Assembly (NCBI RefSeq): GCF_004339665.1
Contig: NZ_SMMU01000027.1
Coordinates: 1-48,108, forward strand
Length of the DNA: 48,108 nucleotides
From: Azotobacter chroococcum
Lineage (GTDB): Bacteria; Pseudomonadota; Gammaproteobacteria; Pseudomonadales; Pseudomonadaceae
Reading direction: 5' to 3'
The translations under genes were made by a program, and so were the position numbers. The notes beneath the pieces were generated by a model. The model did not search any database. It was given only the letters and a program-made list of their open reading frames with translations, and had not been told where the DNA came from. This document shows positions 1 through 48,108 of this stretch, piece by piece; position 1 is the first letter of the stretch; each line of letters starts with the position of its first letter.

Positions 1-35
1 TGCTTCTCGAACCGCGCCAGAACCGCATCCCACAT
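1..35 (-). mobile_element. 5' end of an IS transposase gene (partial, IS4-like)
   Basis: On the minus strand an ATG at position 35 opens a frame reading MWDAVLARFEK and runs off the left edge. This N-terminus resembles, from memory, IS4-family transposases of Pseudomonas and Azotobacter (MWDxVLxRF). Only 11 codons are visible, so the assignment is an inference. It is supported by the next gene, a diguanylate cyclase whose N-terminus looks cut off at about the same place. The IS end probably lies between positions 40 and 75; no terminal inverted repeat can be verified from one end alone. Confidence 0.4.
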
Positions 36-39
36 CGTC

Positions 40-972
40 TTGTTCTCCCGATCGATTATCGGGGGAGTTTACGCAAACACCTTGAAAGGGCTGGTACTCA
101 GTGCGCCACGCCGCCTGAGCCTGGTGGGCCGGCGCCCGGTGCCGGCCGACGCCTGGCCGTTGCTGGGCCTGGCGCTGGCGTTGGTCGCCGTGCTGCTCGT
201 TGGCGGTCCCGGTGCCATCGCCTTTCCGATGCTGGCGCTGCTCTGGTGCGCGCTGCGCTTCCGGCCGTTCAGCGTGGCCCTGCTCGGCCTGCTCAGCGGG
301 GCGGTGGAGATCGTCATGGTGGCGGAGAATCTCGCCCACTTCGGCCCGCTGCATAACAGTGCCGGCGTCGACACCCTGGCCTCCGCCCGCCTGGGCATCG
401 CCGTGCTGACCCTGGGTCCGCTCAGCGTGGCCGCTGTCGGCGCCCTCGACCGGCGCCTGCTGCGCCGCCTCGCCCGGCGCGCCAATCACGACTCCTTGAC
501 CGGCGCGCTGGTCCGCCGCGCGCTGACCCAGGGCGTCGAGAGGCTGCTCGAGCGGCGCCGGCACTGCGGCGATCTGCCCATCTCGCTGCTGATGATCGAC
601 CTCGACCACTTCAAGACGATCAACGACCGCCACGGTCATGCCGCCGGCGACCAGGTGCTGCGCCAGCTCGCCCGGCTGCTGGGCAGCCTGTTGCGCCGCG
701 AAGATCTGTTCGGCCGGCTGGGTGGCGAGGAGTTCGTCATGGTGCTGCCCGGGGTTCGGACCGACGAGGCGATGCTGGTTGCCGAGCGGCTGCGGCAAGG
801 GGTCGAGCGGATGGAGTGGCCGGAAGGGATGCGGGTCACCGTCAGCGTCGGGGTCGGCGCCCTGGATGACGGGACGGCCGGCCAGCCACTCGAGCAGCGC
901 CTGGCGCGGGTCGACGAGGCGCTCTACCAGGCCAAGGCGCAGGGTCGCAACCGCGTGGTGCGCGCGGCTTGA
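40..972 (+). CDS. GGDEF diguanylate cyclase, membrane-anchored, probably 5'-truncated
   Basis: The C-terminal half is a GGDEF domain that would make cyclic di-GMP from two GTP. It has the metal-binding stretch LLMIDLDHFKTIND, the active-site motif GGEEF (accepted variant of GGDEF), and an RxxD product-inhibition site (RRED) five residues before it, so activity and feedback inhibition look intact. The N-terminal ~145 residues hold several hydrophobic segments resembling the end of a larger sensory membrane module such as MASE1. The frame opens at a TTG at position 40 with no convincing ribosome-binding site, next to what looks like a transposase gene end. The gene has probably lost its own start and first membrane segments. 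Whether the remnant is expressed cannot be told from sequence. Confidence 0.75.
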   Translation: MFSRSIIGGVYANTLKGLVLSAPRRLSLVGRRPVPADAWPLLGLALALVAVLLVGGPGAIAFPMLALLWCALRFRPFSVALLGLLSGAVEIVMVAENLAHFGPLHNSAGVDTLASARLGIAVLTLGPLSVAAVGALDRRLLRRLARRANHDSLTGALVRRALTQGVERLLERRRHCGDLPISLLMIDLDHFKTINDRHGHAAGDQVLRQLARLLGSLLRREDLFGRLGGEEFVMVLPGVRTDEAMLVAERLRQGVERMEWPEGMRVTVSVGVGALDDGTAGQPLEQRLARVDEALYQAKAQGRNRVVRAA

Positions 973-1085
973 GCCTGAATCCGGGCGTGCCCACGCTCCC
1001 TGTGCAGGGAAGGGGCCGACAGGGTGAACAACGCTCTGCTTGTCCAGCGCTCCCCTTCAGGCCCGCTGCCCGAAGCGGGCTGGCC

Positions 1086-1292
1086 TCAGATGCACAAACT
1101 CCGCTTGCCCCGATACAGCACCGGGAGCTTGGCGCACTCGTCCCGGCCGGGCGGGTTCGTTTCGACGAGCGGCATGTCGTTTTCGGGGATATCCGGGCCG
1201 GATGCGGGACGACGCGGCCCGGTGGCCAGGTATACGGAAAAGGCGAGAAGAACCACGACCAAGGCGCTGGAAACAATCGGATCGGCGATCAT
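1086..1292 (-). CDS. small single-pass membrane protein (68 aa), unknown function
   Basis: The product begins MIADPIVSSALVVVLLAF, one hydrophobic segment of about 18 residues, and continues into a soluble Pro/Asp-rich tail with a CAKLP stretch and a C-terminal Cys-Ile. I chose the ATG at 1292 over the longer in-frame start because GGAGG stands six bases before it (GGAGGTAACG-ATG). I do not recognise a family. The good ribosome-binding site and the clean membrane segment suggest a real inner-membrane protein with its tail in the periplasm or cytoplasm. It stands alone between genes on the other strand. Confidence 0.6.
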   Translation of the reverse strand: MIADPIVSSALVVVLLAFSVYLATGPRRPASGPDIPENDMPLVETNPPGRDECAKLPVLYRGKRSLCI

Positions 1293-1497
1293 CGTTACCT
1301 CCGGAAGGCATGGGCTTTTCAATAGGTGCCTACATATGAGCTTGCGTCACTATGCCGCAGCAGGGGCATTGCAGGCAATCGACTTACGTCGGGTAGGGAT
1401 ATGGCGGTGCGCTTCATCCACCTGTAACCGTCTTCTGCTCGATCCTGTCCCTCAGTGGTGCGCCTAGACTGAGAGCGAGCGAATCAGGGGAGCCTCC

Positions 1498-2439
1498 ATG
1501 GAGTTCAAGGACTATTACGCGATGCTCGGCGTGGAGCCCACGGCCGACGAGAAGACCATCAAGACGGCCTACCGCCGGCTGGCGCGCAAGTACCATCCGG
1601 ACATGAACAAGGAGGCCGGCGCGGAGAACCGCTTCAAGGAGGTGGCCGAGGCCTACGAGGTGCTGGGCAACGCGGAGAAGCGCGCCGAATACGATCAGCT
1701 GCGCCAGTACGGCCGTGCCGGCGAGCAGTTCGAGGTGCCGCCCGGCTGGCAGCGGGCGCACGGTTTCGGCGGGGCGCACGAGCATTTCGGCGGCGATTTT
1801 TCCGACTTCTTCGAGTCGATCTTCGGCGGCCGGCCGGGTAGCCATCCGCACGCCCAGGCGCCCCGGCGGGGCCGGGACATCGAGCTGGAGCTGCCGGTGT
1901 TCCTCGAGGAAACCCTTGGCGAGCACAGCAAGCCGATCGACTACAGGGTGCCCAGCTTCGACGAACACGGCCAGCGAACCGATCGGCACAAGAGCCTCAA
2001 CGTCAAGATTCCCGCCGGCGTCACCGATGGCGAGCGCATCCGCCTCAAGGGCCAGGGCGCGCCGGGCGTCAACGGCGGACCGAGCGGCGATCTGTACCTG
2101 TTCATCCGCCTGGTTCCCCACCCGCTCTTCGATGTCGATGGCCACGACCTCATCCTCACCGTGCCCCTGGCGCCCTGGGAGGCCGCACTGGGCGCGCGGA
2201 TCGAAGTGCCGACGCTGTCCGGGCGCATCCACCTGAGCATCCCGCCGGGCAGCCAGAGCGGCCAGCGCCTGCGCATCAAGGGCAAGGGACTGAAGGACAA
2301 GCACGGCGTCGGCAATCTCTATGCCGTACTGAAGGTGGTGATGCCGCCGCACAGCGACGAACACGTCCACAAGCTCTGGACCCAGCTGCGCGACGCGGCG
2401 GGCTTCGACCCGCGCAGTCAATGGAGCAACCCCGAATGA
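1498..2439 (+). CDS. cbpA: CbpA, DnaJ-type (class II J-domain) co-chaperone and curved-DNA-binding protein
   Basis: 313 residues. An N-terminal J domain (about 5-70) carries the HPD tripeptide at 33-35 that stimulates DnaK ATPase. A Gly/Phe-rich linker (about 80-120, with [12 protein letters not shown] and FFESIFGG) follows, then two beta-rich substrate-binding domains (130-300). There is no zinc-finger CxxCxGxG region, which separates CbpA from DnaJ. CbpA acts as a DnaK partner in stationary phase and binds curved DNA. GGGAGCC stands just before the ATG. The stop codon overlaps the start of the CbpM gene (ATGA), as in the conserved cbpAM operon. Confidence 0.95.
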
Positions 2440-2741
2440 GCACAACCCTGACCGTGCAACTGACCCTGGAAGAGTGCTGCCAGCTGGTCGAGGTGCCCGC
2501 CGAGAGCCTGATCGAGATCGTCGAACACGGCATCGTCGAAGCGGGCGGTGGCAGCCCCCGGGACTGGCGCTTCGAGCCCGCCGCCCTGGACCGGCTGCGT
2601 CAGGCGCTGCGCCTGCAACGCCAACTGGAGCTCGACTGGCCGGCGGTGGCCGTGGCGCTGGACCTGCTCGACGAAGTGGCGCGCCTGCGCGCCGAGAACG
2701 AGAGCCTGCGACGGCGGCTGTTGCGCTTCATGGAGCCGTAG
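2436..2741 (+). CDS. cbpM: CbpM, modulator of CbpA (MerR-like helical protein)
   Basis: 101 residues beginning [17 protein letters not shown]. CbpM binds the J domain of CbpA and blocks both its co-chaperone and DNA-binding activities. The sequence has the typical MerR-like N-terminal helices ([25 protein letters not shown]), an aromatic-acidic [10 protein letters not shown] stretch and a leucine-rich C-terminal helix ([19 protein letters not shown]). The start is fixed by the ATGA overlap with cbpA, implying translational coupling. An in-frame ATG 15 bases upstream lies deeper inside cbpA and is less likely. Confidence 0.9.
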
Positions 2742-2853
2742 CCTGCTTTGCGCCCGAGAAAGCTGCTGCTTCGGAAAGAGGGGCGGCTTCCGGGGGGCAG
2801 TCCGGGTCGGGGTGACTGGCATGAACGCCTATCGAAGCTGACGCCAAACCCTG

Positions 2854-3150
2854 TCAGTCCAGGCGTTTGCCAGCCTGGCCGTAGACTGCCTCATCGTCGC
2901 GCCTGCCGACGGAAATCACGTAGACCACAAGACGCTGGTCGATCACCTGGTAGACCAGCCGGTAGCCCACCGATCCGAGCTTGATCTTGTAGCAGTCCTT
3001 GAGCCCATGCAGCTTGTCGCCCGGCACCCGGGGATCGATCAGACGCTCGCGAAGCTTGCGAGTGAACTGCTTGCGGACATCTTCGCCGAGCTTCTGCCAT
3101 TCCTTCCTGGCGGCCTTGTCGAACTCGAGGCTGTAGTGAGACTCAGACAT
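2854..3150 (-). CDS. RelE/ParE-superfamily toxin
   Basis: 98 residues (MSESHYSLEFDKAARKEW...). It follows the compact RelE fold: an N-terminal helix with FDKAARKEWQKL, the strand-turn PGDKLHGLKDCYKIKL, and the core YRLVYQVIDQRLVVYVISVGRR. In RelE-type enzymes this core holds the basic residues that cut ribosome-bound mRNA. The ATG at 3150 lies inside the last codons of the upstream antitoxin gene (8-nt overlap), the usual antitoxin-first arrangement. Cytoplasmic; normally held inactive by the antitoxin. RelE and ParE folds overlap, so the target (mRNA or gyrase) is not settled, but the sequence favours RelE. Confidence 0.85.
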   Translation of the reverse strand: MSESHYSLEFDKAARKEWQKLGEDVRKQFTRKLRERLIDPRVPGDKLHGLKDCYKIKLGSVGYRLVYQVIDQRLVVYVISVGRRDDEAVYGQAGKRLD

Positions 3151-3424
3151 CCTCGTCCTCGAACAGGATGTCATCGCCGACGATCCGGGCACGGACCGGA
3201 GGCTCGCCGGTGTCGAGGCGCTCCCTGACCTCCCTGGCCAGCTTGAGGTCGTCGATGTAGTCCAGCAGCGCTTCGTAACGCCCGGCCGGAATGCAATAGA
3301 AGGCCGGCTCGTTGCGGTTCAGGATGGCGACGGCTTCGCCACCCCCAGCCTCCACGGTACCCATCGGATTTTTCTTCAGGTCCGTGATGGAGGCGACAAC
3401 GCTGGCGAGCATGGGATGTGGCAC
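3143..3424 (-). CDS. Phd/YefM/RelB-type antitoxin
   Basis: 93 residues. The N-terminal DNA-binding part (ASVVASITDLKKNPMGTVE and VAILNRNEPAFYCIP) is the Phd/YefM pattern. The C-terminal acidic tail (ARIVGDDILFEDEDV) would wrap the toxin. The start is a GTG at 3424 with AGGAG eight bases upstream; the ATG at 3412 has no such spacing. It is the first gene of a two-gene operon with the RelE-like toxin and probably represses its own promoter in the 3425-3500 region. Confidence 0.85.
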   Translation of the reverse strand: MPHPMLASVVASITDLKKNPMGTVEAGGGEAVAILNRNEPAFYCIPAGRYEALLDYIDDLKLAREVRERLDTGEPPVRARIVGDDILFEDEDV

Positions 3425-3567
3425 GGTGATCTCTCCTGGGTGAGTCTCGCTGGAGCGACTTATGGTAGCACTCTGAAAGGTGCTCTACAGGGTATTGTTC
3501 ATTGACCTGCATGTCGTCCGGTGCGCTTGCCATGCAGGGTCTGAGCCGCTTTGGGGCGCCGATGATC

Positions 3568-3592
3568 GTGCCCGGGCTCCTGCGTGGGCACG
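3568..3592. repeat. REP-like palindrome, single degenerate copy (family F)
   Basis: A CGTGCCC...GGGCACG palindrome around the core CTCCTGCG, flanked by GATC, in the spacer between the antitoxin promoter region and the methyltransferase gene. It belongs to the same family as the paired copies near 13.4, 18.8, 34.7, 42.4 and 43.4 kb. One arm carries changes (GGG in place of ACG). The remaining ~200 bases to 3716 also include the short palindrome GGACACGGAGTGTCC at 3618-3632 and otherwise show nothing I recognise. Confidence 0.6.
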
Positions 3593-3716
3593 CCACAAGG
3601 GAGGTTCCCGCATCCCCTGGACACGGAGTGTCCACTGGCCCGACTCCCGGCCTTTTGCCGCAGGGGAAACCCCGTCTGCGTTTAAAATGCGGGCAACGCA
3701 CAACCGACGATGCCCC

Positions 3717-4682
3717 ATGAACTCAGAAGCCCTCGATACCCTGCACCAGCATCTGCTCGCCGCCTTGAGCCCCGCCCCCGAAGAGGCCCGTCGTCTGTTC
3801 CACGGGCGGGGGCGCCGCTGGGTGGGGCTCGAGCATGTCACCGTCGACTGGTTGCAGGGCGTGCTGCTGGTGTCGCTGTTCCGGGAACCGGCAGAGCCTG
3901 AGGGGGAGGCGTTGCGGCGGATGCTCGTGGCGCTTGCCGGGTCGCCCGCCTGGCGGCACAGCGACGCGCATTCGCTGCTGCTGCACCACCGCTACCGGCC
4001 GGACAGCGCGACGGAGGTGCTGCTGGGCGAGGCCGTGGAGGAATGGCCGATCACCGAGAATGGCCTGCGCTACCGGCTGGAGCTGGGCAGGAAGCAGAAC
4101 AGTGGCCTGTTCCTGGACATGCGCTACGGGCGCCGCTGGGTGCAGGCCCAGGCCCGCGGCAAGCGCGTGCTGAATCTGTTCGCCTACACCTGCGGGTTTT
4201 CCGTCGCCGCGATTGCCGGTGGCGCCGAGCATGTGGTGAACCTGGACATGGCCAGGGCGGCCCTGAGCCGCGGACGGGACAATCACCGCCTGAACGGCCA
4301 TGACCTGGCGCGGGTGACCTTTCTGGGCCATGAGTTGTTCAAGTCGTGGGGCAAGGTGAAGAAGTACGGCCCCTACGATCTGGTCATCGTCGACCCGCCT
4401 TCCTTCCAGAAGGGCAGCTTCGCCCTCGCCACGGACTATCAGAAGATCCTGCGCCGCCTGCCCGAGTTGCTCAGCGGGCAAAGCTGCGTCCTGGCCTGCA
4501 TCAACGACCCGGGCATCGGCCCGGACTTCCTCATCGAACAGGCGGCCCGCGAGGCGCCGGGCCTGCGCTTCGAGCAGCGCCTGGAAAATCCGCCGGAGTT
4601 CGCCGACATCCAGTCCGACGGCGGCCTGAAGGCCCTGGTGTTCAGCCAGGCCGGCGCCGCCCCGGCAAGCCGGACGGCATAG
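3717..4682 (+). CDS. class I SAM-dependent methyltransferase (RlmI/RlmK-like fold)
   Basis: 321 residues. The AdoMet-binding core is clear: motif I VLNLFAYTCGFSVAAIAGG, an acidic NLDMARAAL at the end of strand 2, and the catalytic-type motif IV DLVIVDPPSFQKG. An N-terminal domain of about 110 residues precedes it. DPPSF is typical of enzymes that methylate a base ring nitrogen or carbon in rRNA, so an rRNA (cytosine or guanine) methyltransferase is likely but the target is not certain. I chose the ATG at 3717, where homology-like sequence begins; an in-frame ATG at 3687 is an alternative. No strong ribosome-binding site is visible at either. Confidence 0.8.
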   Translation: MNSEALDTLHQHLLAALSPAPEEARRLFHGRGRRWVGLEHVTVDWLQGVLLVSLFREPAEPEGEALRRMLVALAGSPAWRHSDAHSLLLHHRYRPDSATEVLLGEAVEEWPITENGLRYRLELGRKQNSGLFLDMRYGRRWVQAQARGKRVLNLFAYTCGFSVAAIAGGAEHVVNLDMARAALSRGRDNHRLNGHDLARVTFLGHELFKSWGKVKKYGPYDLVIVDPPSFQKGSFALATDYQKILRRLPELLSGQSCVLACINDPGIGPDFLIEQAAREAPGLRFEQRLENPPEFADIQSDGGLKALVFSQAGAAPASRTA

Positions 4683-4792
4683 TCGACTTCGGCTGGGGAG
4701 TGGCTGCCGGCTGCCGGTTGATCGACCCGGACGCCACGCGGCATCATCATCCGGGCGCCGCGGCGCCCGTGCCCATGACCGGAGGTTTTTCA

Positions 4793-5674
4793 GTGCGTTT
4801 GAATCCAGCGGGAAAAGCGACAAGAAAGCGCAACAAGCTCGTCAAGAAGATCGAAAGGACCTGGCTCGCCTTCAGGTATTTCCTGAGAAACCGGTTTTCT
4901 TCGGACCCCGTCTGTGCGCCCGGGGGCGTGACCGTCTCGCTCACCAGCCATTCGACGCGAACCGAACGGGTCTACCTGGCAATCGAGTCGATCGCGGCGG
5001 GGCTCGAAAAGCCCGGGCGGCTGATTCTCTGGCTCGACGATGCCGGGATCTTCGACCACCTGCCGGCGTCGCTGCAAAGGCTGCAGAACAGGGGGCTGGA
5101 GATTCGCCTGTGCCGCAACTATGGCCCGCACACCAAGTACTATCCGTTCCTCGAGCATGAGGAGATAGAGGGTGTCCTGGTGACGGCCGACGACGACAGC
5201 TTCTATCCGCCGACCTGGCTGAAAAGGCTGCACGAGTCGCACCGGGCCACGCCGGAAACCGTCGTCGCCTACAAGGCCCTGCGCGTGCGGATCGCCGACG
5301 GGCGGATCGAGCCCTATCTGAACTGGCGTTTCTGCCTGGAGGAAGAGGCCAGTTTCCGGAACTTCGCCCTCGGCGTCGGCGGGGTCATCTATCCCGCCGA
5401 TTTGCTGCGGCGCCTGAAGGCGGCGGGGACGGCCTTCACCGCCTGCTGTCCCAGGCACGATGACGTCTGGCTGCACGCCACTGCCGTGCGGCAGGGCTAC
5501 CGGGTCCGGCAGATCTCCAACGATGTGAACCACTTTCCGCTGGTGCCCGGCACGCAGAGGATCGGCCTGAAGAATGTCAACAAGATCGGCGGCAACGACC
5601 TGGCCATCTCCCAGACCTACCGCACGGCGGACATCCTGAAGATGCAGGGCGGCGACGCGCCCGCCCGGGCCTGA
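4793..5674 (+). CDS. glycosyltransferase-like protein (GT-A type)
   Basis: 293 residues starting at a GTG placed seven bases after a GGAGG; an in-frame ATG lies at 4775 without such a signal. A basic N-terminus (KATRKRNKLVKK) is followed by VTVSLTSHSTRTERVYLAIE and a central LVTADDDSFYPPTWL. The triple Asp resembles the DxD metal/nucleotide-sugar site of GT-A glycosyltransferases. C-terminal Cys/His (CCPRHDDVWLHA) and NDVNHFPLVPGT stretches suggest an acceptor domain. Such proteins often decorate lipopolysaccharide or capsule, but there is no surface-polysaccharide cluster beside it. The precise family and sugar are unknown. Confidence 0.65.
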   Translation: MRLNPAGKATRKRNKLVKKIERTWLAFRYFLRNRFSSDPVCAPGGVTVSLTSHSTRTERVYLAIESIAAGLEKPGRLILWLDDAGIFDHLPASLQRLQNRGLEIRLCRNYGPHTKYYPFLEHEEIEGVLVTADDDSFYPPTWLKRLHESHRATPETVVAYKALRVRIADGRIEPYLNWRFCLEEEASFRNFALGVGGVIYPADLLRRLKAAGTAFTACCPRHDDVWLHATAVRQGYRVRQISNDVNHFPLVPGTQRIGLKNVNKIGGNDLAISQTYRTADILKMQGGDAPARA

Positions 5675-5706
5675 GTGTCCGGGCCGGCCCCTTCCCGTGC
5701 ACGGCC

Positions 5707-6237
5707 TCAGTACGGCGCCTTGCCCAGGTAGTTGCCCGCCGGCTCGTAGTTGCACACCACGATGACCCGGTTGCTGCACTGGCTGCGGGCGCAGCCGAGG
5801 CGGCGGGTGTCGCGCCAGACCATCTGCGTGTAGTGGCCGATGCCTTGGGTCTTGCCCACCTTCAGCACGCCGCCCCTGTAGAGCCTTTTCTCCTGTTCCC
5901 AGGCGAGGGCGGCGTCTTTCACGCCGTAATGGCCGGCCGTGCCGATGAACAGGTTTTCACCGTAGCCCGAGCCCCGGCTGTGCTGCATGCGGCAACTGCT
6001 GGAGGCGAGGTGGTCGGCCCAGCGCTGGGCGGTTTTGGCCACCGGCGCCGACCATTGCAGGGGCGCGACGCCGACCGCCGACCGCGCCCGGTTGTGCTCG
6101 CGCAGCAGGGTCTGTATCTCGGCCGTGGCGAGGCGCGAGCCGGGCGCCTTGGCTTGCGGGGTTTGCTGGGCGGATGCGCTGGCGCAGGCGGACAGCAGCA
6201 GGACGGCAAGGCAGTGCGGGAGGGAGCGGGTAGGCAT
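5707..6237 (-). CDS. secreted CAP/SCP-domain protein, probable lipoprotein
   Basis: 176 residues. The N-terminus MPTRSLPHCLAVLLLSACAS is a signal sequence with a lipobox (LSAC), so it is probably lipidated and envelope-anchored. The rest is a CAP (SCP/PR-1) domain: LLREHNRARSAVG, WSAPVAKTAQRWADHL, the GYGENLF motif, HYTQMVWRDTRRLGC and VVCNYEPAGNYLGKAPY. The His and Glu residues of the CAP cavity are present in GENLF and HYTQ. Paired cysteines near the C-terminus match plant PR-1-like bacterial members. Function of bacterial CAP proteins is poorly known; sterol or lipid binding and protease-like roles have been proposed. Confidence 0.85.
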   Translation of the reverse strand: MPTRSLPHCLAVLLLSACASASAQQTPQAKAPGSRLATAEIQTLLREHNRARSAVGVAPLQWSAPVAKTAQRWADHLASSSCRMQHSRGSGYGENLFIGTAGHYGVKDAALAWEQEKRLYRGGVLKVGKTQGIGHYTQMVWRDTRRLGCARSQCSNRVIVVCNYEPAGNYLGKAPY

Positions 6238-6292
6238 GGGGGCGGTTTCGTGCTGGAGGATCGTGCCGGATTGGCGGGTGGCAATTCTGCCA

Positions 6293-7096
6293 TTATCCGG
6301 CCGTCGCGCCTTCCCGCAGGTATCCCCCCGCATAGCCGCGCAGCGGACTGCCATAGACATCCGCCAGATCGAGCACGTCGCGGGCGAACGCCATCCAGGC
6401 TTCCAGCATCTCCGGGCTGCCGTTCAGCGCGCCGACCTTGGTCCGCCCGGAGCGCGGCTCGGCCAGGCTGTACATCACGGCCACGCCGAGAATCGCGGAG
6501 GCCTCCGCGACCTCCGGGATCTGCCGGTCCAGCGCATCGGCGAATTCGAAGCCGCCGATACGCAGCCGCCCGAGCGTCCGCAGCTGCGCGATGCCGGCCT
6601 CGATCCGCTCGGCCAGCACCTCGGGGCTGATCTTCTGCCAGGCGGCGCGGGATGCCAGGCGCCAGGCGCGCATCTGCTGCGCCGTGATGCCGGGGCAGCG
6701 GCCGAGATAGGCCGCGTTCAGGCAATGGTCGGCCGCCGCCGCCAGGCGCAGCTCCTGGGTGGGCTCGATGCCGAGCAGCGTGCAGACCTGGCCGAGCGAG
6801 GCGCCTTCCCAGAAACGCTCGGCGGGCATGCTGAAACCGGGATCGCCCGCGTGATGATGATCCACGACGAGGTCCCGCGGGACGGCGCGGTCGGCCAGGG
6901 CGCATTCGACCCAGACGACCGGGCCGCGCTGCTGGCCCGGCCGCGCCGAGGTCCGCTCGGCGGCATAGGCGTTGCCGGCGTATACCCGCCGCTCTCCGGC
7001 CATGGCATAGGCCACCTTGTGTCCGGCGTTGCGGACCAGCCCCTCGATGATCACCATCTCGGGGTCGCGAGCCCCGAGGACGAACAGGTACTGCAC
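6293..7096 (-). CDS. conserved hypothetical protein, DHH-phosphoesterase-like motif
   Basis: 267 residues (MQYLFVLGARDPEMVIIEG...). It is predicted soluble. A VVDHHHAGDPGF stretch near residue 80 recalls the DHH motif of phosphoesterases, and the first 60 residues look like a nucleotide-binding alpha/beta start, but I do not recognise a named family with confidence. The C-terminal half is helical with GALNGSPEMLEAWM. It stands alone, 55 bases upstream of the CAP gene on the same strand. The reading frame has strong GC-rich third-position bias and no breaks, so it is a real gene. Confidence 0.6.
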   Translation of the reverse strand: MQYLFVLGARDPEMVIIEGLVRNAGHKVAYAMAGERRVYAGNAYAAERTSARPGQQRGPVVWVECALADRAVPRDLVVDHHHAGDPGFSMPAERFWEGASLGQVCTLLGIEPTQELRLAAAADHCLNAAYLGRCPGITAQQMRAWRLASRAAWQKISPEVLAERIEAGIAQLRTLGRLRIGGFEFADALDRQIPEVAEASAILGVAVMYSLAEPRSGRTKVGALNGSPEMLEAWMAFARDVLDLADVYGSPLRGYAGGYLREGATAG

Positions 7097-7308
7097 GATC
7101 GACCTCCCGGACGTCGCCGAAAGGGGCGACGGATGCGTTCATGGGCGCCCGGTGGCAGACGCGCCCCTGTGCCGATGCCCGGGCATGATGCCGCAGATGC
7201 CCGCCCGGCGTCTTGACGGACGGTCGTGCCGCCGCCCGAACGCTTCGATCCCGCGGCCGCTCCAATGGATCAGGGCCCCGCGTGTGGCGGGCCTGCCGGG
7301 AGGTAGTC

Positions 7309-7518
7309 ATGAGTCATGGTCGAGGCAGAGAAACGTCGTATCCGGGACCGTGCGATCCGGTGAGCAGGGGACGCGACCTGAATCCGGACGACGATGAGGC
7401 GAGTGTCGACGAGGGCGAGATTCCGCCGGGCTTCTACGACGAGGCGGTGGTGGTGGAGCAGGACAGGAAGGACATGGAGCCGGAGCACGAGGAGGGGGAC
7501 AATCTGAACCCCTGCTGA
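7309..7518 (+). CDS. small acidic hypothetical protein (69 aa)
   Basis: The start ATG follows GGGAGG (GGGAGGTAGTC-ATG). The product is strongly acidic (NPDDDEASVDEGEIPPGF, then VVVEQDRKDMEPEHEEGD) with two cysteines, one at the C-terminus, and no membrane segment. No family is recognised. Its composition suggests an intrinsically disordered or nucleic-acid-mimic-like small protein, but that is speculation. A perfect 14-bp hairpin just downstream probably ends its transcript. Confidence 0.55.
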   Translation: MSHGRGRETSYPGPCDPVSRGRDLNPDDDEASVDEGEIPPGFYDEAVVVEQDRKDMEPEHEEGDNLNPC

Positions 7519-7538
7519 TTGTCGGCGGCCGCTGCGCG

Positions 7539-7570
7539 CACGGCGCCGCGAATCGCTTCGCGGCGCCGTG
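7539..7570. terminator. hairpin between convergent genes
   Basis: Perfect 14-bp inverted repeat (CACGGCGCCGCGAA / TTCGCGGCGCCGTG) around a TCGC loop. It sits exactly between a plus-strand gene ending at 7518 and a minus-strand gene ending at 7571. There is no T-run on either side, so it is either a bidirectional transcript-end stabiliser or a weak terminator rather than a textbook intrinsic one. Confidence 0.55.
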
Positions 7571-8122
7571 TCAGGAGTGGATGCACCAGCTGGTCGTGTC
7601 GGCGGGCATGCCGAGGTCTTCCACGGCGTGGATCAACCCCGCGGAAATGGCTTCGTCGGGCGTGATGATCCGCGAGTCGGCGGTCAGGTACTGGGAGACG
7701 TCGAGGCGCTCCTTGGCTCCCTGGGTGCGCTCCTCGACGATCCGTGCGTACAGGACGCGGTCGAAATCCAGGCTCATGGCGTATTCGGACATCCTGGCGT
7801 GGTCGACCGAACCGTGGATGGTCCAGTGGAAGGGATGAAAGAGAAACTTGCTGTGCTGGCAGGCGGTGCGCCTTTGCCCGGCCAGGAAGATGATATTGCC
7901 CATGGACTCGACGGTGCCGAGGTTGTGGGTATTGACCGGGATGGGCAGCGACAGCAGGAAGTTGTAGAGGGAAAAGCCATAGCTGCATTCGCCGCCCATG
8001 GTGGCGATCTTGAGGGTGATTTCGGACGCATCCTGCTTCAGCGCCTGCGAGCATTTGTTGATGAGCTGCCCGCAGGTCGAAGAGTTGATCGGCCCCGTGA
8101 AGTGAATGACATGATTCGTCAT
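7571..8122 (-). CDS. orphan ClpP-like serine peptidase (crotonase-fold)
   Basis: 183 residues, about the length of mature ClpP. The nucleophile motif is GTVESMGNIIFLAG (Ser73), and a His comes about 23 residues later (FLFHPF, His96), the spacing of the ClpP Ser-His pair. The C-terminal ADSRIITPDEAISAGLIHAV matches the DRxxTxxEAxxYGLID end of ClpP, giving the Asp region. It lacks a propeptide, and no ClpX/ClpA ATPase lies nearby, so it is not the housekeeping ClpP. Such solitary ClpP-like proteins may work without an unfoldase or with a borrowed one. Substrates are unknown. Confidence 0.8.
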   Translation of the reverse strand: MTNHVIHFTGPINSSTCGQLINKCSQALKQDASEITLKIATMGGECSYGFSLYNFLLSLPIPVNTHNLGTVESMGNIIFLAGQRRTACQHSKFLFHPFHWTIHGSVDHARMSEYAMSLDFDRVLYARIVEERTQGAKERLDVSQYLTADSRIITPDEAISAGLIHAVEDLGMPADTTSWCIHS

Positions 8123-8580
8123 GGATTACTGCCCTTGTGATGTTTGGCTTCACCATGGCTCTTCATGACCTCCGCCATGTTCCCGTCTTCCTGCTCCGGT
8201 ATCCCTTGCGGCATGTTCAATACCTCGCTGTCGGCACCGTTCCGGGTTGTTCCGCTCGCCGGGAGCCGCCTTTGCCTGGGCCGGGGCTTCCGCTCTGCCT
8301 GGAGCGGGCACGGCGGTCGGCGACACTCCCTGTTATGGAGTCGCAGGGGAGCAGGCAGTTCCAGCGTTTCCAGATCGCATCGCGCCCGGCGGGTCTTCTT
8401 TCGCTGGCAATGTCCGGCGCAGCGGCCGATGGCCAGGCGCCGAAGGGGCGGTTGCATTTCTCTCGCAGAATAGCTGCCCGCCATGGGCTCTTCCAATGTC
8501 CGCCCATGGGCGTGTCGCCGCTCGCCGCGATGGCGGCCGCCCCGGGGCCGATCCGGCAGGCGCCGCGGACTCTCTTGCGT
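8123..8580. other. 458-bp spacer with no recognisable gene
   Basis: Only short unsupported reading frames occur on either strand, and none has a ribosome-binding site or a recognisable product. The part next to 8122 must hold the promoter of the ClpP-like gene. I see no hairpin terminator for the upstream endonuclease gene beyond its stop at 8581. No repeat of the families found elsewhere in the window is present. Confidence 0.5.
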
Positions 8581-9378
8581 TCAGCGCTGCTGCAGGGCCT
8601 TCAGGGCATCGCGCAGGCCGTCCTGCATCACCCCCCCGGCGCCGTCGAGGAGGCTGGTCATGACCCCGCCGAAGCCGCAGCGCCACAGCCCGACCTCGCC
8701 GACGTAGGGGTTGCCCCAGCCCATCTGGCAGGCGACTTCCTGGTTGCGCCGGCGCTCCCGTTCGCTGACCGGGTACTGGCGGTTCCAGGCCTCGTAGAGC
8801 TTGCGGTCCTGCGGGGACATGCGCAGCCTGTAGCGGTCGTGCATGTACAGGTAGATGCGCGCCACGGCGCCGCGCACCTCCTCGCGCGGCATCGCCTTGC
8901 GCGCCTGGAAGTCGACGACCATCCGGCAGCGGCCGTACTGATCGGGCTTTCGGTTCAGCATGGCGAAGCCGAAGTTGCTGCGGTCGCCGTTGACCTCGCC
9001 GATCGCCGGCACCAGGTTGTGCAGGTCGGCTTCGGCCGCGGCGAAGGCCGGGTCGTTGGCCGTGCAGTGCTCGCGTCCGCCCTTCTTCCAGCACTGGCGC
9101 TGATGGCCGATGACCCAGGCGGGAACCACGTGCTCCCACTCCAGCCGGCTGGCGCGCTGCGGGCTCTTGCGCGGCTGGTAGCCGCAGCTGGCGAGGTCGA
9201 CGCGATTGTCCCGGTAGCGGCACCCGCAGTAGAAGGTCAGCGGGTCGTCGGCATGGATCTCGCGGGCGATCTTCTTCGCGGCGCCGAAGGTTTCGGGCGG
9301 CTCGATATCGGTGAACAGGCTGCCGGCAACGGCCAGTGCGATGCCGGAAAGCAGTGACACTATCTTCTTTGCAACCAT
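8581..9378 (-). CDS. endA: secreted endonuclease I (EndA/Vvn type)
   Basis: 265 residues starting MVAKKIVSLLSGIALAVAGS, a signal peptide. The catalytic beta-beta-alpha-metal motif is visible: EWEHVVPAWV (the general-base His) and DLHNLVPAIGEVNGDRSNF (metal-binding Asn region). Multiple cysteines (YCGCRYRD, ASCGY, QCW, EHC, GRC, ACQMGW) match the disulfide-rich Vvn/EndA fold. It would cut DNA non-specifically in the periplasm or outside the cell. The ATG at 9378 is the first that places the signal peptide at the N-terminus; longer frames upstream are not protein-like. Confidence 0.9.
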   Translation of the reverse strand: MVAKKIVSLLSGIALAVAGSLFTDIEPPETFGAAKKIAREIHADDPLTFYCGCRYRDNRVDLASCGYQPRKSPQRASRLEWEHVVPAWVIGHQRQCWKKGGREHCTANDPAFAAAEADLHNLVPAIGEVNGDRSNFGFAMLNRKPDQYGRCRMVVDFQARKAMPREEVRGAVARIYLYMHDRYRLRMSPQDRKLYEAWNRQYPVSERERRRNQEVACQMGWGNPYVGEVGLWRCGFGGVMTSLLDGAGGVMQDGLRDALKALQQR

Positions 9379-9540
9379 CGACACGGTTCCATCAGTCGAG
9401 CGAAAGGAGGGCGATTCTACTGACGCCCCGGCGGCCGCTTCCATCGGCCGGGTCGCAGGCCGGGAGAGGCCTCTGAGCGTCCGCGGCAGGCGCCGAACGG
9501 GGGCGCACTTTCGGCGGGGCGGGCTGTCACAGCCACAATC

Positions 9541-9559
9541 TCGTAACAACCTGTTACGA
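9541..9559. promoter_or_regulatory. perfect palindrome, probable operator
   Basis: TCGTAACA-ACC-TGTTACGA: two perfect 8-bp arms around 3 bases, 26 bp upstream of the ATG at 9585. It is AT-richer than its surroundings, as expected of a repressor or activator site. The regulator is unknown; the motif is not one I can assign. It may control the small membrane protein at 9585 or, less likely, the divergent endA. Confidence 0.45.
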
Positions 9560-9584
9560 ATCGCCAGGCCAGGGAGGGCTGCCG

Positions 9585-9878
9585 ATGATTCTCGCCATCG
9601 TTCTTTTCGTTGGGTTCGCCTGTCTGGGCCTGTTCGTGGCCGGCGTGTGCCTGGGACGCTGGATGCGTTCGCCTTCGCCTCCGCAGGCGGATCTGCAGGC
9701 GGCGGACGACGCCAGTCTGTTTCTCGGTTGGGACGGGCTGGCTCCCGAGGAGCGCAAGCGCCGGCTGGCGCTGTATCGGGAGCGGGTGCTGGTGCGCAGC
9801 GCCGAGCAGGACCGGGCCTGGCTGAAGCAGTGCCTGGAGGGCAAGGGCGAAGTGCCCCGCACTACCCGGGACTTTTAG
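9585..9878 (+). CDS. small membrane protein (97 aa), unknown function
   Basis: MILAIVLFVGFACLGLFVAG makes one N-terminal transmembrane helix. A cytoplasmic-looking charged tail follows (LAPEERKRRLALYRERVLVRSAEQDRAWLKQCLEGKG). GGGAGGGCTGCCG-ATG is a good ribosome-binding arrangement. No family recognised. The tail is mostly helical and basic. A perfect palindrome lies just upstream and may regulate it. Confidence 0.65.
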   Translation: MILAIVLFVGFACLGLFVAGVCLGRWMRSPSPPQADLQAADDASLFLGWDGLAPEERKRRLALYRERVLVRSAEQDRAWLKQCLEGKGEVPRTTRDF

Positions 9879-9977
9879 GCGCTGCCGCCCCTGTACCGTT
9901 CGTCCGGCCTCGGCAAACTATCGCTGCGTTCTGCCAGTCTATTCAGGTGTCACTTACGGAAATTAAGGAGACGACAG

Positions 9978-10169
9978 ATGGGCAGTACTTCCGACAAGAT
10001 CAAGGGCACCGCCAACGAGGCCGCCGGCAAGATCAAGAAGGGGATCGGCGGAGCCACCGACAACCGGACCCTGGAGGGTGAGGGGCGCGCTCAGGAGTCC
10101 CGCGGCAAGGCCCAGAAGGCCAAGGGCGAGGTGAAGGACGCAGTCAAGCGCGGTATCGACCGGGCCTGA
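9978..10169 (+). CDS. CsbD-family stress protein
   Basis: 63 residues ([20 protein letters not shown]...), rich in Lys, Gly, Ala and Glu with no hydrophobic core, typical of CsbD-like proteins. These are abundant, largely disordered stress proteins under general-stress control in many bacteria; the molecular role is unknown. AAGGAG stands eight bases before the ATG. A terminator-like hairpin follows at 10237. Confidence 0.9.
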
Positions 10170-10236
10170 GCCTCGGGGCGGCGAAACCGACCGCAACCAT
10201 CCCCTGCAACGGCGCCCCGACGCCGCCCAGCCTGCC

Positions 10237-10258
10237 AATGCCCGCTTTCGCGGGCATT
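10237..10258 (+). terminator. intrinsic-terminator-like hairpin after csbD-like gene
   Basis: AATGCCCGC-TTTC-GCGGGCATT, a perfect 9-bp stem with a four-base loop, followed by GCCTTGTC. The T-run is poor, so efficiency is uncertain. It lies between the plus-strand CsbD gene and the convergent hydrolase gene and could serve both. Confidence 0.6.
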
Positions 10259-10283
10259 GCCTTGTCTGGGGACTCCGTATCCC

Positions 10284-11108
10284 TCAGCCCTCGATGACGA
10301 AGCGCAGCAGATCATGGTTGAAGCGTTCCACCTCGATCTGCGCCAGGCCGTGCGAGCCGCCCGGATAGACGAGCAGGGTGGCGTTCGGCACCAGCTGCAC
10401 GGCGCGCCGGGCCGAGGCGTCGATCGGCACGATCTGGTCGTCGTCGCCGTGCACGATCAGGGTCGGCACGTCGAACTTCTTCAGGTCCTCGCTGAAGTCG
10501 GTTTCGGAGAACTGCGCGATGCAGTCGTAGGCCGGCTTGATGCCGGCGCTCATGCCCTGCAGCCAGAAGGCGTCGCGCAGGCCCTCGGAGACCTGCGCCC
10601 CGGGCCGGTTGAAGCCGTAGAAGGTGGTCGGCAGGTCCTTGAAGAACTGCGCGCGGTTCTCCAGCACGCCCTGGCGGATGCCGTCGAACACCTCCTTCGG
10701 CAGGCCGCCGGGATTGTTCGGGGTCTTCAGCATCAAGGGCGGCACCGCGCCCAGCAGCACCACCTTGGCCACCCGCGCCGTGCCGTGGCGGCCGACGTAG
10801 CGGGCCACCTCGCCGCCGCCGGTGGAGTGGCCGACCAGCACGGCATCCTGCACGTCGAGCACGTCCAGCAGCTGCGCCAGGTCGTCGGCGTACTGGTCCA
10901 TGTGGTTGCCGTCCCAGGTCTGTTGCGAACGGCCATGGCCGCGGCGGTCGTGGGCGATCACCCGGTAGCCGCGCTGGCCGAGAAACAGCATCTGGGCGTC
11001 CCAGGCGTCGGCGCAGAGCGGCCAGCCGTGGGAGAAGACGATCGGCTGGCCCGATCCCCAGTCCTTGTAGAAGAGGGTGGTGCCGTCTTGGAGCGTCAGG
11101 ATGGACAT
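10284..11108 (-). CDS. alpha/beta-hydrolase, non-haem chloroperoxidase type
   Basis: 274 residues. The alpha/beta-hydrolase pattern is complete: oxyanion-loop HGWPL, nucleophile elbow GHSTGG, acid in [10 protein letters not shown] and catalytic His in GGSHGL. The overall sequence ([35 protein letters not shown]) is that of bacterial cofactor-free haloperoxidase/perhydrolase-like esterases. Physiological substrate is unknown; these usually act as esterases. Start ATG at 11108 with GAGGAAA upstream. It stands alone, facing away from asmA. Confidence 0.9.
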
Positions 11109-11312
11109 GCCGGGTTTCCTCGTGTGGGATGCGGCGTCCGCAGGCGTGGCGCCGCAGGGGTTCCCGATTACGACCCTGCCGCCGGGCGATAGTGCTGGCC
11201 GCCCGGCGGCCGGGGACCGCTCATCACTGCAGCAGGAGTCATCGCCGCCTTTCGCCAGTCGATACAAAAAAGCTGCTGCCCGCGCAGCGGGTCGGGACAG
11301 GCGGAGACAGGC

Positions 11313-13355
11313 ATGGCGCGTAGCGGAAAGATCCTCGTCGGGGTGCTGGGCGGTCTGGCGGTGCTGATCGTCGTCCTGGTTGTGCTCGTCGCGACCTTCG
11401 ACTGGAATCGGCTCAAGCCACGGATCAACGCGCAGGTTTCCGAAGCCCTGAACCGTCCCTTCGCCATCGAGGGCGACCTGGCGGTGCGCTGGCGGCGCCC
11501 GGCGGAGGAGTCCGGCTGGCGCGCCTGGGTGCCCTGGCCGCAGATCAGCGCCGAGGCGTTGCGCCTGGGCAATCCGGACTGGGCCAGGGGCGAGCGCTTC
11601 GTCAGCCTCGAGCGGGTCGAGCTGGAACTGGCACCGCTGGCCCTCCTCGGCAAGACCGTGCGCATCCCGCAGGTCCGGCTGACCGGCGCGGACGCCAGTC
11701 TCGAGCGCCGGGCCGACGGTCGCGCCAACTGGACCTTCGACCAAGGCGACAAAACCGAGGACGAGGCGCCGTCGCCCTGGACCCTGGACATCGGCACCGT
11801 GCAGTTCGACCGGGCGCGCATACGGGTCGACGACCAGGTGCTCAAGGCCGATCTGCAGGCGGACGTCGCGCCCCTCGGTGCGCCGATCCCTTTCGAGCAG
11901 GTGGTCGGCAAGGCGCAGGCCGAGCGTGCCATCCGCGAGGGCGCCCGGCCCCAGGACTACGCCTTCGCCTGGACGGCGCAGGGGCGCTACCGCGGCCAGC
12001 CGCTGGCCGGCGAGGGCAAGGTCGGCGGGCTGCTGGCCCTGCAGGACACTCGGCTGCCGTTTCCCGTGCAGGTCGACCTGCGCGCCGGGAAAACCCGCCT
12101 GCGCGCCGAAGGCGTGCTGGTCGCGCCGCGCCAGCTCAGCGCGCTGGACCTGCGCCTGCGCCTGTCCGGCGACAGCCTGGCCAGCCTGCATTCCTTGATC
12201 GGCGTGACCCTGCCGGACACCGCCGCCTATTCCACCCGCGGGCGGCTGACCGCCGACCTGCGCGACCCGGAGGGCGCCGAGTACCGCTATCGGGAGTTCA
12301 GCGGCAAGATCGGCGACAGCGACATCCACGGCGACCTGACCTATGTGGCGCGCAAGCCGCGGCCCAAGCTGTCCGGCGCGCTGACCTCCAACCAGCTGCT
12401 GTTCCGCGACCTCGGCCCGCTGATCGGCGCCGACACCGAGGCCGAGCGCGAGAAATCCAGACAGCCGCCGAACAAGGCTCTGCCGGTGGAGGAGTTCCGC
12501 ACCGAACGCTGGCGCGACATGGACGCCGACGTGCGCTTCGAGGGCAAGCGCATCGTCCGGCGCAAGCAGCTGCCGATCACCGACCTGTCCACCCATGTCC
12601 TGCTCGAGGACGGCAGGCTGCGCCTCGACCCGCTGCGCCTGGGCGTCGCCGGCGGACGCCTGGACACCAGGGTGTCCCTCGACGGCCGGAAGACGCCGCT
12701 GAACGGCCGGGTGCGGATGAGCATCCGCGGCCTCGAACTCAAGCGCCTGTTCCCCACCGTCGAGACCATGCGCGACAGCCTCGGCGAGCTGAACGGCGAC
12801 GCCAGCCTGCGCGGCACCGGCAACTCGGTGGCCGCCCTGCTCGGCTCGGCCGACGGCGAACTGAAGCTGCTGGTCAACGACGGCACCATCAGCCGGGCGC
12901 TGATGGAGCTCGCCGGGCTGAACGTCGGCAGCTACGTCGTCGAGCGCCTGTTCGGCGATGAGGAGGTCCCGATCAACTGCGCGGCGGCGGACATCGGCTT
13001 CAAGAACGGCCTGGCGACTCCGCGGCTGTTCGTCTTCGACACGGAAAACGCGGTGGTCACCATCGACGGCTCGGTCAACTTCAAGAGCGAGGCGCTGGAC
13101 ATCGACATCGTGCCCAAGTCCAAGGGCGTGCGGATCATCTCGCTGCGCTCGCCGCTCTACGTGCGCGGCACCTTCAAGAACCCCGATCCGGGCGTGCATG
13201 CCGAAGGCCTGATCGCGCGCGGCGCCGGCATGGTGGCGCTCGGCGCCGCCGTCGCCCCGGTGGCCGGCCTGCTCGCGCTCATCGCGCCCAGCGCCGAACA
13301 GCCGAACCGCTGCAGACCCATGCTGGAGCAGATAAGGACCAGCCGGGCCGACTGA
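11313..13355 (+). CDS. AsmA-family envelope protein
   Basis: 680 residues. An N-terminal transmembrane helix ([20 protein letters not shown]) leads into [18 protein letters not shown], the AsmA start. A long periplasmic beta-rich region and the conserved AsmA C-terminal part follow ([25 protein letters not shown], then [20 protein letters not shown] and [13 protein letters not shown]). AsmA-like proteins span the periplasm as hydrophobic grooves and are thought to carry phospholipid to the outer membrane. The last codons (GAGCAGATAAGGACC...) are duplicated downstream at 13561. Transcribed alone; divergent from the hydrolase gene. Confidence 0.9.
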
Positions 13356-13407
13356 TGCCCACCCCTTTCAAGGTCTTCGGCCGGCTGCTTGCCGGCAAGA
13401 AGTGCAA

Positions 13408-13552
13408 CGTGCCCACGCAGGAGCGTGGGCACGATCATCCTCGTCGCTTAGGCTCCCACGCTCCTGCGTGGGAGCCTAGGGCCGGGCGCTCCGGCGCCTC
13501 AGGCGCCTCAGGCGCCCCTGCGGCGCGCCCACGCGGAAGCGCGGGCACGATC
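13408..13552. repeat. composite REP-like element, copy A
   Basis: Three palindromes in 145 bp: CGTGCCCACGCAGGAGCGTGGGCACG (13408-13433) and GGCTCCCACGCTCCTGCGTGGGAGCC (13451-13476) with perfect arms, and a weaker CGCCCACGCGG...GCGGGCACG at 13525-13549. GGCGCCTCA is repeated in tandem between the last two. It sits between two convergent genes (asmA and the GCS2 ligase), as REP/BIME elements usually do. The strong hairpins may act as transcript ends or gyrase/IHF sites, as in other REP families. Confidence 0.85.
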
Positions 13553-13560
13553 AAATGCCC

Positions 13561-13592
13561 GAGCAGATGAGGACCAGCCAGGCCGACTGATG
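13561..13592. repeat. 32-bp direct repeat of the asmA 3' end
   Basis: This stretch matches 13326-13357 (the last codons and stop of asmA) at 30 of 32 positions. The two copies flank the composite REP element, so the REP block lies inside a duplication. It has the look of a scar left when the repeat entered the end of asmA. Confidence 0.8.
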
Positions 13593-13600
13593 TCCGCTCC

Positions 13601-14731
13601 TCAGCAGGCCGCCGCCCGCGGCAGACGGTCGGCCAGCCCGCCCGCATGGAACAGCCGGCCGCTGGCGCGCAGGCCGTGGGCCGGCGTGCTGCGGCTCGAC
13701 AGCAGCCGGGCCAGCGGCGCCAGGCCTTCGATGGCGGCGGAATTGCCGGCGCGGTCGAGGGCTTCGGCGGCGGCGTACAGGGCGGCACGGGCGCCGTTGC
13801 GGATCTCGGGATCGTCGAAGGCGTGCAGCGCGGCGCGGCGGTACAGCGCCACGTCCGGGGTCTCGCTGCGCCCGCGCAGGTTGCTCGCCAGGCAGATGCC
13901 GGTCAGCAGGTGGCAGCAGGCGGCCAGCAGCTCCACCGAGGGCATCGCATCGAAGGCCTTGAACTCGATGCGCCCGGCTTCCCGCGCCAGCCGCGCCGGG
14001 CGCAGCAGCGGCGAGCGCCCGGCCTGCTCGGCGTATTCCTCGAGGCCGAGGAACAGCTTGACCGCCGGGCGCCGGTCGCAGCGCAGCCAGGTGCGTCGCG
14101 ACCAGCCGTGCCAGGGTCGCCCGGCGCAGTACGGCGAGCTGAAGCTGAAGGGCACGATGTAGGGCGCGTAGTGGTTGAGCTTGCGCGCGGCGTCGAGGTT
14201 GCGCTTGGTGCTCCACTCGGGCAGCGAGAGGTTGAGATCCGGGCCGTAGGTCAGCATCGACAGCTCCATGCCCTCGTACTCGCGGTCCTCGGCGCGCAAG
14301 CGCTGCTCGAAGGCGTTGAGCGGCGGGTTGTAGCCATACTGGGTGCGCAGCGGGTCGAAGCCGGCGATGGCCAGGCCCAGGCCGTCGCGCTCGAGGCGCG
14401 CGGCGAGCTGGCGCTCGATGTCGAGCAGGCTGTCGATGGCGGGCGCGACGCCGGGCAACGGCGGGGTGCGGATCTCCACGCCCTTGGCGACGAAGCCGCA
14501 GAAGCGCCCGTCCGGGTCGAAGCGTTCGTCGCCTTCCAGATACCAATAGCCGCTGCGGATGCCCTGGTCGCCCTCGGCCAGCGCCGGATCGCCGAGGCCG
14601 GGCTTGTCGGCCAGCAGGTCGGCGAGCCGGGCGACGTCCAGGCTGTGGATGTCGCGCAGGCGGCCGGCCTGCGGGCCGCGGGTGTCGACCAGCAGGTATT
14701 CGAATTCGATGCCGTAGTCCACGGCCGGCAT
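13601..14731 (-). CDS. GCS2-type glutamate-cysteine-ligase-like (carboxylate-amine ligase) protein
   Basis: 376 residues. The N-terminus MPAVDYGIEFEYLLVD carries the GxExE-type metal/ATP motif of the GCS2 family (compare YbdK). Also family-like are GVEIRTPPLPG, RTQYGYNPPLN, a LSLPEW segment and FKAFDAMPSVELLAACCHLL. These enzymes join an amino acid carboxylate to an amine with ATP. The gene follows the nitroreductase by four bases and is the last of a five-gene operon, so the product probably attaches glutamate (or similar) to a metabolite made by that operon. The exact substrate is unknown. The C-terminus ends just before the 13561 repeat. Confidence 0.75.
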   Translation of the reverse strand: MPAVDYGIEFEYLLVDTRGPQAGRLRDIHSLDVARLADLLADKPGLGDPALAEGDQGIRSGYWYLEGDERFDPDGRFCGFVAKGVEIRTPPLPGVAPAIDSLLDIERQLAARLERDGLGLAIAGFDPLRTQYGYNPPLNAFEQRLRAEDREYEGMELSMLTYGPDLNLSLPEWSTKRNLDAARKLNHYAPYIVPFSFSSPYCAGRPWHGWSRRTWLRCDRRPAVKLFLGLEEYAEQAGRSPLLRPARLAREAGRIEFKAFDAMPSVELLAACCHLLTGICLASNLRGRSETPDVALYRRAALHAFDDPEIRNGARAALYAAAEALDRAGNSAAIEGLAPLARLLSSRSTPAHGLRASGRLFHAGGLADRLPRAAAC

Positions 14732-14735
14732 CGGC

Positions 14736-15320
14736 CTAGATCCAGTGGAGGACGTCGTAGGGGTCTGGCACAGCCTCATGGGTTGTCTCCTCGGCGCGTT
14801 GCGGCGTTCCCAGGTAGAGAAAGCCGACGATCTGCTCGTCTTCGTCCAGTCCCAGCTCGCGGTGGAAGCCGCGGTCGTACATCAGCCAGCCCGAGCGCCA
14901 CAGGCCGCCGTAGCCCAGGGCGCGGGCGGCCAGCTGCAGGGTCAGCACGCTGCAGGCGGCGCACAGCTGCTGGTCGAACAGCGGCACCACCTCGCTCGGC
15001 CGCGGGCTGGCCACCACGGTGATCACCAGCGGCGCGCGGTGCGGCATGCGCGGGGCGCGGGCGATCTCCGCCTCGCTGCGCCCGGCGGCCACGGCGGCGC
15101 GCTGCATGGCCCGGCCCAGGCGGTCCAGGCCCGCGTCGCGGGCGGCGAGAAATCGGTAGGGGCGCAGGTGTTGAAAGTCTGGCACGCGCAGCGCGGCGCG
15201 CAGGATCAATGCCAGCTCCGCGTCGTTCGGCCCGGGCGCGCGCAGGCTGTGGCAGGAGCGGCGGTTGAGCAGCAGGCCGAGGGCGGAATCTGCCGCGGGG
15301 ATCGGGGTCATTCCGCCCAT
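14736..15320 (-). CDS. nitroreductase-family flavoprotein
   Basis: 194 residues. LLLNRRSCHSLRAPGPNDAEL is the FMN-binding Arg-Arg-Ser start of the family, followed by HLRPYRFLAARD and the later GYGGLWRSGWLMYDRGF and VGFLYLGTP segments. It is close to the single-domain YdjA type. It would use NAD(P)H to reduce a nitro, quinone or ring substrate, cytoplasmic. Start ATG at 15320 has AGGAGG upstream; the alternative ATG at 15311 makes an ATGA overlap with the ABC ATPase. It is the fourth gene of the operon that begins at 18059. Confidence 0.85.
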   Translation of the reverse strand: MGGMTPIPAADSALGLLLNRRSCHSLRAPGPNDAELALILRAALRVPDFQHLRPYRFLAARDAGLDRLGRAMQRAAVAAGRSEAEIARAPRMPHRAPLVITVVASPRPSEVVPLFDQQLCAACSVLTLQLAARALGYGGLWRSGWLMYDRGFHRELGLDEDEQIVGFLYLGTPQRAEETTHEAVPDPYDVLHWI

Positions 15321-16315
15321 GGCAGCTCCTCCTCAATGCGCAGACCGGCGCGCAGCCGTTCGCGGATGCCCATCAGGCCGGCGTCCAGGCGCTCGATGCG
15401 CTGCAGGTTGCGGCGCTCGGCCGGGCTGGTGTCGAGCACCTCGGCGATGCCGCCGTTGCGGATCACCAGCCGCCGCGCGCCGCGCAGCGCGAGCAGCGGG
15501 TCGTGGGTGGAGATCAGCACGATCTTGGCGCCGCCGACCAGCAGGTCCAGGGCGCGCTTGCGATCGACCCCGGCGTTCTCGATCTCGTCGATCAGCACCA
15601 CCGGCGAGGCCGACAGCAGCGCCGCGTCGGCGATCATCAGCGCCCGCGTCTGGCCGCCGGAGAGCTGGGTGACGGCGCTGTCGGCGGCGAACTTCTCGCC
15701 GGTCAGGGCGTTGGCGCAGGCGATCACGGTGCGCGCCATGCCTTGCGGGTCGGCGACCATCCGGCAGCGGGCGTGCATCTCGATCAACTCGCGCGCGCTG
15801 AGGTCGACGACGAAGTTCATGTTCTGCGAGAGCTGCGCGACCAGCTTGCGGTCCGGCGCGTAGCGGCGCTCGGCCGGCGGCTCGGCGCCGTTGATCAGCA
15901 CCCGCCGTCCGGTCGGCGTGTCGCCCTGGGCCAGGCACTCGATGTCGGCGAGCAGGCGACTCTTGCCCGAGCCGGTCGGTCCGATGATGCAGACGATCTC
16001 CCCGGCGCGAAAGACCAGCTCCAGGTCTTCGGCGCGGCCGCTCTTGTCGCGCCCGCCGAGCAGGGTGAGGCTGTCGACCCGCGCGTCCGGCGCCTCGGCC
16101 AGGGCGCGCACCTCGGCGACCAGCCGCTCCAGGTGGTCGAGTAGCTGGCCGCGCTGCATGCCGGCGTCGAACAGCGCCTCGTCGGGCAGTCCGGCCAGCC
16201 ACTGGGCGAGGCTGGCGCCGGGCGCGGCAGAGGGCAGGGCGAGGGCGGCGACGAATTCGGCCACTTGCGGATGGCGCTCCAACAGCAGGGCGAAGGGCAG
16301 CTCGGCGAGGCTCAT
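15308..16315 (-). CDS. ABC-type ATPase without permease partner
   Basis: 335 residues. A helical N-terminal region of about 85 residues precedes an ABC ATPase. Walker A is GPTGSGKS (about 112-119), signature LSGGQTR, Walker B VVLIDEIEN and H-loop STHD. The N-terminal part (FALLLERHPQVAEFVAALAL) faintly resembles the DUF1858/ScdA_N helical domain seen in Fe-S and nitric-oxide repair proteins; this is a weak impression. No transmembrane subunit lies in the operon, so this may be a soluble ATPase such as SufC rather than an importer subunit. The start overlaps the stop of the upstream G protein by 4 nt. Confidence 0.8.
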   Translation of the reverse strand: MSLAELPFALLLERHPQVAEFVAALALPSAAPGASLAQWLAGLPDEALFDAGMQRGQLLDHLERLVAEVRALAEAPDARVDSLTLLGGRDKSGRAEDLELVFRAGEIVCIIGPTGSGKSRLLADIECLAQGDTPTGRRVLINGAEPPAERRYAPDRKLVAQLSQNMNFVVDLSARELIEMHARCRMVADPQGMARTVIACANALTGEKFAADSAVTQLSGGQTRALMIADAALLSASPVVLIDEIENAGVDRKRALDLLVGGAKIVLISTHDPLLALRGARRLVIRNGGIAEVLDTSPAERRNLQRIERLDAGLMGIRERLRAGLRIEEELPWAE

Positions 16316-17016
16316 CGGGACTCCTCCCGGTCGGCGAAGCGCATCTTCTTCACGTTGCCGCGCTGATGGGTCTCGCCGATGGCGGTTTCGCCGACGCAGT
16401 AGGGGCAGACCGCCGAAGGCATCGAGAAGCGCAGGCGGCTGCCTTCCAGGCTTGGCGTCGGCGCGGCGGCGCGGATGTGCCGGGCGAGGTCGGCGGCGCC
16501 CTGGCCGGTGAGGCCGTTGCAGAACAGCGCCGGCGCGCCGGGGTTGGCCAGACGCACGTGGAAGGCGAATACCTCGCGCTCGACCTGGGAGACGATGTCG
16601 CCCTTGGTGATCGCCACCAGGTCGGCCAGGCGCAGCATCGGGCCGATCTTCTTCGGCGTGTGCACGCCGGCCAGGGCGTCGACCACGCAGATCGCCAGCA
16701 CGCCGCCGATGTGCGGCGAGCAGCGGTTGCACAGCCCGGCGCTCTCGCTGAGCAGCACGTCGAGCCCCTGGCGCTGGCCCCAGGCCAGGCAGTCCTCGAT
16801 GTTGGAGACGAAATAGTGGTCCGGGCAGAGGGCGCCGGCCAGGCCGACCGCCACCGGGATCTCGTGCTGGGCATAGAGGCGCCCGTCGTCGCTGGACAGG
16901 GCGTCGAACTTGGCCACGCCGACGGCGAAGCCGTCCTGTTTCAGCAGCTTGGCGACCTGGAGAATGACCGAGGTCTTGCCGACCGACGGCGAGCCGGCCA
17001 CGGTGATCAGTTGCAT
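16312..17016 (-). CDS. UreG/HypB/CobW-like P-loop G protein with CxxC motifs
   Basis: 234 residues. P-loop GSPSVGKTS at 8-16 and a TKGD nucleotide-base motif at 137-140 mark a SIMIBI-class GTPase of the type that hands metals to enzymes (UreG, HypB, CobW). Added cysteines are notable: ESAGLCNRCSPH (Cys96, Cys99) in the middle and CPYC (204-207) near the C-terminus, suitable for metal or Fe-S binding. It overlaps the upstream binding-protein gene by 10 nt and the downstream ATPase by 4 nt, implying tight coupling. The metal and client are unknown. Confidence 0.75.
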   Translation of the reverse strand: MQLITVAGSPSVGKTSVILQVAKLLKQDGFAVGVAKFDALSSDDGRLYAQHEIPVAVGLAGALCPDHYFVSNIEDCLAWGQRQGLDVLLSESAGLCNRCSPHIGGVLAICVVDALAGVHTPKKIGPMLRLADLVAITKGDIVSQVEREVFAFHVRLANPGAPALFCNGLTGQGAADLARHIRAAAPTPSLEGSRLRFSMPSAVCPYCVGETAIGETHQRGNVKKMRFADREESR

Positions 17017-18059
17017 AGGCGCAGGCCCCCTTGGGCGGCGAAGAACAGCTCGGCGGCGCGGCGCTGTTCGGCGGCAAAATCATGGGTGTGGAAGAACGCC
17101 CAGCCCGGCCACTTGAGCCGCGCCCCCGGCGGAAAGGCTTGGGGCTGCGCGGCGCCGGTCGGCGGGTAGCAGTTGCGGGCGAGCACCGCGCCGAGCGCCG
17201 GGCCGTGCAGGTAGTCGACCAGCGGGGCGAGGCGCTCCTCCGTGCCGGGTTTAAGCAGGTAGCCGATCGGCATGGCCAGCGCGCCGTCCTCCGGCCAGAG
17301 CACTGCGGTACGGTCGCGGCGCGGGCAGAGTTCGGCCTGCAGCCAGGGCAGCACGGCGATGGCGCCGACGTCCGGGCTGTTCGAGCCGGCCTGGGTCGCG
17401 GTGCGCACGTTGTGCTGCAGGTGGCGCACGTTGCCGGCGAAGGCGGCGAGCCCGCTCTGGCCGAACTCCAGGTACAGCGCCAGCAGCAGGTAGGCGTTGT
17501 AGTCCTGGTAGGCCACCTGCGGATTCGGCCGCCAGCCGCCGAAGACGATCTCCCCGGCCCATTGCGGATCGAGCAGGTCGCTCCACACCCGCGGCGGCCG
17601 GCGGCCCTTGAGCCGGCGCCGGTCGATCAGCCAGACGAAGGGGATCACCGAGAACACCCGGAAGGCGCCCAGCGGATCGGCCAGACCGGCCGCCGCGCAG
17701 GCCGGATGCAGTTCGGGCAGCGGGCGGGCAGCGCGGCCGGGGGCGTAGTGGGCGAGCAGATCGGGCGCCAGGATGTCCTGGTAGACGGTCGACACCAGCA
17801 GGCCCGGCAGGCGCGCCGGGTCGCGCTCGCTGGCCAGGCTGTCGAACGGGCTGTACCACTCGCCGCCGCCCAGGCAGCAGCAGTTCAGGGCCGGGCCTCC
17901 GGCCGCGCGCTGCGCCGCCAGGGTCTGGTCGAGGCCGGCCTTGAAGGCCCGGCGCAGCGGAATCGGCATGCGCCCGAGCAGGTCCAGAGCGCCGAGGGCG
18001 CCGGGCGCCGGCAGCGCGGGGTGGCCGGCGTCGGCGCTGGTGTGCTGTGGTGTCGTCAC
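17007..18059 (-). CDS. leaderless substrate-binding-like protein with Cys-Cys-Cys motif
   Basis: 350 residues. The fold resembles periplasmic iron(III)-type binding proteins (SBP_bac_6): YQDILAPDLLAHY, VFSVIPFVWLIDRRRL, WSDLLDPQWAGEIVFGGW, and a closing LVDYLHGPALGAVL. Yet there is no signal peptide: the protein begins MTTPQHTSADAGHPALPAP, with a GTG start fixed by GAGGAGG five bases upstream. An NCCCLGGGEWY motif at about 59-69 is unlike ordinary binding proteins and could hold a metal or cluster. It heads an operon with a G protein and a permease-less ATPase, so it may work in the cytoplasm. Confidence 0.7.
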   Translation of the reverse strand: MTTPQHTSADAGHPALPAPGALGALDLLGRMPIPLRRAFKAGLDQTLAAQRAAGGPALNCCCLGGGEWYSPFDSLASERDPARLPGLLVSTVYQDILAPDLLAHYAPGRAARPLPELHPACAAAGLADPLGAFRVFSVIPFVWLIDRRRLKGRRPPRVWSDLLDPQWAGEIVFGGWRPNPQVAYQDYNAYLLLALYLEFGQSGLAAFAGNVRHLQHNVRTATQAGSNSPDVGAIAVLPWLQAELCPRRDRTAVLWPEDGALAMPIGYLLKPGTEERLAPLVDYLHGPALGAVLARNCYPPTGAAQPQAFPPGARLKWPGWAFFHTHDFAAEQRRAAELFFAAQGGLRLCN

Positions 18060-18104
18060 GCTGACCTCCTCGCTCCGGCGGGTCGTCTGGTCCGTAGGTG
18101 CTCC

Positions 18105-18240
18105 GGCCGGTGGAAAATCGCGATGCGAGTTTTCCACCCTACGGAAGGGTTTGGTCCGTAGGGTGGGAAACGGCCGCAGGCCTTTCCCACCATTGGCGCT
18201 GGCCGGTGGAGAATCGCCGCACGGGTTTTCCATCCCACGG
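18105..18240. repeat. REP-like hairpin array (GGTGGAAAA family)
   Basis: Three successive imperfect hairpins with GGTGGAAAA/TTTTCCACC arms: 18109-18138, 18162-18191 (GGTGGGAAA...TTTCCCACC) and 18205-18235. They are joined by CCGTAGGG-type linkers. This is a second REP family, different from the GGCTCCCACG family. The array lies directly upstream of the operon that starts at 18059, in the place where its promoter should be. Confidence 0.75.
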
Positions 18241-18442
18241 ACTGGCTTTAGCGAGATTCGGGCCAGCCGGCGCGGACGCGGCCGAGGCCGCGCCGGGCCG
18301 GGGTTGCGGGCGTTCCGGCAGGGGAACGGCGAGGGATGAGGTGTTCGCCGCCGAACATTCCGCCGCGGCAGACGTACCGGAGCGAACCCTCGATGCGTTG
18401 CTGTCGGCGTTCGCGGCCCGGCCGGCGGCGGCTGCGGGCTTC

Positions 18443-18458
18443 TGGCACGCCGCTGGCA
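18443..18458 (+). promoter_or_regulatory. candidate sigma-54 promoter
   Basis: TGGCACGCCGCTGGCA fits the -24/-12 consensus TGGCACGN4TTGCW at 11 of 12 fixed positions, with the GG and GC correctly spaced. It stands 39 bp before the ATG of the small gene at 18497. Predicted start of transcription is near 18469. No upstream enhancer sequence was identified. Confidence 0.5.
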
Positions 18459-18496
18459 TCGTCCCCGGCGTATTCATTCGCCACGAGGAACACGCC

Positions 18497-18733
18497 ATGA
18501 AGTCACGCGGCATCGTCAATGCCACCCGCCGCCTGATCGGCGCACGCAAGCTGGGCAGCGTCACCCTGCTCGGCAAGGCCGAGGAGGAGGCCCGCCACGC
18601 GCTGACCCAGGCGCGCGCCTGGATCGGTCGGGCCAATCCCATCGACGAGGAGGCGCAGCAGAACTTCCAGACCATCGTCGCGGCGACCGAGGATCTGGAG
18701 CGCGTGCTGCTGGAGGGGGCTGCCCCGGCCTGA
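18497..18733 (+). CDS. small hypothetical protein (78 aa), possible sigma-54 target
   Basis: MKSRGIVNATRRLIGARKLG begins a basic N-terminus. A helical region follows (VTLLGKAEEEARHALTQARAWI and DEEAQQNFQTIVAATEDLERVLL). Soluble, no signal peptide, family not recognised. GAGGAAC lies eight bases before the ATG. The feature of interest is the sigma-54-like promoter just upstream, which would tie it to nitrogen or similar control. The gene ends before a REP element that separates it from the convergent DUF4432 gene. Confidence 0.6.
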   Translation: MKSRGIVNATRRLIGARKLGSVTLLGKAEEEARHALTQARAWIGRANPIDEEAQQNFQTIVAATEDLERVLLEGAAPA

Positions 18734-18769
18734 GGGCAGCTTCGTAGGGGGATGCAACCCGCCCTTTTG

Positions 18770-18848
18770 ATGGCTCCCACGCTCCTGCGTGGGAGCCCAG
18801 GGCCGGGTGCACCTGCAACGTGCCCACGCAGGAGCGTGGGCACGATCA
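18770..18848. repeat. composite REP-like element, copy B
   Basis: TGAT-GGCTCCCACG...CGTGGGAGCC (18772-18797) paired with CGTGCCCACG...CGTGGGCACG-ATCA (18819-18844). Both palindromes are perfect. Immediately after it (about 18852-18876) is half of a different, Pseudomonas-type REP (ATAAATCCGCTCCTACAGCGG). It lies between convergent genes. Confidence 0.85.
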
Positions 18849-18880
18849 ATCACAGATAAATCCGCTCCTACAGCGGGGAC

Positions 18881-20098
18881 TTACTGCTGCTTGGTCAGAT
18901 CGACCAGCGGTTCTTCGCGCACCTCGGTCGGCCGGCCGGCCTGGACCTCGTTGACCCGCTGCACGGCCTGGTCCACCGCCGCCTTGTCGGCGAGCAGGGC
19001 GAAGCCGACCCGGAACTGGCGCTGCTCCTTCGGGCCGATGGTCGGCACCAGGCCGAGCGGGCGCTGGAAGCGACGGTTGTAGGAGAAGCTGGTGCCGGGC
19101 TCGAGGCCGGTGACGTAGCCCTGTTTCTCGGTGTCGGTGTTCTTCCACAGCGAGAACACCGGCAGCTGCTGGACGTTGTAGTCGACCCGCACGCCGCGGT
19201 CGCCGGCCCGGTTGTGCAGCACGGCCAGGGTGTCGCCCTTGTCGTCGCCGTAGGGAACCAGATTGTAGACGGTCTCGTCGTAGTCCTTGGTCGGGCCGCG
19301 GTAGGTCTGCCAGTTGGCGAGGTCGCCGCGGGCCTTGGCGTTGAACGGCGAGACCTGCTTGACCGGGGCGACGAAGCGCGCGCCCTGCTCGAGCAGCGGC
19401 GTGCCGAAGTTGTTGTGGTAGAGCGCCTGGTATTCCTTGGGGTAGTCGCCGTTGTTGGTCAGGGTGTCGTCGATGACGAAGCCCGTGGCGCCCGGCGTGG
19501 TGCTCAATTCGGTGGCGACGCTGAAGTCGACCTTCTTGAAGGCCTGCTCCTTCAGCTCGCCCCTGAGGCGGATGGCGTACGGCGGCTGCTCGTCGATGCT
19601 CAGCACCACCCGGGTGGCCGGAATGTTCGCCGCCCGGCCGTGCAGGGTGAGCAGCTCGCCGTTGTCCATGCCGGGATGGCCGACCCACTCGTAGCCGCAG
19701 CGGGTGACCAGCTCGTTGAAGCCCTCGAGCCAGCCGAGGCCGCCGCGGCCGTTCTGTTCGATGAACGCCGGGTTGACCACATCCTTGACCGGCGAGTCCC
19801 AGCCCATGCGGACGTCGCCGGCCACCGCGCGCAGCACGTTCATGCCGCGGGTCGGCACCACGGTGATGGTCATGGCGCCGGTGTCGATGTCGATCAGGCT
19901 GACGCCCTCCTGGAGGCCGCCGTGCAGGGTGCGCAGGCTGACCGAGAACGGCTTGTCGGTCTGGATGCCCAACTGCTGGCTGTCGATCTTCCAGTTCTGC
20001 GCCGGCTTGTCGGTATCGAGCAGGACATAGTCCCGGGCCAGGGCAGAGGTGGTGCCGACGACAGCGGCCAGGCCGATGAGGCAGGAAAGCTTGTTCAT
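18881..20098 (-). CDS. periplasmic DUF4432 (aldose-1-epimerase-like) protein
   Basis: 405 residues with an N-terminal signal peptide ending near SALA-RDYV. The body matches the DUF4432 group of galactose-mutarotase-fold proteins: TVVPTRGMNVLRA, GWLEGFNELVTRCGYEWVG, LTLHGRAANIPA, YHNNFGTPLLE and RRFQRPLG. Catalytic-type His and Glu residues of the mutarotase fold may be those in TLHGR and the C-terminal half. It would bind or interconvert a sugar in the periplasm. It lies 55 bases downstream of the GH13 glucosidase, so the two probably share a transcript and a substrate. Confidence 0.8.
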   Translation of the reverse strand: MNKLSCLIGLAAVVGTTSALARDYVLLDTDKPAQNWKIDSQQLGIQTDKPFSVSLRTLHGGLQEGVSLIDIDTGAMTITVVPTRGMNVLRAVAGDVRMGWDSPVKDVVNPAFIEQNGRGGLGWLEGFNELVTRCGYEWVGHPGMDNGELLTLHGRAANIPATRVVLSIDEQPPYAIRLRGELKEQAFKKVDFSVATELSTTPGATGFVIDDTLTNNGDYPKEYQALYHNNFGTPLLEQGARFVAPVKQVSPFNAKARGDLANWQTYRGPTKDYDETVYNLVPYGDDKGDTLAVLHNRAGDRGVRVDYNVQQLPVFSLWKNTDTEKQGYVTGLEPGTSFSYNRRFQRPLGLVPTIGPKEQRQFRVGFALLADKAAVDQAVQRVNEVQAGRPTEVREEPLVDLTKQQ

Positions 20099-20153
20099 GA
20101 TGACCCTTCTTTTCTTGTTGTGAGGCAGCCGCGCAGGCTGCCCCGGATGGCGA

Positions 20154-21884
<1,731 letters not shown>

Positions 21885-22494
21885 ACAAGCTTCCTGTTCT
21901 TGGGATTGTTGGTAGGCAAGGCGTGTTTCTTGGCGTAGTGCGTGGCTGTCTTCAGGGCCGCCGGCATCAGGGCCGCCGGCATCAGGGCCGGATGCGGTCC
22001 GGGCGATTCGGCCGGTCGCGGCGCATGAAGGCGCCGGGCAGCGCGTCGCCGCCTTCGCCGGCATGAGGGCACAGGAGATGCGGGGAGCGAGGGGCAGGGA
22101 TATCGCCTGCGAGGGCGGGCGGCTGGATGACTGCAACCATGGGACACCTTGTTCCGGGGACAACGCTGTCTTGGGGCCGCAGGCCCGGGCGCGTCGACCC
22201 CCGTCTTGTTGTTCTTGTCGTCTGCCGGGGCGGGCCCGAAACGGGCGGGCCGCTCTACTCCGGCAAGGGTCCCCTGTCGGGGTATCGCTACCTTAGTAGG
22301 GGGTTTTGGGTTTGACAAGACGTTCATTGTTTTAAGGTTTTTCGCTGTATTTCCCCGTAGGTAAAACGATTCATCAAGATAAAAGCAGATATTGGCACGA
22401 TCAGGCCGGCAGCCGTGCGGATCGCGCCGGTCGACGCTCGAAAGTCGCCTGAGAAAATCCTGCCGACAGTCGCGAAAAAGACGCCGGGCGTGCC
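21885..22494. other. 610-bp regulatory/non-coding spacer
   Basis: This is the promoter region of the exported glucosidase gene plus unassigned DNA. Near 21953-21991 a 15-bp unit (CAGGGCCGCCGGCAT) occurs in two full copies and a partial third. The stretch 22270-22400 is markedly AT-richer than its surroundings and includes GTAAAACGATTCATC at about 22361-22375. That resembles half of a LacI-type operator, which would suit a sugar gene but is not convincing alone. The right end borders the mgtA remnant; no gene is supported. Confidence 0.45.
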
Positions 22495-22992
22495 ATGCGC
22501 CGCCAGGGCCGGCGCCACGTCGACCGCGAATGGGAGCGCACCCCGCACCCCTGGAACCTCCGCGAGGTGCGCAATTTCATGGTGGTGTTCGGCCTGGTCA
22601 GCTCGGCCTTCGACCTGCTGACTTTCGGCGTGCTCTTCCACTTCGTCGGCGAACGGCCCGAACTGTTCCGCAGCGGCTGGTTCGTCGAGTCGCTGCTCAC
22701 TGAACTGGCGATCATCTTCGTGGTGCGCACCTACAAACCCTTCTACCGCAGCCGCCCCGGCCGCCTGCTGCTCTTGAGCACCCTGGCGGTGATGCTGCTC
22801 ACCGTGCTTTTGCCCTACACCCCGGCCGGTACCTGGTTCGACCTCGTCCCCCTGCCGCCCGCGCTGCTGGCGACCATCGTGCTGATCACCCTGCTCTATG
22901 CGGCGGCTTCGGAGGCGGTGAAGCGGCGGTTCTATGCGGCGGCGAGAAGGCCGAGGAGTGCGGCAAGGAGGTATCGGGGGGGCGTGGGGTAG
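22495..22992 (+). pseudogene. C-terminal remnant of an Mg2+-transporting P-type ATPase (mgtA/mgtB)
   Basis: About 165 codons matching only the last transmembrane part of MgtA-type ATPases: VDREWERTPHPWNLREVRNF, MVVFGLVSSAFDLLTFGVL, FVESLLTELAIIFVVRTYK and PLPPALLATIVLITLLY. The phosphorylation domain (DKTGT) and the rest of the ~900-residue protein are missing, and family-like sequence begins within a few codons of the first ATG. It is therefore a 5'-deleted relic. The open frame is intact, but a membrane fragment like this would not transport. Confidence 0.8.
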
Positions 22993-23212
22993 GAGGGAGC
23001 TCGGGACAGCAACTGCCGGGCACAGGCGAAAATGAAAGTTTGTCCCTGAGTCTCCTCCGAAACGGCGCGGGTTGCACCCCCTACAGGGCTGACCACTCAT
23101 TGCACCTGACTTTACCATCATTTCTCTGAGCCGCATAACATGTAAAGATCGACCCAAAGCAGGTGCTCTATGTCTTACCCAGTAATAAGTCGGGAGCGCA
23201 GCGAATAGTTTA

Positions 23213-23968
23213 TTAGCGTGCGGCAATTGGTTGGAAAATTGGGCATTCACTTAATTTGCGTGCAAAATAATACTCTTTGGCTTGACCTATAGAGTAGTTG
23301 TTTATCTCTGCTAATTGCTGTCTATTTATTTTCTGATCGGTTTTTCCAGCCCAGAACGCTAGCTTTGGCGATATTGGTATAAAAGCAAAGTTTCCATAAC
23401 CATCTGCTACGATGAATTCTCCTTCTGTAGACTCAATAAGCCCCCATTTAAAATGGCTGCATGTATGCCAATCACGATCAAGTGAAATTTGAATTTTCAG
23501 GCCAGAGCTAAACCTTACTGGAACCACTCCTCCATCTCTGACAAAGCTGCCGTTCTTGCTTTCAATGATCTCCTCTTGCTCTTTAGTTAAGCCAGAGCCA
23601 GAGATGCTGTCCAGAGTGGTATCATTATTTTCACTTAAATGAAAGCCGTGGCGGAGCCTCCATAGCAGACAGTATCTCGAAATTACCTCATGGTTTCTTT
23701 CATTAAATGGTTTGATTGAGTCAATCTCTTGATGAAAAGCTGTTTCAATTGGAACCATGTAGCCTCTCTCTGCTCTTTGGTCCCATGTGCGTTTGGTACA
23801 AAAGATTTTTGCCCTCTTATTGCGCCTTACAATCTCGCCGGTGCTAATGATTTTAATTTCAACCATATTGTTATCGTCATAAAACTTAGCTATCGCATGG
23901 GCTGTATGGTAATGCTGCTCAATAGTTAACTGTCTAGGGTTCTTTTTGGATGTTGGTTCATACGGCAT
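23213..23968 (-). CDS. hypothetical protein in AT-rich island (251 aa)
   Basis: MPYEPTSKKNPRQLTIEQHYH starts a soluble protein whose first third (HYHTAHAIAKFYD, IISTGEIVRR, KIFCTKRTWDQRAE, ETAFHQEIDSI) is vaguely like DUF4238-type proteins, but I do not claim that family. A perfect GGAGG eight bases before the ATG shows it is a real gene. Base composition is far more AT-rich than its neighbours, and codon use is foreign, so it was probably acquired. It lies beside another AT-rich gene on the same strand, 99 bp away. Confidence 0.6.
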   Translation of the reverse strand: MPYEPTSKKNPRQLTIEQHYHTAHAIAKFYDDNNMVEIKIISTGEIVRRNKRAKIFCTKRTWDQRAERGYMVPIETAFHQEIDSIKPFNERNHEVISRYCLLWRLRHGFHLSENNDTTLDSISGSGLTKEQEEIIESKNGSFVRDGGVVPVRFSSGLKIQISLDRDWHTCSHFKWGLIESTEGEFIVADGYGNFAFIPISPKLAFWAGKTDQKINRQQLAEINNYSIGQAKEYYFARKLSECPIFQPIAAR

Positions 23969-24067
23969 TGCTATTCCTCCTTTTTTGATCTTGCCTGACT
24001 GGTAAAGTTTCTCAGAGCTCGACAGCCAGCTGCGCTGGCACCCGGAGCAGCATGTTTTTAGGTGAAC

Positions 24068-24835
24068 TCATTCGACTGGTACCTTTAATTCTATAAAATA
24101 CGGTATTTCAATAGATTCAGCGAGTGGTATAGAGCCAATGTTAATGGGGAGAAGTGTAATTTTACCATCATCTTCAAGCATATACTTTTCGCAGAATAAA
24201 AACATGATACCTCCAATAAATTCGTTAAACCACGCCATTAAGTCGGTGCTCTCAACTATTAACTTGTCGAAGGCCGCAGCAGGTTGACTTTGGTCGATCT
24301 TTTCTAATATGGCTGCTCCAATGACACTTTCAGAAAAGTAGTAGAGCGTATTGCCTATGCTGTTCGACATGTATGCAATCATCTCACTTGAGTCTGGTTC
24401 ATCCTTGTTAAGATTTTTGTTTAGTGTGCCCTTGATGTGTTCAAGGGAGTAGTGAAATGCGAAATTATTTCGCAGCTCCCTGACTATGTTAGGTTTGCCG
24501 AAGTATTTTTTCAGCTTCGAGAGGCTTTCCTTGGCATCGGCAGGAAGGAGAGGTGTGTATTTTCTTCCTAGCATAGATTTAAAATAGCCCTGCTGAAGAG
24601 CTTCCCATGCTTCATAGAGCTTCCCAACAAAGAGTCTAGCGATAATAAGTGCTTGGGTTGTATGTGCATGTATGTGCCACTTTTCGTCCTTTCGATGCTG
24701 GGAACATATATAAAAGAGCTTGTTTAAAACATTCAACTCGTTTGCCACGTGAGCAAGCAAAACGAACAATGCGCGCTCATCCTCGGGCATCTGGCGAAGC
24801 TTTTCTGGCTTGAGGAGCCACTCATAAATTACCAT
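24068..24835 (-). CDS. HEPN-like hypothetical protein in AT-rich island (255 aa)
   Basis: A mostly helical soluble protein with no signal peptide. The stretch IVRELRNNFAFHYSLEH carries an R-N-x4-H motif in a helical context. This is the signature of HEPN nucleases and their relatives in toxin and anti-phage modules. Other parts (ERALFVLLAHVANELNVLN, TTQALIIARLFVGKLYEAW) fit the long helices of such proteins. No partner nucleotidyltransferase is next to it. The gene is AT-rich and foreign-looking. HEPN assignment rests on one motif and is tentative. Confidence 0.5.
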   Translation of the reverse strand: MVIYEWLLKPEKLRQMPEDERALFVLLAHVANELNVLNKLFYICSQHRKDEKWHIHAHTTQALIIARLFVGKLYEAWEALQQGYFKSMLGRKYTPLLPADAKESLSKLKKYFGKPNIVRELRNNFAFHYSLEHIKGTLNKNLNKDEPDSSEMIAYMSNSIGNTLYYFSESVIGAAILEKIDQSQPAAAFDKLIVESTDLMAWFNEFIGGIMFLFCEKYMLEDDGKITLLPINIGSIPLAESIEIPYFIELKVPVE

Positions 24836-24946
24836 GGGTTTAGTCCGCCTTGCTTATAGAGAGAAAAGGGGACAGCTTTATTTTTGACCTCGACCTGCCA
24901 CAGGTTGAAAATTTGTGCCTCCCCGCCAATAGGGCAGGGAGTAATT

Positions 24947-25260
24947 TTAACCCTTCATATATAAAACGCTATCAACCCGCCCGATATGCTCGACCAGCGC
25001 CGGATTGTCGATCTGCGAATACAGCGACAGGTCGATCTTCCAAGGCAGCATCAGGTCGTCCAGCGCCAGTTCGATATCCAGCAGATCCCGATAGCTCAGG
25101 TCGCCCTTGAAGGGTCAGGTCGATATCCGAGCCAGGGCGGTAGTTGCCCTTGGCTCGGGAGCCGTAGAGCACGGCCTGCTCGATGTCCGGAAAACGGCCG
25201 AACACCTGGCGGATGGACTCGGCGACCTGCGGGGGGAAGGCCGATTTCCTCGGGCGTCAT
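24947..25260 (-). pseudogene. MNT-type nucleotidyltransferase antitoxin (mntA-like), frameshifted
   Basis: The start MTPEEIGLP and the active-site block VLYGSRAKGNYRPGSDIDL (GSRAKGx10DxD) are those of minimal nucleotidyltransferases, the antitoxin half of MNT/HEPN modules. The reading frame breaks twice. An extra C in the C-run at about 25231-25236 separates the start from VAESIRQVFGRFPD, and an extra base in ACCCTTCAAGGG near 25110-25120 shifts TL(K)GDLSYRDLL into another frame. The intact tail would be WKIDLSLYSQIDNP...VEHIGRV. As written it cannot make a whole protein, unless these are sequencing errors. Confidence 0.75.
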
Positions 25261-25679
25261 GCGTTCGGCTCCGCCCGGCTGGAAAGCACGCGCTCCAGCG
25301 CCTTGAGCAGCGGGTGATGCTGCTGCCGGATGTTGAGCAGGATCGCTTCGGCGGTTTCTTCGTTGCAGGTGTGCGAGGTGCGGTTGCGGTCGGTCAGCAT
25401 CTGCATCCAGCCCTGTCCGTCGGCGATCAGCCCGGTGCCAAAGGCTTCGCGGATGGTGTCGCGCGGATCGACGATTCCTTCGATGCCCTGCCAGACGAGG
25501 AAATCCTTCAGCGTGTTCTAGCCCAGTTCGTAGCTGCATTCGAACTCATGGAGCGCGCCCTGCCTTTCCAGTTTCGACAGGGGCTGCTGGCTCATCAGTT
25601 CCATGGCTTCGTCGAGTTGCAGCAGGGCTTTGCCGAAGCTGTGCAGCCGCCGTTGCCAGTGAATATCGGGAGCGTTCAT
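25257..25679 (-). pseudogene. HEPN toxin (HI0074/HepT-like), with in-frame stop
   Basis: About 140 codons: MNAPDIHWQRRLHSFGKALL, then ALHEFECSYELG, a TAG stop where the family has Trp, then NTLKDFLVWQGIEG and QMLTDRNRTSHTCNEE. The last contains the HEPN R-x4-H nuclease motif (RNRTSH). The end overlaps the MNT start by ATGA, the normal order of these pairs. One TGG-to-TAG change appears to have killed the toxin while the rest stays readable. Both partners being broken suggests the module is decaying. Confidence 0.75.
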
Positions 25680-25734
25680 TCCAATCCCTTTCACGGTCCT
25701 GCACCTTTTAATTCAGGAGACCAAATGAGTAAGG

Positions 25735-25808
25735 GCTTCGGTAGGAGCGAATTCATTCGCGATGCTTCTGCCATTGCTGGCGGTCGCAGATAAATCTGCT
25801 CCTACAGC
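25735..25808. repeat. Pseudomonas-type REP pair
   Basis: GGTAGGAGCGAATTCATTCGCGA and, inverted, TCGCAGATAAATCTGCTCCTAC, separated by about 30 bases. This is the familiar pseudomonad REP pattern. It lies just past the 3' end of the kinase gene (stop at 25802) and upstream of the broken HEPN gene. A half copy occurs at about 18852-18876. Confidence 0.75.
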
Positions 25809-26371
25809 GGTACCGGCAGACCGCCAATCGCCTCGATCACTCGCCTTACCGCTTCTTCCTCATCCGCCCCCGTCACATCCACCTGCAGGTCGCATCGCGC
25901 CCCGAGTTCGGCCATGACCACGCCGCGGAACACCGGGTCCAGGCTCTGGATGTCGGCGACGCTCATTTCCCCGCGGGCGCCCAGGCGGCGGATGCGCTCG
26001 TTCTCGTCCAGGGTGAGCAGCACCGAGACGTCCGGGTGCGGCAGGGCCGGGAGCAGGGCGTCGAAGTCGGCGTCGACGCCGCGGGCCCGGGCATAGGCGA
26101 TGGTGGAGGCTAGGAAGCGGTCCATCACCACGGTCCGGCCGGCGTCCGCCGCGGCCCGCGCCCTGGCGCCCTCGGCGGCGGCGATGGCGAGGTAGAACAG
26201 GGCATGGGCGATCCTGGCGTCGCCCAGCGCGGTGTGGATCTGCTCGCGAAGCGGCTTTATCGCCGGGCCGGGCATGCTCATGGCGATCCCGCCGAGCGCG
26301 GCGGTCAGGTTGCGGACCAGGGTCGTCTTGCCGACGCCGTCCAGGGATTCGATGACGATGAACCGGGCCAT
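25802..26371 (-). CDS. thymidylate-kinase-like P-loop kinase
   Basis: 189 residues. FIVIESLDGVGKTTLVRNL is the thymidylate-kinase P-loop (usually EGxDGxGKTT), followed by the family's MPGPAIKPLREQ and the VVMDRFLASTIAYA (DR[FY]xxS) motif. A LID-like stretch RIRRLGARGEMS is present. It is shorter than Tmk (about 210 residues) and departs from it in several motifs, so it is probably a paralogous nucleotide or small-molecule kinase rather than the essential Tmk. It is separated from the Nif11 gene by a terminator and is not part of the nitrogenase operon. Confidence 0.75.
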   Translation of the reverse strand: MARFIVIESLDGVGKTTLVRNLTAALGGIAMSMPGPAIKPLREQIHTALGDARIAHALFYLAIAAAEGARARAAADAGRTVVMDRFLASTIAYARARGVDADFDALLPALPHPDVSVLLTLDENERIRRLGARGEMSVADIQSLDPVFRGVVMAELGARCDLQVDVTGADEEEAVRRVIEAIGGLPVPL

Positions 26372-26506
26372 GGGGACTCCTGTCGGTGGTTCCTTCTCTC
26401 ATCAGCATAAGCGGTCGGGCGCGAGCGGGGTCCGGCGGTCGCCTGTTCAGCGAACACAGCGAGCCGGGCCTGCGCATCAAGAACCTGGAGGCGCATATGG
26501 GGCACG

Positions 26507-26541
26507 AAAAAAACGCCGACCGGCAGGGAGTCCGGTCGGCG
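26507..26541 (-). terminator. intrinsic terminator of the downstream vnf-associated operon
   Basis: Read on the minus strand: a perfect 10-bp stem CGCCGACCGG/CCGGTCGGCG with an 8-base loop, directly followed by seven T. This is the clearest intrinsic terminator in the window. It lies 30 bp after the Nif11 stop and marks the end of the operon that runs from 30795. Confidence 0.9.
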
Positions 26542-26571
26542 CAAAGCTGCAGTCGCAGGGGAGGGTGTTGC

Positions 26572-26769
26572 TCAGAGGGGGGTGATGCCGTGCTCGGCGT
26601 AGATCTCGTCCTGGGCCTGGCGGAATTCGTTCATGGTGAACTCGAAGCCGTGCTCCTTGAGCAGCGCCCAGCTCGCCTGTTCGTCTTCCGCGCCTTCGTT
26701 GACCCGGTTCTTGAACGCTTCGTCGCTGCGCATGCGGTTGATGTAGGCCTTGGCGGATTCGACACTCAT
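26572..26769 (-). CDS. Nif11-family small protein
   Basis: 65 residues. MSVESAKAYINRMRSDEAFKN is the Nif11 N-terminal pattern, and the C-terminal EHGFEFTMNEFRQAQDEI also fits. Nif11 proteins are found in nitrogen-fixation clusters and, as leader peptides, in natural-product loci; their role in nitrogen fixation is unknown. There is no double-Gly leader cut or core peptide here, so it is the nif type. GGAGG stands nine bases upstream. It is the last gene of the operon, 13 bp after the permease gene and just before a strong terminator. Confidence 0.85.
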   Translation of the reverse strand: MSVESAKAYINRMRSDEAFKNRVNEGAEDEQASWALLKEHGFEFTMNEFRQAQDEIYAEHGITPL

Positions 26770-26782
26770 CGGAAATGCCTCC

Positions 26783-27601
26783 TTAAGCGGTGGTGGAGTC
26801 GAGGAAACGGCGGCGGATCTGCGCGCCGAGCAGGTTGACGAGGCTGACCAGCGCCAGCAGGACGGCGATCAGGGCCAGGGCCTCGCGGTATTCGAAGAGG
26901 TGGAAGGCGGTGACGATCTCCAGCCCCAGGCCGCCGGCGCCGATCGCGCCAAGGGTGGTGGCGGCGCGGATGTTGTGTTCCCAGCGGTAGAGGGCGACGT
27001 CGACCAGCCGCGGCAGCACCTGCGGCAGCACGCCGAAGCGCAGCACGCCGAGCACCGGGACGCCCTGGCTGCGCAGCGCGTCCACCGGGGCGCGGTCGAC
27101 GTGCTCGAAGATCTCGGCGAAGAACTTGCCGAGCATGCCGGTGGAGTGGGTGGCCAGCGCCAGCACCCCGGGCAGCGGGCCGAAGCCCACCGCGGCGACG
27201 AACAGGATGCCCCACACCAGGCTGGGGATCGAGCGGATGGCGTTGAGCAGCAGCAGGACCAGCTGGCGCAGCGGCGCGGGCGCCTGGCCGCTGGCCGCCA
27301 GGGCGCCGAGCGGCAGGGCGACGAGGATGCCGCCGACGGTGCCGGCGACGCTCATGGTCAGGGTGTCGAGCAGCGGCTTGCTCCAGTGCTCCCAGCGCTC
27401 GAACGCCGGCGGCCAGGCGTCGCCGGCCAGCGTCCAGAGGGTCGGCAGCAGCTCGCGGTAGCGCTCGGCATCGAGCGCGCCGGTGTACTGGGTGGCCAGC
27501 AGCACCACGCCGAGGCCGAGCAGCAGCGCGAGACGCGACAGCCAGGCGCGTTGCGCCGTTGCCTTCAGCAACGCCTGGCGCCGGGCGAGGGCGGTGCTCA
27601 C
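26783..27601 (-). CDS. PhnE-like ABC permease, inferred vanadate importer subunit
   Basis: 272 residues. At least five hydrophobic segments and the permease coupling motif (EHNIRAATTLGAIGAGGLGLEI, the EAA-type loop of PhnE) are visible. The GTG start at 27601 overlaps the stop of the binding-protein gene (GTGA). The closest family is the phosphonate/phosphite permeases. Vanadate resembles phosphate, and PhnCDE-like systems named Vup import vanadate in Anabaena; being inside a vnf operon, this one is probably a vanadate importer. That is inference from context. Confidence 0.85.
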   Translation of the reverse strand: MSTALARRQALLKATAQRAWLSRLALLLGLGVVLLATQYTGALDAERYRELLPTLWTLAGDAWPPAFERWEHWSKPLLDTLTMSVAGTVGGILVALPLGALAASGQAPAPLRQLVLLLLNAIRSIPSLVWGILFVAAVGFGPLPGVLALATHSTGMLGKFFAEIFEHVDRAPVDALRSQGVPVLGVLRFGVLPQVLPRLVDVALYRWEHNIRAATTLGAIGAGGLGLEIVTAFHLFEYREALALIAVLLALVSLVNLLGAQIRRRFLDSTTA

Positions 27602-28485
27602 GGCTTCACCGTCACGGCTTCGGGATGCTCGCGCTCGACCACCGAGATCCACTCGCGGACCCGGTCGACGTCGGCATCGACGCTGGGAATGAAGGCCTCG
27701 GCGCGGAACACGCCGAGCGCCGCCGGGTCGCTGGTGCTGACGAAGGCCTTGCGGATCTTCTCCTTCAGCTCCGGCGCCAGGCCCTCGCGGAAGGTCCACT
27801 GGTATTCGGGGATCGCCGGCGAATCGGCGAGCACGCGCACCTTCGCGGCATCGAGCTTGCCTTCCCTGATCAGGCGTTCGTAGATCGGTTTGGACAGGCC
27901 GCCGGCGGCGACCTTCTTGCTGGCGACGGCCAGCGCGACCGCATCGTGGGCGCCGAGCACGCGCAGGCTGTAGTCGCGCCCGGAGACCAGCCCGGCGTCG
28001 GCCAGCATCCAGCGCGGCACCCAGGTGCCCGAGGTGGAGGCCGGGTCGCCGAAGGCGACGTCCTGGCCGCGCAGGTCCTGGAAGCTGCGCGCCGGGCTGT
28101 CGGCCGGGACGATCAGCACCGCCTGGAAGGTCGGGCCGACCTGGGCGTGGGTCGGGCGGGCGAAGGGTTCGAGGTGCGCGCGCTTGCTCTGCAGGATGTA
28201 GGTCACAGGGCCGAGGTAGGCGATGTCGATGCGCCCGAAGCGCAGCGCCTCGCCGGTCGCCGCGTAGTTGGCGCCGACGGTCAGTTCGACGGGCATGCCG
28301 AGGGTCTTTTCCAGGTGCGCGCGCAGCGGCTCGTTGAGGCGCATCACGGTGGGCGCGGACTCGCCGGGCAGCAGGCCGATGGTCAGCTTCTTCGGCAGGG
28401 ACGCATCGTCGGCGTGGGCGGCGAGGGCGGCCGGCAGGAGCAGCGCGGCGAACAGCGGGCGCAGGCGCTTGAGCAGTCGGGTCAT
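27598..28485 (-). CDS. PhnD-like periplasmic oxyanion-binding protein, inferred vanadate-binding
   Basis: 295 residues with signal peptide MTRLLKRLRPLFAALLLPAALAA-HA. The mature part is PhnD-like: LTIGLLPGESAPTVMRLNEPL, RIDIAYLGPVTYIL, DLRGQDVAFGDPASTSGTW (the oxyanion loop with STSG) and WISVVEREH at the end. The STSG loop binds tetrahedral oxyanions in this family. It lies 13 bp after the ATPase gene and overlaps the permease. Selectivity for vanadate over phosphonate is inferred from its place next to vnfDGK. Confidence 0.88.
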   Translation of the reverse strand: MTRLLKRLRPLFAALLLPAALAAHADDASLPKKLTIGLLPGESAPTVMRLNEPLRAHLEKTLGMPVELTVGANYAATGEALRFGRIDIAYLGPVTYILQSKRAHLEPFARPTHAQVGPTFQAVLIVPADSPARSFQDLRGQDVAFGDPASTSGTWVPRWMLADAGLVSGRDYSLRVLGAHDAVALAVASKKVAAGGLSKPIYERLIREGKLDAAKVRVLADSPAIPEYQWTFREGLAPELKEKIRKAFVSTSDPAALGVFRAEAFIPSVDADVDRVREWISVVEREHPEAVTVKP

Positions 28486-28498
28486 GAGGCGTTTCCTT

Positions 28499-29350
28499 TC
28501 ACGGGTGGCGGGTGGGTTCCGGGGCGGGATGCAGGGGGAACAGGCGCGCCTGGGCGGCGGCGTCGAAGCGCGACGGCGGGCCGTCGAAGGCGATCCGCCC
28601 GTCGGCCAGGCCGACGATGCGCTCGGCCAGCCGGCGGGCCAGGTCGAGCTGGTGCAGGACGATCACCAGGGTCAGCGCGTGGTCGCGCACCAGCCGGCGG
28701 AATTCGCCGGCCAGGCGTTCGGCGAGGGCCGGGTCGACCGAGGCGAAGGGTTCGTCGGCCAGCAGCAGGCGCGGCTCGCGCACCAGGGCGCGGGCGATGC
28801 CGACGCGCTGGCGTTCGCCGCCGCTGAGCCGGGCGACCGGGTCGAGGGCCTTGCCGAGCAGGCCGACCTCGGCGAGGGCGGCAAGGGCCTGCTCGCGCAT
28901 CGCCCGCGGCCAGGGCAGCGGGGAGAGCGGATGGCGGCGGTCGGCGAGGCCGAGCAGCACGTTGTCGAGCGCCGACAGGCGGGCGATCAGCGCATGTTCC
29001 TGGAACACCGTGGCGCTGCTGCGCCGGTGGGCGAGCAGGCTGGCCGGAGTCTGCAGGCGGCCGATGCCGTCCACGCTGAGGGTGCCGGAAGCGGGCGGCA
29101 GCAGGCCGTTGAGGGTGGCCAGCAGGGTGCTCTTGCCGATCCCCGAGGGGCCGACGATGGCGGTGATGCTGCCGCGGCGGATGTCGAGGTCGAGGCCTTC
29201 GAGGATGCGCTTGCCGCTGCGCTCGATCGACACCCGGTCGAGCCGCAGCAGCACCGGCGAGCCGCCAGCGGCCGCCGTCGGCGTGCTGCGCCCGGCGTCG
29301 GAGGCCGGGGCCAGGGCGCGCTCGAGGGGCAGCTGGTAGATGCCGTTCAT
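28499..29350 (-). CDS. PhnC-like ABC transporter ATPase, inferred vanadate importer subunit
   Basis: 283 residues. Walker A is GPSGIGKST, with a Q-loop FQEHALI, signature LSGGERQRVGIARAL, Walker B LLLADEPFASVD and H-loop VLHQLD. An extended N-terminus of about 35 residues (MNGIYQLPLERALAPASDAG...) precedes the fold. The ATG overlaps the stop of the NifX-like gene (ATGA), so the transporter and the cofactor protein are translationally coupled. With the next two genes it makes a complete importer (ATPase, binding protein, permease). Confidence 0.88.
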   Translation of the reverse strand: MNGIYQLPLERALAPASDAGRSTPTAAAGGSPVLLRLDRVSIERSGKRILEGLDLDIRRGSITAIVGPSGIGKSTLLATLNGLLPPASGTLSVDGIGRLQTPASLLAHRRSSATVFQEHALIARLSALDNVLLGLADRRHPLSPLPWPRAMREQALAALAEVGLLGKALDPVARLSGGERQRVGIARALVREPRLLLADEPFASVDPALAERLAGEFRRLVRDHALTLVIVLHQLDLARRLAERIVGLADGRIAFDGPPSRFDAAAQARLFPLHPAPEPTRHP

Positions 29351-29829
29351 GCCTCGCGCTCGATCAGGTAGTCGGGGTTGCGCACGCCGTAGCCCAGCGC
29401 CTTGCGCAGCCACAGCGGCGGATTGTTCTGCATCATCCGCTGCAGGTGCTCGACCACCTCGTCGATCTCGCGGGGGTGCTGCATCTTCACCGGGAAGACC
29501 CCGGCGCTCTTCACCTTGACCGCGGCGAAGTCGCTGAGGGCGAGGGTGAAGAGCACGGCGCAGCCTTGCATCGCGTCGACGCGCAGCTGGATCTGGTCGA
29601 CCGAGGCGCCGCCGGTCGGGTCGCCCATCGAGCAACCGCCGCCGCCGCCGGGGCCGCGTTTGCCGTCGCTGCCCTTGCCGCCGCCCTTGAACTGCACGAC
29701 GTCGAGGAAGCTGGCCTCGTCGTAGGTGACGTCGTAGATGACGATCTGCCTGGCGGTGGCGAAGTTGGCATCGACCTGCAGCAGGTCGTTGCTGGTGATG
29801 GCGATCTTCAGGTGACCGATCTCGTTCAT
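29347..29829 (-). CDS. NifX/NafY-family nitrogenase-cofactor-binding protein
   Basis: 160 residues. LKIAITSNDLLQVDANFATA and RQIVIYDVTYDEASFLDVVQF are the start of the Fe-Mo-cofactor-binding domain found in NifX, VnfX and NafY. An unusual Gly-rich insert (KGGGKGSDGKRGPGGGGGCSMG) with a single Cys follows. The C-terminal PPLWLRKALGY matches NifX/NifB-type tails. It probably carries or holds the iron-vanadium cofactor or its precursor in the cytoplasm. It lies between an unknown protein and the vanadate-type importer. It is not vnfX by position, so I leave the symbol empty. Confidence 0.8.
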   Translation of the reverse strand: MNEIGHLKIAITSNDLLQVDANFATARQIVIYDVTYDEASFLDVVQFKGGGKGSDGKRGPGGGGGCSMGDPTGGASVDQIQLRVDAMQGCAVLFTLALSDFAAVKVKSAGVFPVKMQHPREIDEVVEHLQRMMQNNPPLWLRKALGYGVRNPDYLIEREA

Positions 29830-29889
29830 GTCCGTTTCCTCGCGTCGGGTGGGCTCAGCTGGCGCCGGGCGCGGCCCGGCGCGCGGGGT

Positions 29890-30795
29890 TCAGGTCATCG
29901 GCAGGCCGACGACGTTCTTCTCGTGGGCGAAACGCAGGCGAAAGGCGTCCGGCAGCCGCGCCTCGGCGTCCGTGCGGGCCTGCCAGCGGGGCAGCTCGGC
30001 GACGGCGATGCGCCCGGCCTTCAGGGCCTCGACCGGCACGATGTACAGGCGGTCGTCGAGGCTGATGTAGAAGTCGATCGGATGGCGGGCGGCGTTTTCG
30101 CCGTACTTGCCCAGGTCGATGCGGTAGTGGCCGTCCTCTTCGAGCTGCAGGCGGGGGTTGTCGCAGTCCAGGCGGACATGGCGGTTGAACCAGCACTTGT
30201 GGCGGAACTGGAACAGCACCCGGTCGTCGTCGGCGAAGGCGCGGATCTCGGCGACGATGTCGGCGTAGTACTGGCCGAGCAGCAGTTCCTGGTAGGCGTC
30301 GCTATAGGGCTGGTCGAAGGATTCGAGGTGGACGGCGACGCAGGCGGCGAGCAGTTCGAGGCCGGTCTGGCTGATCAGAAGGTTCAGCGCGCAGCGGTTG
30401 TAGGTGCAGCTGGCGCGGATCAGCCCGTCGTCGCGGATTTCGATGGTGCCGTTGTGCTGGATCGCCGCGGCGCGGAACACGCGCAGGATGCGGAAGACCT
30501 CGGCCATCAGCTTCTCCGCCGGGGTGCGGCGGGGCAGGGCGAGGTAGCGTTGCCAGCTGCCGAGGGCGGCCAGGGACGGGTCGCGGGACTCCTGCCAGTC
30601 GGCCAAGAGCGCGTAGGCGCTGGTCAAGGCCAGGATCAGGCGCGCCGGCACGCGGCGGGCGGCCACGGTTTCCGGTTCCGCGAAGCTCAGGCGCCGCGGG
30701 CGGGTGTAGGGTTCGATGGGGCGGTGTTCCGGTCGGGCGCACAGCTCGCCGAAGCACGCGCGATAGTGGGCGACCATTTCCTGTCGCTGTTTCAT
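29890..30795 (-). CDS. unknown protein of the vnf locus (301 aa)
   Basis: Start ATG at 30795 with GGGAGAG six bases upstream. The protein is soluble, begins MKQRQEMVAHYRACFGELCA, and has a central conserved-looking block (EKLMAEVFRILRVFRAAAIQ, then CTYNRCALNLLIS, FRHKCWFNRHV). It ends FAHEKNVVGLPMT. Five cysteines and several His are spread through it. I recognise no family and no nucleotide-binding motif. It is the first gene of the operon with the NifX-like protein and the importer, 60 bp upstream of the former, so a role in vanadium or cofactor handling is likely but unproven. Confidence 0.6.
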   Translation of the reverse strand: MKQRQEMVAHYRACFGELCARPEHRPIEPYTRPRRLSFAEPETVAARRVPARLILALTSAYALLADWQESRDPSLAALGSWQRYLALPRRTPAEKLMAEVFRILRVFRAAAIQHNGTIEIRDDGLIRASCTYNRCALNLLISQTGLELLAACVAVHLESFDQPYSDAYQELLLGQYYADIVAEIRAFADDDRVLFQFRHKCWFNRHVRLDCDNPRLQLEEDGHYRIDLGKYGENAARHPIDFYISLDDRLYIVPVEALKAGRIAVAELPRWQARTDAEARLPDAFRLRFAHEKNVVGLPMT

Positions 30796-30879
30796 GGCAC
30801 TCTCCCGAAGGCGGCATGGCGGCCGGATTGGCACAGGGGGCGGAGGCCCCTGCCGGAGCAGGGGGCCGCCGCGGGACTA

Positions 30880-31038
30880 GTGGCCTGTTTGGTTAGTTCA
30901 GTTAGTCAATTTCGGCGCCCATGGCCCCGATACTGCGTTGCCACTCCTCGCCATAGCCCTGCTATGACTCGTCGCGGCGCCTTGTCTCGGAACCATGGTC
31001 ATCCGAACTTGAGTTAACAAACTAACCGCACAGGCCAC
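30880..31038. mobile_element. 159-bp MITE with TA target duplication
   Basis: The ends are inverted copies: GTGGCCTGTTTGGTTAGTT on the left and, reversed, GTGGCCTGTGCGGTTAGTT on the right (17 of 19 match). Both are flanked by TA, the target duplication of IS630/Tc1-type elements. The interior has no gene. It starts seven bases after the vnfK stop (minus strand) and separates vnfDGK from the next operon, so it may act as a transcript end or carry a promoter. No parent transposase occurs in the window. Confidence 0.8.
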
Positions 31039-31045
31039 TAGCAAC

Positions 31046-34453
<3,408 letters not shown>

Positions 34454-34664
34454 TTAGTCATTTTGAATCAATGACTTGTTGATCGCTTTCGCTGCTGCCG
34501 AAAGGCGTCGCGCGGGGGGCTTTTCGGGTGTTTTTTCCAGGTGTGCGGCGCTTGCGCGGGCAGCGGGCGGAATACGCAAAAGGTTTTTCGTTCGGCCAAG
34601 TACGGAGCGTTCGGGGTCTGTACGTCGAGGTGCGTGGCTGTCGGTTGGAGGGGAAATCTCCCTT

Positions 34665-34762
34665 TGATGGCTCCCACGCTCCTGCGTGGGAGCCCTGGGC
34701 GGGGCGCTCCTGCGCCGAAGCGGCCCCTACGGCGTGCCCACGCAGGAGCGTGGGCACGATCA
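34665..34762. repeat. composite REP-like element, copy C
   Basis: TGAT-GGCTCCCACG...CGTGGGAGCC (34669-34694) and CGTGCCCACG...CGTGGGCACG-ATCA (34733-34758). Both are perfect palindromes. It lies inside the vnf locus, between the terminator of vnfH-vnfFd and the promoter of vnfDGK. Confidence 0.85.
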
Positions 34763-34925
34763 TGAATCGGAGGAAATCCGCTCCTGCAGGTTCGTCTGGT
34801 GAGGGGCTCGGAGGCGGGCGGGAAGCTTTTGTCGCCTGCTCCCTGCGCGGGCGAGGAAAGGGGGCGGGCACATGAAGCCCTGACGTGTCGGCCGTTTTCA
34901 GGCGTTATCGGCGGGAGAAAAACGA

Positions 34926-34962
34926 AAACGGCGATCGCCCCTGAGGAAAGCGATCGCCGTTT
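34926..34962 (-). terminator. intrinsic terminator after vnfFd
   Basis: Perfect 13-bp stem AAACGGCGATCGC / GCGATCGCCGTTT. On the minus strand it is followed by TCGTTTTTCTCC. It lies about 70 bp after the vnfFd stop. It separates the vnfH-vnfFd transcript from vnfDGK, which has its own promoter. Confidence 0.8.
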
Positions 34963-35029
34963 GGAGTCCGGTGGCAGAGCGGCGCGGGATGCTCTGTCGC
35001 CGGCAAGCGGGTGCGGGCTCGTTCAGTCT

Positions 35030-35227
35030 TCAGTCATCGAGCGGCTGGATGCAGAAATCCACGGGGCAGACGCCGAGACAGCGCGGCTCGCCCAGGTCGG
35101 CGCACTCGTTGCAGCTGTCGGCGTCGATCACGTAGATGCCGCCCTGGAGGGCGATCGAGCCGGTCGGGCAGACCGGCTTGCAGTCGCCGCAGACGGTGCA
35201 TTCGTAGCCGTCGATGGCCATGGCCAT
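35030..35227 (-). CDS. vnfF: VnfF ferredoxin, 2[4Fe-4S]
   Basis: 65 residues with two cluster motifs: CTVCGDCKPVCP and CNECADLGEPRCLGVCPVDFC. The longer spacing in the second motif is typical of nif-type ferredoxins (FdxN/VnfF). It follows vnfH by 129 bp on the same strand and is co-transcribed with it in A. vinelandii. It is thought to serve as an electron donor or in cofactor assembly for V-nitrogenase. AGGAG stands eight bases before the first ATG; a second in-frame ATG lies six bases on. Confidence 0.95.
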   Translation of the reverse strand: MAMAIDGYECTVCGDCKPVCPTGSIALQGGIYVIDADSCNECADLGEPRCLGVCPVDFCIQPLDD

Positions 35228-35356
35228 AGGGTCAGCTCCTGAGGTGGGGGAACTCGGTGTGGTTCAAAAGGGAGGGCGGCGTGCGCCGCCGGCCGCGAGA
35301 AGCCATTCCGGACAGCCCGCGGCACACGCTCCTCCGCAAACACTGCGCCGGCGGGA

Positions 35357-36295
<939 letters not shown>

Positions 36296-36434
36296 TCAAG
36301 ATGGGAAATTCACATATGGCTTATTTTTTGGATTAAAAAACCAGAAATAATGTTTTTGGCGAGATTTTATGCTGCGTAACAGGCGTGTGACAGGAGTCGG
36401 TTGGCAGCGATTTTGCGTCGCCCGGGCTGGCGGC

Positions 36435-36448
36435 GTACCGGCAGGTAC
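36435..36448. promoter_or_regulatory. VnfA-type activator box, proximal
   Basis: GTACCGGCAGGTAC, a perfect GTAC-N6-GTAC dyad; read on the minus strand it is GTACCTGCCGGTAC. It is one base from the GTACCTGCGGGTAC site I recall as a VnfA-binding sequence at the A. vinelandii vnfH promoter. It is about 170-180 bp upstream of the predicted start, a usual enhancer distance. Confidence 0.85.
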
Positions 36449-36464
36449 AGCCGGGCGGCGATCC

Positions 36465-36478
36465 GTTCCATGTGGTAC
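36465..36478. promoter_or_regulatory. VnfA-type activator box, distal
   Basis: GTTCCATGTGGTAC; on the minus strand GTACCACATGGAAC, close to the second published-type VnfA site GTACCATGCGGAAC. It lies 16 bp beyond the first box, so the pair can recruit a VnfA oligomer. Confidence 0.8.
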
Positions 36479-36822
36479 CGGGTTCCATACCGGCTGAAGC
36501 GGGAAGTGTCGATCGCTGATCGAACGCTAAGGCGGTTGTCGGCTTGCTCTGGCGGGCGGGGTAGCCGTAGCTTCTGAAGCCGTGCTGCGATCCAACAAAA
36601 ACCAACGGGCGCGCCCCATGAGCACAGCCCTCGTGATTCCGGGCGGCGCCGCCGCGCCCAGGCAGGCCCCCGCCACGCAGATCCTCGACCTGTCGTCAGC
36701 CTCGGAGTCCGGGTGGCGCCGCCCCGGGCCTCCGGCCGCGCGAGGGCTGCGGCGCGTCAGCAGGGCATGCCGACTCCGTACAGCGCGGCGATCGATGCAA
36801 CACGCTCCAGGGCAATGGCATA
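36479..36822. other. non-coding DNA beyond the vnfH control region
   Basis: No supported gene. Together with 36230-36478 (the vnfH promoter and VnfA boxes) this forms a ~590-bp spacer between vnfH and the acyltransferase gene, both on the minus strand. The AT-rich block 36318-36352, between promoter and boxes, could help bending. I see nothing else assignable. Confidence 0.5.
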
Positions 36823-37920
36823 TCACCGGGTCTGGCGGTGGCTGCCCCCGCTTTCCTCGTCTGCACTGCCGGGGAGATGCCGGGGGGCGGCTTCGGTGTT
36901 CGCCGGCGCCGGGCGGGAGAGCCCGAAGCGGTGTTTGAGTCGGCGGGAGAGGCCCATCTCGATGTAGGTGAAGCTGAGCCAGGAGCCGAGCGTGATCACC
37001 GGCACGCAGAGCGTCAGGATCAGGTAGGGGGCGAGGTGCTGGTCGAGCAGGTAGGCGCCGCACCACAGCACGATGATGTGCACCAGGTAGACCGAATAGG
37101 ACCAGTCGCCGAGGTTCCTCAGCACCTGACTGCCGTTGAACAGTCGTTCCATGCTGATCATGGCGGCGACCAGCGCCGCGCCGGGGACACCCCAGGTGAG
37201 CCAGCGGTAGGGATGCTGATCGTCGAACCAGAGAATCATTGCGGTCGCGCTCGCTGCGATCAGCGCGGGGGCCAGCAGCATCCGGCCCGACAGCGCCGGC
37301 AGCCAGCCGCGGCGGTAAATCACCGCCAGGCCGATGCCGAGGAGGAACTCGTAGATCACCGGATTGGTGTAGAAGCTCGACACGAACGATTGATGGGCCA
37401 GCCAGCCGCTCAGTGTGAGCACCAGCAGGGCGGTGACCCAGGCCCGATGACGTCGACCGGCGCACAGCGCCAGCGCGAACAGGATGTAGAACATCATCTC
37501 GAAGTTCAGGGTCCAGCCCACCGGCAGGACCGGGTAGAAGCCGAAGCCGCCGGGATTTTGGGCCGGAATGAACAATAGCGACTTGAGCAGCGTGATCGGA
37601 TCGACCGCATAGACCGGCATGACTCGCGCGTCGAAATAGATGATCGAGGCGGTGAGCAGAGTGAATATCCAGTAGGCAGGCACGATGCGGATCAGGCGAT
37701 CGAGTATGAAGCGTTTCGAGGCGATCGGCTTGCCGGCGCTGGCGAGGTGGATGACGAAGCCGCTGATGACGAAGAAGATGTCGACGCCGACCTGGCCGCG
37801 GGTGGAAAGCAGGTGTCCGGCAAGGGTGTCGGCCTTGAAGTCGAAAAACACCTGCATGAAGTGGTGGAAGACCACGAGCCACGCGGCAAAGGCGCGCAGT
37901 GCCTGGATCGATACCAGCAT
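36823..37920 (-). CDS. acyltransferase-3 (OafA/YrhL) family membrane enzyme
   Basis: 365 residues with about ten hydrophobic segments. The family start is clear: MLVSIQALRAFAAWLVVFHHF with the essential RAFA...H motif, then GVDIFFVISGFVIHLA and RLIRIVPAYWIFTL. These integral inner-membrane proteins add acetyl or similar groups to surface sugars such as O-antigen. No polysaccharide genes lie next to it. The start at 37920 places the first helix at the N-terminus. Confidence 0.85.
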   Translation of the reverse strand: MLVSIQALRAFAAWLVVFHHFMQVFFDFKADTLAGHLLSTRGQVGVDIFFVISGFVIHLASAGKPIASKRFILDRLIRIVPAYWIFTLLTASIIYFDARVMPVYAVDPITLLKSLLFIPAQNPGGFGFYPVLPVGWTLNFEMMFYILFALALCAGRRHRAWVTALLVLTLSGWLAHQSFVSSFYTNPVIYEFLLGIGLAVIYRRGWLPALSGRMLLAPALIAASATAMILWFDDQHPYRWLTWGVPGAALVAAMISMERLFNGSQVLRNLGDWSYSVYLVHIIVLWCGAYLLDQHLAPYLILTLCVPVITLGSWLSFTYIEMGLSRRLKHRFGLSRPAPANTEAAPRHLPGSADEESGGSHRQTR

Positions 37921-38019
37921 AGGCAAAAGGGTCCTTGTCGTGCTGACCCCGAACGGCCATGCCAAATGGGCCGCCTTGGGGATCTGTTTGGAAACCAAGG
38001 TTTTGTACTGGTTTCCACG

Positions 38020-38270
38020 TCTTATGGAGGCACTTGGTTGTCTGCTCGCTATCCACGGGTTCGACAAAGGCGAACGGCGTGAGCTGCCGAGCCGTGTTTT
38101 CGCCTGCCCACGGAAAGTGCCTTCATGCAGCCCAACACCCGGAGCGGAAGCTCCACCCAGGCGCGTACCTGTGCCTTGGCTTTCTCGATTTCGCGTCTGG
38201 CCTTGTACGGGGCGCTGCGCCTGTCCTGTTTCCTGGAGGCACTGCAGCGGACGGCGATCTGCTAAGCGGC
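38020..38270 (-). pseudogene. relic of an IS5-family transposase (3' part)
   Basis: Two minus-strand frames together recall the IS5 transposase C-terminus. One gives KARREIEKAKAQVRAWVELPLRV (family: KAKAxVRxxVEHPFRV). After a frame change the other gives GTFRGQAKTRLGSS then PLSNPWIASRQ (family: YRGLAKNTAQL...ALSNLWMARR). The rest of the transposase and its ends are not visible. The surrounding 37921-38572 has no other gene. Confidence 0.5.
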
Positions 38271-38460
38271 AATGACCCTGTGTTTCCGATGTTGTTCCCG
38301 CCGCATCTCCACAGCAGCCCAATACCGGCCAGAGGGGATGAATACTGGCCAGGATCAAAATGCCTTGGCTGGGCAGCATACGCGGTGCCTAACGGCGGAA
38401 TGTCGGGGTGTCGTGATGCATCCTTTGGCGCGCGATGAACAGGGCGAGCGCTGCCCCTTC

Positions 38461-38505
38461 GGCGCTCGCCGGCCTGGCGGACTTCGGCGGGTGCATCGTG
38501 ATCGG
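38461..38505 (+). pseudogene. small fragment of an F420-reductase-like gene, duplicate of part of the gene at 40948
   Basis: About 45 bases match 41170-41214 almost base for base; in frame it reads ALAGLADFGGCIVIG, against ALAGLADFGGRIVID in the intact gene. No flanking homology is evident. It is a remnant of a duplicated or displaced copy, 2.7 kb from its source. Confidence 0.6.
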
Positions 38506-38572
38506 AGACCGGCCGCCGCACTCGCCACATGCGGCTGATCCGACGGGCGCATGATTCGGCGGGCCTTTTTCG

Positions 38573-38977
38573 TCAGCCGTCCGCCCGCGGCGGCGCCTCG
38601 TACAGCTCCAGCGGCAGCCCGTCCGGATCGGCGAAGAAGGTGAAGCGCCGGCCGGTGTACTCGTCGGTGCGAATCGCCTCGACGGCGATGCCCTGGGCCT
38701 CGAGTTCCGCCTTGCAGGCCGCCACGTCGTCGACCTCGAAGGCCAGATGGCGCAGCCCCTGGGCCTCCGGCCGGGAAGGGCGCGGCGGCGGCGCGGGAAA
38801 CGAGAACAGCTCGACCTGCGAGCCGTCGGGCAGCGCCAGATCGAGCTTGTAGGAGCGGCGCTCGGCCCGGTAGTGCTCGGCCACGACGCGAAGGCCCAGC
38901 GACTCGGTGTAGAAGCGCTTCGAGACTTGGTAGTCCGAACAGATGATGGCGGCGTGGTGGATGCGGCGCAGGTGCAT
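38573..38977 (-). CDS. VOC-superfamily (glyoxalase-like, YaeR type) protein
   Basis: 134 residues. HLRRIHHAAIICSDYQVSKRFY and LRHLAFEVDDVAACKAEL are the two beta-alpha-beta-beta-beta halves of a VOC fold; FFADPDGLPLELYE carries the metal-ligand Glu. The first His (HHAAI) is a likely metal ligand as well. It resembles YaeR/SMU1112c-type proteins, not glyoxalase I itself, so the substrate is unknown. ATG at 38977; a longer in-frame start lacks support. Confidence 0.85.
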   Translation of the reverse strand: MHLRRIHHAAIICSDYQVSKRFYTESLGLRVVAEHYRAERRSYKLDLALPDGSQVELFSFPAPPPRPSRPEAQGLRHLAFEVDDVAACKAELEAQGIAVEAIRTDEYTGRRFTFFADPDGLPLELYEAPPRADG

Positions 38978-39113
38978 GGCTGGGTGGTCCCTTTCATTGA
39001 ATGGCTGACGGATGGCCGGCAACGGGGTTTGCCGACGCCTCACGGGAGATTGTCAGAGCACTGCACGGGAAGTCACCCGCTGCGGAGCCTTGCCCGCAGG
39101 GCCGGGGGCCGGT

Positions 39114-40043
39114 TCAGCCCAGGCTGCCGGCGAAGCGCGCGGCGAGGCGCTCGCGCTGGAACGCCTCGACGAGGAAGTCGATGAAGGCGCGGGTCTTGGC
39201 CGGCATGAGGGTGCGGTTCGCGTAGTAGATCGAGATCGCGCCGGCGTCGGCGTACCAGCGGGGCAGCAGCCTCACCAGTTCGCCCCGCTCGATCCACGGC
39301 AGCACGTCCGGCACGGCGAGCAGCGTGACGCCGAGGCCGAGCAGCGCCGCCTCGCGCATGGCGGCGGGGTCGTTGAGGGTGAGCGTCTCGGCGAGCCTGG
39401 CCGGCATCTCGGCCCCGGCGGCGTCGCGCAGCGTCCACTGGCGCACCCGGCCGGTACGGCTGGAGCGCATGACGATGCCGGCGAACTCGGCCAGGCCGGC
39501 AGGGTCCGCCGGCGGCGTGCGTCCGGCCAGGTAGGCCGGCGAGGCGACCGCGACGATATGGGCGGGGGCGAGCGTGCGCGACACCACGCCCGGGGCGAGT
39601 TCGAAACCGCCGCCGATCGCCGCGTCGTAGCCTTCGGCGATCAGGTCCACCGGGCGGTTCTCGAAATGCCAGTCCGGGCGGATCAGCGGATGGCGGGCGA
39701 GAAAGGCCGGCAGCAGCGGCAGGACATGGGTGATGCCGAAGGTTGGCGGCATGCTGACCTTGAGCACGCCGGCCGGCTCGTCCCGTTCCGTCGCCAGCGT
39801 GGCGATCGCCGCCTGCAGCGCGTCGAGATTGCCGCCGATGGCTTCCAGGAAGCGCTCGCCGGCCTCGGTCAGGGTGAGCTTGCGCGTCGAGCGCTGGAAC
39901 AGCCGCACGCCGAGGTTCCGCTCCAGCATGCCGACGTTGCGGCTGACCGCCGCCGGCGTCAGGGCGAGGCGGCGCGCGGCGGCGGAGAAGCTGCCGGTCT
40001 CGGCGCTGCGGACGAAGGATTCGAGGTTGGCGAGGGTTTCCAT
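39114..40043 (-). CDS. LysR-type transcriptional regulator
   Basis: 309 residues. The N-terminal winged helix-turn-helix METLANLESFVRSAETGSFS and AARRLALTPAAVSRNVGMLE are clear, followed by the periplasmic-binding-like effector domain. It is divergent from the SDR gene with 111 bp between the starts, and the LysR-type box CTTGAA-N5-TTCAAG lies in that gap. It therefore probably controls the SDR and F420-reductase-like genes in response to an unknown small molecule. Confidence 0.92.
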   Translation of the reverse strand: METLANLESFVRSAETGSFSAAARRLALTPAAVSRNVGMLERNLGVRLFQRSTRKLTLTEAGERFLEAIGGNLDALQAAIATLATERDEPAGVLKVSMPPTFGITHVLPLLPAFLARHPLIRPDWHFENRPVDLIAEGYDAAIGGGFELAPGVVSRTLAPAHIVAVASPAYLAGRTPPADPAGLAEFAGIVMRSSRTGRVRQWTLRDAAGAEMPARLAETLTLNDPAAMREAALLGLGVTLLAVPDVLPWIERGELVRLLPRWYADAGAISIYYANRTLMPAKTRAFIDFLVEAFQRERLAARFAGSLG

Positions 40044-40063
40044 GGGCGAACTTTATACTGATG

Positions 40064-40080
40064 CTTGAAAATGATTCAAG
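40064..40080. promoter_or_regulatory. LysR-type operator in the divergent promoter
   Basis: CTTGAA-AATGA-TTCAAG, a perfect 6-bp inverted repeat around five bases (T-N11-A pattern). It is 21 bp upstream of the regulator's ATG, where LysR proteins bind to repress themselves and activate the divergent gene. Confidence 0.65.
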
Positions 40081-40154
40081 CCATTACCGGCTAATCAAGA
40101 GGTAATGACTGGGCCACCATTCACTCCATCGACAACGACCCCGGAGTGAATCCC

Positions 40155-40916
40155 ATGACCACCTCTCCCACCGGCACTACTCCCCTGTCCGGCAAGACCG
40201 CCCTCGTCACCGGCGGCTCGCGCTCGATCGGCGCGGCCATCGCCAGGCGCCTGGCCGCCGACGGCGCGGCGGTCGCCCTCACCTACAGCGCCTCGCCGGA
40301 GAAGGCCGCCGAGGTCGTCCGGGCCATCGAGGCTGCCGGCGGCCGGGCGCTCGCCATCGCCGCCGACGCGGGCGATCCGGCTGCCGTGCGCGCTGCCGTC
40401 GCCGCGACCGTCGAAGCCTTCGGCGGCCTCGACATCCTAGTCAACAACGCCGGCCTGGGCTTGGGCGGGGCGATCGAGGAGATCGCCTTCGAGACCTACG
40501 AGCGGATGATCGCAGTCAACGTCACCGGCGTGTTCGTCGCCACCCAGGAGGCCGTGCGCCACATGCAGGCCGGCGGGCGCATCGTCCATATCGGCTCGTC
40601 GATGACGCGCTACGCGGCCTTCCCGACCGCCTCGCTGTACACCCTGACCAAGGGTGCGGTCGCCGGCTTCAACCGCAGCCTGGTGCGCGACCTGGGGCCG
40701 CGCGGCATCACGGTCAACACCGTGCATCCCGGCCCGACCGACACCGACATGAACCCGGACGGCGGCCCGGTCAGCCAGATCGTCGGCCCCGGCATCGCCC
40801 TCGGCCGCTACGGCCAGCCGGACGAGATCGCCAGCGTCGTCGCCTTCCTCGCCGGCCCGCAAGCGGCCTTCGTCACCGGCGCCGAAATCGTCGCCGACGG
40901 CGGCTTCACCGCCTGA
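40155..40916 (+). CDS. short-chain dehydrogenase/reductase
   Basis: 253 residues. Classical SDR: cofactor loop TGGSRSIGAAIA, NNAG, catalytic Ser in HIGSSMTR, and the YxxxK pair in SLYTLTKGA. NAD(P)H-dependent, cytoplasmic; the basic residues after the first strand (SRS) favour NADPH. GGAG stands before the ATG at 40155; the GTG at 40146 is the alternative. It is the first gene of a two-gene unit with the F420-reductase-like protein, under the divergent LysR. Confidence 0.9.
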   Translation: MTTSPTGTTPLSGKTALVTGGSRSIGAAIARRLAADGAAVALTYSASPEKAAEVVRAIEAAGGRALAIAADAGDPAAVRAAVAATVEAFGGLDILVNNAGLGLGGAIEEIAFETYERMIAVNVTGVFVATQEAVRHMQAGGRIVHIGSSMTRYAAFPTASLYTLTKGAVAGFNRSLVRDLGPRGITVNTVHPGPTDTDMNPDGGPVSQIVGPGIALGRYGQPDEIASVVAFLAGPQAAFVTGAEIVADGGFTA

Positions 40917-40947
40917 TCCAGCCCATCCCGACTACAGGAGCAGCAGC

Positions 40948-41550
40948 ATGAACACCATCGGTATCCTCGGCGCCGGCGCCATCGGTTCGGCATTCGCCCG
41001 GGCGCTCGCCCGGCAGGGCATCCCCGCCGTCATCGCCAACAGCCGCGGCCCGGAGTCGCTGCAGGATCTGGTCCGCGAGATCGGCCCCTCGATCAGGGCC
41101 GGAACCCGCGAAGAGGCGGCGGCGCAGGACATCGTCCTGGTCGCGGTCAACTGGTCGAAGCTGCCGGCGGCGCTCGCCGGCCTGGCGGACTTCGGCGGAC
41201 GCATCGTGATCGACGCCAACAACCCGATCGAGGCGCCGCTGTTCAGGCCGGTCGAACTGCACGGCCGCGCCTCCAGCGAGGTCTTCGCCGAACTCGTGCC
41301 GGGCGCCCGCGTGGTGAAGGCCTTCAACCACCTTCAACCGCAGCTGGTCTCCGGCGCGCCGGGAGCGGAGGGCGGCCGGCGGGTGCTGTTCCTCTCCGGC
41401 GACGACGCCCGCGCCAGGGCGGCGGTGGGCGCGCTGATCGAGCGACTGGGCTTCTTCGCCATCGATCTCGGCCCGCTCGCCATCGGCGCCCGCCTGGTGC
41501 AGTTCCCCGGCGGCCCGCTGCCGGCGCTCAATCTGGTCAGGTTCGACTGA
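40948..41550 (+). CDS. NADPH-dependent F420-reductase-like Rossmann protein
   Basis: 200 residues. MNTIGILGAGAIGSAFARAL is the GxGxxG dinucleotide-binding loop, followed by ANSRGPES (NADPH-type), DANNPIE and KAFNHLQPQL. This resembles the F420-dependent NADP reductase family, but gammaproteobacteria generally lack F420, so it is more likely a related NADPH oxidoreductase acting on another substrate. CAGGAGCAGC precedes the ATG. Its 3' end overlaps the convergent membrane-protein gene by 14 bp. Confidence 0.85.
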   Translation: MNTIGILGAGAIGSAFARALARQGIPAVIANSRGPESLQDLVREIGPSIRAGTREEAAAQDIVLVAVNWSKLPAALAGLADFGGRIVIDANNPIEAPLFRPVELHGRASSEVFAELVPGARVVKAFNHLQPQLVSGAPGAEGGRRVLFLSGDDARARAAVGALIERLGFFAIDLGPLAIGARLVQFPGGPLPALNLVRFD

Positions 41551-41941
41551 CGGCCCGGCGGCGCCCATGCAGTGACAGCCCGATGCAGGCCAGCGCACCC
41601 AGCGAAACCGCCGCATGGAACTCCGGCGAGCCAAACCCCAGCAGCGCCGCGAACGCACCGCCGACCGCGAGGGCGCACCAGGCAACGGCCCGCTTTCGGG
41701 CCGGCGCCATGGCCACCGCGGCGCCGATGACCGCGACGGCGGACAGCCCGGCGAAGACCGTGATCAGCAGGTCAAGGCGGCCCTGGACTGCCTTGTTCAT
41801 GCAATAGCCGGAAACGAAGTCCTCCGCCGGACACCAGGCGCGCTCGGCATGGGCATGCAGCGCCATGCCCGTGAACGCCGTGGTGACCCAGGCAAGGCAA
41901 GCGGAGGGGACGGTGAGCAGCCATCGGAGCCAGGTGGGCAT
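41537..41941 (-). CDS. four-helix membrane protein, unknown function (134 aa)
   Basis: MPTWLRWLLTVPSACLAWVT starts a protein with about four hydrophobic segments (also LLITVFAGLSAVAVIGAAVAM, AVAWCALAVGGAFAALL and AVSLGALACIGLSL) and a Cys in the loop WCPAEDFVSGYC. GGAGATCACC-ATG supports the start. No family recognised. It runs head-on into the F420-reductase-like gene. Confidence 0.6.
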   Translation of the reverse strand: MPTWLRWLLTVPSACLAWVTTAFTGMALHAHAERAWCPAEDFVSGYCMNKAVQGRLDLLITVFAGLSAVAVIGAAVAMAPARKRAVAWCALAVGGAFAALLGFGSPEFHAAVSLGALACIGLSLHGRRRAVSRT

Positions 41942-41952
41942 GGTGATCTCCA

Positions 41953-42352
41953 GCGCTGGGAGCTGCGAAAAGAAAGCTGGCGCCTGGTCGAGTACTTCGA
42001 CTGGCAGACCACGGAGCGCTTCGGCGGCCAGTTCCAGGTGATCTACCAGAAGGACGTCTGACCCGACGGCGAAAACTCGCGCTGGCTGTCGGTCGGCGTG
42101 CGGCCGGTGTACGCCTTCACCGAGACGTTCAAGCTGAGCGCCGAGATCGGCCACGACCAGATCAAGGCGACCGACGGCACCCGCAAGCTGACCAAGTTCA
42201 CCGTCGCACCGACCTGGTCGCTGTCCGGCCCGGGCTTCTGGGCGCGGCCGGAACTGCGCGTCTTCTACACCTACGCCACCTGGAACGAGGCGGCGCAGCG
42301 CGCGGCCAGCGAAATGGACCCCGAGTCCGCACGGTCCGAGACCGGCGCCTTA
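41953..42352 (+). pseudogene. relic of a lamB maltoporin gene (C-terminal part)
   Basis: Codons read WELRKESWRLVEYFDWQTT then FGGQFQVIYQKDV, a TGA at 42059, and in the same frame RWLSVGVRPVYAFTETFKLS, TKFTVAPTWSLSGPGFW, RPELRVFYTYATWNEAAQ and MDPESARSETGA. This is the C-terminal third of LamB, whose last strands end at a Trp-Trp. It has a premature stop and loses its final ~20 residues at a composite REP element (42353 onwards). The upstream two-thirds are missing. Confidence 0.8.
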
Positions 42353-42474
42353 ATCGATCGTGCCCACGCTCCTGCGTGGGCACGTTGCAGGGGACACTTC
42401 GGCTCGGCGCCTCTGGGGCGCAGGAGCGCCCGGCCCTGGGCTCCCACGCAGGAGCGTGGGAGCCATCAAACCGC
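42353..42474. repeat. composite REP-like element, copy D
   Basis: ATCGATCGTGCCCACG...CGTGGGCACG (42359-42384) and GGCTCCCACG...CGTGGGAGCCATCA (42439-42464), both perfect. Its insertion cuts off the lamB relic; the higA gene follows on the other strand. Confidence 0.85.
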
Positions 42475-42491
42475 GTTGAAAGGGTTGGGAT

Positions 42492-42872
42492 TCAGGCCCG
42501 AGAGGCCGGCTTGATCAGACTTTCCGCTGGAATGCCGAACATGCTGTGCAGCCGCCAGACCATCGGCAGAGTGAGCGCGCGCTTGCCATTCAGGACTTCA
42601 TACACGCGATTGGTCCGCCCGATGGCCGGCTCCAGATCCTTCGCCGTCAGGCCGGATTGCTCCATGCGGAACTTGATGGCGTCAATCGGGTTCGGCAGGT
42701 CCACGGGGAAGTGCTTCGACTCGTAGGCCTCGATCAGCGTGACCATGACGTCGAAACGATCGCCTTCCGGCGTGCCGGGCTCCGGCTCATGATCGAACAG
42801 GGCCGACACTTCCTTGAGCGCTGCGCGATAGTCTTGATCAGTGCGAATCGGACGAATGTCCATGGCGGTCAC
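42492..42872 (-). CDS. higA: HigA-type helix-turn-helix antitoxin
   Basis: 126 residues. The C-terminal half is an XRE-like helix-turn-helix (FRMEQSGLTAKDLEPAIGRTNRV, then VLNGKRALTLPMV). The N-terminal part (IRTDQDYRAALKEVSALFDHE) is the HigA N-terminal type. It lies after the toxin gene, the reversed order typical of higBA; a GTG start at 42872 overlaps the toxin stop by GTGA, and an ATG at 42863 is the alternative. It should bind the palindrome upstream of higB. Confidence 0.88.
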   Translation of the reverse strand: MTAMDIRPIRTDQDYRAALKEVSALFDHEPEPGTPEGDRFDVMVTLIEAYESKHFPVDLPNPIDAIKFRMEQSGLTAKDLEPAIGRTNRVYEVLNGKRALTLPMVWRLHSMFGIPAESLIKPASRA

Positions 42873-43171
42873 TCCATCTCTATGGTGTCGGCATCAATGG
42901 CGTCATATTGCGCATGGGTGCCGACAAACTTGATGTAAATGGCGCCGAAGCGGTAGGCAACAGCAACAACCAGTCGGTAGCTATTGCCTTTGATGTTGAA
43001 GACAACCCGCCGGCTTTTGAGAATGCTCGCATTGCGAAACTGAGCCTTGATTTCGGCCGGGCTCGACCAGTTGGCTTTCCTGGCTTCATCGATCCAGGCA
43101 AGAAGCGGCTGTTCGGCATCCGGGTATTTATCCCAGAAGGCTGTCAGGTGGCTGATGGCGATAATTCTCAT
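42869..43171 (-). CDS. higB: HigB-type mRNA interferase toxin
   Basis: 100 residues (MRIIAISHLTAFWDKYPDAEQ...). The core is RelE-superfamily HigB_toxin type: ANWSSPAEIKAQFRNASILK, VVFNIKGNSYRLVVAVAYRF and IYIKFVGTHAQYDAID. The FxxKGNxYRLV and the FVGTHxxYDxI motifs are the signatures of this family. It cuts ribosome-associated mRNA when free of HigA. First gene of the operon. Confidence 0.9.
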   Translation of the reverse strand: MRIIAISHLTAFWDKYPDAEQPLLAWIDEARKANWSSPAEIKAQFRNASILKSRRVVFNIKGNSYRLVVAVAYRFGAIYIKFVGTHAQYDAIDADTIEME

Positions 43172-43182
43172 GGGGTCATGTT

Positions 43183-43199
43183 AGTCCCAATATGGGACT
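43183..43199. promoter_or_regulatory. perfect palindrome upstream of higBA, probable HigA operator
   Basis: AGTCCCA-ATA-TGGGACT, 7-bp perfect arms around three bases, 12 bp upstream of the higB ATG. HigA-type antitoxins repress their own promoter through such sites. Confidence 0.65.
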
Positions 43200-43406
43200 T
43201 GGGCAATGCCGACGGGTGGCCGTCCTTGGCCGGCGGGTCAGACGGATACACCTTTCGAGGCAAGCGACGCCCTCGGCAGCCGCATCGTCTCCTCGGCAAC
43301 GCTCAGCTCGAAATGGGCATCACTTCCTCAGCCCGGCTCGCGGATGACATCCCTGCACTTCCTCAGGAAAACCGAGAGGGTGACTGGACTTGTGTATAAC
43401 GGCGAG

Positions 43407-43502
43407 CGCTCCTGCGTGGGCACGTTGCAGGGGACGCTTCGGCGCCCCCGGGGCGCAGGAGCGCCTGGCCTTGGGCTTCCCACGCCGGAGCGTGGGAGCC
43501 AT
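43407..43502. repeat. composite REP-like element, copy E (degenerate)
   Basis: CTCCTGCGTGGGCACG (left palindrome, arm partly lost) and GGCTTCCCACGCCGGAGCGTGGGAGCCATCA (43475-43502, two changes). The copy is more diverged than A-D. It lies between higBA and the integron-like stretch. Confidence 0.7.
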
Positions 43503-43678
43503 CAAAACAGCGACACTGTCGGAACAGGCGAGTCCTGCAGCGGAGCAAGGCCGATAACAATGCTGATTCTGGTGATCGATTGAGCGCTTGGCCCCCGCTG
43601 CGCGAACTACAGAATGGCCCGGGCGGCAACGCCCATGGAAGGCCGGATATACGAATGCAACCGCACTGACGACAGGGT

Positions 43679-43731
43679 TGAAACAGCATTACTCACCACT
43701 TGTGGGGAGAGTCCATATACATTTGTTAGCT
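43679..43731 (-). other. degenerate attC-like site after the PIN gene
   Basis: On the minus strand AGCTAAC (43725-43731, holding the stop codon of the PIN gene) begins a hairpin with an ACTCTCCCCAC-AA-GTGGTGAGT stem (43691-43712) that has extra unpaired bases on one arm, as in integron attC sites. AGCTAAC is the exact complement of GTTAGCT at the other end of the gene, as required for a cassette's two ends. The far core site is not canonical (GTTTCAA), so it may be decayed. Confidence 0.5.
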
Positions 43732-44832
43732 CTCGCTTCGACTTCTTCTATTGAAAATAGAATCTACTGACAAATTACTGGCGGTTTCATTCTTGGTGTC
43801 GTACTCAAAGCTTCCATCAATACAAGTTCTAAGTATAAATGATAGCTTGGCGTGGTCGTCTTCGATGTTGATGTTGTACAGGGATTTAGTCGACTCTATC
43901 TCGCTTGCGTATTGCTTGTATTCTATGGCGTCAATCGTGATGGCTAAGTCGACACTTCGCATTTCAAAGTAGGCTTCGATATAGACGTTGTCACCGGAAA
44001 GACGTTTAACAGATTTTACTTCTGGGTCTTCCAAACCCTCAAAAACATCTGATTCTATATCTATAACTGGAGTCAGTTTGTCGGAGAATACTTTATTATC
44101 CAATAGCTGGCTAATATCGCCATTGCTCATTGAGTTCAAATAGTCCTCTGTTTCGGAGATTAAGAAGTGCTCTAGATTGTCCAGTATTTCGTGGCGATCA
44201 AATGAGTGAGATATTTTATCAACATTCTCGTTGACGAAATCATAAATGTTTAAGTATGGCCTAATGTTGGCTTTTATTTTATATTCTTCGATGTCTCTCA
44301 ATAGGTCATTATTGAAAGATAGATTGTTTCCGTTTGATTGGAAGAAGTCGTGCTTGTTGTTTGTTATAAAGGCGACGTTTCCTTCTATTTTGTTTGAGGA
44401 TAAATAATTTAAGAATGACAGCCAGATCAATGTGTCTCTATATCCTTTTTCTTGATTGGAAAAAGGTTTTACTAGCTTAATGGCTCTTTCTACTACCTTG
44501 CTTTGAGGTATGCAGTCATATTCGATGCTATCAATCCAATCGACTTTCTCCTTCAGTATTTTGACAAGGTCATAAGGCTGAAACCCAAGATCATCGATTG
44601 TGAATTTTAAATTTCTCGAATTTAACTGCTCGCCCTTCTTTATAAGCCTGCTTAATTCCGATTTAATTTCATTGAGCTCGCGCTCTCTGATGTTATTTGT
44701 TTCTTGCGCAACTAAGTCGGAGAGTAGCAGTTCGTGCTGTTCATTGTTCAAAAAGTAAAATAAGAGTTTGAAATTTGCATTGCTTGCAAACCAATTTTTG
44801 TAAAAAGCATTAGTATCTAAAAATACTTTCAT
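43726..44832 (-). CDS. PIN-domain protein (DUF4935-like), AT-rich cassette gene
   Basis: 368 residues. MKVFLDTNAFYKNW gives the first PIN Asp; further acidic residues occur in LVAQETNNIRERELNE, GYRDTLIWLSFL and FITNNKHDFF. This is the order of the four PIN-site acids of DUF4935-type proteins, which are predicted RNases in defence islands. The C-terminal ~180 residues are AT-rich, charged and not recognised. The gene is far AT-richer than its neighbours and sits in what looks like an integron cassette, so it is probably acquired. Whether it is a toxin or an anti-phage effector is unknown. Confidence 0.75.
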   Translation of the reverse strand: MKVFLDTNAFYKNWFASNANFKLLFYFLNNEQHELLLSDLVAQETNNIRERELNEIKSELSRLIKKGEQLNSRNLKFTIDDLGFQPYDLVKILKEKVDWIDSIEYDCIPQSKVVERAIKLVKPFSNQEKGYRDTLIWLSFLNYLSSNKIEGNVAFITNNKHDFFQSNGNNLSFNNDLLRDIEEYKIKANIRPYLNIYDFVNENVDKISHSFDRHEILDNLEHFLISETEDYLNSMSNGDISQLLDNKVFSDKLTPVIDIESDVFEGLEDPEVKSVKRLSGDNVYIEAYFEMRSVDLAITIDAIEYKQYASEIESTKSLYNINIEDDHAKLSFILRTCIDGSFEYDTKNETASNLSVDSIFNRRSRSES

Positions 44833-44871
44833 TAAAGATTGTTCTCAAGTTGCTTGCGTTCTATGGGCGTG

Positions 44872-44931
44872 AGCTAACGCCCAGCATCAGCGGCGGAGCG
44901 AAGCACCGTCCGCTGCATGCTGTTGTTGGGC
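44872..44931 (-). other. attC-like recombination site (integron cassette end)
   Basis: On the minus strand GCCCAAC (44925-44931, R'' box RYYYAAC) and GTTAGCT (44872-44878, R' box) enclose CAGCATGCAGCGG...CCGCTGATGCTG, an imperfect hairpin with an extrahelical G. This is the build of attC sites. The translated end of the gene (NSMQRTVLRSAADAGR) is the kind of tail often seen at the ends of cassette-encoded proteins, since the attC is read through. Confidence 0.7.
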
Positions 44932-45926
44932 AACTGAAGCTGGATGCCCCACTTCGGTGGGTACCACTGAGGGATCGGGGCCGGGCGCGGCGTGTACTTT
45001 TGCTTAATGCGGGTTCGCCCGGACTCGCCCTTGATCTCGGGGTGCGCAACGCGCGCGTACTTGCTTACCTCGCAGAACACGTTCTGGCAGTCGATGAGCT
45101 GAAGACTGCGGCCCCAGAGGCTCTGGAACCTCACGCCCAGCCGCTCGAACTCGTCGTCCGCACGTGCTGCCATGACGTGAATAATCTCGGCCTCACTCAG
45201 GCCCGCCGTGTCACTGAAGCACTTGCTGATGCCATCCCGAGCTCCGGGGCCCGCCACGACGAACTCCATCTCGGAGAAGTCGGTCAGCTCGCTGTAGTTG
45301 ATGTCGATGGCGAACTGGAACGCGAGAAAATCCCCCAGCGACGGATAGCCGCGCAGCAGCTCGAATGCTCCTCGAAGCGAGCCTGCCTTCGCAATCTTCT
45401 TCGGGGCTCCATCGGTCATCATGTGCTCGATAAGCCGCAGGTGGTTGCGGTGCTTGCGCGGGCTACCGAATGCTGGTGACGGCATGATGTACGCGGCCGA
45501 GTAAACGCGCTCGCCTTCCTCCAGCAGGCCGTCCAACACTTTCGCATATGCGTCGAACGAAAAGTCTCCCCAGCTCAGCGCGCCGAGCCTCGAGCACAGG
45601 CTCTCCCACGTTTCGATCTTGTTGAAGAGCTTGAACAACATCGTGCGGAAGAAGACCTCCTCGGCCTTCTGCGAGCCCTCATAGATCACGTGGCGAATGA
45701 GGTACTGACTCACACGATCCGATGCGCGGTACGCGTTCGTGAAGCGATGCCCGCTTAGGATCGGATCCTCCGTCCACGGCGGCATGGTGCCGAGCACGCG
45801 GCGCATGAACATTTCCTGACGCTGCGAGGCGAAGCGCCAGTATGTGTCGAACACGGGCGTCGTCTTGAGTACGCGCCCGCCCGGCAGCCGGATGTCGTAA
45901 GCAGCCCGCATCCTCAATCCGTCCAC
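44874..45926 (-). CDS. 5-hmdU DNA kinase helical-domain-like (base hypermodification family) protein
   Basis: 350 residues. The conserved core FDTYWRFASQRQEMFMRRV, DPILSGHRFTNAYRASDRVS, IRHVIYEG and FKLFNKIETWE, then SPRKHRNHLRLIEHMM, FLAFQFAIDINYS, FVVAGPGARDGI and LIDCQNVFCEVSKYARVAHP, is, from memory, that of the HMUDK_hel/aGPT-Pplase group predicted in phage-type base-hypermodification pathways. No catalytic mechanism is established here. The start is a GTG at 45926 with AGGAG four bases upstream; ATG at 45911 is an alternative. It is the last gene of the MazG-TIR operon, and its tail runs through an attC-like site. Confidence 0.7.
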   Translation of the reverse strand: MDGLRMRAAYDIRLPGGRVLKTTPVFDTYWRFASQRQEMFMRRVLGTMPPWTEDPILSGHRFTNAYRASDRVSQYLIRHVIYEGSQKAEEVFFRTMLFKLFNKIETWESLCSRLGALSWGDFSFDAYAKVLDGLLEEGERVYSAAYIMPSPAFGSPRKHRNHLRLIEHMMTDGAPKKIAKAGSLRGAFELLRGYPSLGDFLAFQFAIDINYSELTDFSEMEFVVAGPGARDGISKCFSDTAGLSEAEIIHVMAARADDEFERLGVRFQSLWGRSLQLIDCQNVFCEVSKYARVAHPEIKGESGRTRIKQKYTPRPAPIPQWYPPKWGIQLQLPNNSMQRTVLRSAADAGR

Positions 45927-46459
45927 GCTGCTCCTGTCCGATTCCTTCCGAAAGAGTCTCGCGAATTGTCGGGGTTCACGCGGCTCCGCCGCTCATAGGC
46001 CGCGTGAATCCAACCCTGGACGGTTGCCGCATCATCCGACCACGGATGGATGCTCGCGAATCCGCACTCGATATTGTCGTGAAGACGTGGAGGAATCGTG
46101 TACGAGTTGTACATGGAGAACGCTGGGCGCGGGTAGGAGGGGAGGATAATGCCGAGCAGCCCCGACCGGGAGTTGAACTGCGTGTGCCGAATCGATGACC
46201 CGATTTCCCAATCGACGTGCTTGCGCTGCCACGTCTCCGCACCGATCAAGACTACGGTCACCGAGGTGTCCCGAAGATACTCGTCTCGGATCTTCTGCCG
46301 GATGGTATCCGTCGACAGGTACGGGTTGATGTCACCAACCTGCACCGAACCCGGCACGATAGCGCCGAAGGTGTTCCCGAAGCGCTGCTCAAAGAGCCTC
46401 TTGTAGCCCTCATCGAGCGCATGGTGGTAGCTGACAAAAACCCTATGTCTGGTGCTCAT
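45914..46459 (-). CDS. TIR-like (DUF1863/MTH538, ThsB-type) protein
   Basis: 181 residues. RHRVFVSYHHALDEGYKRLF is the FVSY/H start of a TIR-like fold, followed by STDTIRQKIRDEYLRDTSVT, VVLIGAETWQRKHVDWEI and GIILPSY. The Glu in DWEI is at the place of the TIR catalytic Glu. Proteins of this group serve as sensors or NAD-consuming signal makers in anti-phage systems (Thoeris ThsB). It starts 7 bp after the MazG-like gene and its end overlaps the hypermodification-like gene, so the three are one operon. Confidence 0.8.
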   Translation of the reverse strand: MSTRHRVFVSYHHALDEGYKRLFEQRFGNTFGAIVPGSVQVGDINPYLSTDTIRQKIRDEYLRDTSVTVVLIGAETWQRKHVDWEIGSSIRHTQFNSRSGLLGIILPSYPRPAFSMYNSYTIPPRLHDNIECGFASIHPWSDDAATVQGWIHAAYERRSRVNPDNSRDSFGRNRTGAAWTD

Positions 46460-46466
46460 ATCGTTC

Positions 46467-47588
46467 CTAAAGAAGTTGGTGCCTCTGCTTGGCGTGATCG
46501 CCGCTCACGGAGTGGGGCTCGTAGATAAGTTGGCGGCGCCCCATGTCGAGCGTCACGCGTCCGCCAGGGCCAGTACATAGCGCGCGGAATATGCGATAGC
46601 CGTCAAGGATTGCGGTCTCCCATTGCCACAGGGGGACGATCTCGACCTCGAAGCCCTCGACGAACTCCTTGACCGTCTTCAGTAGATCCAAGTCGACGTG
46701 ATCGAGCCCCTCGAAGAACTTGAGCTGCTTGGCACGGCTGAAGACAATCGCGGAAACCGCCTCCTCTATGATGCCTGCACGCGCGCCATCCTGCGCCTCG
46801 TCGACCGTCGAGTCGCTCTTGCGCTTGGTCCGCATGAGCGCACGCACAACCGGCGACCACCCGAGATGCACCGCGTAGGCGAAGTGGAATATGTCGTGGA
46901 AGCGGTAACCATCCGGGTCTTCAATATTGTCGGTGAGTCGGTCACCGAAGTTGATGTCATTACACCGCAGGATGACGGCCCGGTGGTTGCCACGCGCGCG
47001 TTCGAGGAAGTCGACCTGCAACCGTCGAGGAAGCTGCTCCTCTACCGGGAAGGCATCGTCGAAGAGGGGCACGTAGCGCTTCTCGTCGGGCCAGCGGCTC
47101 CTAGTCTTCTCCGTGTTCCGCACGGCAGCATTGCATAGGCAGACGTCGGCATCATTGGCGATCGCCGCCAGGAGCACCCACACACGCCTCAGGGGCGTCC
47201 TTATGTCGTCGTGCCTCGATGCGCTGACCGCCGCGAGCACCTCGCCCACGGCCGCTCCGAAGTCAAGATGCTCCGGAAGCTGAGTGCTATCCGCAGCCGG
47301 GAGCGCGATCTTGTCGGGCTCGGGCAACTCCTCGAGCAGGCCGGGTACGGTGACCGCAGTGAGGCGCACGAAGTACCAGAGGAAGTCGCCAATCTCCTCA
47401 ACCACCTTCTCGCGGTAGACCGGGTAGGCATCACGCTCACGACACTTTTTCTTCAGCTCCGCGACGACGCTACCAGCTTCGCCTATCAGGCCCATTGCGA
47501 GCAGCGCGGCGTGGTCTGGCTTGTCGTTAAACTTGTCGGTCTTAGCTGCGCGCGCAGCGAATTCGAGCAGCCAGTGATTGTCCGTCAT
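46467..47588 (-). CDS. MazG-like nucleotide pyrophosphohydrolase with C-terminal helical domain
   Basis: 373 residues. The N-terminal ~110 residues are a MazG/all-alpha NTP pyrophosphatase: ALLAMGLIGEAGSVVAELKK and VVEEIGDFLWYFVRL give the ExxE...ExxD metal-site pattern. The C-terminal part (ILRCNDINFGDRLTDNI, YRFHDIFHFAYAVHLGWSPV, ARAGIIEEAVSAIVFSRAKQL) is, as I recall, a MazG_C domain noted in DNA-modification and conflict operons. It would hydrolyse (d)NTPs or modified nucleotides. AGGAG stands six bases before the ATG. It is second in a cut operon. Confidence 0.8.
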   Translation of the reverse strand: MTDNHWLLEFAARAAKTDKFNDKPDHAALLAMGLIGEAGSVVAELKKKCRERDAYPVYREKVVEEIGDFLWYFVRLTAVTVPGLLEELPEPDKIALPAADSTQLPEHLDFGAAVGEVLAAVSASRHDDIRTPLRRVWVLLAAIANDADVCLCNAAVRNTEKTRSRWPDEKRYVPLFDDAFPVEEQLPRRLQVDFLERARGNHRAVILRCNDINFGDRLTDNIEDPDGYRFHDIFHFAYAVHLGWSPVVRALMRTKRKSDSTVDEAQDGARAGIIEEAVSAIVFSRAKQLKFFEGLDHVDLDLLKTVKEFVEGFEVEIVPLWQWETAILDGYRIFRALCTGPGGRVTLDMGRRQLIYEPHSVSGDHAKQRHQLL

Positions 47589-47608
47589 AGCGCACTCCTG
47601 CGTGTAGC

Positions 47609-47699
47609 TCACTTCGCCGCAGGAGCCGCTGCTCGCTCGTGCTTTGCAAACTCCAGGGGATCACCCTGTACGCCCCATTTGCCCTCGCTCTCAAGCCAG
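47609..47699 (-). pseudogene. 3' end of an interrupted gene upstream of the MazG-like gene
   Basis: Reading from the edge of the IS towards the MazG gene gives WLESEGKWGVQGDPLEFAKH and seven more residues, then TGA. Only 29 codons remain; they end 20 bp before the next start, spacing that fits an operon partner. The rest of this gene must have been on the far side of the IS or lost. I cannot name it. Confidence 0.6.
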
Positions 47700-47749
47700 T
47701 GAACCGCCCCGGGTTTCTCGGAGGCTCCAACCTTTGAGAGGATGGAGCC

Positions 47750-48073
47750 ATGAAGACAGCAACGAAGTATTCCCCTGAAGTCCGGCAACGGGCGGTTCGC
47801 ATGGTGCTCGAGCATCAGGACGAGCACGAGTCGCAGTGGGCGGCGATCCACTCCATCGCGGCGAAGATCGGTTGCACGGCCGAAACGCTGCGCCGCTGGG
47901 TAAGGCAGGCCGAACGCGATACCGGACTTCGTGAGGGGCAGACGACGCCCGAGCGTGAACGGATCAAGGCGCTCGAGCGGGAAGTGCGTGAGCTGCGACA
48001 GGCCAACGAGATCCTGCGCAAGGCCTCGGCGTATTTTGCCCAGGCGGAGCTCGACCGCCGCTTCAAGCGATGA
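47750..48073 (+). CDS. IS3-family transposase OrfA
   Basis: 107 residues. [20 protein letters not shown], then a helix-turn-helix [21 protein letters not shown] and a leucine-zipper-like C-terminus ([22 protein letters not shown]...). This is the DNA-binding half of an IS3-type two-frame transposase. The stop overlaps the ATG of OrfB (ATGA). Confidence 0.92.
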
Positions 48074-48108
48074 AGGCCTTCATCGACGATCACCGCCAGG
48101 TCTACGGG
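48070..48108 (+). CDS. IS3-family transposase OrfB (partial)
   Basis: [13 protein letters not shown], the first 13 codons of the DDE-type catalytic half of the IS3 transposase, cut by the right edge. It overlaps orfA by 4 nt. Confidence 0.85.

What the first reader, a model, noticed from the sequence alone, without database searches (positions are those of the whole stretch)
44872..47699. MazG - TIR - base-hypermodification-like operon: possible undescribed anti-phage system
A MazG-type pyrophosphohydrolase, a ThsB-like TIR protein and an HMUDK_hel-like protein are packed into one operon (gaps of 7 bp or overlaps) and end at an attC-like site. Each family is known from predicted phage-conflict or DNA-modification contexts, and the TIR type is used in Thoeris, but I know of no tested system with this set. 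One idea: the MazG or kinase-like protein handles modified phage nucleotides while the TIR protein senses or signals. A partner gene upstream was destroyed by an IS, so this copy may be partly inactive.
Basis: partly seen in the sequence, partly recalled or inferred. Interest (0 to 1): 0.85.

Follow-up and report, generated by a model that had tools for sequence, protein, structure and literature searches.

The report
Six-gene TIR defence operon, IS-split
The three genes are the back half of a recurring six-gene bacterial operon, probably an anti-virus alarm, that links NAD-consuming TIR enzymes to proteins that may recognise or handle chemically altered DNA bases; here a jumping gene has cut it in two.

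Summary
MazG/MazG_C, a ThsB-like TIR protein and an HMUDK_hel protein form a tight minus-strand operon, and the ordered trio recurs in 7 of 80 fetched relatives. But the trio is half of a larger module. In relatives the order is TIR-SLOG, TIRa (ThsB-like), Nmad2, MazG_C, TIRb, HMUDK_hel. In this genome an IS3-type element cuts Nmad2 at 47700; the first half of the operon is on contig C45. The presumed catalytic Glu of the small TIRs is kept in 20 of 20 aligned rows. TIRa adjoins Nmad2 in 20 of 20 Nmad2 loci. Four relatives have the module inside or directly after type I restriction genes, one beside a CRISPR array. Predicted folds hint that Nmad2 is a PUA-like modified-base reader and HMUDK_hel a DNA-glycosylase-like base handler; both matches are weak but coherent. 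Best reading: a Thoeris-like, NAD-signalling anti-phage system triggered by base-modified DNA or nucleotides. Components are partly predicted in print (DefensePredictor); I found no description of this set. Defence is inferred; this copy is probably inactive.

The parts
46467..47588 (-). MazG-like pyrophosphohydrolase domain + MazG_C domain, 373 aa
   Evidence: Pfam MazG_C 1e-77, MazG 0.015 (below cut-off); PHROG 229 1e-35; acidic E37, E44, E64, D68 invariant in 25 of 25 aligned rows, E40 is Ser in the TIR-type group
45914..46459 (-). TIRb: ThsB-like TIR protein, 181 aa, presumed catalytic Glu E85 kept
   Evidence: Pfam ThsB_TIR 5e-17; PADLOC ThsB 1e-09; E85 invariant in 20 of 20 aligned rows; the alignment profile hits solved ThsB structures 6lhy and 9b7d
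44874..45926 (-). HMUDK_hel protein, 350 aa (last 17 residues of low confidence, encoded in the attC-like hairpin); no kinase domain found
   Evidence: Pfam 2e-114; AlphaFold2 mean pLDDT 91; glycosylase-like fold matches
47609..47699 (-). C-terminal remnant (29 codons and stop) of the Nmad2 gene; its first 98 codons are on contig C45 of the same genome
   Evidence: comparison with intact relatives; Nmad2 PF18753 on C45, 1.2e-45
47700..48108 (+). end of an IS3-type element (terminal repeat 47700-47726, orfA 47750-48073); the contig ends here, probably inside the element
   Evidence: terminal repeat 25 of 27 identical to the repeat on C45; PF01527 3e-11; contig length 48108
44866..44935 (-). attC-like hairpin at the 3' end of the operon
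   Evidence: fold z -4.05; integron integrase TIGR02249 4e-145 elsewhere in the genome; not proven to be attC

Best explanation
The window holds the 3' half of a Thoeris-like, NAD-signalling anti-phage operon with a built-in base-modification module. Proposed working: Nmad2 (PUA-like reader) and HMUDK_hel (glycosylase-fold protein that could flip or grip a base) bind 5-substituted pyrimidines in invading DNA or nucleotides, and MazG_C trims or clears the matching nucleotide. TIRa, coupled to Nmad2, and TIRb then turn NAD+ into a signal, which the SLOG domain of the TIR-SLOG protein senses, so that its own TIR domain drains NAD+ and stops the infected cell. Shown by sequence: gene set, order, recurrence, kept presumed catalytic residues, defence neighbourhoods in some relatives. 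Suggested by predicted structure: the two base-handling folds. Inferred: the trigger, direction of signalling, and outcome. In this genome the operon is interrupted in Nmad2 and probably does not work.
For: Families. Operon in relatives: (all six components in 9 of 80 loci, collinear in 7). TIRa and Nmad2 adjacent on one strand in 20 of 20 Nmad2 loci. TIR-SLOG only in Nmad2 loci, 13 of 13. Effector swap: a small protein with a hydrophobic N-terminus (membrane protein by eye) upstream of TIRa in L010 and L041, and after Nmad2 in L060. Enzyme swap: MazG slot of L010 holds a protein closest to CMP 5-hydroxymethylase (6e-25); MazG within 4 kb against hydroxymethylase/radical SAM on the same strand within 4 kb of HMUDK_hel is nearly exclusive (2 of 56 against 16 of 24, p 3e-9). 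Defence context: hsdM-module-hsdS-AlbA-hsdR in L004 with 4-base overlaps at both joints, hsdM, hsdS and hsdR in the same places in L008, hsdR directly upstream in L003 and L005; type I Hsd genes in 7 of 20 Nmad2 loci against 2 of 60 others (p 6e-4); Cas1, a CRISPR_assoc protein and a 61-base-period CRISPR array in L042. Presumed catalytic Glu: 20 of 20 rows of the two small TIR families, WCxxE motif in 12 of 12 TIR-SLOG proteins looked at. Nmad2 fold. HMUDK_hel fold; residues shared with phage M6 gp55. Patchy: HMUDK_hel in 2 of 144 genomes, the host's own included.
Confidence: 0.45

Rival explanations
1. Self-marking: HMUDK_hel and MazG_C (or the hydroxymethylase) help write a modified pyrimidine into host DNA or its nucleotide pool; Nmad2 reads it; the TIRs fire when the mark is missing or host DNA is destroyed.
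For: HMUDK_hel is of the same family as a protein of a phage with hypermodified thymidine (M6 gp55) and shares 27 of 66 invariant positions with it; hydroxymethylase-, thymidylate-kinase-, dCTP-deaminase-like and radical-SAM genes occur in related loci; embedding in type I restriction operons.
Against: In the 7 collinear six-gene loci no hydroxymethylase-, thymidylate-kinase-, dCTP-deaminase-like or radical-SAM gene was found by profile, and the host genome gave no match to the 5-hmdU kinase or amino acid:DNA transferase families (no positive control rang in those two searches), so a writing pathway is not visible.
Confidence: 0.2
2. Base-modified nucleotide signal, like Kongming: the nucleotide enzymes make or police a modified dNTP that itself switches on the TIR proteins; DNA is not read.
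For: Kongming uses dITP, a nucleotide-binding partner and an NADase (review PMC12948488, passages); MazG family profile is closest to dCTP pyrophosphatase 1 among solved structures; MazG slot exchangeable with a pyrimidine hydroxymethylase-like protein.
Against: No nucleotide-making enzyme seen in the 7 collinear loci; predicted folds of Nmad2 and HMUDK_hel look like nucleic-acid readers, though such folds can also bind nucleotides.
Confidence: 0.2
3. Thoeris-like signalling is the whole system, and the MazG/HMUDK_hel pair is a separate neighbour (another defence module or an accessory) that merely travels with it.
For: The TIR label needs about 12 changes on the HMUDK_hel tree (at least 9 on starred branches), so modules are exchanged; TIRb with a TIR-SLOG relative occurs on a plasmid with no HMUDK_hel hit in the stretch taken (L086).
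Against: Interleaved order (TIRb between MazG and HMUDK_hel) kept in 7 loci; in the window's clade of 10 rows (100/98 support) 8 have all six genes (the window's own copy split), L005 lacks TIRb and L010 has two genes exchanged.
Confidence: 0.12
4. Not defence: a base-salvage or DNA-repair operon.
For: DNA-glycosylase-like and queuine-salvage-like fold matches; house-cleaning role of MazG proteins (recalled).
Against: Three TIR proteins in the set, patchy distribution, restriction and CRISPR neighbours.
Confidence: 0.03

Closest known systems
Thoeris types I and II (ThsB TIR + ThsA)
   Same: ThsB-like TIRs with presumed catalytic Glu; TIRa of this genome matches the PADLOC ThsB profile PDLC00418 at 1.3e-54; an effector candidate with a SLOG domain; an alternative membrane-protein-like partner in some loci
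   Different: Effector candidate is TIR-SLOG, not SIR2-SLOG or TM-macro; two small TIRs; extra Nmad2, MazG_C and HMUDK_hel
Phage thymidine hypermodification genes (e.g. Pseudomonas phage M6 gp54/gp55, 5-hmdU DNA kinase)
   Same: HMUDK_hel family (M6 gp55, 8e-56), shared invariant residues
   Different: No P-loop kinase partner found (M6 gp54, PF18748), no amino acid:DNA transferase found (gp51, PF18724); located with TIR genes in bacteria
DefensePredictor systems (PMC13092281)
   Same: Reports validated defence units with a 5-hydroxymethyluracil kinase domain and a thymidylate synthase, and predicts (not validated) MazG, MazG-C, aGPT-Pplase and NMAD systems (sections 5 and 7 and passages read)
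   Different: The word TIR was not found in its main text; gene maps are in figures that are not held, so overlap with this operon cannot be checked
Kongming (base-modified nucleotide, dITP, drives NAD depletion)
   Same: Nucleotide enzyme + nucleotide-binding protein + NADase logic (review passage)
   Different: No deaminase or SIR2 domain among the six genes; TIR enzymes instead
Modification-dependent (type IV) restriction with PUA-like readers (McrB-N, EVE; grouping recalled)
   Same: Predicted reader-like fold of Nmad2
   Different: No nuclease among the six genes; output would be NAD signalling

Membership tests
Thoeris | ThsB-type TIR with catalytic Glu | tested here: met
   PF08937 5e-17; Glu invariant in 20 of 20 aligned rows (its catalytic role is recalled); sequence hits to solved ThsB
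Thoeris | ThsA with SIR2-SLOG or TM-macro domains | tested here: not met
   Candidate effector is TIR_2 + LD_cluster2 (SLOG) in L005 and C45; no PADLOC ThsA hit for the TIR-SLOG proteins of L005, L042 and L107
Thoeris | cyclic ADPR-type or His-ADPR signal made on infection | not testable with these tools
   biochemistry needed
5-hmdU DNA kinase | HMUDK_hel domain | tested here: met
   PF18723 2e-114
5-hmdU DNA kinase | P-loop kinase domain (PF18748 or similar) in the protein or operon | tested here: not met
   Only HMUDK_hel found in the window protein; no thymidylate-kinase-like gene in the 7 collinear loci; no PF18748 match in the host genome, though no control rang in that search (the model does match phage M6 gp54)
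MazG NTP pyrophosphohydrolase | MazG fold with metal-binding acidic residues | tested here: inconclusive
   window protein below Pfam cut-off; family profile hits dCTP pyrophosphatase 1 at 5.5e-05; four acidic positions invariant, E40 lost in the TIR group
PUA-like modified-base reader (Nmad2) | PUA-like fold | tested here: inconclusive
DNA-glycosylase-like fold (HMUDK_hel) | helix-hairpin-helix glycosylase fold | tested here: inconclusive
Kongming | adenosine-deaminase-like KomA and SIR2 KomC | tested here: not met
   no such domain in the Pfam scans of the six genes
Integron gene cassette | attC site with consensus core sequences | tested here: inconclusive
   strong hairpin, strict recalled consensus not matched, integrase present elsewhere in the genome

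The most novel reading that the evidence does not exclude
A TIR immune system gated by hypermodified bases: a PUA-like reader (Nmad2) hard-wired to a ThsB-like TIR, with a glycosylase-fold HMUDK_hel protein of the same family that phages use in making hypermodified thymidine, so that the very base changes that let phages escape restriction set off NAD+ signalling and abortive infection. It would be a type IV-like sensor with an NAD output and exchangeable effectors (TIR-SLOG or membrane protein).
Probability: 0.28. Interest if true: 0.9.

Novelty: new variant of a known kind. Interest (0 to 1): 0.68.

Why it matters
If the reading is right, bacteria have TIR alarms that respond to altered bases, which would help explain how cells detect phages whose DNA is armoured against restriction. 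The operon gives a compact, testable set (six genes, about 6 kb), a natural swap series (effector, enzyme and regulatory modules) and intact copies in several hosts. It also offers a lead on three poorly understood families (Nmad2, MazG_C, HMUDK_hel) that are partly predicted but that, in the papers I could search, I did not find described together with TIR proteins.

Tried and rejected
Rejected: that the trio is a self-contained system (three more genes belong to it in relatives). Rejected: that HMUDK_hel here is a kinase (no kinase domain found). Rejected: that TIRb is always needed (not found in L005 and L107).

Led nowhere: PDB sequence search with HMUDK_hel (best E 0.065, annexin) and with Nmad2 (0.068). 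Profile comparison of the X272 family with the hydroxymethylase family gave 1.9% probability, E 0.026, so the weak match of X272 to CMP 5-hydroxymethylase (E 0.029) stays a hint. Strict attC search. NCBIfam gave nothing for the three proteins; the best PHROG families of HMUDK_hel and the TIR have unknown function, and a weaker one of HMUDK_hel is labelled terminase small subunit. Plasmid relatives of TIRb in Acinetobacter and Citrobacter have other annotated neighbours. A paper search for the PUGT structure found nothing. A first motif pattern for the TIR-SLOG proteins was wrongly written and found nothing; the mended one is.

Literature limits: not held, so not read: Iyer 2013 (gkt573) and Burroughs 2015 (PMC4678834); both may already describe parts of this set. 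The claim that I found no description of the set rests. Of the listed papers I opened only four, by passages or sections (PMC13092281, PMC9503650, PMC12948488, PMC7824862); the rest I saw only in listings.

Part-samples: the HMUDK_hel alignment A2 used the window and 54 of 80 loci; the MazG alignment the window and 24 loci of 56; the TIR alignment 20 rows (window and 11 loci for TIRb, C45 and 7 loci for TIRa); the Nmad2 alignment 19 of 20 (L021 left out, its hit is short); the X272 alignment 18 of 58. One search kept 80 of 239 relatives, the best by score, so counts describe near relatives only. In 'near' is a rule of mine: within 4 kb of HMUDK_hel, and for hydroxymethylase or radical SAM also the same strand; L048 and L068 fell out by strand, L052 (about 2.8 kb away) was counted.
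Full report
What is there. Three genes on the minus strand end at an IS: MazG/MazG_C (46467-47588), a ThsB-like TIR protein here called TIRb (45914-46459) and HMUDK_hel (44874-45926). Pfam supports all three names: HMUDK_hel 2e-114, ThsB_TIR 5e-17, MazG_C 1e-77. The MazG domain itself falls below Pfam's cut-off in this protein (E 0.015), but its family profile matches dCTP pyrophosphatase 1 (5.5e-05) and MazG structures. PADLOC and NCBIfam gave no match for HMUDK_hel or the MazG protein.

The rest of the operon. A scan of genome contigs with HMUDK_hel gave 239 relatives, of which the tool kept the best 80. The nine closest (L002-L010, 77-89% identity) come from records labelled Planctomycetota, Myxococcota, Pseudomonadota, Actinomycetota, Bacteroidota and Spirochaetota; all but L006 are MAGs, so labels may err. 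In eight of them (L002-L009) three genes stand upstream of MazG. Pfam names the L005 copies: a 684-aa TIR_2 + SLOG (LD_cluster2) protein, a second ThsB-like TIR (TIRa, 3e-21), and Nmad2, 'nucleotide modification associated domain 2' (1e-62). All six components occur in 9 of 80 loci, collinear in 7; the exact trio of the finding occurs in the same 7. L005 lacks TIRb. L107, the only other genome with HMUDK_hel among 144 searched around the host (2 of 144 with the host itself), has TIRa, Nmad2, TIR-SLOG, HMUDK_hel and MazG in one run on one strand.

The broken copy. The window is the whole contig C27. Contig C45 of the same genome begins with the other end of the IS and continues with the first 98 codons of Nmad2, then TIRa (389-880) and TIR-SLOG (877-3096). 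The IS ends match at 25 of 27 bases, and the window's end starts at 47700. The window keeps only the last 29 codons of Nmad2 (47609-47699); about 84 residues seen in relatives are at neither edge. Nmad2 and LD_cluster2 each have one match in the genome, so no second copy is seen. The operon is therefore interrupted and probably inactive.

Modularity. Over the 80 loci (home-made profiles): MazG_C in 56, Nmad2 in 20, TIRa in 21, TIR-SLOG in 13, a distinct TIRb in 12, Xre, M78-protease and X272 genes in 57, 57 and 58, dCTP-deaminase-like in 30, hydroxymethylase/thymidylate-synthase-like in 16, thymidylate-kinase-like in 19, radical SAM in 4, a small protein with a hydrophobic N-terminus in 3. Every Nmad2 locus has TIRa (20 of 20; one TIRa, in L047, is without Nmad2), and the two are neighbours on one strand; the large L003 overlap in the listing is an ORF-start artefact. 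TIR-SLOG occurs only with Nmad2 (13 of 13) and never with X272 (0 of 13), though 4 of 20 Nmad2 loci do have X272. In L010 the MazG slot holds a protein closest to CMP 5-hydroxymethylase (6e-25; thymidylate synthases follow from 1.6e-08), and the gene upstream of TIRa encodes a 214-aa protein that looks membrane-bound (its Pfam hits are all below cut-off). MazG and hydroxymethylase or radical SAM near HMUDK_hel nearly exclude each other (2 of 56 against 16 of 24, Fisher p 3e-9). Loci are related, so p values are only a guide. On a tree of 83 HMUDK_hel rows, labelled TIR if Nmad2 is present, the window's clade of 10 rows (100/98) is wholly TIR-type, while the label needs 12 changes in the whole tree (at least 9 on starred branches; shuffled mean 20.3, 0 of 500 as low): modules have been exchanged repeatedly.

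Defence context. In L004 the module lies inside a type I restriction operon, hsdM - module - hsdS - AlbA/Schlafen - hsdR, with 4-base overlaps at both joints; L008 has hsdM, hsdS and hsdR in the same places (its AlbA-like gene I judged by eye). hsdR directly precedes the module in L003 and L005. Hsd genes are in 7 of 20 Nmad2 loci and 2 of 60 others (p 6e-4; the L007 hsdM and the L031 hits are small pieces, and the profiles were seeded from L004 and L005). L042 has Cas1, a CRISPR_assoc protein and a CRISPR array with 61-base period beside it. Against: in a sample of 398 genomes of the phylum 6 have Nmad2, the host among them; four of the five others (L103-L106) show no TIRa or HMUDK_hel in the 19.5 kb taken, and the fifth (L102) has HMUDK_hel, a hydroxymethylase-like gene, TIRa with Nmad2 and a split TIR-SLOG.

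Mechanism. The strict TIRa-Nmad2 pairing suggests that Nmad2 is the receptor arm of TIRa. If Nmad2 is a PUA-like reader, the trigger is most simply a modified base or nucleotide. HMUDK_hel may present or change that base; MazG_C, exchangeable with a pyrimidine hydroxymethylase-like protein, would act on the matching nucleotide. The SLOG domain of ThsA binds an ADPR-type signal in Thoeris (review passage), so TIR-SLOG is the likely effector. None of these steps is shown for this operon. The rivals (self-marking, a modified-nucleotide signal as in Kongming, or a loose partnership) are set out above.

Prior work. DefensePredictor (PMC13092281; sections 5 and 7 and passages) reports validated defence units with a 5-hydroxymethyluracil kinase domain and a thymidylate synthase, and lists MazG, MazG-C, aGPT-Pplase and NMAD as predicted, unvalidated; it cites Burroughs 2015 for some of these predictions. 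I could not read Burroughs 2015 or Iyer 2013. 'TIR' was not found in the DefensePredictor main text, but its gene maps are in figures I could not see. So the kind is partly foreseen; the six-gene set with TIRs, its swaps and the IS-split copy I did not find in print.

Noticed in passing
43726-44832 (-): PIN_12-domain protein (3.5e-28) just downstream of the attC-like site; among the 81 loci searched only the window's own has it.
   Followed up: partly
42492-43171 (-): HigB-type toxin (4e-32) with a helix-turn-helix partner just below Pfam cut-off: a likely toxin-antitoxin pair.
   Followed up: no
L085:4981-6114 (contig C45 of the same genome): A further TIR_2 protein (5e-17) whose N-terminal half looks SLOG-like by eye, beyond a gene at 3040-4167 that looks like an IS110-type transposase (by eye, not scanned).
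   Followed up: partly
31046-32491 (-): Nitrogenase component 1-type oxidoreductase (4e-113), possibly a bacteriochlorophyll gene; the host may be phototrophic.
   Followed up: no
L025:7092-7910 and 57 other loci: X272, a conserved family without Pfam match in the four copies scanned, near HMUDK_hel with Xre and M78-protease genes in most of its loci; weak match to CMP 5-hydroxymethylase (E 0.029).
   Followed up: partly
L096:21686-22249 (phage M6 gp54): Annotated as terminase small subunit, but matches the 5-hmdU DNA kinase family PF18748 (8e-18).
   Followed up: yes
L086 (Aureispira plasmid): TIRb, a TIR-SLOG relative and further TIR genes a few genes after type III-B CRISPR genes (cmr5, cmr6), with no HMUDK_hel hit in the stretch.
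   Followed up: partly
L032 and L050: HMUDK_hel and MazG_C in a single open frame, which supports a shared pathway.
   Followed up: partly
L109:2277-3206 (contig C56 of the same genome): A full integron integrase match (4e-145, over cut-off).
   Followed up: partly
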